Assembly (NCBI GenBank): GCA_009842675.1
Contig: VYEX01000020.1
Coordinates: forward strand, 1-64,000
Origin: Acidimicrobiia bacterium
GTDB lineage: Bacteria > Actinomycetota > Acidimicrobiia > Acidimicrobiales > Bin134
Length of the DNA stretch: 64,000 bases
Reading direction: 5' to 3'
Positions 1-64,000 of this stretch are shown here, piece by piece. Each line of letters opens with the position of its first letter. Position 1 is the stretch's first letter. Under the pieces are notes generated by a model, which saw only the letters and a list, made by a program, of their open reading frames with translations, was not told where the DNA came from and made no database searches. The position numbers and the translations under genes are program-made.

Positions 1-1
1 C

Positions 2-244
2 GAAAAACAGAAAACCACAACAAACAGCCTGCGCGAAACCCAGGGTGAATCACTCCTAGCCCGAGACAAGGTCAGCCTCGACCTTTTCTGGCTCCGCGAC
101 GAAAGCCTCGAAGACATTGACAACCTCCCCGCCCCCGCCGTCCTAGCCGCCGAAATCGCCGAAGACCTCCAATCCGCCCTCACCGAAATTCAGGCGCTGG
201 CTGACAGTCTCGCCGTTGGCGTTGAGCCGTCCGAGTCGACATAG
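2..244 (+). CDS. hsdM: Type I restriction-modification system DNA methyltransferase subunit HsdM, C-terminal fragment (5' end outside window)
   Basis: Open frame from base 2 reads ...SLLARDKVSLDLFWLRDESLEDIDNLPAPAVLAAEIAEDLQSALTEIQ...; the DKVxLDxFWLxDESLED..LP.P..LAAEI.EDL motif is typical of HsdM C-termini. Confidence 0.8.
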   Translation, partial: EKQKTTTNSLRETQGESLLARDKVSLDLFWLRDESLEDIDNLPAPAVLAAEIAEDLQSALTEIQALADSLAVGVEPSEST

Positions 245-253
245 GAGAGACGA

Positions 254-1264
254 ATGCCAGACGATGAAGAGCGAGAGGACTCAAAAGGGTTCATAAGTTT
301 TCCGCCTACAACTGGGAGCCCGATTCACGTAGGCCGTAGGGATAGAGCCGAGAGAATCCGTGAGGCAATAAGCGACCTAAGGTTGGCCATCGACGGGTGT
401 GTTGCGCAACCGCCCGAGGATGTTGTCAACAGCGTCGGATCCCTTGCTCGACAATGCTCCATCTTTCTGCGAAAAATGGTATTGGACGACAATCGGAATC
501 TCCGGTTGCTTGATCATGACACTTGTCAAGCATTGGAATTGACTTTTGACAGGATTCGGAAAATTGCACATGATCGGAAAAGCATAACGTTAGTGCTATC
601 AGATCTCCTTGGGGGTCTGTTTGAAGCTACAAAACTCGACGAAGCTACTGGTGAGCCATTGGCATCCCACTTCATTCCCATTGGCCCTCAAAGACTCAGC
701 TTCGAAATAGAGTGGCCACTACCCGGATTTACAAATTGGCAACATGAGCGAACGAGAGAAAATCCTTGGGAGGTAAGGACGGAGGGGCTGTTCGATTCGG
801 ACCCTAGAGACCAAATTGAATGTGAACCTTGGCTCGGGCAACAGGTCGTAATATTTGATAACCAAGGTATAAACCTAGGAGACATAATCAAGCTAACTGC
901 GAATACAGAAGGAGCTCATTCGCCTCCGGTAGATCGGCTAATGAAGATCGGAGATCAGGAAGACAGCACTCGATTCCGAGTCGATAGAGACACTCGTATT
1001 CATATTCTGAACAACTTCACTGTCTGTGGTTTCAGGTACAACCACATAATTGTGATCCAAGCAGCGCTGTACCTGTACACGAAGCTGATTGGAAATACGG
1101 ATTTGGTGTCGGACTCGAAAGAAGTTGACATTCCAGTTTTTGGAGTCGTTCCAGATGATGTCTCCGCCGCTATTGAGGACTTTCTTCATTTCGATGGTGG
1201 TCTCATGTTGTCCTTGAGCGAAAGTGGCCAACACATATCCCACAGAGTCAGAGCGCCGAGGTAG
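254..1264 (+). CDS. Hypothetical protein directly downstream of hsdM, no recognised domain
   Basis: 336-aa ORF starting 9 bp after the hsdM stop, preceded by GGAGAG; visibly AT-richer than neighbouring genes. Confidence 0.7.
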   Translation: MPDDEEREDSKGFISFPPTTGSPIHVGRRDRAERIREAISDLRLAIDGCVAQPPEDVVNSVGSLARQCSIFLRKMVLDDNRNLRLLDHDTCQALELTFDRIRKIAHDRKSITLVLSDLLGGLFEATKLDEATGEPLASHFIPIGPQRLSFEIEWPLPGFTNWQHERTRENPWEVRTEGLFDSDPRDQIECEPWLGQQVVIFDNQGINLGDIIKLTANTEGAHSPPVDRLMKIGDQEDSTRFRVDRDTRIHILNNFTVCGFRYNHIIVIQAALYLYTKLIGNTDLVSDSKEVDIPVFGVVPDDVSAAIEDFLHFDGGLMLSLSESGQHISHRVRAPR

Positions 1265-1359
1265 TCAATGGTCGATCGCCTATTACGTCCGTTGGTCTCC
1301 GCCCCAGCGTTGTATGGTCTCATTGGGTCGAAGTTGGCGGGCTTGGGAGGACGGTCGAG

Positions 1360-1692
1360 ATGCAGAGGTTCACGTTCACGCTGACCGTAGAGGGTCGTGA
1401 TCTTCAGGCAGGTGAGGTTGTTGACGCGCTGTTTGACGCGGGCTGTGATGATGCGTTGGTCGGCTCGTCCGAGGGGGTTCAATTCTTGGACTTCGATCGT
1501 GAGGCCGGTTCCCTTGGGGAGGCAGTGCTGTCGGCGGTGGCAGATGTGGAGTCAGTAGAAGACCTATCGGTGACCGGAATCGCCGGTGCGAATTCGCTTA
1601 CCTAGGCCAAGAACGCTGCTCGTACTGAGCGGACCCCTGAGAGAGTTCGGCGCTTGGCTACAGGCAAGCGAAAGCCCGGTCACTCGGGCTGA
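1360..1692 (+). pseudogene. Small helix-turn-helix-like hypothetical protein interrupted by an in-frame TAG (81 aa + 28 aa)
   Basis: The 81-aa ORF stops at TAG 1603-1605; the same frame continues AKNAARTERTPERVRRLATGKRKPGHSG to TGA at 1690-1692, resembling the R(T)xESVRxLxxGKRGPG segment of small actinobacterial DNA-binding proteins. Confidence 0.45.
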
Positions 1693-1758
1693 TGTGGTTG
1701 GCTCGGCGGGCGGTCTCGACGGCGGATCGGCTTAGTCGAGTCCTAACTCAGCCTTGGC

Positions 1759-2097
1759 CTATTCCCAGGGCACAAAGTTGTCTTCGGCTAGCGCCGCAGC
1801 AAGTTTCCGGCGGTCCTCGGCGTCTTCTGCGACGTCGACAAGCCAGTCAAATGCGTTTGGGCCAATGATCTGGTCGGTGTCGTGGCGCATCTTGTCGGGG
1901 TCGACGTAGTCCAGTTGGCGCCATCGGTTGAGCAGGGCTTCGCGGTCTGGGCTCTGGTGGTGCGCAGGTTGGGGTTCAGTCTCGGGATGGTCAGGTTGGG
2001 CCACGACGAAAGAGTATTTGCTGCTTGATACAGGGCTGGCGACAATTTGCCTAGTCGTCGGTTCCTGTCTGCCAGTTGCCTTGAAATGCATGGACAT
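1759..2097 (-). CDS. Small hypothetical protein
   Basis: 112-aa ORF; the C-terminal half (RWRQLDYVDPDKMRHDTDQIIGPNAFDWLVDVAEDAEDRRKLAAALAEDNFVPWE) has protein-like composition; start codon uncertain. Confidence 0.45.
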   Translation of the reverse strand: MSMHFKATGRQEPTTRQIVASPVSSSKYSFVVAQPDHPETEPQPAHHQSPDREALLNRWRQLDYVDPDKMRHDTDQIIGPNAFDWLVDVAEDAEDRRKLAAALAEDNFVPWE

Positions 2098-2169
2098 ATA
2101 CTGTCGAGTAAGAATCTATCGCACCCGGTGATCAGGGCGCCCTGGCAATTCGCATAACGAGGAAGACTC

Positions 2170-2544
2170 ATGATGGGTCCATTCCTGACGGGGGTGACGA
2201 TCGGTTGTTTTGGGCTGATGATGCTCAACATGGGGTTGTGCTTCCCGGTTCTGAGAAACAAGTGGTACCGGCGGCGGTTGGCGAAGGTGCGGGCCGTTGG
2301 TCCGGATGGGACGGTGGTCACCAAAGACGACATTCGCCGTGAGCTCATGCGGGATCCGGTAGCGGCCGACCTGTTTGCCGACGACGACACCCCCGATGAC
2401 GTGGCCCGGTACCTGTTCCTGGAAGCTGAGCGGCGGGCCATGTTGCGAAAGTGCAACCGGCTCGACGATGACGAGAACGACTTCTTCGCCCCGCCTCGCC
2501 GTTCCGGTCCCGACCCGGGGTTTCGGGGCTGCAACGAGATGTGA
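2170..2544 (+). CDS. Hypothetical protein with N-terminal membrane segment
   Basis: 124-aa ORF, hydrophobic N-terminus MMGPFLTGVTIGCFGLMMLNMGLCFPVL followed by a charged tail. Confidence 0.5.
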   Translation: MMGPFLTGVTIGCFGLMMLNMGLCFPVLRNKWYRRRLAKVRAVGPDGTVVTKDDIRRELMRDPVAADLFADDDTPDDVARYLFLEAERRAMLRKCNRLDDDENDFFAPPRRSGPDPGFRGCNEM

Positions 2545-2610
2545 GCGGCCTGGTTCTATGGCAGGCCACTAATCTCCCTCCGGCAAAGACCGCGGAGGAG
2601 TAGGCCACGC

Positions 2611-4155
2611 ATGTATCCGGGACATCATGCCCGCACAACGCCGGACAAGGCGGCGCAGATCATGGCCAGTACCGGGGAGGTAACCACCTACCGGGAGCTG
2701 GATGAGGCGGCCAACCGCTTAGCCCAACTGCTGTACGGCCGGGGGCTGCGGGAGGGGGACCACATCTCGATACTGGCCGAGAACCATCCCCGCTACTACG
2801 AGGCATTTTGGGCGGCGATGATCTCGGGGCTTTACTTCACCACCATCAACCGGTACCTGTCGCCCGAGGAGGCGGCCTATCTGGTCAACGACAGCGGCTC
2901 CAGCGTGCTGATTACCACCAACGCGATGGCCAACACGGCTGCACAATTGCTCGACCTGATCCCCGACTGCCAGCACCGGCTGATGATGGACGGCAATGCC
3001 GACGGCTTTGAGTCGTATGAGGATGCCGTGGCGGACATGCCGAGCGAGCCTCTGCCCCGACTGCCCAAAGGGGCGGTGATGCTGTACTCCTCGGGTACCA
3101 CCGGCAAGCCCAAGGGGATTCTGCGGCCTCTGCCCGGTGTCGAAGTGCACGATGACAGCCTCTCGGGCATCAGCATGCTTGAGCGCCACCTCCTCGGAAT
3201 GAGCGAGGACTCTGTCTATCTGTCTCCGGCGCCCCTCTACCACTCTGCCCCCTTGATGTGGAACGCCGGCCTGCACGAGTTGGGGGGCACGTTGGTGATC
3301 ATGGACCGATTCGACCCTGAAAGCTTCTTGGCTTACGTGGAGCAGTATTCGGCGACCGACAGCCAGCTCGTGCCCACCATGTTTATCCGCATGCTCAAGC
3401 TGCCCGAGGAAGTCCGCAACCGCTATGACCTGTCATCGCTGAAGATGGCGGTCCACGCTGCCGCCCCTTGTCCGGTGGCGGTCAAAGAGCAGATGATCGA
3501 GTGGTGGGGGCCCATCATCCAGGAGTACTACGCCGCCACTGAGGGCAGCGGGCTGTGCTTTATCGGCCCCGAGGACTGGCTGGCGCACAAGGGGTCGGTG
3601 GGCAAGGCCATGATGGGAACCCTCCACATTTGCGACGACGACGGCCAAGAGCTCCCTACTGGAGAGCCAGGACTCGTCTACTTCGACCAAGAGACCCCGC
3701 CATTCGAGTATCACGGCGACCCGGAGAAGACCAAGGATTCCCGCCACCCCGAGTACAGCAGCTGGACCACGGTGGGCGACATCGGATACGTCGACGAGGA
3801 GGGCTATCTCTACCTCACCGACCGGGCCACATTCATGATCATCAGCGGCGGGGTCAACATCTACCCCCAGGAGATCGAGGCCTGCTTCGCCCTGCACCCC
3901 AAGGTGGCCGACGTGGCGGTGTTCGGGCTGCCCGACGAGGAGATGGGGGAGTATGTCCACGCGGTGGTCCAACTTGAAGACGGTGTTGAGGGGACCGATG
4001 ACTTGGCTGAGGAACTGCGATCCTACGCCCGCCAGCAACTAGCAGGATTCAAGGTGCCGAGGGTGGTGGACTTCCGTGCCGACTTTCCCCGCCTGCCCAC
4101 CGGCAAGCTCTATAAGAAGCCCTTGCGGGAGGAGTATCTGGCCCGACTGTCGTAG
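2611..4155 (+). CDS. Acyl-CoA synthetase (AMP-dependent ligase family)
   Basis: 514 aa; AMP-binding motif YSSGTTGKPKG, plus YYAATEGSG, GDIGYVDEEGYLYLTDR and PRLPTGKLYKK. Confidence 0.93.
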   Translation: MYPGHHARTTPDKAAQIMASTGEVTTYRELDEAANRLAQLLYGRGLREGDHISILAENHPRYYEAFWAAMISGLYFTTINRYLSPEEAAYLVNDSGSSVLITTNAMANTAAQLLDLIPDCQHRLMMDGNADGFESYEDAVADMPSEPLPRLPKGAVMLYSSGTTGKPKGILRPLPGVEVHDDSLSGISMLERHLLGMSEDSVYLSPAPLYHSAPLMWNAGLHELGGTLVIMDRFDPESFLAYVEQYSATDSQLVPTMFIRMLKLPEEVRNRYDLSSLKMAVHAAAPCPVAVKEQMIEWWGPIIQEYYAATEGSGLCFIGPEDWLAHKGSVGKAMMGTLHICDDDGQELPTGEPGLVYFDQETPPFEYHGDPEKTKDSRHPEYSSWTTVGDIGYVDEEGYLYLTDRATFMIISGGVNIYPQEIEACFALHPKVADVAVFGLPDEEMGEYVHAVVQLEDGVEGTDDLAEELRSYARQQLAGFKVPRVVDFRADFPRLPTGKLYKKPLREEYLARLS

Positions 4156-4221
4156 TTGCACTCTCGTAGCCACTGCTTCGCCAGTTCCAGTCGGAATTGC
4201 TCCGAAAGTTAGAGTTGGGCA

Positions 4222-5388
4222 ATGGCCTACACCGACGACGCGATCCGGGACTTGACCCGACGGGTCTTCGATCTGTGGCAAGACAACACCACCGATCTGG
4301 CCCCCGACGTGATGCGCCAGTCGGTCGACGCCTACCTTGACCAGCCCCGATTCGAGTACGAGGTCGAGCGGATCTTCAAACACCTGCCCCTGGCTCTGGC
4401 GATCAGCTCAGAGCTTCCTGCTCCGGACACCTACAAGGCCATGGACGTCATGGGCGTGCCGCTGCTACTCACCCGGGGCGCCGACGGCGCGGCCCGGGCC
4501 TTTCTGAACGTCTGCCGCCATCGTGGTTCGCCACTGTGCGAGCCCGGTTCGGGGTCAGCCCAACGCCTGACCTGTCCCTACCACGCTTGGTCTTACGACA
4601 CCGCCGGCGACTTGGTCGGCATGTTCGGAGCCCACACCTTCGGCGACGTAGACCGCGACCACCTCGCGCTCACCCCGCTGGCCTGTGCCGAGAAGGCCGG
4701 CTTCGTGTTCGCCTGCCTCACCCCCGGCGTCACCTTCGACATCGACACCTTCCTTGGAGACTTCGCCCCCTACGTGGCCGCCCTCGAGCTTGACCAGTGG
4801 CACATCTTCGAGCAGCGCATCCTCGACGGCCCGGGCTGGAAGGTGGCGTGGGACGGATATTTGGAGGGGTATCACCAGGAGCGGCTGCACCCCAAGACCG
4901 TTGGATTGAACACCATCGGCAACCTCATGGCCCACGACACCTGGGGGCCGCACCAGCGCATCGTGTTTGGACGCAAGTCGTTACCCAAACTGGTCGACCA
5001 GCCCGAGGAAGAGTGGGACCTAGACGAGCACATTCGCCTGATCCACTCCATTTTCCCCAACGTCTCGATCTCGGGGATCCTGGGCGACTACTGCCTGCTG
5101 AGCCAGCTCTTCCCCGGACCAACCGTCGACACCAGCCTCACCATCCAGACCGTGCTGTGCCGCCATGAGCCGACCACAGAAGAAGAGCAGAAAGTGGCCG
5201 AGCAATTCAGCGCCTTGGTGCTTCAGGCGGTGCGCGACGAGGACTACTGGGTGGGATTCCAGATCCAGAACGCCCTCAAGAGCGGAGCCACCTCAGAGGT
5301 GCTCTTCGGGCGCAATGAGCCCAGCTTGCAGCACTATCACCACGCGGTGGAGCGCTACGCCGAGCTGAGTGTTGACCGGGAAACCTAG
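4222..5388 (+). CDS. Aromatic ring-hydroxylating dioxygenase alpha subunit (Rieske [2Fe-2S])
   Basis: Rieske motif CRHRGSPLC...CPYHAWSYD and catalytic-domain EGYHQERLHP. Confidence 0.92.
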   Translation: MAYTDDAIRDLTRRVFDLWQDNTTDLAPDVMRQSVDAYLDQPRFEYEVERIFKHLPLALAISSELPAPDTYKAMDVMGVPLLLTRGADGAARAFLNVCRHRGSPLCEPGSGSAQRLTCPYHAWSYDTAGDLVGMFGAHTFGDVDRDHLALTPLACAEKAGFVFACLTPGVTFDIDTFLGDFAPYVAALELDQWHIFEQRILDGPGWKVAWDGYLEGYHQERLHPKTVGLNTIGNLMAHDTWGPHQRIVFGRKSLPKLVDQPEEEWDLDEHIRLIHSIFPNVSISGILGDYCLLSQLFPGPTVDTSLTIQTVLCRHEPTTEEEQKVAEQFSALVLQAVRDEDYWVGFQIQNALKSGATSEVLFGRNEPSLQHYHHAVERYAELSVDRET

Positions 5389-6479
5389 GTAATACTCAGC
5401 ATCCGGTCGAGGGCGACGCGGGCGTCGGCCGCAATGTCCGGCTCGACGGTGATGCGATTGCGGACTTTGCCCTCCGCCAGGCCTTCCAGCGTCCAGGCCA
5501 AGTGGGCGGCGTCGATGCGGAACATGGTCGAGCACGGGCAGATCAGCGGGTCGAGCGACACCACTGTCTTGTCAGGGGTCTCGTCGTTCAGCCGGTTCAC
5601 CAGGTGGATTTCGGTGCCCACGCCGATGACCGAGCCAGTCGGGGCGGCGGCCACCGCTTTGATGATGTAGTCGGTGGAGCCCACCTGGTCGGCCAGAGCG
5701 CATACCTCTCGGCTGCATTCGGGGTGGACCACCACAATCCCATCAGGGTGTTCGGCCCGGAACGCGGCCACATGGTCGGGCTGGAACCGCTGGTGCACCG
5801 AGCAGTGCCCTTTCCACAGCAACAGCACCGACTCCTTGCACTCGGCTTCGGTCAGCCCGCCCAAATCGAATCGGGGGTTCCACACCGCCATGTGGCTCTC
5901 GTCGTAGCCCATGTCGAATCCGGTGTTGCGTCCCAAGTGCTGGTCGGGGAAGAAGAGCACCTGGTCGCCCCGCTCCAGCGCCCACGTCAAAACCGCTCGG
6001 GCGTTGGACGAAGTGCATACTGCACCGCCGTGGCGGGCCACGAATGCCTTCAGGTTGGCGGCAGAGTTCATATAGGTGATTGGCACTACCCGGTCGATGT
6101 CCACCACTCGGGCCAGCTCGTCCCAGGCTTCCTCCACTTGGTCGATGTCGGCCATGTCGGCCATGGAGCAGCCGGCGTTCAGGTCGGGGAGCACCACCTG
6201 CTGGTGGTCGCCAGTCAAGATGTCGGCCGATTCGGCCATGAAGTGCACACCGCAGAACACGATGTACTCGGCCTCGGGACGCTGCTGAGCCAGCACCGAC
6301 AGCCGGAACGAGTCTCCGCGGGCATCGGCCCACTCCATGACCTCGTCGCGTTGGTAGTGGTGCCCGAGAATGAACAGCCGGTCGCCCAGGGCGTTTTTCG
6401 CGTCGCCGATCCAGCCCGCCAATTGCTGGGGCGATGCCGTTGTGTACCGCTCAGGGAGCGGACGCTGAACGCGCAACAT
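5385..6479 (-). CDS. nadA: Quinolinate synthase A
   Basis: LGHHYQRDEVMEWADARGDS, VFCGVHFMAESADIL, ECSREVCALADQVGST, NAxCPCSTM-type motifs; start placed at MLRVQRPLPERY within a longer ORF (to 6614). Confidence 0.9.
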   Translation of the reverse strand: MLRVQRPLPERYTTASPQQLAGWIGDAKNALGDRLFILGHHYQRDEVMEWADARGDSFRLSVLAQQRPEAEYIVFCGVHFMAESADILTGDHQQVVLPDLNAGCSMADMADIDQVEEAWDELARVVDIDRVVPITYMNSAANLKAFVARHGGAVCTSSNARAVLTWALERGDQVLFFPDQHLGRNTGFDMGYDESHMAVWNPRFDLGGLTEAECKESVLLLWKGHCSVHQRFQPDHVAAFRAEHPDGIVVVHPECSREVCALADQVGSTDYIIKAVAAAPTGSVIGVGTEIHLVNRLNDETPDKTVVSLDPLICPCSTMFRIDAAHLAWTLEGLAEGKVRNRITVEPDIAADARVALDRMLSIT

Positions 6480-6701
6480 GTTTTGGGAACCTCCAGGAGG
6501 TACGGGAACTCCAATTAGCAGCCGGTGGGGACAGCCGGGTCGCCTCGCCACGGGGATGTCGGCCTCAGAGTTCGATATGTCGCCGGATACCCGGCCGGCG
6601 TGGATAGAAATCATATCCGCCTAACACTCCCAATGAAAAGGGAAGCGTCGCGCCGTTGCTGGGCAATCCGGGGGCTGCTCGACTCGTAGGATGGGCAGAG
6701 C

Positions 6702-8561
6702 ATGCTGAACCGCCCGCCCTCCGGCACCATCCCTGATGCCGCAGGTTCGTACCAGTTCAAAGACCGCCACGGACGGCTCATTTACGTGGGCAAGGCCAAG
6801 AGCCTGCGGTCCCGGCTGGGCAGCTATTTCCAGAATCCGGCCTACATGCCGCCCCGCACCGCCCAGATGGTGGCCGAGGCCGAATCGGTGGAGTGGATCC
6901 AGGTGGATACCGAGGTGGAGGCGCTGATGCTGGAGTACAGCCTCATCCAGCAGCACCAGCCCCGGTTCAACGTCCGCTACCGGGACGACAAGAGTTACCC
7001 GTTTCTGTGCGTGACCATGGTGGACGAGTGGCCCCGGGCCATGGTCATCCGGGGCCGCAAGAAGAAGGGCAACCGCTATTTCGGGCCCTACGGCCACGCC
7101 TACGCCATCCGGGAGACCCTCGACCAACTGCTGCGCACTTTCCCCATTCGCACATGCAGCGACAACAAGTTCAACCACCACACCCGCTTGGGTCGGCCGT
7201 GTCTGCTGTACCACATTGAGAAGTGCGCCGGGCCGTGCGTGGGCGAGGTGGAGCGGGAGCGCTACGACGAGATGGTGGATGACCTGCTGGCTTTCCTCGG
7301 CGGCGACACCGACGAGGTGGTGAAGCGGCTGGAGGACGATATGGCCCAGGCCTCCGCGGCCCTGGAGTTCGAGCAGGCCGCCCGCAGCCGGGACCGCCTG
7401 GCCAGCGTGCGCAAGGCCATCGAGGGCCAGCAGATGGTGGGGGCCCGCTCGGAGGACTACGACGTGGTCGGCCTGGTGGACGACGAGCTGGAAGCCGCCT
7501 GCCAGGTGTTCTACGTCCGCAAAGGCCGGGTGATGGGCCGCCGGGGATTCATCGTGGACAAGGCGGGCGACCTCACTCGCGACGAGTTGGTGAGCCGGGT
7601 GCTAGAGCGGCTGTATTTCGAGGAGAACCCGCTGGGCAGTCCCAAGCAAGTGCTGGTTCCCGACATGCCCGACAACCAGGGCCTGTACGAAGAGTGGCTG
7701 CGGGAACAGCGGGGATCCAAGGTGGCCATCTCGGTGCCCCAGCGGGGTGCCAAGCGCAAGCTCCAAGAGACGGTGGCCCGCAACGCGGCCGATGCCTTTG
7801 CCCGGCACCGGCTCAAACGCAGCACCGACCACAACAGCCGGGCCCGGGCCCTCAACGACCTCCAGAACTGCCTGGGTCTGCCCGAAGCCCCCCTGCGGAT
7901 CGAGTGCTACGACATGAGCCACCTCCAGGGGTCCGACTATGTGGGCTCGATGGTGGTGATGGAGGACGGCCTACCCCGCAAGTCGGAATACCGCCGGTTC
8001 AAGGTGCGCACGGTGGGCGGCAACGACGACTACGCCGCCATGGAAGAGGTGCTTACTCGGCGGTTGACCAACTACCTAGACGAGCGGGACCGACCGGTGG
8101 AGGAGAAGGGGAAGTTCGCCTATCCGCCCCAATTGCTGGTGGTGGACGGCGGCAAGGGCCAACTGGGCGTGGCCGAGCGGGTATTGGCCGAGTTGGGCCT
8201 CGATGGAGAGATTTTCCCCGCCGGGCTGGCCAAAGAGTTCGAGCAGGTCTACGTGCCGGGCCGGGCCGCTCCGGTGGAGATCCCGAGGCCGTCGGAGAGT
8301 CTGTACCTGCTTCAGCGCATACGAGACGAGAGCCACCGGTTTGCCAACGACTACCACCGCCAGCTCCGGGGCAAGCGGATGACCCGATCCTCGCTGGACG
8401 GCATTGCCGGCCTCGGTCCCACTCGACGAGCTCGTCTGGTGAAGGAGTTGGGCGGAGTGCGGGCAGTGGAACGGGCAACCCTGGACGACCTGCTGGCCCT
8501 CAGCTGGCTCCCCGATGCGGTGGCTCACGCGATCAACGAGAAACTCCACGGGCCCCAATGA
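6702..8561 (+). CDS. uvrC: Excinuclease ABC subunit C
   Basis: 619 aa; GIY-YIG domain (GSYQFKDRHGRLIYVGKAKSLRSRL), C-terminal RNase H-like domain (IECYDMSHLQGSDYVGSMVV, VVDGGKGQLG) and HhH end. Confidence 0.97.
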   Translation: MLNRPPSGTIPDAAGSYQFKDRHGRLIYVGKAKSLRSRLGSYFQNPAYMPPRTAQMVAEAESVEWIQVDTEVEALMLEYSLIQQHQPRFNVRYRDDKSYPFLCVTMVDEWPRAMVIRGRKKKGNRYFGPYGHAYAIRETLDQLLRTFPIRTCSDNKFNHHTRLGRPCLLYHIEKCAGPCVGEVERERYDEMVDDLLAFLGGDTDEVVKRLEDDMAQASAALEFEQAARSRDRLASVRKAIEGQQMVGARSEDYDVVGLVDDELEAACQVFYVRKGRVMGRRGFIVDKAGDLTRDELVSRVLERLYFEENPLGSPKQVLVPDMPDNQGLYEEWLREQRGSKVAISVPQRGAKRKLQETVARNAADAFARHRLKRSTDHNSRARALNDLQNCLGLPEAPLRIECYDMSHLQGSDYVGSMVVMEDGLPRKSEYRRFKVRTVGGNDDYAAMEEVLTRRLTNYLDERDRPVEEKGKFAYPPQLLVVDGGKGQLGVAERVLAELGLDGEIFPAGLAKEFEQVYVPGRAAPVEIPRPSESLYLLQRIRDESHRFANDYHRQLRGKRMTRSSLDGIAGLGPTRRARLVKELGGVRAVERATLDDLLALSWLPDAVAHAINEKLHGPQ

Positions 8562-9310
8562 CCCAAGAGCACCCAAATGAAGATCTTTGGGAGCGTCACG
8601 CCGGCTGGTGGCAGGATCAGTGCACCGACGGTGCCGATCCCGAGTACGCCGAGTTGATCGTCCCGTTGGCCGCAGAGCTCCTGGCCGGGTACGACCGAGT
8701 CCTGGACGTGGGAGCTGGTGAAGGGCAGCTGTCTCGATTGGCGGATGAACAGGGGGCGTCCTTGGTAGTGGGAGTTGATCCCACCAAGGCCCAATTGAGC
8801 AAAGCCGCTCAACGCGCTGGGGGACCGGTCTATGTGCGGGCAAGTGCCGAGGCACTGCCGCTGGCCTCTGGGTCATTCGACGCTGCGGTGGCCTGCCTGG
8901 TGTTCGAGCACATCGAGGCCATGGACACCGCCGTGGCCGAGGCCTCCCGAACACTGCTCGACGGCGGGCGATTCCTGTTGTTCCTGAACCATCCGCTGCT
9001 GCAAACCCCCGACAGCGGATGGATCGACGACCATGTCCTAGACCCTCCCGAGCAGTATTGGCGGATCGGGGCCTACTTGCGGGAGAGCGTGATGATCGAA
9101 GAGGTGCAAAAGGACGTGTTCCTGCCGTTCGTTCACCGTCCGTTGAGTCGCTATGTGAACGCCTTGCTCGACGCCGGACTGGCCATCGACCGCATGCTGG
9201 AACCGGCGCCGCCGTCGGGATTTCTGGCCGCCGCTCCTGAGTATCCCCAGGCCGAGTCCATTCCCCGCCTGTTGGTGCTGGTCTGTCGAAAGGTACCGCC
9301 AGCAGGGTGA
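8558..9310 (+). CDS. Class I SAM-dependent methyltransferase
   Basis: Starts MTQEHPNEDLWERHAGWWQDQC at an ATGA overlap with uvrC, inside the longer frame 7694..9310; motif I VLDVGAGEGQLS. Confidence 0.88.
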   Translation: MTQEHPNEDLWERHAGWWQDQCTDGADPEYAELIVPLAAELLAGYDRVLDVGAGEGQLSRLADEQGASLVVGVDPTKAQLSKAAQRAGGPVYVRASAEALPLASGSFDAAVACLVFEHIEAMDTAVAEASRTLLDGGRFLLFLNHPLLQTPDSGWIDDHVLDPPEQYWRIGAYLRESVMIEEVQKDVFLPFVHRPLSRYVNALLDAGLAIDRMLEPAPPSGFLAAAPEYPQAESIPRLLVLVCRKVPPAG

Positions 9311-9375
9311 CCCACCGGTCTCCAACGGTGTTTTGGGAATATCCGAAGCGATCCCATCTCGACCGTTAGCCTGAA

Positions 9376-10251
9376 GTGGTGGCAGAGTTCGTGGTGATCA
9401 CCGGGATGTCCGGAGCAGGCCGATCGCAGGCTGCCAACCATTTCGAAGACCTGGGCTGGTACGTGGTCGACAATCTGCCCCCGGCTCTGCTGCCCAAGGT
9501 GCGGGAGTTCGCCGATGCCCCCGACAGCGGCATCTCCCGAGTGGGCCTGGTACTGGGGCTGAACTTGTACCACGAGGAGGTGGTCCCCGCGCTGGCTGCG
9601 CTCCAGGATTCAGCCGAGGGTTCGGTCCGAATCCTGTTCCTCGATGCCTCCACTCCGGAGTTGGTGAAGAGGTTTGAGAGCACCAAGCGCCGCCATCCGT
9701 TCGCGGGGGACTCGCCCATGGGTGTATCCGAGGCCATTGAAGCCGAGCGGGAGGCGCTCGGCTATCTCCGCAGCGAGGCCGACGTGGTGGTGGATACCTC
9801 CGAATACAGCATCTACCAGCTCAACCGCTTCATTGATGAGGTGTTCGAGTTGGACGCGGGGCCGGAGTCGGTTACCACCCGCATCATGTCGTTCGGCTTC
9901 AAGAACGGCATCCCACTTGATGCCGACCTGGTGTTGGACTGCCGCTTCTTGCCCAATCCCTACTGGGTGGAAGAGCTCCGCCCGCTCACCGGCCAGCACG
10001 AGGCGGTCAAGGATTTCCTTCTCAACGGCCAGCCCATGGCTGAGACGTTTCTCCAGAAGACCGAGGATCTGCTGAAGCTCCTGGTGCCCGCCTATGTGAG
10101 AGAGGGCAAGTCATATCTCACCATCGCCTTCGGCTGCACCGGAGGCCGCCACCGCTCGGTGTTCGTGGCCGAGGACATCAACCAACGCCTCACCGAAGAC
10201 CCCGAACTCGGCGTTCGCCCCCTCATTACGCACCGGGACCTCGACAGCTAG
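9376..10251 (+). CDS. rapZ: RNase adapter protein RapZ (YvcJ-family nucleotide-binding protein)
   Basis: MVAEFVVITGMSGAGRSQAANHFEDLGWYVVDNLPPALLPK; C-terminal YLTIAFGCTGGRHRSVFVAE; likely GTG start. Confidence 0.95.
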   Translation: MVAEFVVITGMSGAGRSQAANHFEDLGWYVVDNLPPALLPKVREFADAPDSGISRVGLVLGLNLYHEEVVPALAALQDSAEGSVRILFLDASTPELVKRFESTKRRHPFAGDSPMGVSEAIEAEREALGYLRSEADVVVDTSEYSIYQLNRFIDEVFELDAGPESVTTRIMSFGFKNGIPLDADLVLDCRFLPNPYWVEELRPLTGQHEAVKDFLLNGQPMAETFLQKTEDLLKLLVPAYVREGKSYLTIAFGCTGGRHRSVFVAEDINQRLTEDPELGVRPLITHRDLDS

Positions 10252-10274
10252 CCCGAAGGGCGGCAGAGCAGCGC

Positions 10275-11297
10275 TCAGACAGCGTCCCGAAATTTGGCCA
10301 CCATTGCTTCACTGGCCTCCCACAGCTTGGTCCCGTTTACAGGGTCGGCGGCAGGGTCCGACACCGGCTTGTGATTCATCAGGTGGAGGTACATCCCGGT
10401 GGTCGTACCCGCGTCGGGTGCGCAGCACAGGTAGATGATCGGCGCGATGGCCTTCTCAGGAGACCGGAAGAACAACCGCAGAACCGGGCTGACGATGGGC
10501 TTCAGCAGCGTTGGCGCGTCTCGGGCGATGTTGGTGGCCACCCCGCCCGGGCACAAGGCGTGCACGGCCACCTCTGTGCTTTCGTTCTGGTTTAGGCGGT
10601 ACGACAGCTCGGTGGCATAGGTGCACAGCACCAGCTTGCTGAGTCCGTAGTGCTGCATGCTCTCTTTGATCCCGTATTCGGCGTACACACCGAGGCGATC
10701 GAAATCGATGGCTTCAGCGGAGCGGTGCGATTCCGATGAGACGAACACGATCCTCGGTGGTTCCTCTCCCTGCTTCGCAGGCCGAATGACGCTGTCCGTC
10801 AACCACCGATCGATCATCACGCGGTTGGCCAGGAAGTGAACGGCGAACATGATGTCGAACCCCTGCGCCGACTGTCTGGAGGTGGGCGCCATCAGACCGG
10901 CGTTCAGGAGGGCGATGTCGATGCTGACACCGTTTTCCTTCAGCTGGTCGCAGCAGCGATGGACCGAGCGGAGATCGGCCAGGTCCACCTCGACCATCTC
11001 GACGGTGTCGGAACCTGACGCCTGCTTGACTTCATCGCAGACCTCAGCCCGACCGGGGCGGCAGGCCAGGATCATGTTGCCGCCGCGCCGGGCCAAGTCG
11101 ATGGCGGCAGCTCGGCCCAATCCACTGTTGGCCCCGGTCACCAAACATGTCTTGCCGTCGATCCGTACATCATCGGAAACCGATTCAACGTCAGGTGCCT
11201 TCGAATTGCGCAAATCGCGCACCGCGGCAACCACAGCGCTGGCGATGTTGCCCATCCGGGCCTTTTGACTCATGGCAGAAGGTACCCCGCTAGCCAC
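10275..11297 (-). CDS. Short-chain dehydrogenase/reductase (retinol dehydrogenase/protochlorophyllide reductase-like)
   Basis: TGANSGLGRAAAIDLARRG, LNAGLM; active-site region YGLSKL. Confidence 0.88.
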   Translation of the reverse strand: MASGVPSAMSQKARMGNIASAVVAAVRDLRNSKAPDVESVSDDVRIDGKTCLVTGANSGLGRAAAIDLARRGGNMILACRPGRAEVCDEVKQASGSDTVEMVEVDLADLRSVHRCCDQLKENGVSIDIALLNAGLMAPTSRQSAQGFDIMFAVHFLANRVMIDRWLTDSVIRPAKQGEEPPRIVFVSSESHRSAEAIDFDRLGVYAEYGIKESMQHYGLSKLVLCTYATELSYRLNQNESTEVAVHALCPGGVATNIARDAPTLLKPIVSPVLRLFFRSPEKAIAPIIYLCCAPDAGTTTGMYLHLMNHKPVSDPAADPVNGTKLWEASEAMVAKFRDAV

Positions 11298-11330
11298 CGG
11301 AATATGGGAATTCGACGCTGGCCGCTTGGC

Positions 11331-12560
11331 CTACTCGAAGGGGATGTCATAGGCCTCCCGATAGGCCGCGAAGGTCTCATCCATAGCCTGCTGGCTCAAC
11401 CCGAAGTGTTCGAGCCGATAGTTGTGCTTTCCGAAGCGGTTCTGTGGATTAGCGGCTGCGTACTGCTCGGCCAATTCTTTGGCCTCGTCGTCGAATTCGA
11501 CTGCGGCCACCTCAAAGATCCGCCGAAGCTGGGCGATTGGATCACGGATCAGGTCGTAATAGGAGACATCCACGAATCGGCCTTCTGGTGTCTCCGCCCG
11601 GGTCTTCATGGCCCACTCGACCATCCGGTGTGTCTTGTCACACCAGTGCCGGCCAATTTCTTCCGGATCGACATGGTCGCTGAACATGCCCCGGCCATGA
11701 GCCACCATGCTGCAAAAGGAGGAGACGGCAACCCGGGGATCGCGGTGGGTCTGTACGACGGTGACACCTTCGAACACCTTCAGCAGCACGTCTAGATACT
11801 CCAGGTGATGCGGAGTCTTGATAACCCATGCGGTCGCCGGTTGCTGCCAGGTCAGCACCTTCAAGACTCGGCGGAAGTACTCGTAGGTCGCGGTGTGGTC
11901 TTGGTTTTGGAGCCAGCGGGAATAGCTGGGAACGTGCAGGATGGCCTCGGCCGACTGGCTCATGAAGTTGAGGTCGAGCAGCAAGACATCTTCCTCAGGC
12001 TGCTCGCGGTCGACGGGGTGTACCGCCATGAAGTCAGGGGACAGGTAGGAAATCGTCCGTTCGGCCAGCATCGCCCGTCGCTTGCGAGCTCGCTCGGCGC
12101 GTTCGGCCGAATCGGTCGCCGCCACCGGCATCAGCGCCTCTAACCCGGAAATGCCCCGAATCTCCGGGTGGGAATAGAGGAGCCGGTGAAGGAGCGTTGT
12201 GCCAGTGCGCTGAAGCCCGGTGATGGCGATGACAGGCCCGAGGTCGATGTCGTCGATTTCAGGATGCCGTCTGAGGAGGTCCTGAATGCGCAGCCGCTGG
12301 ATTAGCGCCCCGGCGAGCCGGGATTTCTGGACTATCCGGCCAGTCGGAGTAAGTCGAGCTTCGTTGTTGATCGACTCCACAAGTACTTGGAGTGCCTCCA
12401 GGTGGCCGTCGTCGCCGAAGTCGGAGAGCCCGGTCTTGCGCTTGGCATGCTTGGTGAGCTTGTCGACATCCAAGCGACCCGAGGACCCGGCGCGGCCCAG
12501 CCGGTTGAAGACCCAAACCGGAACCGGCCGATACGGGTTCTGGTAGTCGGTGGAGGTCAA
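11331..12560 (-). CDS. Sulfotransferase family protein
   Basis: ITGLQRTGTTLLHRLLYSHPEIRG (PAPS 5'-phosphosulfate loop) and VVQTHRDPRVAVSS. Confidence 0.88.
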   Translation of the reverse strand: MTSTDYQNPYRPVPVWVFNRLGRAGSSGRLDVDKLTKHAKRKTGLSDFGDDGHLEALQVLVESINNEARLTPTGRIVQKSRLAGALIQRLRIQDLLRRHPEIDDIDLGPVIAITGLQRTGTTLLHRLLYSHPEIRGISGLEALMPVAATDSAERAERARKRRAMLAERTISYLSPDFMAVHPVDREQPEEDVLLLDLNFMSQSAEAILHVPSYSRWLQNQDHTATYEYFRRVLKVLTWQQPATAWVIKTPHHLEYLDVLLKVFEGVTVVQTHRDPRVAVSSFCSMVAHGRGMFSDHVDPEEIGRHWCDKTHRMVEWAMKTRAETPEGRFVDVSYYDLIRDPIAQLRRIFEVAAVEFDDEAKELAEQYAAANPQNRFGKHNYRLEHFGLSQQAMDETFAAYREAYDIPFE

Positions 12561-12564
12561 GCCA

Positions 12565-13749
12565 CTAGTCCCGCAGGCTGCTCAACGGCACCACCCGGCA
12601 CTGGGGCTGGGGGTGTTCGGCGGCTCTTACCCATCGAAACGACATGGTCCCGAGCGAGTGGCCTGCGGTTTCGATCCAGTTGGGCAGGCCGGGATTCTCA
12701 TGGGCCACTATCAGGCGCACGGACCCGTCGGCTTCGTAATGGGCCAAATGGCCGTTGGTGTGGATCGTGTAATGGCGGTAGTCCAGTGATTCCAACCAGT
12801 AGTTGCTGAGCTGGAAGTTCCAGTATTCGCATTCGGGGGGAGTGGCTTCGATTACCAGCGCCTCGTCGGACTTGAGGGCCCAGTGGCTGTGGTAGTAGGT
12901 GATGTTGGGATCGCCGCCGGCGGCCAGCGACACATCCGGATCGAACAGCGGCAGTTGGTTGCTGTGCTTGGAAAAGTCGCGGGCCCATTTGGTGAACAGC
13001 AGGGGAGCACCCATCACCAGCGCCCCGACGTTCTTCAAGCCATCATCGAGCGCCCGGGCCGTCAGATGAGAGGGTTGGCGCTCCTCGGGGGCACAGTTGA
13101 TGCGCTCGATGGTCAGCTCAGCGGGGATTTCCGTCTGGCGGTCGGCGAAGGTCTGGCGCACCACCAACGTGCCGGTCTCGGGCGTCATCGGCAGCCAGTT
13201 GCCTTGTTGGGGGGTGCTGCTCAGTATCAGCTCGAAACACCCGTCGGCATCCATCTCGATCTGGTCGGCTTCGATATGGCCCGTGGGGGGAAGGCCGCCA
13301 CCCTGGCCGTAGTTGCCCGACTGGGTTCCGATGCTCAGATAGGCGATGTTGTTGCGTCGCCCGGTGATCTTGTAGTCGTAGCTCCCGTCCAGCGCGGCGG
13401 TGTAGTAGTAGTTGTCGGGGTTGTCGGCCCCCAGCTTGGTGGTCTCGTTGGCCACGCGATGCATGACCGGCGCCTTGGGGTCGGCGTGCTCGACGAATGC
13501 CATCAGGCCAGCCCGGGCGAGGCGGCTCAAGTGCCGATAGCCTTCCGCTTGGCTGAAGGGGTCGCGGGGCGCGCCGGGGAAGTTCATTGCCGCTCCCGCC
13601 GCCTTCAATGAGTCGCAGAACTCCTCCCAAGCTTTGCCGCTGACAACCCGTTGTTCGGCCACGTCGTCGAGGGTTTTGCCCCGCATCTTCCGAACCAGAA
13701 GGGAGATTCGTCGAAACAAGCCGAGCAGTCGTATGGCGAGCCGTCGCAT
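12565..13749 (-). CDS. DUF1214-type domain protein
   Basis: 394 aa; NPDNYYYTAALDGSYDYKITGRR... and YWNFQLSNYWLESLDYRH..HTNGHLA typical of the DUF1214 family often adjacent to sulfotransferases (family call from memory). Confidence 0.65.
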   Translation of the reverse strand: MRRLAIRLLGLFRRISLLVRKMRGKTLDDVAEQRVVSGKAWEEFCDSLKAAGAAMNFPGAPRDPFSQAEGYRHLSRLARAGLMAFVEHADPKAPVMHRVANETTKLGADNPDNYYYTAALDGSYDYKITGRRNNIAYLSIGTQSGNYGQGGGLPPTGHIEADQIEMDADGCFELILSSTPQQGNWLPMTPETGTLVVRQTFADRQTEIPAELTIERINCAPEERQPSHLTARALDDGLKNVGALVMGAPLLFTKWARDFSKHSNQLPLFDPDVSLAAGGDPNITYYHSHWALKSDEALVIEATPPECEYWNFQLSNYWLESLDYRHYTIHTNGHLAHYEADGSVRLIVAHENPGLPNWIETAGHSLGTMSFRWVRAAEHPQPQCRVVPLSSLRD

Positions 13750-13802
13750 GGCGACTGTCTAGCGATGGGCACAGACCGTCGGCAACACGGGTCCAGCACA
13801 CT

Positions 13803-14819
13803 ATGGCCTACTTGAACAATGATGGCCCGGTGAGATTCGGGCTGCTGCTGACCTCGGTGCATGACCGATCAGTGCCGGCCAGCCAACAGATTGCGGAACA
13901 CCGCGAGCTGATCTCTGCGGCTGTGGATCACGGGTTCGACCTGGTGGTAGCAGGCCAGCACTTCGCTGCTCCTACGCTCCGCTACCTCCAGCCCGTTCCG
14001 TATCTGACCTCGATAGCCATGACCTTCCCATCGGTAAGCGTCGCCACCGGTGTCCTGCTGTTACCCCTGCTCCATCCCGTCGGTGTCGCCGAGGAAATGG
14101 CGACGATGGATGCGGTAACTGGCGGGAGGGCGATCATGGGCGTGGGCATCGGCTACAGGCAAGACGAGTTTGACGCCTTCGGCATCGACCGCACGACACG
14201 AACCGCGCGATTTGAGGAGTCGCTGGAGATCATCCGAGCACTGTGGACTGGTCAGCCTCTGACCCACCATGGCCGATTCTTCCAGTTCGACAACGTCGAG
14301 CTCTCCACCCTCCCCGGCCAGCAACCAAATCCTCCGATCTGGGTCGGGGCCCAAGTGGAGGCGTCGGTGCGGCGGGCCGCCCGGGCCGGCGATGCTTGGT
14401 ACGCCGCCCCCTTCCCGTCTCACCGAGATCTCATCGACCTCTACCAGGTGTATCTGGAAGAGCGGGCGGCCCACGGCAGTCGGGCACTGACCGCCATCCC
14501 GGTCCGCCGGGAGGTCTACATCGCCGATAGTCCCGACGAGGCCGAAGCGGCGGTGTCGGCGGGGGCGTCGTCGCGCTATGGCACCTACCGCTCGTGGGGG
14601 CTCGACGTCGACGACGGTCTCGGGCGCAGCGATTGGCTGGACAACCGGTTCGTACTCGGCACGCCATCCGATGTGGCCGAGGGGCTCTCTCACCTCATGG
14701 ATCAGGTCGAGCACTCGCACTTCGTCTACAAGCCGCAGTGGCCCGGACACGACCACGCCCACGCCATGGCGCAGCTCGAGCGGTTCGGCGCTGAGGTGAT
14801 ACCGCTATTGTCAGCCTGA
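13803..14819 (+). CDS. LLM-class flavin-dependent oxidoreductase
   Basis: Luciferase-like fold: VAGQHFAAPTLRYLQPVPYLTSIAM, GRAIMGVGIGYRQDEFDAFGID. Confidence 0.88.
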   Translation: MAYLNNDGPVRFGLLLTSVHDRSVPASQQIAEHRELISAAVDHGFDLVVAGQHFAAPTLRYLQPVPYLTSIAMTFPSVSVATGVLLLPLLHPVGVAEEMATMDAVTGGRAIMGVGIGYRQDEFDAFGIDRTTRTARFEESLEIIRALWTGQPLTHHGRFFQFDNVELSTLPGQQPNPPIWVGAQVEASVRRAARAGDAWYAAPFPSHRDLIDLYQVYLEERAAHGSRALTAIPVRREVYIADSPDEAEAAVSAGASSRYGTYRSWGLDVDDGLGRSDWLDNRFVLGTPSDVAEGLSHLMDQVEHSHFVYKPQWPGHDHAHAMAQLERFGAEVIPLLSA

Positions 14820-14824
14820 CATTT

Positions 14825-15760
14825 ATGGGACTGGACAGTGCCCCACATCGCGTGCCTCGAATCGGCCTCTGCCTGCCCTACGAGGGCTCGGCGACGGCGC
14901 AAGACATCGTCGATGTGGCCCAAGCGGCGGAGGCCGGCGGCTTGGACTCGGTGTGGGTGGGTGACCACGTCGCCTTCCCGGTGGAGTTCACCTCCCAAAA
15001 TCCGACGATGGCCGACGGCAAATACCCATACCCCACCGACAATCCCCGATTGGAGGCCCTGACCACCCTGGCCTATGTCGCTGGGGCAACATCCAACATC
15101 AAACTCTTGGTCAACGCCTGCGTGTTGCCCCAGCGGAATCCCGTGATCGTCGGAAAGGCCGTGGCCACCCTCGACTTCCTGTCAGGGGGGAGGGTGATAT
15201 TCGGCGTCACTCTGGGGTGGCTTCGCGAGGAGTTTGACGCCCTCGGTGCCGACTACGGCCGCCGACGGCAGCTTCTGGAGGACGGCATCGAGATTCTGCG
15301 CACGCTGTGGGAGCAAGACCAGCCCTCCTATGAGGGGGAGACATATTCGTTCTTGCCTCTCAACATGCGGCCCAAGCCCGTCCAGTCGCCGGTGCCCATC
15401 TTCGTGGGAGGCCACTCACGACCAGCGCTCCGCCGTGCTGCGGCAATGGGGGACGGCTGGCTGGCCTCCCGGATGACCCCGGCAATTCTGGGGGACTACG
15501 TGAGCTTCCTGCGGGAGGAGCGCAAGCATTCGCCCCGAGCCGACCAGCCGTTTACCGTGGCCACCACTTGTCCCGCGGCGGTCGGGAGCCACAATCCGAA
15601 TGTGCTCGACGTCACCAATCAAGACGCCACGCTGAGCACCCTGGCGGCGCTGGGCGAAGCCGGGGCCGATCTGATCAACATGGTGGTCGGCTCCTATGAC
15701 CCCGCCGAGACCCGGGAAGCCGCCGAAGCCCTGGGCCAGTACTGCGGTCCAGATTGCTAG
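14825..15760 (+). CDS. LLM-class F420/flavin-dependent oxidoreductase
   Basis: VWVGDHVAFPVEF, LDFLSGGRVIFGVTLGWLREEFDALGADYGRR. Confidence 0.9.
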   Translation: MGLDSAPHRVPRIGLCLPYEGSATAQDIVDVAQAAEAGGLDSVWVGDHVAFPVEFTSQNPTMADGKYPYPTDNPRLEALTTLAYVAGATSNIKLLVNACVLPQRNPVIVGKAVATLDFLSGGRVIFGVTLGWLREEFDALGADYGRRRQLLEDGIEILRTLWEQDQPSYEGETYSFLPLNMRPKPVQSPVPIFVGGHSRPALRRAAAMGDGWLASRMTPAILGDYVSFLREERKHSPRADQPFTVATTCPAAVGSHNPNVLDVTNQDATLSTLAALGEAGADLINMVVGSYDPAETREAAEALGQYCGPDC

Positions 15761-16962
15761 GGATCAGGCCGAGCCGCCACCCCAGCCTCAAGCATGGCGG
15801 CGATCTCCTCGGGGCTGTAGCCCGCCTCGGCCAGGATCTCCTCGCTGTGTTGGCCCAGCACCGGTGGGGGGCCGGAGATTGCACCGGGGGTGTCGCGCAG
15901 GCCGATTACTGGACCCAACTGCGGGATCTCACCCAAAGTGGCGTGTTCCACCGATTGCACTAGTCCGGCCTGCTTCACCTGGGGGTGGTTGAGGATCTGA
16001 GAGAACGTGTGGACCGGCCCGAACAGTCCCCGGTGCTGGTTGAACGACTCCTCCCACTCGGCGCTGGTCCGGGTGATGAAGATGCGCTGCAGGTACTCGG
16101 TGAGCTCGGCCCGGGCGTCCACCCGTTGCTGGTTGGTCGAATACCGTTCGTCGGTGGCCAGTTCCGGCTCGCCGATGGACCGGCAGAAGCGCTCCCACCC
16201 GTCGGCACCGCCCCAAACGCCGGTCACCACGTATCCGTCGGCGGTTTGGAACGCCTCATAGGGCACCACCACGCTGTGGGCGCTGCCGTGGCGCTCCGGG
16301 TCCTCGCCATCTACCCAATGTGAGGCCAGCCGGGTGGTCAGCGACGACATTAAGGCGAAGAGCATCGAGACGTCGATGAGCTGGCCCTTCCCGGTTTGCT
16401 GTCGGGCAAACAGGCCGAGCATGGCGGCTTGGGCGCTGACCAGAGCTCCGGTGAAGTCGGCCATGGGAACCCCTACCAGGTTGGGCCCGCGGTCGGGCTC
16501 TCCGGTTACCGACATGACTCCTGAGACCGCCTGAACCACCGGGTCGGTGCCCGGATAGGGGGCTAAGGGTCCATCAGGTCCGAAAGCGGTCAGGGAGACA
16601 TACACAATCTGGTCGTTGATGGCCGACAAATCGTCGTACCCGATGCCGATCTCGTCGGCAACGCCGGGCCGGTAGCTGGTGACCACCACGTCGGCAGTGG
16701 CGGCCAGGCGGTGGACCACCTCAAGCCCCTGGGGTTTGCGCATGTCGAGAGCGAGGCTGCGCTTGCCTCGGTTCCAGATGAGGAACAGCGCGCTCTCCCC
16801 GTCGATGAACGCAGTGCCGACGCCGCGGGCGCCATCGCCGCGGGGAAGGCTCTCAACCTTGATGATGTCGGCCCCATAATCGCCCAGAATCATGGTGCCG
16901 TAAGGGCCGGCCATGTGGCGGGTGAAGTCCAGGACGCGGATGCCGTCGAGGGGCCTCGTCAT
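15757..16962 (-). CDS. CaiB/BaiF family class III CoA-transferase
   Basis: LDGIRVLDFTRHMAGPYGTMILGDYGADIIKVE, RGKRSLALDMRKPQG. Confidence 0.93.
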   Translation of the reverse strand: MTRPLDGIRVLDFTRHMAGPYGTMILGDYGADIIKVESLPRGDGARGVGTAFIDGESALFLIWNRGKRSLALDMRKPQGLEVVHRLAATADVVVTSYRPGVADEIGIGYDDLSAINDQIVYVSLTAFGPDGPLAPYPGTDPVVQAVSGVMSVTGEPDRGPNLVGVPMADFTGALVSAQAAMLGLFARQQTGKGQLIDVSMLFALMSSLTTRLASHWVDGEDPERHGSAHSVVVPYEAFQTADGYVVTGVWGGADGWERFCRSIGEPELATDERYSTNQQRVDARAELTEYLQRIFITRTSAEWEESFNQHRGLFGPVHTFSQILNHPQVKQAGLVQSVEHATLGEIPQLGPVIGLRDTPGAISGPPPVLGQHSEEILAEAGYSPEEIAAMLEAGVAARPDP

Positions 16963-18146
16963 CTGGATCCTCCTGAGAGATCTTCTCCGACGAGATGGTC
17001 CAAGCCGACCTCGGCCAGAATTTCGTCGGTGTCGCTGCCGAGATCGGGGGGTGGCGGCAAGTCGGAAAGGCTGGGTTGAGCGGCCTCATCGGGATTCGAT
17101 GAGAGTTGCACCGGTGAAGCCGCCATTTGGACCCGCCCTCCTGGCACCTCGGTTCCTCTGAGCACTCGGTTGACTTGGGCGTGCTCGCTGTTAACGGCTT
17201 CGTCGAGGGTCAGAATGGGGGCGAACGGTATTTCGGCCTCGTCGAGGAGGCGGGTCCAGTCGTCGAATGATCGGCGGCTGATGGCGTCTGCGATCAGGGG
17301 AAACTCGTCGTCGTATCCGAAGTCCATGCTGTGGGTCCACTCACCCCGTGCGCTGAGATGATCCAAGCCGGTCAAGTCGCAGAATCGCTCCCAGGCAACC
17401 TTCTCCAGCGGGCAAATGAGAAGCGCCCGGAGGTCGGAGGTGGCATACATGGAGTAGCGCGACCCGAGGGCTCGGTATTCGTGCCAGGGCTCGTCGTTGT
17501 TGACCCAGGTGTTCACGTCGCGCCAGTTCCACCACAGCGCGGTATTCCAAATCGAGGTGTGCACGAACTGGGGCCCGCCGCCCCGGTCTCGCTTCACAAT
17601 GGCGGCCAGCACCCCCATGGCGCCGAAGACGCCGGCCAGCAGTACGCCGGCCGATCGCCACCCGACCTGGGTCTGGGGATGGCCGTCGTTCCAATCCACT
17701 TCCACCCGGCCGGCCAGCGCATCCATGTTCTGGCCGTGCGCCTTGTACTCGGCCCACGGTCCCGTCAGCCCGTAACCCGAGATCACGCAGTACACCAGTT
17801 GCGGGTTGGCCTCCAGCAGGGTGTGGAAGTCGAGGCCCCGGCGTACGGCGTCCTTCGGACGAGAGCCAACGATCACCGCGTCGGCCCAGGCGGTGACCCC
17901 CGCCACCACATCGCTCCAGTGGGGCGACCGGGTGCTGATCGCAATGCTGCGGGTGCCGGGATTGAGGGCCAAATGCAGATCGCTGATCCCGGCGATCTTG
18001 GGCTCGTTTCCTCGGTTGCCGTCGCCCTGAACTGGGTGTTCGACCTTGATGACATCAGCACCCATCTCCACCAGCAGGTGAGAGGCAAGCGGCCCAGACA
18101 TATGGGTGGAGAAGTCCACGATGCGAAGCGGCTCCGATTGGGTCAT
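16959..18146 (-). CDS. CaiB/BaiF family class III CoA-transferase
   Basis: MTQSEPLRIVDFSTHMSGPLASHLLVEMGADVIKVEHP; start placed inside the longer ORF to 18296. Confidence 0.92.
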   Translation of the reverse strand: MTQSEPLRIVDFSTHMSGPLASHLLVEMGADVIKVEHPVQGDGNRGNEPKIAGISDLHLALNPGTRSIAISTRSPHWSDVVAGVTAWADAVIVGSRPKDAVRRGLDFHTLLEANPQLVYCVISGYGLTGPWAEYKAHGQNMDALAGRVEVDWNDGHPQTQVGWRSAGVLLAGVFGAMGVLAAIVKRDRGGGPQFVHTSIWNTALWWNWRDVNTWVNNDEPWHEYRALGSRYSMYATSDLRALLICPLEKVAWERFCDLTGLDHLSARGEWTHSMDFGYDDEFPLIADAISRRSFDDWTRLLDEAEIPFAPILTLDEAVNSEHAQVNRVLRGTEVPGGRVQMAASPVQLSSNPDEAAQPSLSDLPPPPDLGSDTDEILAEVGLDHLVGEDLSGGSR

Positions 18147-18153
18147 GTCAGGT

Positions 18154-18960
18154 CTATCCGAGGATGGCCAGCATTTGGCGGGACTGGCACAGCAGGGTTC
18201 CGTCGGGAGCCCAGATGTCGAGATCCCAGTCCAGATAGCCGCCCCGCACCAGACCAGTGCGCGACCGCAACAGCACCATGTCGTCAGCGTCCACATTCGA
18301 CAGATCGGCTCGGAAGTGGGTGGTGTGGTCCAGCGTGGCGGTGGTGTGCATGTGGTCGAGCCGGGCCCACCAGCCCATCATTCCGATGTCGCCGATCATC
18401 AGCAGGCCTGGGGCGTCGATGGGGCGGGCTTGGGCAAAGCCAGCCCACCCCACCCGCTCCATGGGACCGTCCGGCGCGGTGAACGGCTTGGGGCCTAGGC
18501 GATCCTGCATCACGACGTTGTCGCCGTAGGGAAAAGCGAACTCTGGAATGTAGCCGTCGTTTTTCCGCTCCGCGGTGGGAGGTTGCACCTGGGGCGTAGG
18601 CATCTCGTTGAAATCGGGGCTGGGCCGGTCGGTGGCGAAGCTGGCCAGTGCAGTGGCGATCAACTTGCCGTCCTGATCGATCCGAGCCGCCGCGCTGATT
18701 AGCGTCCTCCCGGTCCGAAGCACCTCGGTTGTCACCTCGTAGTCGCCCTCGCCGGGGGCTCGCAGCAGGTGGGCGGTAAACGAGAGAGGCCGATACTGCG
18801 GGTCGGTGACGACGGCGGCAAGCCCGGCGAACAACTGAGCCTCTACCAGCCCAGCGGGGACGCGCCCGGAGGCCATCCACGACGGGGGAGTGGCGGTTCG
18901 GAACCGGCCGTCGCCCAACGGCGTGTGGGCGATGGCCTCGTCAAATGAAGCTGCGGTCAC
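18154..18960 (-). CDS. Acyl-CoA thioesterase-like (TesB-type hotdog) protein
   Basis: 268 aa with two hotdog-like halves; WMASGRVPAGLVEAQLFAGL and DHTTHFRADLSNVDADDMVLLRSRTGLVRGGYLDWDLDIWAPDGTLLCQSRQ. Confidence 0.75.
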   Translation of the reverse strand: MTAASFDEAIAHTPLGDGRFRTATPPSWMASGRVPAGLVEAQLFAGLAAVVTDPQYRPLSFTAHLLRAPGEGDYEVTTEVLRTGRTLISAAARIDQDGKLIATALASFATDRPSPDFNEMPTPQVQPPTAERKNDGYIPEFAFPYGDNVVMQDRLGPKPFTAPDGPMERVGWAGFAQARPIDAPGLLMIGDIGMMGWWARLDHMHTTATLDHTTHFRADLSNVDADDMVLLRSRTGLVRGGYLDWDLDIWAPDGTLLCQSRQMLAILG

Positions 18961-20036
18961 ATGGCCTCCAATGCCTCGGCAACCTCGTCGGCCACGGGGG
19001 CCAATGAGGCGGGGATGTCTTCGATGGGCATGGGCGGGACTTCGGCCAAGGCGGGAATGACCTCGCGCCCCATCGTGTCGAGGTAGTCGATCACCTCATC
19101 GATGTTCATCTCGGGCCATTGGGGCTTGACCACGATCGGGTCAATCGGCAGTTCTCGGACCACCTCGGTGAAGTAGTCGATCACCTCCTGGGCCGTGCCT
19201 ACTGCCACCGAGCTCTTCACCTCCTCGAAGAAGTCGTTCATGAGCGCCTCCTCGTCGAAAACGTCGAGATCCTTGCGGGCGTAGGTGAGGTAGCGCTCTT
19301 TGCTGACATCGACGAATTCGGCTCTTGCCTCCTGGCTGGTGGCGCCCACGAAGGCGTTGCGCCGAAGGGGTTGATGGCCCATCGTCTTGCCCCGTTCGGC
19401 GAATCCGGTTGCCATGATGCCCAAGCGGACCCGCATCTCATGGATGTCGTACTCCGACGGGATGATGAAGCGGTCGCCCACCGCGCCAGCACGCCGAGCT
19501 CCTTTGCGAGAGTGCGCTCCGATCCAGATAGGGGGATGGGGCTGCTGCACGCATTGGATGTGAGGTGTAGCGCCCTCAATTTGCCAATGCTGGCCGAGGT
19601 AGTCGAAGTCCTCCATGGCCCAGCACAGCTTCATGATGTCGAGGCACTCGTCGAACAGGCTCACCCGCTTGCTGAACGGGACGTTCATCAGGTTGAACTC
19701 TTCACCGCGGTAACCCAGTCCTAAGCCGACGTCCAACCTTCCCCGGGTAATGATGTCGAGGGTGGCGAGTTCCTCGGCCAGGATCACCGGGTGGTACTTG
19801 GGGGCCAGTAGCACGGTGGTGGCCAGCCGAACGTGGTCATCGATCTCGGCAGCCAGGCGGGCCAGGAGGGGAACCGGCTGGAGCCAGCGCAGGTCGCCGT
19901 ACAGGAAGTGCTGCCCGATGACGAAATGGCTGAGGCCGTTGCGCTGTCCGGCCTCTACTTGGCGCAGGATGCCGTCAAACTGCTCGATTGGGTCCACGTC
20001 ACGCGGCACGTCGCTGATGATCATGCCGAACTGCAT
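18957..20036 (-). CDS. LLM-class flavin-dependent oxidoreductase
   Basis: MQFGMIISDVPRDVDPIEQFDGIL... IGQHFLYGDLRWLQPVPLLARLAAE; ITRGRLDVGLGLGYRGEEF; start inside longer ORF to 20162. Confidence 0.9.
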   Translation of the reverse strand: MQFGMIISDVPRDVDPIEQFDGILRQVEAGQRNGLSHFVIGQHFLYGDLRWLQPVPLLARLAAEIDDHVRLATTVLLAPKYHPVILAEELATLDIITRGRLDVGLGLGYRGEEFNLMNVPFSKRVSLFDECLDIMKLCWAMEDFDYLGQHWQIEGATPHIQCVQQPHPPIWIGAHSRKGARRAGAVGDRFIIPSEYDIHEMRVRLGIMATGFAERGKTMGHQPLRRNAFVGATSQEARAEFVDVSKERYLTYARKDLDVFDEEALMNDFFEEVKSSVAVGTAQEVIDYFTEVVRELPIDPIVVKPQWPEMNIDEVIDYLDTMGREVIPALAEVPPMPIEDIPASLAPVADEVAEALEAM

Positions 20037-20044
20037 GGAATCTC

Positions 20045-21301
20045 TTAGACCTCGATCCCGTAGAGCTCGGCGGCGTTGTCCTGGAGCACCCGGCGCCGGA
20101 CGTGGGGATCGACATTGGCCAGCACTCGTGCGAAGTGCTCCCGAGTGGACGGGTACAGGCACGTGGGGTGGGGGACGTCGGTCTCCACCAGCACGTTGTT
20201 GACCCCCACATCCTCGATCAGCTTGGCCGGGGCCGACTTCTCAAACCAGAACATGACCCAGATGTGGTCGTTGAAGTACTCCCGGGGACGGCGGGCATTG
20301 AGGGCCACTTCGTGGGCCTCGGTGACCATCTCGTCGTACTGGTACTCGAGGGCTTCGAGGATGAACGGGACCCAGCCGATGCCGCTCTCCGCCGAAACGA
20401 CCTTGAGGCTGGGGTAGCGGTCGAACAGGTCGCTCATGCACAGGTTGACGATTATGCGCACGTTGCTCATATACATCTGGGTGGCGTGGATGGCCAGGCG
20501 TCGCTGATGGTCGAATTGGCCCCACCAGGTGCTGGGGGTGGCGGGGATGGGACGGGGGAGGTCCTCAGGGCCGATCTCGCCGCCCACCCGGGCCTGCTGG
20601 AAGCGGGCGCCTCGGATACTCTCCATCTCGGCTCGGCTCATGCCGGCGCCGATGTGGAAGTTGGCCACCGCCCCCGACTGGTTGAACAAGTCCCACATGG
20701 GCGCGAAATAGGGCTCCCACAGCTCGGGCAGGCCCACCATCTCAGGCTTGTCGGACAGGGTGAAGCCGGTGATGCCCTTGTCCAGCAGGCGTGTCATCTC
20801 GGCCACGGTGAACTCCATATCCCAGATCGGCAGCATGGCCTGGGGGAACAGCCGGCCGGCGGACTCGTGTTGCACGTCGACGAAGAAATCGTTGTAGATC
20901 TCGAGAACCATCCGCCTTTGGGCCAGATCCTCGATGGCGAAGACGTGGTTGGAGGAAAAACCGACGCCATTGGGGTAGAGGATCTGGGCATGGATCCCGA
21001 TCTCGTCGCAAAGCTCAAGCCGCTCCTTCACGGCCCAGGCGCTGGTATCGATGATTTCAAAGGGCTGGACAACGTGGCTGCCCAGGATCTTCTCATGGCC
21101 GGTCTGGATGGTGTTGCCCCCGGTGCTGGCCCACAATTCGCCGTCGAGGTACCAGGCGGTGACACCGTTGACCGTCTTCTGCATGGGTACCCGGTCTTGC
21201 ATTGCCGCCGGTGCCCGCGATGTCCACAGCTCGGGCGGCTCGGTGAAGTGGGAGTCGCAGTCGATTATCTTCAGGCCGTCAAGCGGGTCATGTGCGTCCA
21301 T
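20045..21301 (-). CDS. Amidohydrolase family 2 protein (ACMSD-like metal-dependent hydrolase/decarboxylase)
   Basis: IIDCDSHFTEPPELW (HxH-like metal motif at N-terminus), AESGIGWVPFILEALEY, LVETDVPHPTCLYP. Confidence 0.85.
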   Translation of the reverse strand: MDAHDPLDGLKIIDCDSHFTEPPELWTSRAPAAMQDRVPMQKTVNGVTAWYLDGELWASTGGNTIQTGHEKILGSHVVQPFEIIDTSAWAVKERLELCDEIGIHAQILYPNGVGFSSNHVFAIEDLAQRRMVLEIYNDFFVDVQHESAGRLFPQAMLPIWDMEFTVAEMTRLLDKGITGFTLSDKPEMVGLPELWEPYFAPMWDLFNQSGAVANFHIGAGMSRAEMESIRGARFQQARVGGEIGPEDLPRPIPATPSTWWGQFDHQRRLAIHATQMYMSNVRIIVNLCMSDLFDRYPSLKVVSAESGIGWVPFILEALEYQYDEMVTEAHEVALNARRPREYFNDHIWVMFWFEKSAPAKLIEDVGVNNVLVETDVPHPTCLYPSTREHFARVLANVDPHVRRRVLQDNAAELYGIEV

Positions 21302-21447
21302 GATCTCCTCTCTCGTGGGCACTCATGGGTTGGCGCTGTCGTGAACCAAGCTAGGCGAATAGTAGGTTCTCGCCCTTCGGGTAGCATCCCTGCCCGAACA
21401 GATTGGACAATCAGCCACGGCGGCGGCCGTGTCGTATGGGGGTTGAC

Positions 21448-22215
21448 ATGGGAGTGCTGGAAGGACGTGTGGCCGTAATCACCGCGTCCGGCTCGGGAAT
21501 GGGTCGGGCCGCTGCCCTCCGCATGGCTGGCGAAGGTGCCCAGGTGGTGGTGGCGGATCTTCGTACTGATGCTGCCGTTGAGACTGTGGATCTGATCGCC
21601 GCAGCCGGGGGAGCGGCCAGCGCATTCACCGTCGATGTCAGCGATGTGGCCCAGATAGAAGCGCTGATGGCCGATGTCGGTGCAACCCACGGCAGGATCG
21701 ACGTTCTCTATGCCCATGCCGGAATCCCTGGACCAGCAGGGCTCGACATGAGCGAGGGCGACTACGAGGAGACCGCGGCTATCAACATGAAATCGGCCTT
21801 TTTTACCGTCGCCAGGGCCGTGCCTTTGTTGGAGGCGTCGGGGAATGCTTCGATCATTCTCACCGCCTCGACGTCGGGTGTGGTGGGCTCGCCGTTCTCG
21901 CCCCTCTACTCCCTGACCAAGGGGGCGATCGTGACGTTCGGAAAGTCGGTGGCCCTGGCGCTGGCCCCCAAGGTCCGGTGCAACATCATCTGTCCGGGGC
22001 CGGTGGACACGCCCATGCTGCCGCTGTTCTTTGGCCGCGAACCCGGAACCGACGTCAAGCCGCTGATGAAGGAGTTTCTGGAGACGTCGGTTCCGCTGTT
22101 GCGGCCATGCCAGCCCGAGGAGATTGCGGAGGCGGCCCTGTTCCTGGCCAGCGATGCCAGCAGCTTCGTCACCGGAGTTGCCCTGCCGGTTGACGGCGGC
22201 TATCTGGCCCGATGA
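21448..22215 (+). CDS. Short-chain dehydrogenase/reductase
   Basis: GRVAVITASGSGMGRAAALRMAGEGAQVVVADL, YSLTKGA, VTGVALPVDGGYLAR. Confidence 0.92.
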   Translation: MGVLEGRVAVITASGSGMGRAAALRMAGEGAQVVVADLRTDAAVETVDLIAAAGGAASAFTVDVSDVAQIEALMADVGATHGRIDVLYAHAGIPGPAGLDMSEGDYEETAAINMKSAFFTVARAVPLLEASGNASIILTASTSGVVGSPFSPLYSLTKGAIVTFGKSVALALAPKVRCNIICPGPVDTPMLPLFFGREPGTDVKPLMKEFLETSVPLLRPCQPEEIAEAALFLASDASSFVTGVALPVDGGYLAR

Positions 22216-23543
22216 CTCAGAAGAGAATTTCAATCGGCAGCGGGTCGGCGTATTCCACCGATCGACTCGATTGGGCCCAGGAACTGGCCGATAGCGGCCT
22301 GGTGGACTACATGGGATTCGACTGTCTGGCCGAGCGGACCATGGCCCTGGCCCAGGTGCGCCGCTTAGATGACGAAACCACCGGCCACGACCAGCGGATT
22401 CCCGAGCTCATGCGGCGTTTCGCCGGATTCTTGGGGCGCGGCGGCAAGATGGTCGGCAGCTTCGGTGCGGCCAATCCGGCCGCGGCGGCTGACGATGTGC
22501 TTCGGGGGCTGAAGGCAAACGGCGTTGTCGGGGTTCGGGTCGGGGTGATTCACGGCGACGACGTCCTCGACCATGTGCTCGATCAGGATCTGGAGCTTTC
22601 CGAAATGGGGGTGAGCGCCCAAGCCATCGCCACCCGGGTGGTGTCGGCCAACGCCTACATCGGCGCCGATCCCATCGTCGATCTCCTGGGGGAGGGCGCG
22701 CAGTTCATCCTCGGCGGCCGCATTGCCGACCCCTCGCTCTATGTGGGCCCGATCGCCTATGAGATGGGCTGGGCGCTGGACGACTGGGACAAGATGGGCA
22801 CGGCAACCCTCGTCGCCCACCTCCTGGAGTGCGGCACCCACGCCACGGGCGGGAACTATGTCGATCCGCCCTACCGGGTGCTCGACGACATCGCCCACCT
22901 GGGATTTCCCCTGGCCCACGTGAGCGACGACGAGCTGATCATCACCAAGCTGGAGGGTACTGGCGGGGCGGTGGACATTGGCACCATGAAGACTCAGCTG
23001 GCCTACGAGATCCACGACCCGGCGGCCTACCTAACCCCCGACAGCACCGCCGATTTCAGCCATGTCTGGGTGGAGGAGATCGGCCCTGATCGGGTGAGAG
23101 TCGGTGGTGCGACCGGCCGCCCCCGCCCTGACAAGCTCAAGGTGCTGGTCGGTGTGGACGAGGGATGGAAGGTGGTGACCGAGATCTCCTACGGCGGTCC
23201 TGGCTGCGTGGAGCGGGCTCAGTTGGGTGCCGAGGTGGTGGCCAAGCGCCTAGAGCCATTCCAGTCGGGCATCGACGAGATTCGCTACGACCTCCACGGG
23301 ATGACCGCCCTGTTTGAAGGCCAGGTGCCCGGTGGCGATCCAGCCGAGGTGCGGCTGCGCGTCGCAGCCCGCTGCGATGACCGGGAGACCGCTGATGCGG
23401 TGGTCTTTGAGGGCCAATTTCTGTGGATGGGGCCAGCGGGGGGCGGCGGGGTCACCACTCAGATGGCTCCGGCCATCGGGGTCACCCCCGCGCTGCTGCC
23501 CCGCGAGGATGTGAAGCTGATTACCGAGGTGATCGACGCATGA
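22212..23543 (+). CDS. Acyclic terpene utilisation AtuA family protein (DUF1446), large N-terminal part
   Basis: RISIGSGSAYSTDRLDWAQELADSGLVDYMGFDCLAERTMALAQ; ILGGRIADPSLYVGPI; ATGA overlap with upstream SDR. Confidence 0.88.
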   Translation: MTQKRISIGSGSAYSTDRLDWAQELADSGLVDYMGFDCLAERTMALAQVRRLDDETTGHDQRIPELMRRFAGFLGRGGKMVGSFGAANPAAAADDVLRGLKANGVVGVRVGVIHGDDVLDHVLDQDLELSEMGVSAQAIATRVVSANAYIGADPIVDLLGEGAQFILGGRIADPSLYVGPIAYEMGWALDDWDKMGTATLVAHLLECGTHATGGNYVDPPYRVLDDIAHLGFPLAHVSDDELIITKLEGTGGAVDIGTMKTQLAYEIHDPAAYLTPDSTADFSHVWVEEIGPDRVRVGGATGRPRPDKLKVLVGVDEGWKVVTEISYGGPGCVERAQLGAEVVAKRLEPFQSGIDEIRYDLHGMTALFEGQVPGGDPAEVRLRVAARCDDRETADAVVFEGQFLWMGPAGGGGVTTQMAPAIGVTPALLPREDVKLITEVIDA

Positions 23544-23872
23544 AGCTGCGGGAGTTTGCCTACAGCCGCTCCGGCGACAAGGGCGACATAGCCAATCTCT
23601 GCGTCTTTGTCTACGACGACGACAACTGGGAAGTGCTGCGGCGCGAGCTAACCGTCGAGAAAGTGCGGGAGAAATTCGGTGGCCTGGTCAAGGGCGAGAT
23701 CACTCGCTACGAGTTGCCCGGCACCAAGGGTCTGAATTTCGTGATGGCCGAGGCCCTGGGTGGGGGAGTGTCCCGCAGCCTTCGTACCGACCCCCACGGC
23801 AAGTCCTACCAATCCCTCATCCTCGACATCGACATCGACGCCGACGACGAGATCAAGCCGCGTCTCGCCTGA
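23540..23872 (+). CDS. AtuA-associated small protein (C-terminal domain of the AtuA family as a separate gene)
   Basis: MKLREFAYSRSGDKGDIANLCVFVYDDD... starts at an ATGA overlap with the previous stop; AYSRSGDKGD motif is diagnostic. Confidence 0.85.
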   Translation: MKLREFAYSRSGDKGDIANLCVFVYDDDNWEVLRRELTVEKVREKFGGLVKGEITRYELPGTKGLNFVMAEALGGGVSRSLRTDPHGKSYQSLILDIDIDADDEIKPRLA

Positions 23873-23898
23873 TGGCCCTGGCCAGCACGTCTGGCCGG

Positions 23899-25401
23899 TC
23901 AATCGGCCGCGAGATGCTCTCGGAGCTCGACTTTGCGGATTTTCCCGGTGACGGTGCGGGGGAAGCTGTCGACGGCGATGAACTCATCGGGGACCTTGAT
24001 CTTGGCCAAGCGCTGGCGGCACCAGTCGGACAAACCGTCGAGCGTTTCTCCCGATCGCAGCTCGACGAAGGCCACCGGGCGCTCGCCCCATTCGGAATCG
24101 GGACGCCCGACCACGGCCACTTCGGCGACTGCGGGATGGTTGTGGAGTGTGGCCTCGATCTCGCTGGGGTAGATGTTGACGCCCCCGCTGATGAGCATGT
24201 CCTTAGAGCGGCCCACGATGTAGAGGTATCCGTCGTCATCAAATCGGCCCAGGTCACCAGTGCGCAGCCATCCGCCGACCAGGGCTTCGGCGGTCTGGTC
24301 GGGATCGCGCCAGTAGCCGGCCATCACCTTCTCGCTCTTCACCCAGATTTCGCCCACCTCTCCCGGCACGACCAGGGCGCCGTTGTCGTCATGGAGTTCG
24401 ATCCAGACGCCGGGTACGACCCGCCCGCAGGAGTCCAGCAGGTCGGGCCGCCCGGCCATGGCGAGGTCGTGGTCTTCGGGCAGTAGCCCGGTGAGATTGG
24501 TGACGCACTCGGAGATGCCGTAGCCCTGGTAGAGCCCGCAGCCGAAGCGCTCGTAGGCCTGCCGGATGAGCGGCCCGGCGGTAGGGGCGGCGCCGTAGAC
24601 GATGAGGCGGAGGCTGGAGAGATCGGCCTCATCGAAACCGGGGTGGTCGAGGATGAGCCGCAGTTGCGCGGGGACGAGGATGGAGATGGTCACCCGGTGT
24701 TCGGCCACCGCGGCGAAGAACGATTCCGGCGAGAAAGAGCGCAGCACCACGTGGGTCTGGCCGTCGGCCAGCATGGAGCACACCCGAGTCCCGGTGGCGG
24801 CGTGGTAAAGCGGAGTGGTCGACAAGAACACGTCATCGGGTTGAAATCGCTGGACCAATGCCATGGTCAGCCCGTTGAACGCCAGTCCTCTCTGGGTGAG
24901 GCAGACCCCTTTAGGCCGCCCAGTGGTACCGCTGGTGTAGATGATGAGCGCAGTGTCATCTTCTTTGGCGCGATCCAGGTCGGTGAACGGCGCCGAGGCC
25001 AGCAGGTCTTCGTAGGCAACGCCGTCGGCGTCGATCACCGGACCGGTGGAGCCGATGGCTTCCAGCCGCTGGGCATAGTCGCTGGCCGCCAAAGTGAGGG
25101 TGGGCTCGGCGTTCGACAGTATGAAGGCCAGTTCGGGATCGGTGAGCTGAGTGTTCAACGGCACTGCCGCCGCGCCCAGGTATGCCACTGCCAGGTAGAC
25201 GTCAAAGAAGACCAGGCCGTTTTCAGCCATGAGCGCCACTCGATCACCCGGGCCCACCCCGGCGCTCTCGAGCCCAGTTGCCAGTCGGCGAACACGGTCC
25301 CGCAGCTCCACAAACGTGACCGATGGTCCTCCGTCGACCGCTACCGCAGTCCGCTGGGGGTAGAGCGCTGCGTCACGCTCCAACAGGTCGACAATCCGCA
25401 T
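23899..25401 (-). CDS. Long-chain-fatty-acid--CoA ligase family protein
   Basis: IIYTSGTTGRPKGVCLTQRG, YQGYGISECV, GDLGRFDDDGYLYIVGRSKDMLISGGVNIYPSEIE, PRTVTGKIRK. Confidence 0.95.
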   Translation of the reverse strand: MRIVDLLERDAALYPQRTAVAVDGGPSVTFVELRDRVRRLATGLESAGVGPGDRVALMAENGLVFFDVYLAVAYLGAAAVPLNTQLTDPELAFILSNAEPTLTLAASDYAQRLEAIGSTGPVIDADGVAYEDLLASAPFTDLDRAKEDDTALIIYTSGTTGRPKGVCLTQRGLAFNGLTMALVQRFQPDDVFLSTTPLYHAATGTRVCSMLADGQTHVVLRSFSPESFFAAVAEHRVTISILVPAQLRLILDHPGFDEADLSSLRLIVYGAAPTAGPLIRQAYERFGCGLYQGYGISECVTNLTGLLPEDHDLAMAGRPDLLDSCGRVVPGVWIELHDDNGALVVPGEVGEIWVKSEKVMAGYWRDPDQTAEALVGGWLRTGDLGRFDDDGYLYIVGRSKDMLISGGVNIYPSEIEATLHNHPAVAEVAVVGRPDSEWGERPVAFVELRSGETLDGLSDWCRQRLAKIKVPDEFIAVDSFPRTVTGKIRKVELREHLAAD

Positions 25402-25435
25402 CAGGCCACCAATCTAAGCTTCAGACTTCGAGGAG

Positions 25436-26224
25436 TTGGAGGGCGCTGTGGAATTGAAGGGCAAGAGGATCATCGTCACGGGGTGTGCGAGCGGGATGGG
25501 GGCGGCGACGGTCCGGGCCTATGTCAAGGCTGGTGCCCAGGTGGTGGGGATGGATATATCTGACGACGCGGGAAGGGCGGTGTGTGACGAGGCGGCGGCT
25601 GATGGGCCTGGCGAAATTGTCTACGTGTCGGTTGACGTTGCCGATGGCGGTCGGGTGGAGGCAGCGTTCGCGGAGGCCGACGACTTTCTGGGCGGCCTGG
25701 ATGCGCTGGCGCACCCGGCTGCCATTCATGCGCCGTCTAAGGCGGGAGACGTCACCATTGATGATTGGGATCGGATGTTTGCGGTGAACGTGCGGGGCAC
25801 TGTGCTCACCAACCAGGCGGCCTACCACCGGCTCAAAGTTGCCGGAGGAGGGGCCATTGTCAATTTCGGATCCATCTCCGGACAGCGGGCTGAGCCGGAA
25901 GCGGCGGCCTATTCGGCATCAAAGGGCGCAGTTCACGCTTGGACCCGCACCGCGGCCGGTGCCTGGGGGGCCGATGGTGTGCGGGTGAACGCCGTCCTTC
26001 CCGCCATCAGAACGCCCATGTTCCAGGCCTCCTGGGATCGGGCTACCGATGAGGAGCGAACCGAGAAGTTCTGGCGGAACATTCACAGCATCGCGCTGGG
26101 CCAGGAGTACGGCGACCCGGATCGGGACCTCGGTCCGGTGATGGTGTTCTTGACCTCGGATGCGTCCCGGTTCATTACCGGCCAGCTCATCCCCGTGGAT
26201 GGCGGACAGGGGAACGTGCGCTAA
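25436..26224 (+). CDS. Short-chain dehydrogenase/reductase
   Basis: KRIIVTGCASGMGAATVRAYVKAGAQVVGMDI, YSASKGA, FITGQLIPVDGGQGNVR; first upstream start may be internal (LKGKRI). Confidence 0.9.
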   Translation: MEGAVELKGKRIIVTGCASGMGAATVRAYVKAGAQVVGMDISDDAGRAVCDEAAADGPGEIVYVSVDVADGGRVEAAFAEADDFLGGLDALAHPAAIHAPSKAGDVTIDDWDRMFAVNVRGTVLTNQAAYHRLKVAGGGAIVNFGSISGQRAEPEAAAYSASKGAVHAWTRTAAGAWGADGVRVNAVLPAIRTPMFQASWDRATDEERTEKFWRNIHSIALGQEYGDPDRDLGPVMVFLTSDASRFITGQLIPVDGGQGNVR

Positions 26225-27222
26225 TCCAGGCGGTATGTGCGGGTTGCGGTGCCGGAGAACAGTTCGTCCTGCTCGGCATCGGAGTAGCTGTCGGCCATGA
26301 TTTGGAAGGCGTTCCATAACACCGGATAGGTGAGGGTTTCGCGGTCGATTGGGTAGTTCGACTCGAACATGCATCGGTCGGGTCCGAAAGCGTCGATGCA
26401 GAATCGCACCGCGTCGGACCAGTAGGCGGCAACTTCTTCTGAGCCCGGTGGCACCGCCAGGTCGGCCCAACCCGTCCCAAACATGAAGTCCATTCCGATC
26501 CCGCCCACCTTGACCACGGCATTTGGCTGGGCAGCCACGGCCAGCATTGACGCCCGCCAGTCGGCCCAGACCTGCTCGCGGCTGTTTCGATAGGGGCCCA
26601 CGCCCAGGGGAGCCCCGAGGTGGCCGACCACCACCCTCAGCTCCGGAATGACCGCGGCCAACTCAGCCACCTCGGGCAGTTGAGGGTGAAAGAGCCAGGC
26701 ATCGAAGGCCAAGTCCCGCTCAACCAGCGCGCGCAGCCCGGTCCGGAATTGGTCCGTGCTCATCATCTGGGGGAAGGGACTGCTGTGACCCTGGAGGACT
26801 TCAGAACTGGAATCCATGCCCGTCGTGTGGCGGATGCCGCATAGGCGTCCGCTGCTGGCGGCATCGTGGGCGTCAAGTACTTCGTTGAGGGAGTCGCCGA
26901 GCATCAAATCGGCGAAAGCGACGAAGCCTGCGACGGGCGGTCCGTCGGCCGCATCCATGGCATCGGCCTGCGACACAGCGAAAACCGTCTCGCCCACCGG
27001 CTGCATATGTTTGGGCAGTGTCATGTCGTAGGAGGCCGCCGTCTCCACAAACACCGTTTTCGTGATGTTGTGGGAACCCGTGACGTTGTCCAAGTGGTGG
27101 GCGGCGAGATAGGTGAGGAATCCCTCGTCGTAGAAGTGGTGATGGGGATCCACAATCGCCCGTCGGGGATCGATGGCGGTCTCAACCCGCTGAGCCAGCC
27201 AGTCGAAGCGATTGAAGTCCAT
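26221..27222 (-). CDS. Amidohydrolase family 2 protein
   Basis: IVDPHHHFYDEGFLTYL, VFVETAASYD, VVGHLGAPLG, CMFESNYPIDRETLTY. Confidence 0.88.
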   Translation of the reverse strand: MDFNRFDWLAQRVETAIDPRRAIVDPHHHFYDEGFLTYLAAHHLDNVTGSHNITKTVFVETAASYDMTLPKHMQPVGETVFAVSQADAMDAADGPPVAGFVAFADLMLGDSLNEVLDAHDAASSGRLCGIRHTTGMDSSSEVLQGHSSPFPQMMSTDQFRTGLRALVERDLAFDAWLFHPQLPEVAELAAVIPELRVVVGHLGAPLGVGPYRNSREQVWADWRASMLAVAAQPNAVVKVGGIGMDFMFGTGWADLAVPPGSEEVAAYWSDAVRFCIDAFGPDRCMFESNYPIDRETLTYPVLWNAFQIMADSYSDAEQDELFSGTATRTYRLD

Positions 27223-27358
27223 TATTCGGCTCCGGTTTCGTCGATTTTGGCGGTGGACCGGTTGGGGATGGCATCAGGCATCGAAACTCCTGCGAAACGC
27301 CCGCGAATGTCCCTATAGGTGCGCATTGTCACAGCGGGCCTACGTTAGTCTCAGCCGC

Positions 27359-28369
<1,011 letters not shown>

Positions 28370-28377
28370 TCACCGAG

Positions 28378-29500
28378 GTGCTGCCCACCCTTGAGACGCT
28401 GAGCGAGGCCCTCGGTGAGCTGGACGGTCGCCGGATCCTCCTGCGGGCTGATTTCAATGTCCCGCTTGACGCCGATGGACAGATTGCCGATGACTTCCGC
28501 ATCAAGGCTGCCCTGCCCACCATCCGGTGGCTAACTGGTCAGGGGGCCGCGGTTGTGGCGTGCAGCCACCTGGGCCGCCCCGACGGCGCGCCCGACCCCC
28601 GGTTTTCGATGGCGCCCGTTCAGGCCCGGTTGGGAGAGTTGGCCCCCGGCGTGGAGTTGCTGGAGAACCTGCGTTTCGACCCCGGGGAGACCGGCAACGA
28701 CGACCGACTGGTCCAGCAGTTGGTCGACGGCTGTGATGGCTACGTGAACGATGCTTTCGGGGCGTCGCACCGGGCTCATGCCTCCATCGTGGGGCCGCCC
28801 GGCTATCTGCCCAGTGCCGCTGGGCGCCTGCTGGCCAGAGAGGTCGAAGTGCTGCTCGGTTTGCGATCCAAGCCCAAGCGGCCCTTCGTCGCCGTGCTGG
28901 GTGGGGCCAAAGTCAGCGACAAGCTGGGGGTGATCGACGCCCTGCTGGAAACCGCCGATGAGGTGGTGATCGGCGGGGGGATGTGCTTCACCTTCTTGGC
29001 CGCTTTGGGCCACAGCGTGGGCGACTCACTTCTCCAGACAGACCAGATCGAAGCCTGCGGTCGGCTGCTGCAATCAGGGGCGCCCATCCGGTTGCCTTCC
29101 GACATCACCGCGCTGGCCCCGGGGGAACATGTGGTGCAGGCCGGTGTAGAGCTGCGACCCGACTGGCGGGGTCTGGACATCGGACCCGGTACCGCAGCCG
29201 AGTTCAGCGACCTCATCGCCGAGGCCGGCACCGTGTTGTGGAATGGCCCCATGGGGCTGTTCGAAGATCCAAGGTTCGCAGCCGGAACCAAGGTTGTGGC
29301 CCAAGCACTGGCCGATAGCCGGGCGTTCACCGTAGTGGGCGGGGGCGACAGCGCGGCGGCGGTCCGGCAGTTCGGCCTTGACCGGGAGATGGACCACGTT
29401 TCTACCGGCGGCGGCGCGTCGTTGGAGTTGATCGAACAGGGCGATTTGCCCGGCTTGAGGGCCCTGAGCGAATCCGTTGGCACTCGTGAGGAGGACAGAA

Positions 29501-29508
<8 letters not shown>
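28378..29508 (+). CDS. pgk: Phosphoglycerate kinase
   Basis: RRILLRADFNVPLDADGQIADDFRIKAALPTI, FVAVLGGAKVSDKLGVI, STGGGASLELIE; GTG start placed 8 bp after the gap stop. Confidence 0.95.
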
Positions 29509-30277
<769 letters not shown>

Positions 30278-30281
30278 CAGG

Positions 30282-30298
30282 AAGCGGAGACCCCGCTT
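30282..30298. terminator. Possible hairpin terminator between convergent tpiA and FMO genes
   Basis: AAGCGG-agacc-CCGCTT perfect 6-bp inverted repeat directly after the tpiA stop; no T-tract. Confidence 0.35.
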
Positions 30299-30337
30299 GG
30301 CGCGAATAGGTCTAGAGAGTTGGTTGCCTGAAGTGGT

Positions 30338-32203
30338 TCAGGTGATCTCGATGTCGTCCCACTCGACTTCGGTGCAGAGGCGGTGGTACTCCGGGCCGTA
30401 CCAGGGGGCGCTCATCTGAAGTCGGTTGTGGGTGGAGTTGACGTAGTAGTTGTTGCCCGGCGATCCCATGTCGTGCATGAGCAGGAGCTTGGAAGCCTCC
30501 TTGTCCAGCGCTTCGTTGTAGCGCTCGTAGGCGTCCATCGTGACCTCGACGCTTGACTTGCCCTCTTCGAGCATTCGCACGATGCACTGGCCGGCGTAGC
30601 CCGACCACACCTGATACCAGATGGGAAGTCCGGTGCCGCCCGACAGGGGCTGGGAGTTGGGGCCGTACAGCATGAACATGTTGGGGAACTTCGGCACCAT
30701 CATGCTGATGTAGGCCCGGGGGCCGTCTTTCGACCAGAAGTCGTGCACATTGAGGCCGTCTCGGCCGATGTAGTCGGCTGGATACAAGAACTGGACGATC
30801 TCGAAGCCGATGGCGGTGATGACGGCGTCCACCTCGTGAAGAGTTCCGTCGGCGGTCTCAATGCCCTCGGGGGTGAACCGGGCGATCGGGTCGGTGATCA
30901 GCTCGACGTTGTCGCGGGTTAGGGCCCGGTACCAGCCGTTGTCCACCACGGGGCGCCGGGAGAAGGGGGCATAGTCGGGGATGAGCCGATCCACGAGGTC
31001 TGGGTCGTTGTCGGTCTGCTCGTGGATGTAGTTGGTGAGGAACGAGCGAAGCTGGTCGTTCACCTCGTTCCAATAGCCACCGGCCGCCTGCCACTCCTCA
31101 TCGGGGATCAGCTGGTCGTGGGTCTTGAACAGGGCCGCGATGGCCATGTACCGCCACCAGTTCCAGTAGCCCGGGAAGTTGTCGAGCAGCCATCGGACCT
31201 CGGGCTCAATGGGCTGCCCGTACTTGGGCCGAGGGCTGATCCACTGCTTGGAGCGCTGGAAGACGTACACCTGCTCGGCCTCTTCGGCGACGGGGGAGAG
31301 GAGCTGCACTCCGGTCGAGCCGTTGCCGATGACGGCGATTCGGTCGCCGCGGTAGTCGTAGTCCTCTGGCCATTGGGACGGGTGGATGACCCGGCCGGGG
31401 AAGTCCTCCAGGCCTTCGAAATTGGGGGTTCTCTGGTTGGCGAAGGCGCCGACCGCGTTGATCACGACGTTTGCCTCGATGGTCTCGGTGCCATCGGGGG
31501 TGTCGGCATCGAGCACCCAGACGTCGCGTTCCTCGTCGAAGGTGGCCCGCTTCAGGTCGTGATCGAACCGGGTGTTGTCGTACATACCGTACTTGCGAGC
31601 GATGTGGAGCAGGTATTCCCGCACGTACTGGCCCTTTCCGAAGTACTCGGGCCACGGGTAGTTCTTCTCGAAGGCGAACTCGTAGGTGATCGAGATGGTG
31701 TCCACCCGGATGTCGGGGTAGCGGTGCCGGCTCCAGGTGCCGCCCGGCTCGGATCGGCGCTCGAGGATGACGTAGGGGATTCCCAGCAGTTCCATCTGAA
31801 TGCCCGCGGCCAGCCCGCTGAAACCGCTACCGATGATCGCCACTCGGAAGCCCTCGGGAATTTCAGGCTTGCCGTTGGTCCAGTCGACTGTCCAGGGGAA
31901 GGGCTTGAAGGCCATCAGCTCGCGCCGGGACTCAAATTCCAAGTCGCCCATATCCTCTTTGGTGGCCAAGTTCATCAGCTGGCGAAGACGGGGCTGCGGC
32001 GGTTCCTCGGGCATCCCGGGTCCGGCGTTCTCCTCCAGCCAGGCCACCGTCTTGGCAATCAGCAGCTCGCGCTGGTCATCGTCGAGCTCCAGCATTCTCG
32101 GCAGTGCCGCTATCTCGGGATCGTCGGTGTGGTGGAACAGCGCCACTCGCACCGCGTCTAAATCGGCCAATTCCACTGCCCTGCGAATGAAGTCCGAATC
32201 CAT
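30338..32203 (-). CDS. Flavin-containing monooxygenase / Baeyer-Villiger-type monooxygenase
   Basis: 621 aa; FAD-binding VAIIGSGFSGLAAGIQMELLGIPYVILERR, second Rossmann IAVIGNGSTGVQL, and FPGRVIHPSQWP close to the FMO/BVMO signature. Confidence 0.92.
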   Translation of the reverse strand: MDSDFIRRAVELADLDAVRVALFHHTDDPEIAALPRMLELDDDQRELLIAKTVAWLEENAGPGMPEEPPQPRLRQLMNLATKEDMGDLEFESRRELMAFKPFPWTVDWTNGKPEIPEGFRVAIIGSGFSGLAAGIQMELLGIPYVILERRSEPGGTWSRHRYPDIRVDTISITYEFAFEKNYPWPEYFGKGQYVREYLLHIARKYGMYDNTRFDHDLKRATFDEERDVWVLDADTPDGTETIEANVVINAVGAFANQRTPNFEGLEDFPGRVIHPSQWPEDYDYRGDRIAVIGNGSTGVQLLSPVAEEAEQVYVFQRSKQWISPRPKYGQPIEPEVRWLLDNFPGYWNWWRYMAIAALFKTHDQLIPDEEWQAAGGYWNEVNDQLRSFLTNYIHEQTDNDPDLVDRLIPDYAPFSRRPVVDNGWYRALTRDNVELITDPIARFTPEGIETADGTLHEVDAVITAIGFEIVQFLYPADYIGRDGLNVHDFWSKDGPRAYISMMVPKFPNMFMLYGPNSQPLSGGTGLPIWYQVWSGYAGQCIVRMLEEGKSSVEVTMDAYERYNEALDKEASKLLLMHDMGSPGNNYYVNSTHNRLQMSAPWYGPEYHRLCTEVEWDDIEIT

Positions 32204-32257
32204 GCCGGAAATTGTTGCAGAGCGGAGTGGGAATTCTTTAGTCCACAGGTGGGAGGT

Positions 32258-33364
32258 TTATCCCGGAGTCTCGGAGAACAGGGTTGTGTACACCTCGCGG
32301 GTCTCCGCAGTGGACAGGCCCGCGCCCAGGTACAGGTTGTCGATGTGGATCTCCCAGTGAAGGTGAGGGTCGGTGTAAAAGTCACCGTTGGCGGCCGCGT
32401 GGGTGCCGCGATTTCCGATCTCGCCCACTCGCTGTCCCGCTTGGATCGTCTGGCCGACGCGAATATCAGGATCGACATTGTGGAGATGGGCGTAGACCGT
32501 CACAACATGGCCGAGGAACAGGAAATCACCGTGGTCGATTACTACGAAGTTGCCGTAGAGCGTCAACAGCGTGAAGGGGGGAGTGGCTTGCAGCCGTTCT
32601 GCGATGCCGAGCAGCTCATCTCGATCGTCGGAATCGGGGTCTTGGTAGTTGCCCACCGCTAGGACGACCCGCCCGTCGAGGGCGGCCACCGCAGAGCGCC
32701 CCAGCGAGAAGCATTGGAAGTCCACGCCTTGGTGGATCCCGGATCGGTAGGCCCGGGGGGCGTTGGGCATCAGATCGGGATTGGAGAGCGGTGACGTGCA
32801 GTCGCTGGGAGGAGTCGTGAGGGGCGCCAAAGCTTCGGCGATCGCCAGAGCCTCTTCATAGGTTGGCGGCGCTTGGTCCAGAACGACCACGACCGGCGTA
32901 GGGGAGGGATCCGGGAAGGCTGGAGCGGCGTTAGCGTCGTCTGAAGGGTTGCCGGCGGTTGATTCCTGATTCGATTCGGAAGTGCTAGAAGTCGATTCTG
33001 GATCATCCGGCGAGTCGCCTGATTCGCTGGATGGCGCGCCTTCTCCGGCCTCCGGTTCGTCAGGTGTCGTTGAGGAGTCGGTCTCAGAGGAATCGGCAGA
33101 AGATGTCGCGGGGGCATCGTCTGCACTGTCGGACCACCAGATTTGCGATATCAGTATTCCGACAGCGAAAGCCACGGCCAGGGCGGCAATCGACAGAAGC
33201 ACTCGACCCGATTTGAGGCTCCTCAGGCCCTTGGCAGTCCATCGGGCGATCCATCGGAGGGATGCGACTAGGCCATTTCCGATGCCCTTGAGGCTCCTGG
33301 CACCGCGTTTCCCCAGCCAGCGGAAGGGCGCGGCCAATCTACTCCTGATGCCCGTGAATCTCAT
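32258..33364 (-). CDS. Membrane-anchored M23 family metallopeptidase (LytM-like) with acidic Ser-rich linker
   Basis: HQGVDFQC...NFVVIDHGDFLFLGHVVTVYAHLHN...VGEIGNRGTHA...DPHLHWEIH; TM segment VLLSIAALAVAFAVGILIS; start placed at MRFTGIRSRL inside a longer ORF to 33523. Confidence 0.82.
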   Translation of the reverse strand: MRFTGIRSRLAAPFRWLGKRGARSLKGIGNGLVASLRWIARWTAKGLRSLKSGRVLLSIAALAVAFAVGILISQIWWSDSADDAPATSSADSSETDSSTTPDEPEAGEGAPSSESGDSPDDPESTSSTSESNQESTAGNPSDDANAAPAFPDPSPTPVVVVLDQAPPTYEEALAIAEALAPLTTPPSDCTSPLSNPDLMPNAPRAYRSGIHQGVDFQCFSLGRSAVAALDGRVVLAVGNYQDPDSDDRDELLGIAERLQATPPFTLLTLYGNFVVIDHGDFLFLGHVVTVYAHLHNVDPDIRVGQTIQAGQRVGEIGNRGTHAAANGDFYTDPHLHWEIHIDNLYLGAGLSTAETREVYTTLFSETPG

Positions 33365-33454
33365 GGAGTCCCAGTTCCCCAACCATGCGAACCAGGAGAC
33401 TACACGGGTGTTGGGTGGGTCTGTGGGGCAGTCGAACGGGTAGAATCGTCGGCT

Positions 33455-33688
33455 GTGACCATCGCGCTTGTGGTGATTGACGTTGTTTCCGCGTTGGGGC
33501 TGCTGCTTCTGGTGCTGCTGCACAGCGGCCGGGGCGGCGGCCTCTCAGACATGTTCGGCGGCGGCTTCGGCACGCAGGCCGCTGGGTCGACGGTCATTGA
33601 GAAAAATCTCGACCGGCTCACCATCGTGGCCGCGTTGATCTTTTCCTTCTCCACTCTGGCTCTGGCCCTGCTGCTGGACTCCAGCTAG
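33455..33688 (+). CDS. secG: Preprotein translocase subunit SecG
   Basis: 77 aa, two hydrophobic segments and LLLLVLLHSGRGGGLSDMFGGG, typical SecG; GTG start. Confidence 0.9.
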   Translation: MTIALVVIDVVSALGLLLLVLLHSGRGGGLSDMFGGGFGTQAAGSTVIEKNLDRLTIVAALIFSFSTLALALLLDSS

Positions 33689-33710
33689 CCCCGGGCCGCT
33701 GGCCGCTGGT

Positions 33711-34817
33711 TTGGACTTCGCGCTCACTCCCGAGTTGCTGGAACTGCGCGACCGGGCGCGAGCCGTGGCCGCTGACGGGGTGGCCCGATTCGGGCGGCAC
33801 AACGATTCGTGGATCAACGGCTACTCCAAGGAGTTCGCCCGGATCATTGCCGCTGAGGGTTGGATCGGCATGGGGTGGCCGACTGAGTACGGAGGAAGGG
33901 GTAGGCCGCCCATAGAACGGCTGATCGTGGCCGAAGAGATGATCAGCGCTGGTGCCCCGGTGGCTGCCATGTGGTTTGCCGATAGGCAGATGGGCCCAAC
34001 GCTGATCGCCTACGGCACCGAGCAGCAGAAAACCGAGTTTCTCCCCACAATGCTGTCGGGGGAGTCCACCTGGTGCATCGGGATGAGCGAGCCCGATGCC
34101 GGCTCCGATTTGGCCTCGATCTCCACTCGGGCGGTGCGAGAGGGCGACCAATTCGTGATCGACGGCCAGAAGATCTGGACCAGCTTCGGACATGTGGCCG
34201 ACTACTGCTATCTGATCTGCCGCACCAGCGACGAGGGGCCTCCCCATCGGGGGGTCAGCGAGATCATCGTGCCCATGGACACCCCGGGCATCGAAGTGCG
34301 CCCGATAACGGACATGATCGCCAACCGGCATTTCTGCGAAATTTACTTCACCGGAGTTCGGGTGCCGGCTACCAACTTGGTGGGCACCGAGGGCGATGCC
34401 TTCAAGCAGACCATGGTGCAACTGGCCCACGAGCGCGGCGGCATCGACCGACTGGTGTCCAACCGGGTGCTGTTCTTGCACGCCCGGTCGGCAGCCGACC
34501 GATCTGACCCCCGAGTCCGCCAACAAATCGCCCAACTGGAGACGGAATATCGGGTGGGCCGATTGCTGGTGTATCGGGAGGTGCTGGGTCAGGCCCCGGC
34601 CGGGTTCAGCGCGGCCACCAAGGCCTTCTGCACCGAGCACGAGCAGCGGGTCGCCCAGTTCGCCGCTGCGTCCCTCGGGCCGGCAGCCCTGCTCGACGAC
34701 CAATGGACCAGGGGAATCTGCTACGCCGCCTCGTACACCATCGCCGGCGGTACCTCCAACGTCATGCGCAACATCCTGGGCGAAAGGGTGCTCGGACTGC
34801 CCCGCGAGCCCCGGTAA
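33711..34817 (+). CDS. Acyl-CoA dehydrogenase
   Basis: MSEPDAGSDLASISTRA, DGQKIWTSFGH, YTIAGGTSNVMRNILGERVLGLPR. Confidence 0.93.
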   Translation: MDFALTPELLELRDRARAVAADGVARFGRHNDSWINGYSKEFARIIAAEGWIGMGWPTEYGGRGRPPIERLIVAEEMISAGAPVAAMWFADRQMGPTLIAYGTEQQKTEFLPTMLSGESTWCIGMSEPDAGSDLASISTRAVREGDQFVIDGQKIWTSFGHVADYCYLICRTSDEGPPHRGVSEIIVPMDTPGIEVRPITDMIANRHFCEIYFTGVRVPATNLVGTEGDAFKQTMVQLAHERGGIDRLVSNRVLFLHARSAADRSDPRVRQQIAQLETEYRVGRLLVYREVLGQAPAGFSAATKAFCTEHEQRVAQFAAASLGPAALLDDQWTRGICYAASYTIAGGTSNVMRNILGERVLGLPREPR

Positions 34818-35001
34818 ATAGCCTGCCTGCCTGTTCTAGCGAAATGGTCTTCGCCGAACAGCTTGCGAAGCTACTCGACCGGAAGGAAGAACACTGACGC
34901 ACAGCACAGGCGATCCCCCCAAGCGATTACCTGCCGCAGAGCAGGTCTTCGCGGCAGTGGTCGTGGATGCCTGCTAGGGTCGCTTCCATTCATCGCTCTA
35001 C

Positions 35002-36054
35002 ATGAGGGGGCTTGCGATGACTAGACAGACACGTAACTTCAAGATGTTGAGTACTGTCCTCGTTTTCATAATGCTGGGCGTCCTCCTTGTTGGATGCGGG
35101 GACGATGATGATGGTAGGCCAAGCAAACTTGTCTTTAGTCAGGTGCCAGCTGAAGATGCAACCGGTATGGCCCAGGCCTACACAACGACGATTGACATTC
35201 TCATTGACCATGTTGAAGGCCTAGAAGAAATAGAGTTCGTCCTGGCAACTGAATATGCGGGAATGGTAGAGGGCATTATCGCAGGGCGAATTGATGCGGC
35301 CCAATACGGTCCTTTTGCCTATGTAATCTCAACTCAGAAAGGCGCCAATCTTGAAGTCGCTGGTACGGCAATAAGGAAAAAGGGAGCGTCTCCCGGGTAT
35401 CGAAGCTACTTGGTAACTGGAATAGATAGTGGAATTTCGAGCCTTGAAGATCTTGCAGGTAAGAATGTGTGCTTCGTTGACCCGGGTTCAACTTCGGGGT
35501 ACTTATTCCCTTCAGAGGGTCTGCTCTCAGTAGGTCTTGACCCATCAGAAGGATCGAATGATATAAACTCAATCTTTGCCGGTGGGCACGACTCGTCAAT
35601 CTTGAGCGTCGCAAGTGGGGATTGTGACGCAGGTTTCGCAGCCGACGTCTTCCTAAAGAGCCAACCCGATGACGCTGGTCCCGGTAGACTCCAGGACACA
35701 GGAGATATCGATGGCATTCTCGACAGAGTGGATGGCTCAGATGTCAACCCTGAAAGTGCTGAATTAGCAATCATCTGGAAGACAGAATACATTGCTGGCG
35801 CTCCATTCGCCCTTAACTTAGATACCATTCCTGCAGATATGATCGAAGAGATCACAGCTGTCCTGACCGAGAAAGCCAATGTCACCTACGCCCTAGCCAA
35901 CGGTTATTGCGAAGGGACTGAGGACGACCATAATTGTCATATCGGTGCAGGAGGTACGGGAGATTGGGGATACATCGACGTTGGAGGCGACTCCTATTAC
36001 GATGGCATCCGTCGAGTCTGTGAAGTAACTGGCGCTAACGAGTGCGAAGGTTAG
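35002..36054 (+). CDS. phnD: Phosphate/phosphite/phosphonate ABC transporter substrate-binding lipoprotein (PhnD-like)
   Basis: Lipobox LLVGCGDD; YAGMVEGIIAGRIDAAQYGPFAYV, CFVDPGSTSGYLFPSEGL typical of the PhnD family. Confidence 0.85.
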   Translation: MRGLAMTRQTRNFKMLSTVLVFIMLGVLLVGCGDDDDGRPSKLVFSQVPAEDATGMAQAYTTTIDILIDHVEGLEEIEFVLATEYAGMVEGIIAGRIDAAQYGPFAYVISTQKGANLEVAGTAIRKKGASPGYRSYLVTGIDSGISSLEDLAGKNVCFVDPGSTSGYLFPSEGLLSVGLDPSEGSNDINSIFAGGHDSSILSVASGDCDAGFAADVFLKSQPDDAGPGRLQDTGDIDGILDRVDGSDVNPESAELAIIWKTEYIAGAPFALNLDTIPADMIEEITAVLTEKANVTYALANGYCEGTEDDHNCHIGAGGTGDWGYIDVGGDSYYDGIRRVCEVTGANECEG

Positions 36055-36107
36055 TTATAGAAGGAACCGCCTAACTTGAAAATGTTGGTGACGTAAGTCA
36101 AAGCAAT

Positions 36108-36959
36108 ATGGTTTCCCCCGATGATGGCAGCGTAATGATTCCAGCGTCGGGGGAAACCGCTGTTAAGGTCACAAACCTGGTCAAGACTTTTGATAATGGG
36201 AGTGTTACGGCGCTTGATCAGGTATCAATCACTGTACCGACGGGTCAACTACTGGTCATTATCGGGCTTTCCGGCGCGGGAAAGTCAACCCTGCTTAGGC
36301 ATTTAAACGGCCTACATTTGCCAACAGAAGGGTCGGTGGAGGTCCTTGGCCAGGACGTGCCTGCACTGACACGACCAGAGCTGCGACACCTTCGGCGCGA
36401 TATCGGGTTCGTTTTCCAGCAATTTAATATAGTTGGAAGAGTCACCTGTATAGAGAATGTCCTGAGTGGGGCGCTAGGTCGAATACGAGGACCACGTATC
36501 GGGGCGATGATGTATTCAAAATCGCTGCGAGTCGAAGCTTTCGAGCAACTGGATAGGGTCGGATTGGCAGATCGAGCTTGGCAGCGGACAGACACCCTTT
36601 CTGGCGGTCAACAACAACGTGTAGCTATAGCGCGAAGTTTAATGCAAAAGCCTAAACTGGTCTTAGCGGATGAACCAGTCGCCTCTCTAGATCCTGAAAT
36701 TTCAGGGCAAGTGATGGACCTTCTCGTACAATGTTGTATCGAGGACAATATTACTGTCATCTGTAGCCTTCACCAGGTTGAATTGGCGTTGGGTTGGACA
36801 GATCGTCTGATAGGGCTCCGTGATGGCAAAGTCGTCATGGACACTCCGGTAGACGACTCATTGAACCAAGACGCTGTAATGGAGGTCTACCGCGAATTAG
36901 ACCCATCTGGCGACAAACGAGAAGAATACGCCGAATCGATCAATAGCCCTGTCTTGTGA
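36108..36959 (+). CDS. phnC: Phosphonate ABC transporter ATP-binding protein (PhnC-like)
   Basis: Walker A GLSGAGKSTLLRHLNGLHLPTEGSV, signature TLSGGQQQRVAIARSLMQKPKLVLADEPVASLDPEISGQVMDLL. Confidence 0.92.
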   Translation: MVSPDDGSVMIPASGETAVKVTNLVKTFDNGSVTALDQVSITVPTGQLLVIIGLSGAGKSTLLRHLNGLHLPTEGSVEVLGQDVPALTRPELRHLRRDIGFVFQQFNIVGRVTCIENVLSGALGRIRGPRIGAMMYSKSLRVEAFEQLDRVGLADRAWQRTDTLSGGQQQRVAIARSLMQKPKLVLADEPVASLDPEISGQVMDLLVQCCIEDNITVICSLHQVELALGWTDRLIGLRDGKVVMDTPVDDSLNQDAVMEVYRELDPSGDKREEYAESINSPVL

Positions 36960-38749
36960 CTACCGCAGTAGAAAAGGACGACGGACGCAATAGGGCTAGT
37001 TCTGGAGCGATCCAACGCGGTCATTCCTATCAGGTTTCTCGCCCATGGACCCTACAGAGGGCACAGATCTGGAGTTTTGCTGTCGTCCTGGTGATTGCTT
37101 TTGCTTGGTCCATTGATCGGGTAGGTCTTTCATTCAGTGGTATAGCAGAGATCATTGAAGGCTGGCCAGCAACGTGGAACCTACTCCAGAGGATGGTGCC
37201 ACCCTTTATACCCAGTGAAGATTTAGACGTAGTCATTTCCGCCGCTTTCGACACCTTCTTCATGGCCTTTGCAGGGACCGCGCTTGGACTAGTGTTGGGA
37301 ATACCCCTCGGTCTGCTTTCAGCACGAAACGTCATGCCCTGGGCCTCTGTTCGTGCACTTGCAAGAGCAGCAATCGTCTTTTCGCGGGCTATACCTGCTC
37401 TGGTCTTTGCTATCTTCTTTGTCAGAATATACGGTATCGGCGTTCTCCCTGGAGTGATATCGATTGGCATTCACTCAATCGGTATGATAGGCAAACTCGT
37501 AGCTGATGCAGCCGAAGATATTGATCCCGGCCCGCGTGAAGGGGTTGCCTCTACAGGTGCTGGCCCAATGCAGGACCTCTTCTCCGGTGTGTGGAGTCAG
37601 ATGGTTCCAACAGTCATCACTATTTCTCTGTATCGGTTGGAACTTGATTTCCGTTCCGCTCCTATCCTTGGATGGGTAGGCGCAGGAGGAATCGGCGTCC
37701 TTCTACGGGCGTACCAAGGAAGTCTCCGATATCAGGAAATGCTGGGAGTCACGCTCCTCATCGTAATCCTTGTGATTGTCTTAGAAGCGCTCTCTGCATT
37801 GACTCGCCATGCACTTCTGGGAACAACTGAAAGACACCCGACTAAAACAAAAGATGCAAAATCCAAAAAATTCACGAGTGGTCTGGCCAGTCCAGGAAAA
37901 AAGATAGCAGATTGGATTATTAGTAGATCCAAGCAAAAGGCGACACCAGGGCATCAACTACCTCAGATCCGCTTGACTCCGCCATGGACTACAGAGCGCT
38001 TAAAAGTGAATGTAGTTGGTTTTATGTTTTCTGTACTCCTAGTGCTTTCGTTGATCATCCCAGACATCGGCGCTGGAGAAGTTATTACTGGTAGTGAGAA
38101 GATCCCAGAAATGCTAAGAAGGGTGACCCCTGACGATTGGTCCTGGTTCACCGACCGAATCGTTCATGACATGATTGATACGTTGGGGATCGGAATGGCA
38201 GCGACGGGATTGGCATTAATATTTGCAATTCCATTTTCTTTCCTTGCTGCGAGCAATACGGCCCCAGGGCGGTTTGTGTATCTTTGTTCACGATCATTCA
38301 TGCTACTTGTCCGTTGCGCTCCCGAGCTAGTAGTTGCCGTGATATTTGTAGCAGCAATCGGGCCGGGGCCTAGAGCTGGAACACTTGCACTTGCTATTGC
38401 ACTGTTTGGCTTTATCACAAAACTCTTTGCTGATGCCATAGAAGAGGCGCGTCAAGGCATTCGTGATGGAGTGGCTTCAACAGGGTCAAGCAGGCTCCAG
38501 GAATCAACTTCTGCGGTTTTGCCGCAAGTAATCACCTCTAAAATCAGCAACTCCATGTATTTATTGGATGTTGGAATTAGAAATTCAGCAATCGTGGGTA
38601 TCGTCGGTGGGGGTGGAATAGGATTCTTGGTGATCAATGCCTCTAGACAACTAGAGTGGGAGACTCTAGGCGGAATCATCTTCTGCATTTTCGTCGTGGT
38701 GTATGCCATCGAGCTGATTTCAACCTGGGTCAGAAGAAAGATAACGTGA
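36956..38749 (+). CDS. phnE: Phosphonate ABC transporter permease, two PhnE-like domains in one polypeptide
   Basis: 597 aa; duplicated permease segments, each with an EAA-type loop (DAAEDIDPGPREGVASTGAGPMQDL and DAIEEARQGIRDGVASTGSSRLQES). Confidence 0.9.
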   Translation: MTTAVEKDDGRNRASSGAIQRGHSYQVSRPWTLQRAQIWSFAVVLVIAFAWSIDRVGLSFSGIAEIIEGWPATWNLLQRMVPPFIPSEDLDVVISAAFDTFFMAFAGTALGLVLGIPLGLLSARNVMPWASVRALARAAIVFSRAIPALVFAIFFVRIYGIGVLPGVISIGIHSIGMIGKLVADAAEDIDPGPREGVASTGAGPMQDLFSGVWSQMVPTVITISLYRLELDFRSAPILGWVGAGGIGVLLRAYQGSLRYQEMLGVTLLIVILVIVLEALSALTRHALLGTTERHPTKTKDAKSKKFTSGLASPGKKIADWIISRSKQKATPGHQLPQIRLTPPWTTERLKVNVVGFMFSVLLVLSLIIPDIGAGEVITGSEKIPEMLRRVTPDDWSWFTDRIVHDMIDTLGIGMAATGLALIFAIPFSFLAASNTAPGRFVYLCSRSFMLLVRCAPELVVAVIFVAAIGPGPRAGTLALAIALFGFITKLFADAIEEARQGIRDGVASTGSSRLQESTSAVLPQVITSKISNSMYLLDVGIRNSAIVGIVGGGGIGFLVINASRQLEWETLGGIIFCIFVVVYAIELISTWVRRKIT

Positions 38750-39627
38750 TGGGCGTGTTTCGTGTTACCCAGTTTTCTGATATGCACTTCTGTAGCGACC
38801 CTGAGGCCGCCCCGCGGAATACTGATGACACTTGGGACGCGGTGTTTGCCGATGCGTTCGATTCAGGCCAGCCACTGCCCGACCTGGTGGTGATTACCGG
38901 TGACATTGCCGACAACGGCACCGAGGCCGAATACGAGAAGGTGGCCGAGAAGCTGTCCCGCCTCCCCGTGGATGCGGTGGTGTGTCCCGGAAATCACGAC
39001 CGGCAGGTGCCCTTCGACGCCATTTTGCCTCGGCCGGGCATCAGCAGCGGGCGCACTCTGCGAGTCGGGCCATGGTTGTTCCTATTCGCCGACTCCAACG
39101 CGGACGGGCGGGAGCGGCGCCCGGACGGCTCGCTGGCGGACCGAGAGGACCGGACCCACGCGCACGGCCGTTTCGGGGATGCCGAGGTGGCATGGATTGT
39201 CGAGACCGTTGAGCGAAGTGACGCGGATCACGCCTTTGTGTGGACCCACCACCCGCCGGGAGCCTTCGGTTTCTTCTACAAAGAAGACCATGACGTGGAA
39301 TTCGCTCGGCTGGTCGACATGGTCCCCAACATCCGCGGCGTGGGAGCTGGTCATACGCATACCAACACCACCCATGAGTGTGCGGGACGCCCAGTCCACC
39401 AGTGCCCGTCTCTGTCGACGAACCTCGACCTCGACGAATACACCACGCTCCCGCCCGGATACCGCACTTACGAGTTTTTCGATGACGGGACGGTTGCCAG
39501 CGAGGTCCACCTAGTGGGGGAGGAGCAGTGGCCGAGCTATCCCCTGGCCGAAGTTACCCGGCAAATGCTCCGGGGCGAGATCAGCTTCGAGGAGATGATG
39601 GAGCAGTTGACCGCTGAGCGGGCCTGA
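38749..39627 (+). CDS. Calcineurin-like metallophosphoesterase
   Basis: QFSDMHFCSD, VVITGDIADNGTEAEY, CPGNHDRQVP, GVGAGHTHTNTTH; start overlaps the phnE stop (TGATG). Confidence 0.9.
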   Translation: MGVFRVTQFSDMHFCSDPEAAPRNTDDTWDAVFADAFDSGQPLPDLVVITGDIADNGTEAEYEKVAEKLSRLPVDAVVCPGNHDRQVPFDAILPRPGISSGRTLRVGPWLFLFADSNADGRERRPDGSLADREDRTHAHGRFGDAEVAWIVETVERSDADHAFVWTHHPPGAFGFFYKEDHDVEFARLVDMVPNIRGVGAGHTHTNTTHECAGRPVHQCPSLSTNLDLDEYTTLPPGYRTYEFFDDGTVASEVHLVGEEQWPSYPLAEVTRQMLRGEISFEEMMEQLTAERA

Positions 39628-39637
39628 TTATGTCCTG

Positions 39638-39689
39638 AATATTTCTTAGATCAGAATGCTCTAAATATTGGAATAAGTCTAGAATACTT
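39638..39689 (+). promoter_or_regulatory. AT-rich furA promoter/operator region with inverted repeats (candidate Fur-family autoregulatory site)
   Basis: AATATTT (39638-39644) ... AAATATT (39663-39669) inverted repeat and AAGTcTAGAatACTT (39675-39689), just upstream of the furA ATG. Confidence 0.45.
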
Positions 39690-39703
39690 GCTAGGGTGCC
39701 GGC

Positions 39704-40153
39704 ATGGGATCCAGCGATACTCCCTCCACCGCTGATCTGCTGCGGCGGAACGGCCTGCAAGTGACTGCTCAGAGGATTGCCGTCATCCGTGCCGTTTCGG
39801 CCTGTCCTCACGGTACCGTTGAGGATGTGGCCGAGGCGGTCCACAACGACATCGGCGCCATCTCCCGCCAGGCGGTTTATGACGCGCTGGCAATGCTCGC
39901 CGAGAAGGGCCTGATCCGTCGGATTCAGCCCGCAGGATCGCCGGCTCGCTACGAAGACCGAGTTGGCGACAACCACCACCACCTGATCTGTCGCAGCTGC
40001 AATCGGATGGTCGACGTGGACTGCGCGGTGGGCTACACCCCGTGTCTGACCGCCTCCGATGACCTGGGATTCGAGATCGATGAGGCGGAGGTCATCTATT
40101 GGGGACGCTGTCCCGAGTGCTTCGCCACCAGCCCAGAACCGGCCGCCTCATGA
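39704..40153 (+). CDS. furA: Fur family transcriptional regulator (FurA/CatR-like)
   Basis: [34 protein letters not shown]..., [22 protein letters not shown], followed by katG as in actinobacterial furA-katG loci. Confidence 0.92.
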
Positions 40154-42376
<2,223 letters not shown>

Positions 42377-42383
42377 GGATGGC

Positions 42384-42434
42384 GCTAGCCGGCTGGTCAG
42401 CGGGATCCCCCTCTCCCGCTGACCGGCAGCTAGC
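42384..42434. terminator. Large near-perfect inverted repeat between convergent katG and TPP-enzyme genes (candidate bidirectional terminator)
   Basis: GCTAGCcggctGGTCAGCGGG-atccccctct-CCCGCTGACCggcaGCTAGC; 10-bp perfect inner stem plus 6-bp outer stem. Confidence 0.6.
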
Positions 42435-42484
42435 TCGTTGTCGGAAGGCTTGGTAGCCAGTTCGAACGCGGAGAGTGGGTGTCC

Positions 42485-44101
42485 CTAGAACCCGTTTGTG
42501 GGCAGCGGATCGATGACCAGCTCGACCACCGCGGGCCGGTCTTCGGCGATCATTTCCCGGACTGCGCTGCGGAGGCCGTCGTTGTCGACAACCCGAGTAG
42601 CGGCGCAGCCGAACGACTCGGCGTACTTGACCAGGTCGGGATTGCGCAGCTCGGTGCCGAGCAGCCGTCCGCCGTAGTTGAGCTCTTGGTCGAGGCGGGT
42701 GTTCCCGTATCCGCTGTCGTTGACCACGATGTGCACGGTCGGGATGTCGTATTGGACGGCGGTGGCCAGCTCGTTGCTGGCGAACAAGAAGCCGCCGTCG
42801 CCGTTGATCGACACCACCGGTCGCTCAGGGGCGGCCACCTTGGCGCCGAGGGCCATGTTCATGGCGAAACCGAGCGTGCCCATATACGACGACGTGAGGT
42901 AGGACCGGGGATGGGCTACCGGCAGGTACATGTGGCACATGTAGCCCACCATGGTGGCGTCGACCGCCAAAATCGCATTGGCGGGCAGGCTGTCGGCCAG
43001 AGCCTCGACGATGGCGGCTTGGGGACCAGCGGCGCGATGGGCAGCATCAACCCTCTGGCGTGCCTCTCGCCACTGCCCTGAGCGATCGGGATTTGGATCG
43101 CTGATCTGCCGTAGCGCGTCGAGCAGGTCGGCTGCGCCCGCTTCGGCATCGCCTACAAGGGGGATCTCGGGCGGGGTGAACCGGCCGATCTCGGAGGGAT
43201 CGACGTCGAGGTGGATCAGTCGGTGGCTGTCGCCCAGCCCGACTCCCTGTAGGCGGGTTCCCACGGCGAGCACCACATCGGCGTCGGCGATGATCGGTGC
43301 GAGGCGCTGGTGGACGAACAGCGTGCCAATCGCCGCGGGGTCGCGGCCGTCGATCACGCCCTTGCCCTCCCGAGTGGAGATAGTCGCCGCTTGGAGGTGG
43401 TGTTGCAGCTCGCGAAGGACAGGGGCAGCGCCGTGGGCTCCGCCGCCGACGACCATCAGAGGATGGTCGGCCTCTGCCAGCAACCGGGCGGCCTGGGCCA
43501 CGAGCTCGGGATCGGGCCGCGTCGGTTCGGGAGCGACGGGGTCGACAACCGGCGCACTTGTCGGTTCGCCCATGGTCTCAGGGGGAATTTCTAGGTGAGC
43601 GGGCCGAGGGCGGCCGCTGGTCATCGCCGCGAAGGCCCGTCTCACCGCGCCAGGAAGCTGGTCGGCTTCGGTGATTCGCTCGGCATACTTGGTGATGGGC
43701 CGAACCACGTCGAGCTGGTCGTGGACTTCGTGGGGGAGGCTGTTGCCCTGGCCGATGGCGTCCCGGTTGATCTGCCCTGATATCTGGAACACCGGCGACG
43801 ACGCGGCGTATGCCGTGGCCAGCCCTGACCCCGCGTTGTACACGCCGGGGCCGGGCACGATGAGCGTCGTGCCTGGCCGCCCGCTCACCCGGGCGTATCC
43901 GTCGGCCATAAAGGCTGTGGCCTGCTCGTGACGCACGGTTATGTAGCGGATCTTGTCGGCGCCGCGGTGGAAGGAGTCCAAGATATGCATCAGCTGCACG
44001 CCGGGAATGCCGAATACCACCTCGACGCCCTCTCGTACAAGCTGCTCGACAACCGCCGATCCCCCCGAACGGGTCGAGACGGCATCGGATTGCGTGGTCA
44101 T
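42485..44101 (-). CDS. Thiamine pyrophosphate-binding protein (acetolactate synthase-like)
   Basis: VEQLVREGVEVVFGIPGVQLMHILDSF, VRHEQATAFMADGYARVSGRPG, NGDGGFLFASNELATAVQYDIPTVHIVVNDSGYGN. Confidence 0.92.
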   Translation of the reverse strand: MTTQSDAVSTRSGGSAVVEQLVREGVEVVFGIPGVQLMHILDSFHRGADKIRYITVRHEQATAFMADGYARVSGRPGTTLIVPGPGVYNAGSGLATAYAASSPVFQISGQINRDAIGQGNSLPHEVHDQLDVVRPITKYAERITEADQLPGAVRRAFAAMTSGRPRPAHLEIPPETMGEPTSAPVVDPVAPEPTRPDPELVAQAARLLAEADHPLMVVGGGAHGAAPVLRELQHHLQAATISTREGKGVIDGRDPAAIGTLFVHQRLAPIIADADVVLAVGTRLQGVGLGDSHRLIHLDVDPSEIGRFTPPEIPLVGDAEAGAADLLDALRQISDPNPDRSGQWREARQRVDAAHRAAGPQAAIVEALADSLPANAILAVDATMVGYMCHMYLPVAHPRSYLTSSYMGTLGFAMNMALGAKVAAPERPVVSINGDGGFLFASNELATAVQYDIPTVHIVVNDSGYGNTRLDQELNYGGRLLGTELRNPDLVKYAESFGCAATRVVDNDGLRSAVREMIAEDRPAVVELVIDPLPTNGF

Positions 44102-44224
44102 GGTGCCTCCACCCTTACCGTTCCCCCGATGCCTGCCAATTCGTGCCGTGCCCTGCTTCTGAGAGTGTCGCCCGCCAGGTGCTGGCAGTAATTTGAGTCC
44201 ACCAAGCTGCCAAAGGAGCTCGCT

Positions 44225-45118
44225 GTGGAGTTGCGGAACAAGACCATTGTGGTGACGGGGCCGACGGGGATGGTGGGGCCACCGCTGTGCAAGTCGTTGG
44301 CTGCCGACAATCGGGTGATTGCGCTGGCTCGGTTCTCAGACCCTGGTGCCCGGGCTGATCTGGAGGCTGGGGGAGTGGAGTGCATCGCCGTTGATTTCGT
44401 GACCGCCGACTTCTCGGCGGTTCCCCGCGATGTGGACGTGGTGGTGAATCTGGCGGTGATCAAGACCGGCGACTGGAAGACGGACCTGGCGGTGTGCTCG
44501 GAGGCCACCGGGCACTTGATGAGCCACTTCCGCGACGCGGAGGCGTTCCTCCATTGCTCGTCGGGGGCGGTGTATCAGCCAAATGGGGGCCAGCCGTTCA
44601 CCGAGGACAGCCCCCATGGCAATCACCACGCCCACATGATGCCCACCTATTCGATCTGCAAGATTGCGGCCGAGTCGGTGGCCCGATTCGGGGCTCAGGA
44701 ATTCGATCTGCCGACGGTGATCGCCCGGCTCAATGTGCCCTACGGCGACACCGCCGGCTGGCCGCTGTTCCACCTGCTGATGATGCGGGCGGGCATGGAC
44801 ATAGAAGTTCACACCGATGGCGCCCGCTACAACCTCATCCACGACGAAGACATCGTCGCCGATTTGCCAGTGTTGCTGGATCTGGCATCGGTTCCCGCCA
44901 CCACCTTGAACTGGGCCAGCCCAGGGCTGGTATCGGTTGCCGACTGGTGCGCGTACATGGCCGAACTAGACGGTTGCGGCCCACCCAAAATCGTGGAGGC
45001 CGACACCGCCATTCCCAGCACGGTGATGGACACCAGCCGCATTGAGGAACTGCGTCCCGACCGCCTGATGGGCTGGCAAGACGGCATTCGCCGCCTAGTA
45101 GAGAACCATCCCGCCTGA
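44225..45118 (+). CDS. NAD-dependent epimerase/dehydratase family protein
   Basis: IVVTGPTGMVGPPLCKSLAADNRVIAL, HCSSGAVY, YSICKIAAE. Confidence 0.88.
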   Translation: MELRNKTIVVTGPTGMVGPPLCKSLAADNRVIALARFSDPGARADLEAGGVECIAVDFVTADFSAVPRDVDVVVNLAVIKTGDWKTDLAVCSEATGHLMSHFRDAEAFLHCSSGAVYQPNGGQPFTEDSPHGNHHAHMMPTYSICKIAAESVARFGAQEFDLPTVIARLNVPYGDTAGWPLFHLLMMRAGMDIEVHTDGARYNLIHDEDIVADLPVLLDLASVPATTLNWASPGLVSVADWCAYMAELDGCGPPKIVEADTAIPSTVMDTSRIEELRPDRLMGWQDGIRRLVENHPA

Positions 45119-45187
45119 CCGGTATCTCGTAGAGCCAACAAGCCCCAGCGCGATAGGGTGCCCTCTGCGCCGGAATGCGGCGTCCAC

Positions 45188-45275
45188 GTCGGAGTGGCGG
45201 AATTGGCAGACGCGCTAGCTTGAGGGGCTAGTGCCCAATACGGGCGTGGGGGTTCAAGTCCCCCCTCCGACACCA
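45188..45275 (+). tRNA. tRNA-Leu (anticodon GAG), CCA encoded
   Basis: Acceptor GTCGGAG/CTCCGAC, anticodon stem CTAGC-TTGAGGG-GCTAG, long variable arm TGCCCAATACGGGCGT, T-arm GGGGGTTCAAGTCCCCC, then ACCA. Confidence 0.95.
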
Positions 45276-45364
45276 GTTAGTTCTCGAGCCGAACGCCGTT
45301 TGGGGAAGTCGTCTACGTTTGCCGTGCTCGGCATCGCAGGCATCGGGGGTTCGAAAGATCGGCT

Positions 45365-46348
45365 TCAAACAGCCCGGTGGAAGCGTCGGGACCCGCCCTG
45401 CACCAGGGGCGTGGCATCTTTGACGAAAGCAGTCCAGTGCGGGTTGGAAATGGTTGTGGCCCGGAGGTCGCTGTAGGCGCTGAGGGAATCGATCTGCCAG
45501 GTGGAGTGCACCTCGGCCTCGAGGTAGCCCTGATCCACGGTGCGCCAGCGATTGAGAAGCGGGCAGCCGCCCTCGGCCATGAACGGGTCGTAGTGGTGTT
45601 CGAGCAGGTCGACGTAGGCGTCGGCGCCAGCTGCGGCGGTACGGGCGGCAATGGTGTACAGCACGGGGTCGGTGTCGGGCGGCGTTTCAGGGGGCGACTG
45701 GTGCTCGACCGGTGACAGTTCGAATGGGCAAGCGAAAATCTTCAGCGAGCCCAAGTCGATGCCCAGGCTGGCAAAGCCCTCCTGACTCGAGCTGGCCATA
45801 CCGTCTGGCGTACCGAGGTAGCGCTCCAGCTGAGCCATGTCGGTGAAGGACTGCTCCCAAATGTGGGTCCAGGGCCGACCCTTGGCCGACACCCACCCCA
45901 CATCGTCGGCACCGAAGGCAGATGCCGCTATTCCCTGAGGCCGGGCCGCCAGGGCTTTGAGCGCCTCCCCGTCCGCTTCGGTGCTTGCGTTCAGCAGCAA
46001 CACCCTGCGTATGCCGCCGCGCACCTCCTGGGCGGCGTCAGGCGTGGTGTAGCGCGTCGCGTAGGTGTTGTCGGTGATGCACTCGGGGCTGTCGGGCATG
46101 ACGTAGTTGTCGATGGCCCCGATGTGGTACGGGTGCACCATGTAGGGCCCGGAGTAGCTTGCTTCGTCGACAAAGGTGTTCTCCCAGATCACCGTGTCGG
46201 AGTCGAGATCGACACCGGCGGAGGAATCCAACAGGCCCGGTATGAAGTGATCGGCGGCGCTCAACACGTCGATCATCTCTTGGACCCTTGCGTCGGGCAC
46301 GCCCGGATTAACGGGAAGGATGTAGAACCGCCTGATCATGCTGGCCAC
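45365..46348 (-). CDS. Hypothetical protein with several dimeric alpha/beta-barrel-like (EthD/NIPSNAP-type) segments
   Basis: 327 aa; RRFYILPVNPGVPDARVQEMIDVLSAADHFIPG and C-terminal LYTIAARTAAAGADAYVDLLEHHYDPFMAEGGCPLLNRWRTVDQGYLEAEVHSTWQIDSLSAYSDLRA..NPHWTAFVKDATPLV. Confidence 0.6.
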   Translation of the reverse strand: MASMIRRFYILPVNPGVPDARVQEMIDVLSAADHFIPGLLDSSAGVDLDSDTVIWENTFVDEASYSGPYMVHPYHIGAIDNYVMPDSPECITDNTYATRYTTPDAAQEVRGGIRRVLLLNASTEADGEALKALAARPQGIAASAFGADDVGWVSAKGRPWTHIWEQSFTDMAQLERYLGTPDGMASSSQEGFASLGIDLGSLKIFACPFELSPVEHQSPPETPPDTDPVLYTIAARTAAAGADAYVDLLEHHYDPFMAEGGCPLLNRWRTVDQGYLEAEVHSTWQIDSLSAYSDLRATTISNPHWTAFVKDATPLVQGGSRRFHRAV

Positions 46349-46444
46349 GGTCCTCGAACGTACTCGATCACTGGCCGATCTCGATATCCCCGGTCGAAGC
46401 TAGTATTTCCCCGGATTGATCTAGCAGGCCTCGAGGGGGAAGCG

Positions 46445-47899
46445 ATGCGTCGAGGAAGGTGGCTGGCCCTGGTGGTTGTGGTTGCGCTGTTGCTTGCGGG
46501 GTGCGGTGGGGATTCAGACGGGTCCCCACCCGATTCGGCGGGCGCGAGTGAGGCGACGGCGACACCGGAGCCCACGACCCCTCCTGACGAGGACAGCGCC
46601 GCCCCAGAAGACGGGGGCGACTCGGCCACTGCCGACGGAGACTCTGAGCAGAGCAGCACGGCCGAGAGTGGAACTTCTGAGGAGAGCACCTCCTCCGCAG
46701 ACGCTCCTGAGGAAAGCGATGCCGTAGAGAGCGAAGAGCCCGAGGAAGAAGTCATCGAGCTGACGGCGACTGCTCGGGGGGTGACCGCGGACACCATCAC
46801 ACTGGGTGTTGCCATTACGGATGTGACCGTCTTTGCCGATGTGGGCGACATCTTGGCCCGGTATCAGCCGCTGGTCGACGTCACCAATGCTGCCGGCGGT
46901 ATCAACGGGCGCCAGGTGGAGATCATCACCGAACAATGGGACATCCTCGATTCGGTGGCGTTCGAAGCGGCCTGCGTGGCTCTCACCGAAGACAACGAGG
47001 TGTTCTTGGTGCTCGGTTTTATGCCCGCTGGCTGGGGCAGCATCTTTTGCTACATCGACCTCAATGAGACCATCGTCATCAACACCTCCGACTTGGATCA
47101 GCAGGATCTCGATATGAGCGACGGGCGTTTGATCACCACCCGCCCGTATCAGTTCGGCTCGCTGCTCGCCGGACTGGAGCTGTTGAGGCCCGAGCTTGAG
47201 GGAGCCAGGGTGGTCATCTACGGCGCCTCTGTCGACGGGCGGATCGAGACCGCCGAAAAACTGCTGCGCAGCTTTGGGGCCGAGATTCTCGAGGTCACCA
47301 GACAACAGATCGGCGGGGAGGACCTGATTGCTGCGGAGGCCGAGATCGACATCCACGTCGAGCGGTGGCGGACGCACAATCCCGACTGGATCATCAACGT
47401 CGACGGCGCCGTGGCCGGAAGCCTGCAAGGACTTGAGCGGGCAGGGCTAACCGACTGGAACATCGTCACTCCGGCCAACGATGCGCCTAGCAATAACGCG
47501 ATGGGCGCCGATCTGAGTCTGTTTTCCAATCTGATTGCCACCGGGGAGCCCGGCGCCGAAGAACTGGCCGCCCAAGGCCTTTATGGCATTCCCGAGTGCT
47601 TCGACATCATCAACGCGGCGACCGATCAGGGCTTGGGAACGTCCGGCAAAGCCGAAGACGCCCAAGCCGGGACCGCGATCGAAGTTTGCGCGGCGTGGGA
47701 CGTCTTTGTGGCGCTGGCGACAGCCGCCGGACCCAACCTCACCCCGGAGAGCTTCCTCCAGGCCGGATACGACCTCGGGTCCTTCCCTATGACCGGGTCG
47801 CCCAGCGGGTCACTGGCCCCCGACAAGCCGTGGGTGTCCAACGCCCAGCCGGCACTCTTCGTCTATGACGCAGAGCTGGATGCCTTCGTTCCCCGCTAA
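46445..47899 (+). CDS. ABC transporter substrate-binding lipoprotein (branched-chain amino acid/urea-type, type I periplasmic fold)
   Basis: Lipobox MRRGRWLALVVVVALLLAGCGG at 46445; GVTADTITLGVAITD..., LVDVTNAAGGINGRQVEIITEQWD; start inside longer ORF 45863. Confidence 0.85.
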   Translation: MRRGRWLALVVVVALLLAGCGGDSDGSPPDSAGASEATATPEPTTPPDEDSAAPEDGGDSATADGDSEQSSTAESGTSEESTSSADAPEESDAVESEEPEEEVIELTATARGVTADTITLGVAITDVTVFADVGDILARYQPLVDVTNAAGGINGRQVEIITEQWDILDSVAFEAACVALTEDNEVFLVLGFMPAGWGSIFCYIDLNETIVINTSDLDQQDLDMSDGRLITTRPYQFGSLLAGLELLRPELEGARVVIYGASVDGRIETAEKLLRSFGAEILEVTRQQIGGEDLIAAEAEIDIHVERWRTHNPDWIINVDGAVAGSLQGLERAGLTDWNIVTPANDAPSNNAMGADLSLFSNLIATGEPGAEELAAQGLYGIPECFDIINAATDQGLGTSGKAEDAQAGTAIEVCAAWDVFVALATAAGPNLTPESFLQAGYDLGSFPMTGSPSGSLAPDKPWVSNAQPALFVYDAELDAFVPR

Positions 47900-47977
47900 A
47901 GGGGAAGAGGCGAGGTATTGGCCTCACCAACTACCCTGCGAACGCGTCCCGCGTGAACCACTATTGGAGGAGGATCT

Positions 47978-49189
47978 GTGACTGCCATCGAACCGGACAT
48001 CTTGTCGCCGAAGTTTTTTGAGGATCCCAACGCCGTCTTGGAGGTCATGCGGGAGGACTACCCCGTGGTGTACCACGAGCCCACCCAGGCCTGGCTCATC
48101 TCCCGCTACGACGATGTGGAGCGGGCCTTCAAAGACAAGGCCTTCACCTCCAAGAACTATGAGTGGCAGCTTGAGCCGGTCCACGGCCGGACCATCCTCC
48201 AAATGGAGGGCCGCGACCACTCTGCGCATCGCAATCTGATCGCCCCTGCCTTCCGAGGCAGCGAGCTGACGGCCAAGTTCGTCCCGGTCATCGCGGCCAA
48301 CGCCCGCGACCTCATTGACGGCTTCCGCACCGACGGTAAGGTCGATCTGGTCGACCAGTTCACCATCCGCTTCCCAATCAACGTGATCGTCGACATGCTG
48401 GGGCTCGACAAATCAGACCACGAGCGGTTCCAGAAGTGGTACCACTCGATCATGATGTTCCTCAGCAACCTCACTGGTGACGAGGAGGTCATGGCCCAGG
48501 GCCTCCAGACCAAAGACGAGCTTGAGTCCTACATGATGCCGATCATCGCCCAGCGGCGGGCCGACCCCGGCGACGATCTGCTCAGCACGCTGTGTACCGC
48601 CATCATCGACGGCGAGCAGATGACCGACCTGGAGATCAAGGCATTCGTGTCGCTGCTGTTGGTGGCCGGGGGAGAGACCACCGACAAAGCGATGTCCAAC
48701 ATGATGATGAACCTGATCGCCAACCCCGATCAGCTCCAGGCGGTACGCGACGACCGCAGCCTCATCGACAATGCGTTCGCCGAGACGCTGCGACACTCCC
48801 CACCAGTGCAGATGATCATGCGCCAGCCCGAGGAGGACGTGGAGATGCACGGCGTGACCATTCCGGCCGGCTCCACGGTGACCTGCCTCATCGCCGGCGC
48901 CAACCGCGACCCCCGCCACTACGCCGACCCGGACAAATTCGACATCTTTCGCGACGACCTGGATGTGTCCAAAGCGTTCTCGGGGGCGGCCAACCACACC
49001 GGCTTCTGTTTGGGACGCCACTTCTGCATCGGGGCCATGCTGGCCAAGACCGAGGTCGACATCGCCACCAACCAGCTGCTCGACGCCATGGACGACGTTG
49101 CCTTCGACGGCGTGGCGCCTACTCCGGAAGGCGTATTCACCAGGGCCCCCAAGTCCATGCCCCTCACGTTCACGCCAACCGGCCCCTGA
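47978..49189 (+). CDS. Cytochrome P450
   Basis: I-helix LLLVAGGETTDKAM, ETLR, heme segment HTGFCLGRHFCIGAMLAKTE. Confidence 0.93.
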   Translation: MTAIEPDILSPKFFEDPNAVLEVMREDYPVVYHEPTQAWLISRYDDVERAFKDKAFTSKNYEWQLEPVHGRTILQMEGRDHSAHRNLIAPAFRGSELTAKFVPVIAANARDLIDGFRTDGKVDLVDQFTIRFPINVIVDMLGLDKSDHERFQKWYHSIMMFLSNLTGDEEVMAQGLQTKDELESYMMPIIAQRRADPGDDLLSTLCTAIIDGEQMTDLEIKAFVSLLLVAGGETTDKAMSNMMMNLIANPDQLQAVRDDRSLIDNAFAETLRHSPPVQMIMRQPEEDVEMHGVTIPAGSTVTCLIAGANRDPRHYADPDKFDIFRDDLDVSKAFSGAANHTGFCLGRHFCIGAMLAKTEVDIATNQLLDAMDDVAFDGVAPTPEGVFTRAPKSMPLTFTPTGP

Positions 49190-49217
49190 GTATCTCGCGC
49201 CGCCGGGGCAGGTATAA

Positions 49218-50588
49218 CTAAGCGTTCTTGCCCAGCGTTGTGGCGGGACTGGGGGTCTCGCCTTGGAGCTGACGGCGGCGTTCAAAGAGTTCTTCGGCCG
49301 CGGCCTGGGCATTGGCGGCAACTTCTTGGACATCGACGGAGATCACCTCGCCATCCGCCACCAACTGCTGCCCCTGGACCCAGACATTGGCCACGTCGTG
49401 AGATGATGCCGTGAACACGAGGTGGGCGGCGATGTTGAAGTCGTCGCCGTGCATAACCGGGACGAAGTGCAGCCCGCCCAGGTCAACGGTGACGATGTCG
49501 GCGTCTTTGCCCGCCTCTAGCGAGCCGGTCACATCGTCGAGGCCCAGCGCCCGAGCACCGGAAAGGGTGGCCATGTCCAGGATGTCCCAGGGGTCGCCAG
49601 AGGTGGGGTCGAGGGTGCTCACCTTTTGAAGCAGCGAGGCGAACTTCATCTCCTCGAGCATGTCGAGGTTGTTGTTCTCCTTCTCACCGTCGGTGCCCAG
49701 GGCCACGGTCATGCCCTGCTGGCGGTAGAAGCCGATCCGGGCTGGGCCCGAGGACAGCTTCATGTTGGAGCAGGGGCAGTGGGTGACACTGGTGCCGGTC
49801 TGCACCATCAACTGCACCTCCCGGTCGTCGAGCCACACGCCGTGGGCGACCACACTGTTTTCTCCCAGGATTCCCCGGTTGTAGAACTCCTCGATGGGGC
49901 GGCGACCGAATTGGCGGAGGCACTCCTGCACCTCCCAGATGGACTCCGACGAATGGGTGTGGATCCCAGTGCCGAACTCCTCGGCCAGATCAGCGGCCTG
50001 GCGGAACATGTCCGGCGAGCAGTAGAAGATGTGCTCGAGGCCCACCCAGGTGCGCACTCGTCCATCTGCCGCCGTCAGATGGGTCTCCAACAACCACCGA
50101 TTGGTCTCCAGGGTCTCGAAGTAGTCGTACAAGTCGGCGGTGTAGGGGGCCAGCGTGGCCCGAATGCCGATTGCCTCCGCGGCCCGGGCCGAGCCCTCCA
50201 TGTGCCGCCACATGTCCAGAACCGAAATTGTGCCGCCCCGCAGCCCCTCGGTGTAGGCCATCCACGACGCGGCCTCGGCGATTTCCGGGGTCAGCGCCCG
50301 ATGAGCCGGATCAATGTGGTCCTCCAGCCACTCCCACAGCGCCAGCGACTCCGCGGTTCCCCGCAGTAGGCCGGAATGAAGGTGGCAATTGTGAAAGCCT
50401 GGAACCACCGCGTGCCCAGTTGCGTCAATGGTGTCGATGTTCGCCGCCGCGGGATGCTCACCTACCTCGACCACGCTGCCGACCAGTTCGATTTTACCGT
50501 CGATCACCAACACCGATCCCGGATCAAAGACGACCTTGGATCCCTCCATGGGGAGCACCGTTCCGCCGCGCAACAAGAAACTGGTCAC
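49218..50588 (-). CDS. Amidohydrolase, MTA/SAH-deaminase or chlorohydrolase-like
   Basis: VVPGFHNCHLHSGLLRG (HxH), HTHSSES, VVAHGVWLDDRE, HCPCSNMKLSSG, VALGTDGEKENNNLDMLEEMK. Confidence 0.87.
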   Translation of the reverse strand: MTSFLLRGGTVLPMEGSKVVFDPGSVLVIDGKIELVGSVVEVGEHPAAANIDTIDATGHAVVPGFHNCHLHSGLLRGTAESLALWEWLEDHIDPAHRALTPEIAEAASWMAYTEGLRGGTISVLDMWRHMEGSARAAEAIGIRATLAPYTADLYDYFETLETNRWLLETHLTAADGRVRTWVGLEHIFYCSPDMFRQAADLAEEFGTGIHTHSSESIWEVQECLRQFGRRPIEEFYNRGILGENSVVAHGVWLDDREVQLMVQTGTSVTHCPCSNMKLSSGPARIGFYRQQGMTVALGTDGEKENNNLDMLEEMKFASLLQKVSTLDPTSGDPWDILDMATLSGARALGLDDVTGSLEAGKDADIVTVDLGGLHFVPVMHGDDFNIAAHLVFTASSHDVANVWVQGQQLVADGEVISVDVQEVAANAQAAAEELFERRRQLQGETPSPATTLGKNA

Positions 50589-50712
50589 CGTGCCTGCCTT
50601 TCAGAGCCGCATCTGCGGATCACGGTAGTTGCTTTATTTCGGCTGGCGCGTCGGCGGCTTCATACAGGCCACTCCGCTGCCTGCGGCAGTGGACAGGGGC
50701 TAGCGTCTGTTC

Positions 50713-52482
50713 ATGCAGAGTTATCTCGACGAGGAGACCCGGTCCCGAGCGGTCGCGGCCGCGCTCGGCAACGAGTCTTTCGACCTGATTCTGAGCGGCG
50801 GCACTGTTGTGGACGTGGGAACCGGAGAGCTGCGCCAGTCCGACGTGGGGCTGGTCGGCCCGATGGTTGCCAGCGTCCACCCGACGGGATCCCGCACCGA
50901 CACCGCCGACACGTTTGACTGCTCTGATCGGTTCATCGCGCCCGGGTTCATCGACATGCACGTGCACTTCGAGAGCTCCATGCTCACCCCCGGCGGCTAC
51001 GCCGAGGTGGTGTGCCCCCGGGGCACGACCACGGTCTTCATCGATCCTCACGAGCTGGCCAACATTGCTGGGGTAGAGGGAGTTCGCTACGCCGTCGACG
51101 CCAGCCGGGGGCTACCGGTGCGCTTCGTGGTGCAGGCGCCCTCATGCGTTCCGCCGCTGCCGGGGTTGGAACTCTCCGGCCACGACCTCCATGCAGCCGA
51201 TATCGCCGAGATGCTGTCTTGGGACGAAGTGGGCGGCCTGGCCGAGGTTATGGACATGGGCGGGGTCTTGACCCGCGACGCCCGCATGGTCGACATCGTG
51301 GCGGCCGGCCATGACAGCGGCAAGCTGGTCAGCGGCCATGCTGCCGGCTTGACCGGCCCCGCGCTTCAGGCCTATCTCAGCGCGGGCATCTTCTCCGATC
51401 ACGAGGTTTTCGCCCACGTCGATGCCATGGAGAAGCTCCGGGCCGGCATGACGGTTGAATTGCGGGGCGCATTCGACTTCGTTCTGCCCCTCTTGATTGA
51501 AGAGTTGGCCCAACTTCCGGAGTTCCCCACTCACCTCATCGCCGCCACCGACGACCTGTTCGCCCTCACGCTGCTGGAGGAAGGGGGCATCGACGACCTC
51601 CTTCGCCGCTTGATCCGCTACGGCCTGTCCCCGGTGCGGGCTATCCGGATTGCCACCTACAACGCGGCCTACCGACTCCAGCGCACTGATCTGGGCCAGG
51701 TTGCCGCCGGCCGGCGGGCCGACATCGTGGTGCTGTCGTCGTTGGAGGAGGTCACCGTCGACGATGTGTTTTTCGACGGCCGCCGGGTGGCCCATGGGGG
51801 AGCGATGCTTGAGCCCGTTGTCGAGGCGCCCTCAAACCCGCCACTCGACACCATCCAACTGCCGGACATGACCCCCGAGCACTTCGTTTTCCGTCTGCCT
51901 GGGGTTGCCGACGGCAAGCGCCGCATCAGAGTCGTGGAGGGCGTGGTGCTCACCGACTGGGGCGAAACCGAAGTCGAGGTGACCGACGGCATCGTCGCCA
52001 TCCCCGACGGGTATCTGTTGAACGTGGTCGTGCATCGCCACGGGCGGATTGCCGCCAATCCGGTTGCCGGGCTGCTCGGCGGCTGGGGGGACTGGATCGG
52101 CGCGGTGGCCACCACGATCAGCCACGACACCCACAATCTCTCGGTCTTCGGGCGCGACCCCTCCGACATGGCGGTGGCGGCCAATGCGGTGATCGCTACC
52201 GGAGGGGGAGTGGCCGTGGCGCGGGACGGCGAGGTCGCGGCGATCTTGGAACTCCCGGTGGCAGGGATCCTGTCGCCCTTGCCTGCCGCCGAGGTAGCGA
52301 GGATCCAGGGAGAGGTTGGCGCCGCCGCCGAGGCCATCGGGCTGCCGCCCGGACCGCTCACCCAGCCGCTGTTCTCGGTCATGTTGATGAGCTTGGCCTG
52401 CTTGACGGGTCCGCATGTGACCGACATCGGCGTTGTCGACGGCACACTGAGCGAGCTGGTCGACGACCTCATCCTGTCGTGA
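50713..52482 (+). CDS. Adenine deaminase family protein (paralogue 1)
   Basis: GFIDMHVHFESSMLTPGGYAEVVCPRGTTTVFIDPHELANI, GIFSDHE, C-terminal TTISHDTHNLSVFGRD and GGGVAVARDG. Confidence 0.87.
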   Translation: MQSYLDEETRSRAVAAALGNESFDLILSGGTVVDVGTGELRQSDVGLVGPMVASVHPTGSRTDTADTFDCSDRFIAPGFIDMHVHFESSMLTPGGYAEVVCPRGTTTVFIDPHELANIAGVEGVRYAVDASRGLPVRFVVQAPSCVPPLPGLELSGHDLHAADIAEMLSWDEVGGLAEVMDMGGVLTRDARMVDIVAAGHDSGKLVSGHAAGLTGPALQAYLSAGIFSDHEVFAHVDAMEKLRAGMTVELRGAFDFVLPLLIEELAQLPEFPTHLIAATDDLFALTLLEEGGIDDLLRRLIRYGLSPVRAIRIATYNAAYRLQRTDLGQVAAGRRADIVVLSSLEEVTVDDVFFDGRRVAHGGAMLEPVVEAPSNPPLDTIQLPDMTPEHFVFRLPGVADGKRRIRVVEGVVLTDWGETEVEVTDGIVAIPDGYLLNVVVHRHGRIAANPVAGLLGGWGDWIGAVATTISHDTHNLSVFGRDPSDMAVAANAVIATGGGVAVARDGEVAAILELPVAGILSPLPAAEVARIQGEVGAAAEAIGLPPGPLTQPLFSVMLMSLACLTGPHVTDIGVVDGTLSELVDDLILS

Positions 52483-52516
52483 GCCAGATGTTCATTGGCG
52501 CCCGGTCCGTTCCGTC

Positions 52517-54322
52517 ATGATGCAGAAATTCATCGGCGCCGACCTCGTTCCCAATCCGGAGCAGATCCTGCGGCTTCAGGCCGCCGCCCGAGGCGATCAG
52601 CCGGCCGACCTGGCCATTCGGGGCGGCACGGTTCTGGCACTTCACAACCGTGAGATACTCGAGCGCGATGTCTTGATCGTCGGGCAGCACATCGCCGCGG
52701 TGACACCACCGGGGCGGCTGGAGGCCACCGCCGAAATCGATGCGTCGGGCCAGTTCGTGGCCCCGACTTTCATCGATGTCCATCTCCACATCGAATACAC
52801 CATGCTCACCCCGGGAGAATTGGCCCGACTGGTGGTGCCCCGGGGCACGACAACGGTTCTGGCCGACCCCAACTGCCTGGCCAACGTGGTCGGCACCCGG
52901 GGCGCCGATGCCATGGCCTCCACTGCCACGCCGATGCGCATCTTCCAACAGATCTCCCACAAGATTCCCCGGGTGCCCGATCTAGAACTGGGCGGAGCGG
53001 TGATGCCTGAGGAAGACGTGCTCGAGAGGCTTTCGGCGGTCAATGTGGCCACGCTGGGCGAGAGCAATCCCTTCGATCTGGACATCTCGGCGGCCCGCAA
53101 GGCTCATACCGCCATCTCCGCGGGCCGTCGGCTCACCGGCCACACCGCCCGCATCGCCGATGAACCTCTTTGGGCCTACTTGGCCGGAGGGGTCAGCGAC
53201 GATCACAACGCGTTCAATACCGCGGAGGTGATCGACCGGCTCCGCCTCGGGGTCATGATCACCGTCATGTCGGGTTCGATGAACGACAACGTGCCCTTGG
53301 TATTTGAGGACGTCGACGCGGTGGCCGGCGGGTTCGACTACATGAGCTTCTGCGCCGACGACCGCCACGTTGAGGACCTACGCGACGAGGGGCACATCGA
53401 CCATCACGTGCGCGGCGCCATCGCTGAGGGGGTGCCCGCCATCGAGGCCTATCGGATGGCCTCGCTCAACGCCGCCCAGTACTACCGCCTCGATCACCTG
53501 CTGGGATCCATCACCCCCAGCCGCCTGGCCGACGTGATGATCCTCGACGATCTGGATGAGGTGCGGCCTTCGCTGGTCATCGTTGGCGGGGAGGTCGCCG
53601 GTCGAGACGGCGAAGCTACCTTTACCAACCCCGACACCATGCCCGACTGGGTCCGCAACACCGTGCACCTGCCGGGCGACTTCGGGCCCGACCTGTTCCG
53701 GGTGGAAGCCGACGCCGCGCCCGATGAGGTGGCGGTGGTGCGGGCCATGGAGATGTACGACGGATACTTCAAACGGGCCATCGAGGCCGAATTACCGGTG
53801 GTGGACGGCAACGTAGTCCCCGACCCATCCATCGACATCGCCAAGATCACGGTGGTCGACCGCCACCACGGCACCGATACCCGGGCTACAGGCTTCGTGC
53901 GGGGGTTCGGACTCACGCGGGGCGCGCTGGGCATCACCAGCAACTGCGAGAACCAGAACCTGGTGGTGGTTGGAACCAGCGATGCTGACCTTGCTCATGC
54001 CGCCCGCACCCTCCAACAGATCGGCGGCGGCTACGTATGTGTGGCCGACGGCGAGGTTCTGGCCTCCGTCCCCCTACCTCTGGGGGGCATCATGAGCGAT
54101 CAGCCGTGGGAGCAGGTGTACGACGAGTCGATCGCCGCCAACCAAGCCGCAGCCTCGCTCGGTTGCGAGATCGCGTCGCCTTACATGATCTTGGCCTTCG
54201 TGGGATTGGCCGGGGTGCCTGACTACGGCCTGACCGAAAAGGGACTCATCGACACCATGACCCAGTCGTTTATTCCGGTGCTGTTGTGCTGTCGGTGCCC
54301 CCAGCACGTTCACACTGGATGA
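52517..54322 (+). CDS. Adenine deaminase family protein, divergent paralogue 2
   Basis: TFIDVHLHIEYTMLTPGELARLVVPRGTTTVLADPNCLANV, GGVSDDHN, EGHIDHHVR, C-terminal GALGITSNCENQNLVVVG and GGGYVCVADGE. Confidence 0.82.
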   Translation: MMQKFIGADLVPNPEQILRLQAAARGDQPADLAIRGGTVLALHNREILERDVLIVGQHIAAVTPPGRLEATAEIDASGQFVAPTFIDVHLHIEYTMLTPGELARLVVPRGTTTVLADPNCLANVVGTRGADAMASTATPMRIFQQISHKIPRVPDLELGGAVMPEEDVLERLSAVNVATLGESNPFDLDISAARKAHTAISAGRRLTGHTARIADEPLWAYLAGGVSDDHNAFNTAEVIDRLRLGVMITVMSGSMNDNVPLVFEDVDAVAGGFDYMSFCADDRHVEDLRDEGHIDHHVRGAIAEGVPAIEAYRMASLNAAQYYRLDHLLGSITPSRLADVMILDDLDEVRPSLVIVGGEVAGRDGEATFTNPDTMPDWVRNTVHLPGDFGPDLFRVEADAAPDEVAVVRAMEMYDGYFKRAIEAELPVVDGNVVPDPSIDIAKITVVDRHHGTDTRATGFVRGFGLTRGALGITSNCENQNLVVVGTSDADLAHAARTLQQIGGGYVCVADGEVLASVPLPLGGIMSDQPWEQVYDESIAANQAAASLGCEIASPYMILAFVGLAGVPDYGLTEKGLIDTMTQSFIPVLLCCRCPQHVHTG

Positions 54323-54358
54323 GGCGGGTTCGACAGAAGTGAAACCGAGGAGGAAACC

Positions 54359-55597
54359 ATGACATTGGCACGGCTGTTGGGTTCGGCGATTGCGCCTCCG
54401 GTGCTCAACGACGGGGAAGAGAGCGCCCTGGCGAGGCTCGACGGGGTGATTGCCGAGGTGGTGGCGCCGCTCGCCCCCGAGCATGACGATGAGGGCCGGT
54501 ATCCCACCCGGGCCGTCGAGGCCCTCAAGGGCTGCGGAATTCTCGGCCTCGCCGTTCCGTCGGAATTCGGCGGCATCGGCGCCTCGCACACCGCCAGCTT
54601 GCACGCCCAGGTGCGGCTGGCCGTTGCCGACTCATCGGTAGCTCAGGTCTACAAAGTGCACGACGAACTGGTGCGGGAGATATTCAGCTACTGCTCTGAT
54701 GACTTGAAGCCCCGGTTGGCCTCGCTGGTTCTGGAGGGGAACGCCATGTTGGGCCTGGCGGTGGCCGAGGCGGGTCGGACGGTGGCCGATCCGTTCACCA
54801 CGGTGGCCTTGGAGCAAGAAGACGGCAGCCATGTGATCAACGGCCAGAAGATCTACACCACTGGCTCGGCAGAGGCCGATTACGTGGCGGTATGGGGCGT
54901 CAACCCCGAGCGGTTCACCCCGGAGAATCCGTTCTTCGCGCTCCAATTGAACCTGGTGGCCAAGGACACACCGGGGATGACAGTCCATCGTGACTGGGAC
55001 ACCCTGGGCCAGCGGGCCACTGACTCAGGATCCATCAGCTTTGAGAACGTCCATGTGGGCCCGGAGTGGAATGCCAGCATTCCCGGTCGGGCGCCCTTGC
55101 CTCATTCGGGTGTCCGGTTCGAGGCCGGTTTCGCGGCGGTGAACGTGGGCATCGGCATTGGTGCGCTTCAGGCCGCGGTGCCGTTCATCAACGAGCACAG
55201 CCGTCCATGGCCCTCCGCCGAAGTGGACAATGCGGCCGACGATCCCATGGTGCAGCGGACGACAGGAGAGCTGGTCGCCGACCTCGCTGCCGCCCACGAG
55301 CTGACTATGCGCTGCGGAGACCTCATCGATGCCTTCGAGCGGGGCGAAATAAGCCGCACCGATCTGGCCATTCCCATCTATGCCGCCCGCTCAGCGGCCG
55401 ACCGGGCCGGGCTGGCCGCTGCGCAGGGCATCTACGGGCTTATGGGCACACGGTCGGTGCGGCGACCACTGGGATTTGACCAGTGGTGGCGCAACGTCCG
55501 CACGCTGTCTCTGCACGATCCGGTGGAGTGGAAGCACGCTGAGATTGGCAAGCACGTCCTCACCGGTTGGGATCCGCCCCCTGGCATCTACACATGA
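54359..55597 (+). CDS. Acyl-CoA dehydrogenase-fold flavin monooxygenase (DszC/SfnB-like)
   Basis: ACAD fold (LKGCGILGLAVPSEFGGIGASHTASLHAQVRLAVADSSVAQVY, INGQKIYTTGS) with C-terminus WRNVRTLSLHDPVEWKHAEIGKHVLTGWDPPPG as in the DszC/SfnB group. Confidence 0.75.
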   Translation: MTLARLLGSAIAPPVLNDGEESALARLDGVIAEVVAPLAPEHDDEGRYPTRAVEALKGCGILGLAVPSEFGGIGASHTASLHAQVRLAVADSSVAQVYKVHDELVREIFSYCSDDLKPRLASLVLEGNAMLGLAVAEAGRTVADPFTTVALEQEDGSHVINGQKIYTTGSAEADYVAVWGVNPERFTPENPFFALQLNLVAKDTPGMTVHRDWDTLGQRATDSGSISFENVHVGPEWNASIPGRAPLPHSGVRFEAGFAAVNVGIGIGALQAAVPFINEHSRPWPSAEVDNAADDPMVQRTTGELVADLAAAHELTMRCGDLIDAFERGEISRTDLAIPIYAARSAADRAGLAAAQGIYGLMGTRSVRRPLGFDQWWRNVRTLSLHDPVEWKHAEIGKHVLTGWDPPPGIYT

Positions 55598-56595
55598 CCG
55601 CGCTCAGCAAAGAACAGGTCCTCGCCGTCCCCAAAATCGAGCTCCACATCCACCTTGAGGGCACATTCCGCCCGGACCGAGTGGTCGAGCTAGCCGCCAT
55701 GGCTGGTGAAGATCCTCCCCGGCCGGTGGACCGGCTTTTTGAGGTGGACAATCTGGCCGATTTTCTGGAAACCCTCGACTGGGTTTGCGGCCTGGTCCGC
55801 GACCAGCCCACCGCCGAACAGGTGGCCTACGACTTTGCGACCTATGCCCACGACCAGGGCATTGTCTACGCCGAGGTCATCGTGAATCCCACGCATTGGT
55901 CAGGACTGACCACCGCAGATCTCTTCGCCGCGTGTGCTCGCGGGTTCGATCGGGCCCAGGCCGACGGGTTGGGAGACTTCCGCCTGCTCCCGTCGATTCT
56001 TCGCCAGCAGTCCGAGCAGGAAGCCCGACAATTGGTGGGGTGGATCGAAGGCGCCGGGCTGGATCGGATCGTCGGGTTGTCGATCGACGGCAACGAAGAG
56101 GCCGCCGGTCGCACTGGTCCCCGCTTCGCCCCCGCCTATGACGATGCGGCCCGATTCGGTCTGGGACGCACCGCCCACGCGGGGGAGTCGTCAGGAGCCG
56201 AAGGAGTCCGCGACGCCATCGAGCTGTTGGGGGTGAGCCGGATCGATCACGGGGTTCGCTGCATCGAGGATCCTGAGGTGTTGGGCATGGTTTTGGAGCG
56301 GGGGATCACGCTGAACGTCTGCCTGACGTCCAACTGCACCCTGTTGTACTCGAGCCTGGACGACCACCCGATTCGGGAGCTAGCCGCGGCGGGCGTGGGC
56401 TTCACCATCAACACCGATGATCCCGAGACGCTGGGAATCTCGCTGTGCAGCGAGCTCACGCTGGCCGCCGAGCACCTCGGCTGGAAATTGAGTGATCTCG
56501 TTGCTGCCCAACACCGGGCCCTCGACGCCACATTCTGCTCGGAGGCCGACAAGCAGGCGCTCAGAGCTTTGATTGATCAGACCGTGGGGACGTAG
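55594..56595 (+). CDS. add: Adenosine deaminase
   Basis: VPKIELHIHLEGTFRPDRV, AHAGESSGAEGVRDAIELLGVSRIDHGVRCIEDPEV, NVCLTSNCTL, TINTDDPETLGISL; ATGA overlap with upstream gene. Confidence 0.92.
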   Translation: MTALSKEQVLAVPKIELHIHLEGTFRPDRVVELAAMAGEDPPRPVDRLFEVDNLADFLETLDWVCGLVRDQPTAEQVAYDFATYAHDQGIVYAEVIVNPTHWSGLTTADLFAACARGFDRAQADGLGDFRLLPSILRQQSEQEARQLVGWIEGAGLDRIVGLSIDGNEEAAGRTGPRFAPAYDDAARFGLGRTAHAGESSGAEGVRDAIELLGVSRIDHGVRCIEDPEVLGMVLERGITLNVCLTSNCTLLYSSLDDHPIRELAAAGVGFTINTDDPETLGISLCSELTLAAEHLGWKLSDLVAAQHRALDATFCSEADKQALRALIDQTVGT

Positions 56596-57512
56596 TTCTG
56601 ACCCAAACCTCGTGGCATGCGGGCCCACCGGGCGCTGACGGTGAGGATCACCAGCGCCACGAAGAACGGTATGGCGTTGAGGCCTTCAATGGGTACGTCC
56701 ACGAACACGTTGTTGAGGTTGAATCCCAAGGCCTCGAAGAAGCCGAAGACAAACGCGCCCACCGCGGCCCCCCAGATACTCCAACTGGCCATGATGATCA
56801 CGATCAGGGCGATGAACCCCCGGTTCGCAGTGAGGTACGGCTGGAATCGGCCCACGCTGCCCAGCATCAGCGCCGCGCCCCCCAGACCGCCGAGGAATCC
56901 CGAAATCAAAGTGGCCTGGGTGCGTATGCGCAAAACGTCGACGCCCTTTGCCGCGGCGGCGTCGGGGTCCTCTCCAACCGCCTTTGCTTGGAGTCCGAAG
57001 ATCGTCCGGGAAGCGACAAATCCGGCGACGATCACGAGGCCCAGCGACAGCCACGTGTACCAGCTGTGGCCGAATACGGCATCGCCGAGCCACGGGATGT
57101 CTGACAGGAGCGGGATGTCGATCTCCGATGGCAGGGAGACCTGACGGTCTCTTCCCCCGACATCGGTGGTCTCGTGGAAGATGTATCCCGTGGTGCCTAT
57201 GCCGAGGATGGTCAGCCCGAAGCCGACCACAACCTGGTTGGCAAAGAGGCGAATGGAAAGCAAGACCATGAGGCTGGCCAACGCCATCCCGGCCAGCCCG
57301 CCCACCAGGAAACCAAGCGGGGCCGAGGTCGGATCGGCAACATAAAGGGAGCTCAGGGCGCCGATGATCATGTACCCCTCAAGCCCGAGGTTCAAAACGC
57401 CGGCCCGCTGGGCGAACGTCTCGCCGATGGATGCGTAGATCAACGGAGTGGCCAAGCGCATTCCGCCGGCCACGGTGGCGCTCCAGAACGTGGCTTCCAG
57501 CAGTTGGCTCAT
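56577..57512 (-). CDS. ABC transporter permease (BMP/nucleoside uptake type)
   Basis: TPLIYASIGETFAQRAGVLNLGLEGYMIIGALSSLYVA; adjacent to cognate permease, ATPase and BMP lipoprotein. Confidence 0.9.
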   Translation of the reverse strand: MSQLLEATFWSATVAGGMRLATPLIYASIGETFAQRAGVLNLGLEGYMIIGALSSLYVADPTSAPLGFLVGGLAGMALASLMVLLSIRLFANQVVVGFGLTILGIGTTGYIFHETTDVGGRDRQVSLPSEIDIPLLSDIPWLGDAVFGHSWYTWLSLGLVIVAGFVASRTIFGLQAKAVGEDPDAAAAKGVDVLRIRTQATLISGFLGGLGGAALMLGSVGRFQPYLTANRGFIALIVIIMASWSIWGAAVGAFVFGFFEALGFNLNNVFVDVPIEGLNAIPFFVALVILTVSARWARMPRGLGQNYVPTV

Positions 57513-58633
57513 GCCCGTCTCTTCCCGATGAGCGTGAAATTGGCCATGACCCCGCGGGTGAGGCGAATGATTTGGGGGGCATAGCGGATGGAGAATCCGA
57601 GCAGGAGGAGCGCTTGGATGATGTCGGAAAGCGAAGCCGGGATGCCCTCCGATGACTGCATGGCCAAACCTCCAGATTGGAGGGCTCCAAACAACAGCGC
57701 GGCCACCAGCACGCCGCCCGCGGTGGCACCGCCGAGGAAGGCGACGACAAGGCCGAAGAAACCGATATCAGAGGCAATCTGCACGTAGACCCGCTGGAGC
57801 AGCCCCGCGGCCTGCATCCAACCCACGAGGCCGGCAGTAGCCCCGGAGATGAGAAGCGAATTGATAATGACGCGATTGCTGGAGATGCCCAGGCTCTGGG
57901 CCAGGCTGGGGTTCTCGCCGTACAGGTCGTAGCTGAACCCCCGGTCTGAGCGAATCCACCAGACAAAGGCGATTCCAATTGCGAAGGCAGCGAAGACCCC
58001 GAAATGGAATCGGGTGCCGTCGACCACCAGCCCGAGGATGCCGTTCTTCGGATAGGGCTCCGACTGCGGGGTGATGGCAGTGGGGGGTTTGAGGGGGTTG
58101 TTCAGGAGGTATTCGATGAGCAGGGCGGCGAATTCGGTGAACAGCAGGGTGGAGAGGATCTCGTTCACGTTGAAGCGGGCGCGCAGCAGCGCGGGAATCA
58201 ACACCCAGGCCATGCCGAACAGAGCGCCTCCAAGGGCGGCCGCGGGAATGGCGACGGCCGAAGGTGCGTTCTCGAAGAACTGGGCGGTCAAAAGCGCCCC
58301 AATAGCACCAGCCACAACCTGGCCCTGGGCGCCGATGGTGATCAAGCCGGCACGAAGGGCAACCGCGGTTCCGTAGCCGACAATGGCCAGGGGAGCGGCC
58401 CGAGACAGTGTCTCACCAAGGGCAAAACTCGAGCCGAACGCACCGTCGACCATGGCGGAGTAGGCGGTCAGCGGGTTCTCCCCAGACATGAGCAAGATCA
58501 GTCCGCCGATGACCAGGGCGATCAGAACGGCGAGGACACTGGTGGACAACGACGTGGTGAGCCTGCGCTCCTCGTCGGCGGGAGTGGTGGGCCTTACGTC
58601 GTCCAAATCGCCGTCGGCGACAACGTCAGCCAC
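57509..58633 (-). CDS. ABC transporter permease (BMP/nucleoside uptake type)
   Basis: AVALRAGLITIGAQGQVVAGAIGALL, FNVNEILSTLLFTEFAALLIEYLLNNPLK. Confidence 0.9.
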   Translation of the reverse strand: MADVVADGDLDDVRPTTPADEERRLTTSLSTSVLAVLIALVIGGLILLMSGENPLTAYSAMVDGAFGSSFALGETLSRAAPLAIVGYGTAVALRAGLITIGAQGQVVAGAIGALLTAQFFENAPSAVAIPAAALGGALFGMAWVLIPALLRARFNVNEILSTLLFTEFAALLIEYLLNNPLKPPTAITPQSEPYPKNGILGLVVDGTRFHFGVFAAFAIGIAFVWWIRSDRGFSYDLYGENPSLAQSLGISSNRVIINSLLISGATAGLVGWMQAAGLLQRVYVQIASDIGFFGLVVAFLGGATAGGVLVAALLFGALQSGGLAMQSSEGIPASLSDIIQALLLLGFSIRYAPQIIRLTRGVMANFTLIGKRRA

Positions 58634-60176
58634 TGGTCGCTCCCGCGGATTCGGTCAAGCCCGCCATGGCTGCACCCACACGTTCGGAGGTCATGTCCTC
58701 GATGGGGAACGCATCGGTCACCGCTCCCCGGTACAGCACGATGACTCGGTGAGCCAGGTCGGCCACCTCGTCGAGGTCGGCGGAGATTACAACCACAGCA
58801 CCGCCGGCCTGGGCGGCAGCGAAACAGCGATCGCGCATGGCTTTGGCCGCCTCAGGGTCGAGTCCCTTTGTCGGCCCATGGGCCACAAGGACCGTTGGGT
58901 TCTTCTCGAGCTCGCGAGCGGCCATCAACTTCTGCTGGTTCCCGCCCGATAGCGAGCTGGCCTTGGCTGTTGGTTCTGGAGGACGGACCTGGAACCGTTC
59001 GGCCAGTTCCCGGGCGTGGCGGGCGATCTTGTCCGGCAATCTGACGCCGAACCGGGTGAACTTCCGGCTACCCGCGTAACGGGCAGTGGCGTTGTCGGCC
59101 ACTGAGAATGCTGCGGCTAGTCCGGTAGAGCGGTCCTCATGCAGGTGGGCGACCCCAGCGGCAATGGCCTCGCGGGCCGATCCAGAGATGTCCACCTCAT
59201 CCACCAGGACATGGCCGCTCGACAGTTTCACCTGGCCGGTAAGGGCCTTGGCCAGCGACTCTTGGCCGTTGCCGGCGATGCCGACCACTCCGAGAATCTC
59301 CCCACCGGCCACCTCGAAATCGAGACCGTAGCAACCGACCTCTTGTGTTGATGAGATCGAGAGATCGCTCACCCTCAAGCGAGTCGATCCCCGCTCGATC
59401 TCCGGCCGGTTGACCTCCAAGAGAGTGACATCGCCGATCATCAGGGTGGCGACCTCGCGGAGGTCGGCGGCCCGCACATCGGCCCCTTCGACCACCACCC
59501 TCCCGGCCCGGAGAACGGTCAGGCGGTCGGCTAGCTCAGCTAGCTCGGGCAATCGGTGGGAGATATAGAGGATCGGGGTGCCCTCGGCCCGGAGTCGGTG
59601 GCACAGCGCGATCAGGGCCCTGGTCTCCAGTGGCCCCAGCGCCGAGCTGGGCTCGTCGAGGATCAACAGCCGCGCTCCCCAGGCCACGGCGATGAGGATC
59701 TCGGCCTGCTGTCGCACCGCCAGAGGCATGTCGTCCACCAGCGTTTCCGCCGGGACACTGAGGGCGAACTCATCGGACCACCGCTCCACCTCGGCCCGGG
59801 CTGCGGCGGCGTTGAAGACCGCAGGCGCACCTGGTCTTCCCAGTTGCAGGTTCTGTGCGACCGTTAGTCCTCGGACCAGCGAAAGCTGTTGCCGGACGTG
59901 GGCGACGCCGGCCGCGGCTCCCTCTCGGCGGGACAACGGTTCATACGGCTGGCCGAACAGGCTCATCGATCCGGCGTCAGATCGGATCGATCCGGCGACG
60001 ATCTTGGCCAGTGTGGATTTGCCCGCTCCGTTCTCGCCGACGAGCGCGTGGATCTCACCTGATTCCAGCGTGAAATCAACGTTGGCCAGCGCCTGGACGG
60101 ACCCGAACCGCCGAGAGATGCCCCTTACCGAGAGGGGCGTACCGGTGGCCGGGCCCGCGCCTGGTTCTGAGTTCAA
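58626..60176 (-). CDS. ABC transporter ATP-binding protein, tandem nucleotide-binding domains (nucleoside/sugar type)
   Basis: ALVGENGAGKSTLAKIVAGSIRSDAGS, ILDEPSSALGPLE, SLSGGNQQKLMAARELEKNPTVLVAHGPTKGLD. Confidence 0.94.
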   Translation of the reverse strand: MNSEPGAGPATGTPLSVRGISRRFGSVQALANVDFTLESGEIHALVGENGAGKSTLAKIVAGSIRSDAGSMSLFGQPYEPLSRREGAAAGVAHVRQQLSLVRGLTVAQNLQLGRPGAPAVFNAAAARAEVERWSDEFALSVPAETLVDDMPLAVRQQAEILIAVAWGARLLILDEPSSALGPLETRALIALCHRLRAEGTPILYISHRLPELAELADRLTVLRAGRVVVEGADVRAADLREVATLMIGDVTLLEVNRPEIERGSTRLRVSDLSISSTQEVGCYGLDFEVAGGEILGVVGIAGNGQESLAKALTGQVKLSSGHVLVDEVDISGSAREAIAAGVAHLHEDRSTGLAAAFSVADNATARYAGSRKFTRFGVRLPDKIARHARELAERFQVRPPEPTAKASSLSGGNQQKLMAARELEKNPTVLVAHGPTKGLDPEAAKAMRDRCFAAAQAGGAVVVISADLDEVADLAHRVIVLYRGAVTDAFPIEDMTSERVGAAMAGLTESAGATSG

Positions 60177-60183
60177 CGAGGGT

Positions 60184-61254
60184 CTAGCCGGGGAACGGGA
60201 TCGCGAATTCGCCAGCTTCGATAGAGGCGACCAACTCGTCGAGCGCGGCTTGCAGCTCGTCGAGTCCTACCGCGGTGTCGACCGTCGCCGCCATGTTGAC
60301 CGGCAACACCTCTACTTGGGCGTTGAAAATGCCGCCCGGATAGAAGACGTATCCCTCTTCGCCCACTGCGTGCACTTCACCATCAGCCGTGCCGAACGTA
60401 CCGGTGCGGACCTGGTTGAAGAAGTCCAGGTAAAGATCCTTCATCCGGATGACGGTGGCCGCCAGATAGACATCAGGTGCGGTCTGCTCTTGGGAGCCGA
60501 ACCCGACTGAGAGCGGGATCCCCGCGGCTGATGCGGTCTGGGCCGCGCCGATGCAGATTCCATCTCCAGAGCAGTAGATGAAGTCCGCCCCTTGGTCAAT
60601 GAGCTGCTGGGTTACCTCAGCGGCGGCCTGGACGTCGACGAACGAACCGGCAAATCCTTCAAGGAAGTTCAAATCGGGGTTCACCGACAGGGCCGCGTCG
60701 CGGAACGACTGGTGCATGGTCTTGACGAAGTCGAACTCAGGCCCTCCAACGATCCCGATGGTCTCGCCGATAACGGCCTTGGCGGCCAAAATGCCATTGG
60801 GATAGGCCATGTCTTGAACGTTGTATAGCCAGTCGACCACGTTGCCCGCCGTAACGGAACCGGGAACCAAGATGCCCCCGGTCATCGAGAAAGCAACATC
60901 GGGGAACTCGGCATAAAGCTGCTGGATCGGATCCACGTACTCGATGCCGTGTCCCAAAATCAGGTCGAATTCCTGGCTGGCGAAGTCGCGAAGAGCGGGT
61001 AGCGAGTCGGTCGGGTCGATGATTTCCTCTAGGACCTCAGTCTCGACGTTGCCATCTTCGGCCACGGCGTCACGCAGGCCTTCGTAGGCCGCCTGGCTGA
61101 ACGAGTTGTCATTGCGGACGCCAGGCAGGAGCAGCGCCACCTTGAGAGCGCCATCGTCTTCGGAGTCGTCGTCGTTTCCGCAAGCTGCGGCTACCAGCCC
61201 AAACACCATCAAAAGGGCTAGGAATTTGAACAGAATTGAAGAACGCCGTGCCAC
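60184..61254 (-). CDS. BMP family ABC transporter substrate-binding lipoprotein
   Basis: Lipobox LMVFGLVAAACGND; KVALLLPGVRNDNSFSQAAYEGL; GTG start with AAGGAGGGG upstream; NMAATVDTAVG. Confidence 0.92.
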   Translation of the reverse strand: MARRSSILFKFLALLMVFGLVAAACGNDDDSEDDGALKVALLLPGVRNDNSFSQAAYEGLRDAVAEDGNVETEVLEEIIDPTDSLPALRDFASQEFDLILGHGIEYVDPIQQLYAEFPDVAFSMTGGILVPGSVTAGNVVDWLYNVQDMAYPNGILAAKAVIGETIGIVGGPEFDFVKTMHQSFRDAALSVNPDLNFLEGFAGSFVDVQAAAEVTQQLIDQGADFIYCSGDGICIGAAQTASAAGIPLSVGFGSQEQTAPDVYLAATVIRMKDLYLDFFNQVRTGTFGTADGEVHAVGEEGYVFYPGGIFNAQVEVLPVNMAATVDTAVGLDELQAALDELVASIEAGEFAIPFPG

Positions 61255-61275
61255 GGAAATACCCCTCCTTCTACG

Positions 61276-61295
61276 GCATTGTCATGCGACAATGC
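61276..61295. promoter_or_regulatory. Palindromic operator-like site upstream of the BMP transporter operon
   Basis: GCATTGTC-atgc-GACAATGC, perfect 8-bp inverted repeat with 4-nt spacer, about 20 bp upstream of the GTG start of the BMP gene. Confidence 0.55.
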
Positions 61296-61360
61296 GCGCA
61301 CTTGACAGTATCCGACACTAGCCCTTCTCTGATCAGGTGTCGATTGAGTGTAAGGGGTGG

Positions 61361-62758
61361 TCAGTGGCGCCGCCGGTACGCCGGAGGACGCACGGGATAG
61401 GCATTCCGAGCGGCATCGGCGATAGCGGTCTCGTCCACTGTCGTGCAGTGTCCGTCTCTGACCACGATCTCACCGCCCACCATCACCAAATTGGCCCGAT
61501 CCGAAAGCCCGCCGAGCACCAGACCGATGACCGCGTCGTGAACTCCGACGCGATCGACGGTGGTCATGTCCCACGCCGCGATGTCGGCCGCTTTTCCCGG
61601 CTCGATCACACCCAGTTCATGGCGCCCGAGGCAGGCCGCTGAGCCACGAGTAGCCAGCCCCAAAAGCTCACGGGCGCTCGGCCACTTCTGAGGTGATACG
61701 TGCATGTCGCGGTGGGCCAACGCGGCCACTCGGACGTCGCCGAGCTGGTTGCAACCGTCGTTGGAGGCAGACCCGGTGGTGCCGAATCCCACCTTGCATC
61801 CGGCATCGAGGTATTTCCGCAGCGGCGCCAGTCCCCAGCCCATACGCAGATCGGGCGCAATGAGATGCACAATGCCGACTCCGGCCTCGGCGAATTCCGG
61901 GATCTCCTCATGAGGGGGATCAACCATGTGGGCCAGCCACACTTTGTCGTGGTTCCAGCCATTCTCCACCAGGAAATGCCATGGCGTTACGCCGTAGGTG
62001 TCGGTGCAGAATCCGGTGTCGATCACCTCATACAGATGGGTGTGCAGTCCGACCTCCGGGTGATCGGCGGCCAGCCTGGCGAACTCGCGGTACATCTCTG
62101 GTTCGTCGGTGTGCACGCCGCACGGAGCCAGATCAATCCGAATCCGGGCCAGCGGATCGGGATCGTGGTACTGGTCGATGAGTGCTTGCGAGTGGCGCAG
62201 CACCTCGTCGATCGTCTGGCAGGCGATATCGGGCACAACACCGCCGTGCCGTTTGCCCTTGGTCATCGAACCCCGCCCGGCGTGCAACCGGATGCCGGTT
62301 TCGAGGGCCCCCTCGATCATCTCCTCGATGAAAGGCTCGGTTTTGCCGTCGACATACACGTAGTGCTGGTCGGCCACGGTAGTGACCCCGCCGAGCAACG
62401 ACTCCACCATGCCGGCCCGGGCCACGGCGCCCACCGTGGCCGGTGTGTAGTGCCCCTGGCGCCAGAGATAGAGCGTCTTCACGTGGAGCGCGCTCAGCCA
62501 GGGGTGAATGGGGGCTCGCTCGAGTTCCACGAACGAGCGCAATCCCACTTGATAGAGATGCTGGTGCCCATTGATCAGTCCGGGGAGCACCAGCAGACCG
62601 CGGCCGTCGATGACCTCGGCGGAGTCGTCCACCTCCAGGCCATAACCCAGCGCGGCGATGCGTGAGCCAGACACCAGAAGGTCTGCGCCCTCTAGCTCGC
62701 GGTCTTTGGCATCGAAGGTGACCAGGTGGCTGATGTTGCGGATCAAGGTGTCGGTCAT
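61361..62758 (-). CDS. Amidohydrolase, 8-oxoguanine deaminase / hydroxyatrazine hydrolase-like
   Basis: MTDTLIRNISHLVTFDAKDRELEGADLLVSGSRIAALG, LPGLINGHQHLYQ, GVTTVADQHYVYVDGK, KVGFGTTGSASNDGCNQLGDVRVAALAHR; start placed inside longer ORF to 62980. Confidence 0.83.
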   Translation of the reverse strand: MTDTLIRNISHLVTFDAKDRELEGADLLVSGSRIAALGYGLEVDDSAEVIDGRGLLVLPGLINGHQHLYQVGLRSFVELERAPIHPWLSALHVKTLYLWRQGHYTPATVGAVARAGMVESLLGGVTTVADQHYVYVDGKTEPFIEEMIEGALETGIRLHAGRGSMTKGKRHGGVVPDIACQTIDEVLRHSQALIDQYHDPDPLARIRIDLAPCGVHTDEPEMYREFARLAADHPEVGLHTHLYEVIDTGFCTDTYGVTPWHFLVENGWNHDKVWLAHMVDPPHEEIPEFAEAGVGIVHLIAPDLRMGWGLAPLRKYLDAGCKVGFGTTGSASNDGCNQLGDVRVAALAHRDMHVSPQKWPSARELLGLATRGSAACLGRHELGVIEPGKAADIAAWDMTTVDRVGVHDAVIGLVLGGLSDRANLVMVGGEIVVRDGHCTTVDETAIADAARNAYPVRPPAYRRRH

Positions 62759-62842
62759 CTTCTGGGAGTCTCGCCTTTGGGCTTGTGATGGCGCAATCGC
62801 CGCTGATCGACTCGACCAACGCTGGCTAGTGTCGCGACACCT

Positions 62843-64000
62843 ATGAAGGACCGGTTTGTCGGTCAGCGAGTGACCCGGCGCAACGACGAGTATCTCCTGC
62901 GCGGCACGGGCCGGTACATCGACGACATCGTGGTGCCGGGCATGGTTCATGCCTCCGTTGTCCGCAGTCCAGTGGCCCACGGGCGACTGATCGGGTTCGA
63001 AAGCGCCAGCAATGGCCGGGCCACGATATACAGCCCTGATCGGCTGGCTTCGCTCATCCCCGGTGAGTTGCCCGTCCTTTGGATTCTGGGCGGTCAGCAG
63101 CAGCGGTCCACCCCGGTTGTAGACAAGGTGCTGCGATACGTGGGCCAGCCGATGGCGTTGGTCATCGCCGAATCGAGATACTTGGCCGAAGATGAAGCTG
63201 AGCAGGTAGGCCTCGACATCGAAGAACTAGATCCGGTGCTGGCCATTGATCAGGCTCTTGCCGCTGATGCTCCCTTGCTGTATCCCGCGGCCGGCTCCAA
63301 TGTGTTGGCCTCTTTCGACGCCGGCGATGGCGAGGATCACACCGCTGCGGTGTTTGCCGCTGCCGACCGCACATTGTCCCTGAGGCTGCATATCGGCCGA
63401 GTTCATGGGCTGGCTCTTGAGGGTCGGGGCATTGTCGCGGTGCCCGAGCCTCGGGGGAAGCTCACCGTCTATACATCCACGCAGACCCCGCACTCGGTAC
63501 GAGATTCGCTGTGCGAGTCGCTGGGATTGAACCAGAGCCAGTTGCGGGTGGTCGCCCCCGATGTGGGGGGCGGTTTCGGTCTCAAGGACCACGTGTACGA
63601 AGACGAAGTCATGGTGGCCGCGGCGGCATTGGACCTGGGGCGGCCGGTGAAGTGGGTTGAAGACCGATCGGAGTCTCTATTGGCCACCACCCACGCCCGC
63701 GACGAGATCCACGATGTGGAAGTGGCCTTCGACGAAGACGGAACGCTGCGGGGTCTGCGGCTCGACAGCTTTCGGAACGCCGGAGGACGGTTCGCGGTCT
63801 TCGGGGGTGGACCGCTGTTCACCGTATTCGGGGTCGTGCCCGGGCCGTATCGATGGGACGCCGTGCGCTGCGTCGGCCGGGTTGTGGCCACCAACACCAT
63901 GTCCACCGGCGCCTACCGCGGCTTCGGACAGACCCAGGCGGCATGCATCCGCGAACGGGTGGTTGACCTGGTGGCCGGGGAGTTGGGGCGCGACCCCGTG
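62843..64000 (+). CDS. Xanthine dehydrogenase family molybdopterin-binding subunit (N-terminal part, runs off window)
   Basis: MKDRFVGQRVTRRNDEYLLRGTGRYIDDIVVPGMVHASVVRSPVAHGRLIGF...; TQTPHSVRDSL; APDVGGGFGLKDHVYEDEVMVAAAALDLGRPVKWVEDRSESL; GAYRGFGQTQA; open to base 64000. Confidence 0.88.
   Translation, partial: MKDRFVGQRVTRRNDEYLLRGTGRYIDDIVVPGMVHASVVRSPVAHGRLIGFESASNGRATIYSPDRLASLIPGELPVLWILGGQQQRSTPVVDKVLRYVGQPMALVIAESRYLAEDEAEQVGLDIEELDPVLAIDQALAADAPLLYPAAGSNVLASFDAGDGEDHTAAVFAAADRTLSLRLHIGRVHGLALEGRGIVAVPEPRGKLTVYTSTQTPHSVRDSLCESLGLNQSQLRVVAPDVGGGFGLKDHVYEDEVMVAAAALDLGRPVKWVEDRSESLLATTHARDEIHDVEVAFDEDGTLRGLRLDSFRNAGGRFAVFGGGPLFTVFGVVPGPYRWDAVRCVGRVVATNTMSTGAYRGFGQTQAACIRERVVDLVAGELGRDPV

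Follow-up and report, generated by a model that had tools for sequence, protein, structure and literature searches.

Two adjacent genes of the adenine deaminase family lie on the plus strand of the 64,000-nucleotide stretch of acidimicrobial DNA analysed here (the window), and a reading of the sequence alone had proposed that each protein has lost conserved motifs that the other keeps. The locus thus raises the question of whether the two proteins depend on one another, perhaps as a heteromer with shared residues, or are separate enzymes with different substrates. The pair itself is as that reading described it, and every motif quoted for the two paralogues is present as written. Both open reading frames are complete and are separated by 34 bases, and both products match PF01979 and PF13382 above the Pfam cut-offs, the combination by which the AdeC/ADE family is recognised. 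They are the only two matches to PF13382 in the whole 3.39-Mb assembly.

50713..52482, plus strand: ADE1, Atu4426-type adenine deaminase of 589 amino acids (48% identity to 3NQB with a phmmer score of 552 bits; groups with Atu4426 at support 100/100)
52517..54322, plus strand: ADE2, AdeC-family enzyme of a separate clade, 601 amino acids (own clade, support 100/100; AlphaFold pLDDT 91.5; best PDB match 3nqb, TM 0.88)

The two proteins are about 32% identical, and both score below the 472.5-bit cut-off of the ade equivalog TIGR01178 (ADE1 368.4, ADE2 367.0). A maximum-likelihood tree of 75 proteins of the AdeC family places ADE1 with Atu4426 in a clade of nine rows and ADE2 outside it in a clade of 19 rows; the two clades are not sisters. 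This low identity and the separate, well-supported positions show that two lineages have been brought together, and a recent tandem duplication is rejected. ADE2 would have entered the genus of the window independently, from a distinct clade of the family.

ADE1 and the EGHID motif

The sequence-only reading took EGHID to be the usual form of one family motif and regarded its ADE1 counterpart as a departure from it.

51577..51594, plus strand: EEGGID of ADE1, the supposed EGHID variant (the same columns read GGGLD in Atu4426)

Alignment shows that these columns read EGHID in the Escherichia coli enzyme and GGGLD in the crystallised Atu4426 (PDB 3NQB, 3T81, 3T8L), the sequence of the latter being taken from a printed alignment that spans residues 18-592. 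The histidine is present in 60 of the 75 family representatives and missing from the other 15 (14 substitutions and one gap), so EGHID is not a dependable family signature. The proposal had been made to hinge on whether its motifs are conserved in verified adenine deaminases, and for the ADE1 motif the answer is no, Atu4426 being an active enzyme encoded by a single gene. Because Atu4426 has GGGLD at this position and ADE1 is 48% identical to it, in the same clade and with common motifs including GG for GH, ADE1 has lost nothing. It also retains the adenine-contacting arginine, the DPHE motif, and the C-terminal motif of the HDSHN type (as HDTHN), which it has in common with the E. coli enzyme; EGHID is what the E. 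coli enzyme has in common with ADE2. ADE1 is accordingly predicted to be a standard Atu4426-type adenine deaminase, which would convert adenine and water to hypoxanthine and ammonia.

The metal site and substrate pocket of ADE2

The six ligands of the binuclear metal centre (the HxH pair, the bridging Glu, two later His residues, and an Asp) are complete in ADE1 and ADE2 alike, and the ligands together with the catalytic Asp are conserved across the ADE2 clade. With a full set in each protein, and ADE1 intact by comparison with Atu4426, the notion of reciprocal losses falls away. ADE2 shares with Atu4426 the two-domain fold and the metal ligands at 31-32% identity, and 3nqb is the closest PDB structure to its AlphaFold2 model (pTM 0.92), the TM score thus referring to a predicted structure. 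The E. coli adenine deaminase (b3665, adeD/yicP) has the same fold and binuclear ligands, is 30-33% identical to either protein, and belongs to another clade.

ADE2 differs at ten positions, each fixed (at least 85% on each side) to one residue in ADE2-like proteins and to a different one in the 47 rows of ADE1-type and canonical proteins. The changes include the following.

52871..52876, plus strand: N119-C120 of ADE2, in place of the His-Glu of DPHE (N and C in 17/19 clade members; H-E in 47/47 ADE1-type and canonical rows)
53207..53209, plus strand: N231 (DHN) of ADE2, in place of the Glu of DHE (N in 19/19; E in 47/47)
53267..53269, plus strand: M251 of ADE2, where Atu4426 has the adenine-contacting Arg260 and YerA has Arg252 (M in 19/19; R in 47/47; role of the Arg from PMC12133300)
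53942..53959, plus strand: NCENQN of ADE2, in place of SHDSHN (first His column: Cys in 19/19, His in 47/47)

Compared with Atu4426, ADE2 is without Arg260, the DHE glutamate, the His-Glu pair of DPHE, and the HDSHN motif. The changes are more numerous than the earlier reading had recorded, since DPHE has become DPNC in ADE2 (mostly DPNC or DANC in the clade), HIES has become HIEY through a Ser-to-Tyr substitution, and the arginine, which contacts the adenine ring in Atu4426 and YerA according to PMC12133300, is replaced by methionine; the arginine column was numbered by an offset fixed with His94 and Asp289/290. HDSHN has become NCxNxN throughout the clade, and E93, two residues past the second His, is invariant in it. 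The DPHE and HDSHN motifs co-vary perfectly over the 75 rows (51 with both, 24 with neither), yet the tree places only two changes behind this pattern, and it is therefore no statistical proof of coupling.

We consider it probable that ADE1 is a standard adenine deaminase and that ADE2 is a binuclear deaminase acting independently on some other amino-heterocycle, the two being separate enzymes of one operon. The intact metal centre and general-base Asp suggest that ADE2 would use the same water-activation chemistry, in a pocket that appears to have been rebuilt, with Met for the adenine-contacting Arg and a fixed set of Asn and Cys residues at the His-rich C-terminal motif and at DPHE and DHE. 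The enzyme would then hydrolytically deaminate an amino-heterocycle other than plain adenine, a reading that draws on the pocket changes beside an intact metal site and on neighbouring genes, described below, that suggest uptake and oxidation of a purine-like compound. The idea of divergent substrate specificity is thus sustained for ADE2, where the changes are clade-wide, and dropped for ADE1.

It is unlikely that ADE2 is instead an adenine deaminase of the ordinary kind that binds adenine in another way, the pair then being redundant or differently regulated. The fold of the predicted model, the complete metal ligands, and the purine-type gene neighbours would all suit such an enzyme, and ADE2 could fill that role in the six of 24 ADE2-carrying assemblies outside the window where it is the sole AdeC-family gene (threshold E 1e-20); but the exclusive Met in one group and Arg in the other, the replacement of Glu by Asn, and the rewriting of both DPHE and HDSHN argue otherwise. 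The ADE2 score under the ade equivalog cut-off points the same way, but ADE1 falls short of it likewise.

A deaminase of modified adenine (an N6-alkyl adenine or nucleoside) would have its counterparts in Bacillus subtilis YerA and B. halodurans Bh0637, N6-methyladenine / N6-methyladenosine deaminases of the AdeC-family fold, which like ADE2 have no C-terminal HDSHN. By sequence, the C-terminal domain of YerA (9JQL) ranks second among the PDB matches of ADE2, and our comparison uses that domain together with published residues; the 9JQL alignment shows HDSHN to be missing from both, a statement about the motif and not about the third-metal ligands themselves. According to PMC12133300, Atu4426 has a third metal and YerA is active without the ligands for it, including on N6-methyladenosine; losing the third-site motif thus by itself neither implies inactivity nor excludes adenine-type substrates. 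The same paper shows, however, that YerA retains Arg252, where ADE2 has Met, and has F91 (after H87 and H89), where ADE2 has its invariant E93. Given that YerA and Bh0637 both keep the base-contacting Arg and Phe91, a function of this kind is improbable for ADE2.

Proteins of the ADE2 clade would be filed as adenine deaminases by family despite scores under the equivalog cut-off, and if the Arg-to-Met clade does act on something else, that annotation would be wrong in at least three bacterial classes. The fixed signature of HIEY, DPNC/DANC, DDHN, Met, and NCxNxN provides a marker for the clade.

Two further lineages of the family show substitutions of other kinds. L106 and L119 keep DPHE and HDSHN with the bridging Glu changed to Gly, one metal His to Gln, and the Arg to Thr, and are a candidate non-catalytic lineage of AdeC relatives. 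The clade of L086:1726, L087:3001, L029:11799, and L105 has replaced DPHE and HDSHN (SGLDQ/TAFDQ and APDDNN/SPDDEN) and kept DHE and the Arg; two of its members have Cys at one metal His.

Distribution and independence of the two genes

The ADE2 clade has been recovered from Acidimicrobiia, Frankia, Microbacteriaceae, Rhizobiales, and Gammaproteobacteria at 53-95% identity to the window copy, and thus ranges over Actinomycetota, Alphaproteobacteria, and Gammaproteobacteria. It is scarce in Rhizobiaceae (3/151 genomes), which is consistent with horizontal spread; most relatives come from metagenome assemblies, and single absences are correspondingly soft. Among 298 genomes of the order, ADE1 occurs in eight and ADE2 in eight, and both occur together in three, all of the genus of the window. 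Orthologues of ADE1 with 63-67% identity are found without ADE2 in other families.

A natural deletion separates the genes within the genus. In L025, at 5944-7791, the body of ADE1 is missing, and what is left of it, the first codons (MQSHLGEETSSRF), is joined in frame to ADE2 as a single open reading frame of 615 amino acids; a search of that assembly for a further ADE1 found none elsewhere. Compared pairwise, the ADE2 genes of the window and L025 give a dN/dS of 0.067, a value inside the 0.048-0.072 found for same-genus pairs that keep ADE1; the deletion is seen in a single metagenome assembly.

These observations bear directly on the proposed heteromer, in which ADE1 and ADE2 would each make good the residues missing from the other. 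Several genomes within the genus, and L028 too, retain the tandem order, as such a partnership would lead one to expect, but nothing is lost in ADE1 relative to Atu4426, the metal site is complete in each protein separately, each gene is common alone, their co-occurrence is not obligate, and ADE2 remains intact where ADE1 is deleted. On the co-occurrence, clade, and deletion data we reject reciprocal loss and the heteromer, to which we would give scarcely any credence, and a shared-site complex need not be sought. Nor is ADE2 at all likely to be a non-catalytic pseudoenzyme, as its several altered family-invariant residues might suggest, since the metal ligands and the catalytic Asp are all retained in its clade, its dN/dS between close relatives is 0.05-0.07, and it has been kept across three classes.

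The ADE2 neighbourhood

If ADE2 is a separate deaminase of another amino-heterocycle, as we favour, the genes around it bear on what its substrate might be.

49218..50588, minus strand: COG0402-type aminohydrolase (5'-deoxyadenosine / SAH / MTA deaminase-like), divergent from ADE1
54359..55597, plus strand: FMO, SfnB/DszC/MsuC-like group D flavin monooxygenase, adjoining ADE2 in most loci
55567..56595, plus strand: adenosine-deaminase-family protein (ADA) of the HLEGTF type (TIGR01430 231.7 bits, cut-off 216.55; HLEG kept at nearly all linked loci)
56577..57512, minus strand: ABC importer permease B (NF047928-like, below its cut-off)
57509..58633, minus strand: ABC importer permease A (NF047929-like, below its cut-off)
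58626..60176, minus strand: ABC importer double ATPase (NF047930-like, below its cut-off)
60184..61254, minus strand: BMP/PnrA-type substrate-binding lipoprotein (PF02608, 116 bits)

Downstream of ADE2 the operon continues with FMO and then ADA, whose HLEGTF compares with HLDG as the usual adenosine deaminase motif, and the importer genes are convergent to the ADE1-ADE2-FMO-ADA operon. The linkage of ADE2 to FMO, ADA, and the transporter recurs across phyla. The usual alphaproteobacterial arrangement runs from ADA and a gene for a small secreted protein through the binding protein, the ATPase, ADE2, and FMO to two permeases. The secreted-type protein (L037:2845-3459, also in L033, L034, L036, L038, L039, and L040) lies between the ADA and binding-protein genes, has about 200 amino acids and an apparent signal peptide, and is 41-79% identical between loci; the L037 copy has no Pfam match.

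Among solved and named proteins the linked FMO is closest to the group D flavin monooxygenases DszC, MsuC, and SfnB, with DszC and methanesulfinate monooxygenase as the nearest solved structures, although the FMO scores below the curated cut-offs (SfnB 255 against 430.9; DszC 194 against 850). In the genus of the window ADE2 and FMO occur in the same nine of 22 genomes (FMO with ADE2 in 9/9). In the wider set FMO (at least 48% identity) accompanies ADE2 in 17 of 24 genomes and is missing from seven, four of them around the Acidimicrobiia group and three actinomycete. A plasmid of Rhizobium sp. ACO-34A (pRACO34Ad, L152:10946-17166) carries the importer and FMO, 54-78% identical to those of L037, with neither ADE2 nor ADA; there is no ADE2 between ATPase and FMO, and the cassette adjoins flavin monooxygenases of the NtaA/DmoA and SfnB types. 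With FMO absent from 7/24 genomes and a cassette that lacks ADE2, the pathway need not be obligate.

The neighbours suggest that a purine-like compound, perhaps one containing sulfur, is taken up and oxidised. The linked ABC importer of the BMP type would bring in the ADE2 substrate, on which the ADA-like deaminase and the DszC/MsuC-like flavin monooxygenase would also act, the order of these steps being an inference. It is possible, and we suggest it tentatively, that the ADE2 clade represents an unrecognised specificity of the AdeC family. Together with FMO, the ADA-like deaminase, and the BMP-type importer, it would then make up a catabolic cassette, spread by horizontal transfer, whose target is a modified amino-heterocycle, perhaps a purine that is sulfur- or N-substituted. 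A literature search for a cassette of this kind found nothing specific. Conservation of the cassette makes the substrate findable in carriers available in culture, for example Rhizobium sp. L51/94 or Mangrovimicrobium sediminis.

Two further genes lie close by. A molybdopterin hydroxylase large subunit of the xanthine dehydrogenase / aldehyde oxidase family (62843-64000, plus strand) is near the purine-type cluster and is cut by the end of the window. A cytochrome P450 gene (47978-49189, plus strand) adjoins the cluster; L023, L025, and L027 keep it at the same position, and L024 and L026 do not.
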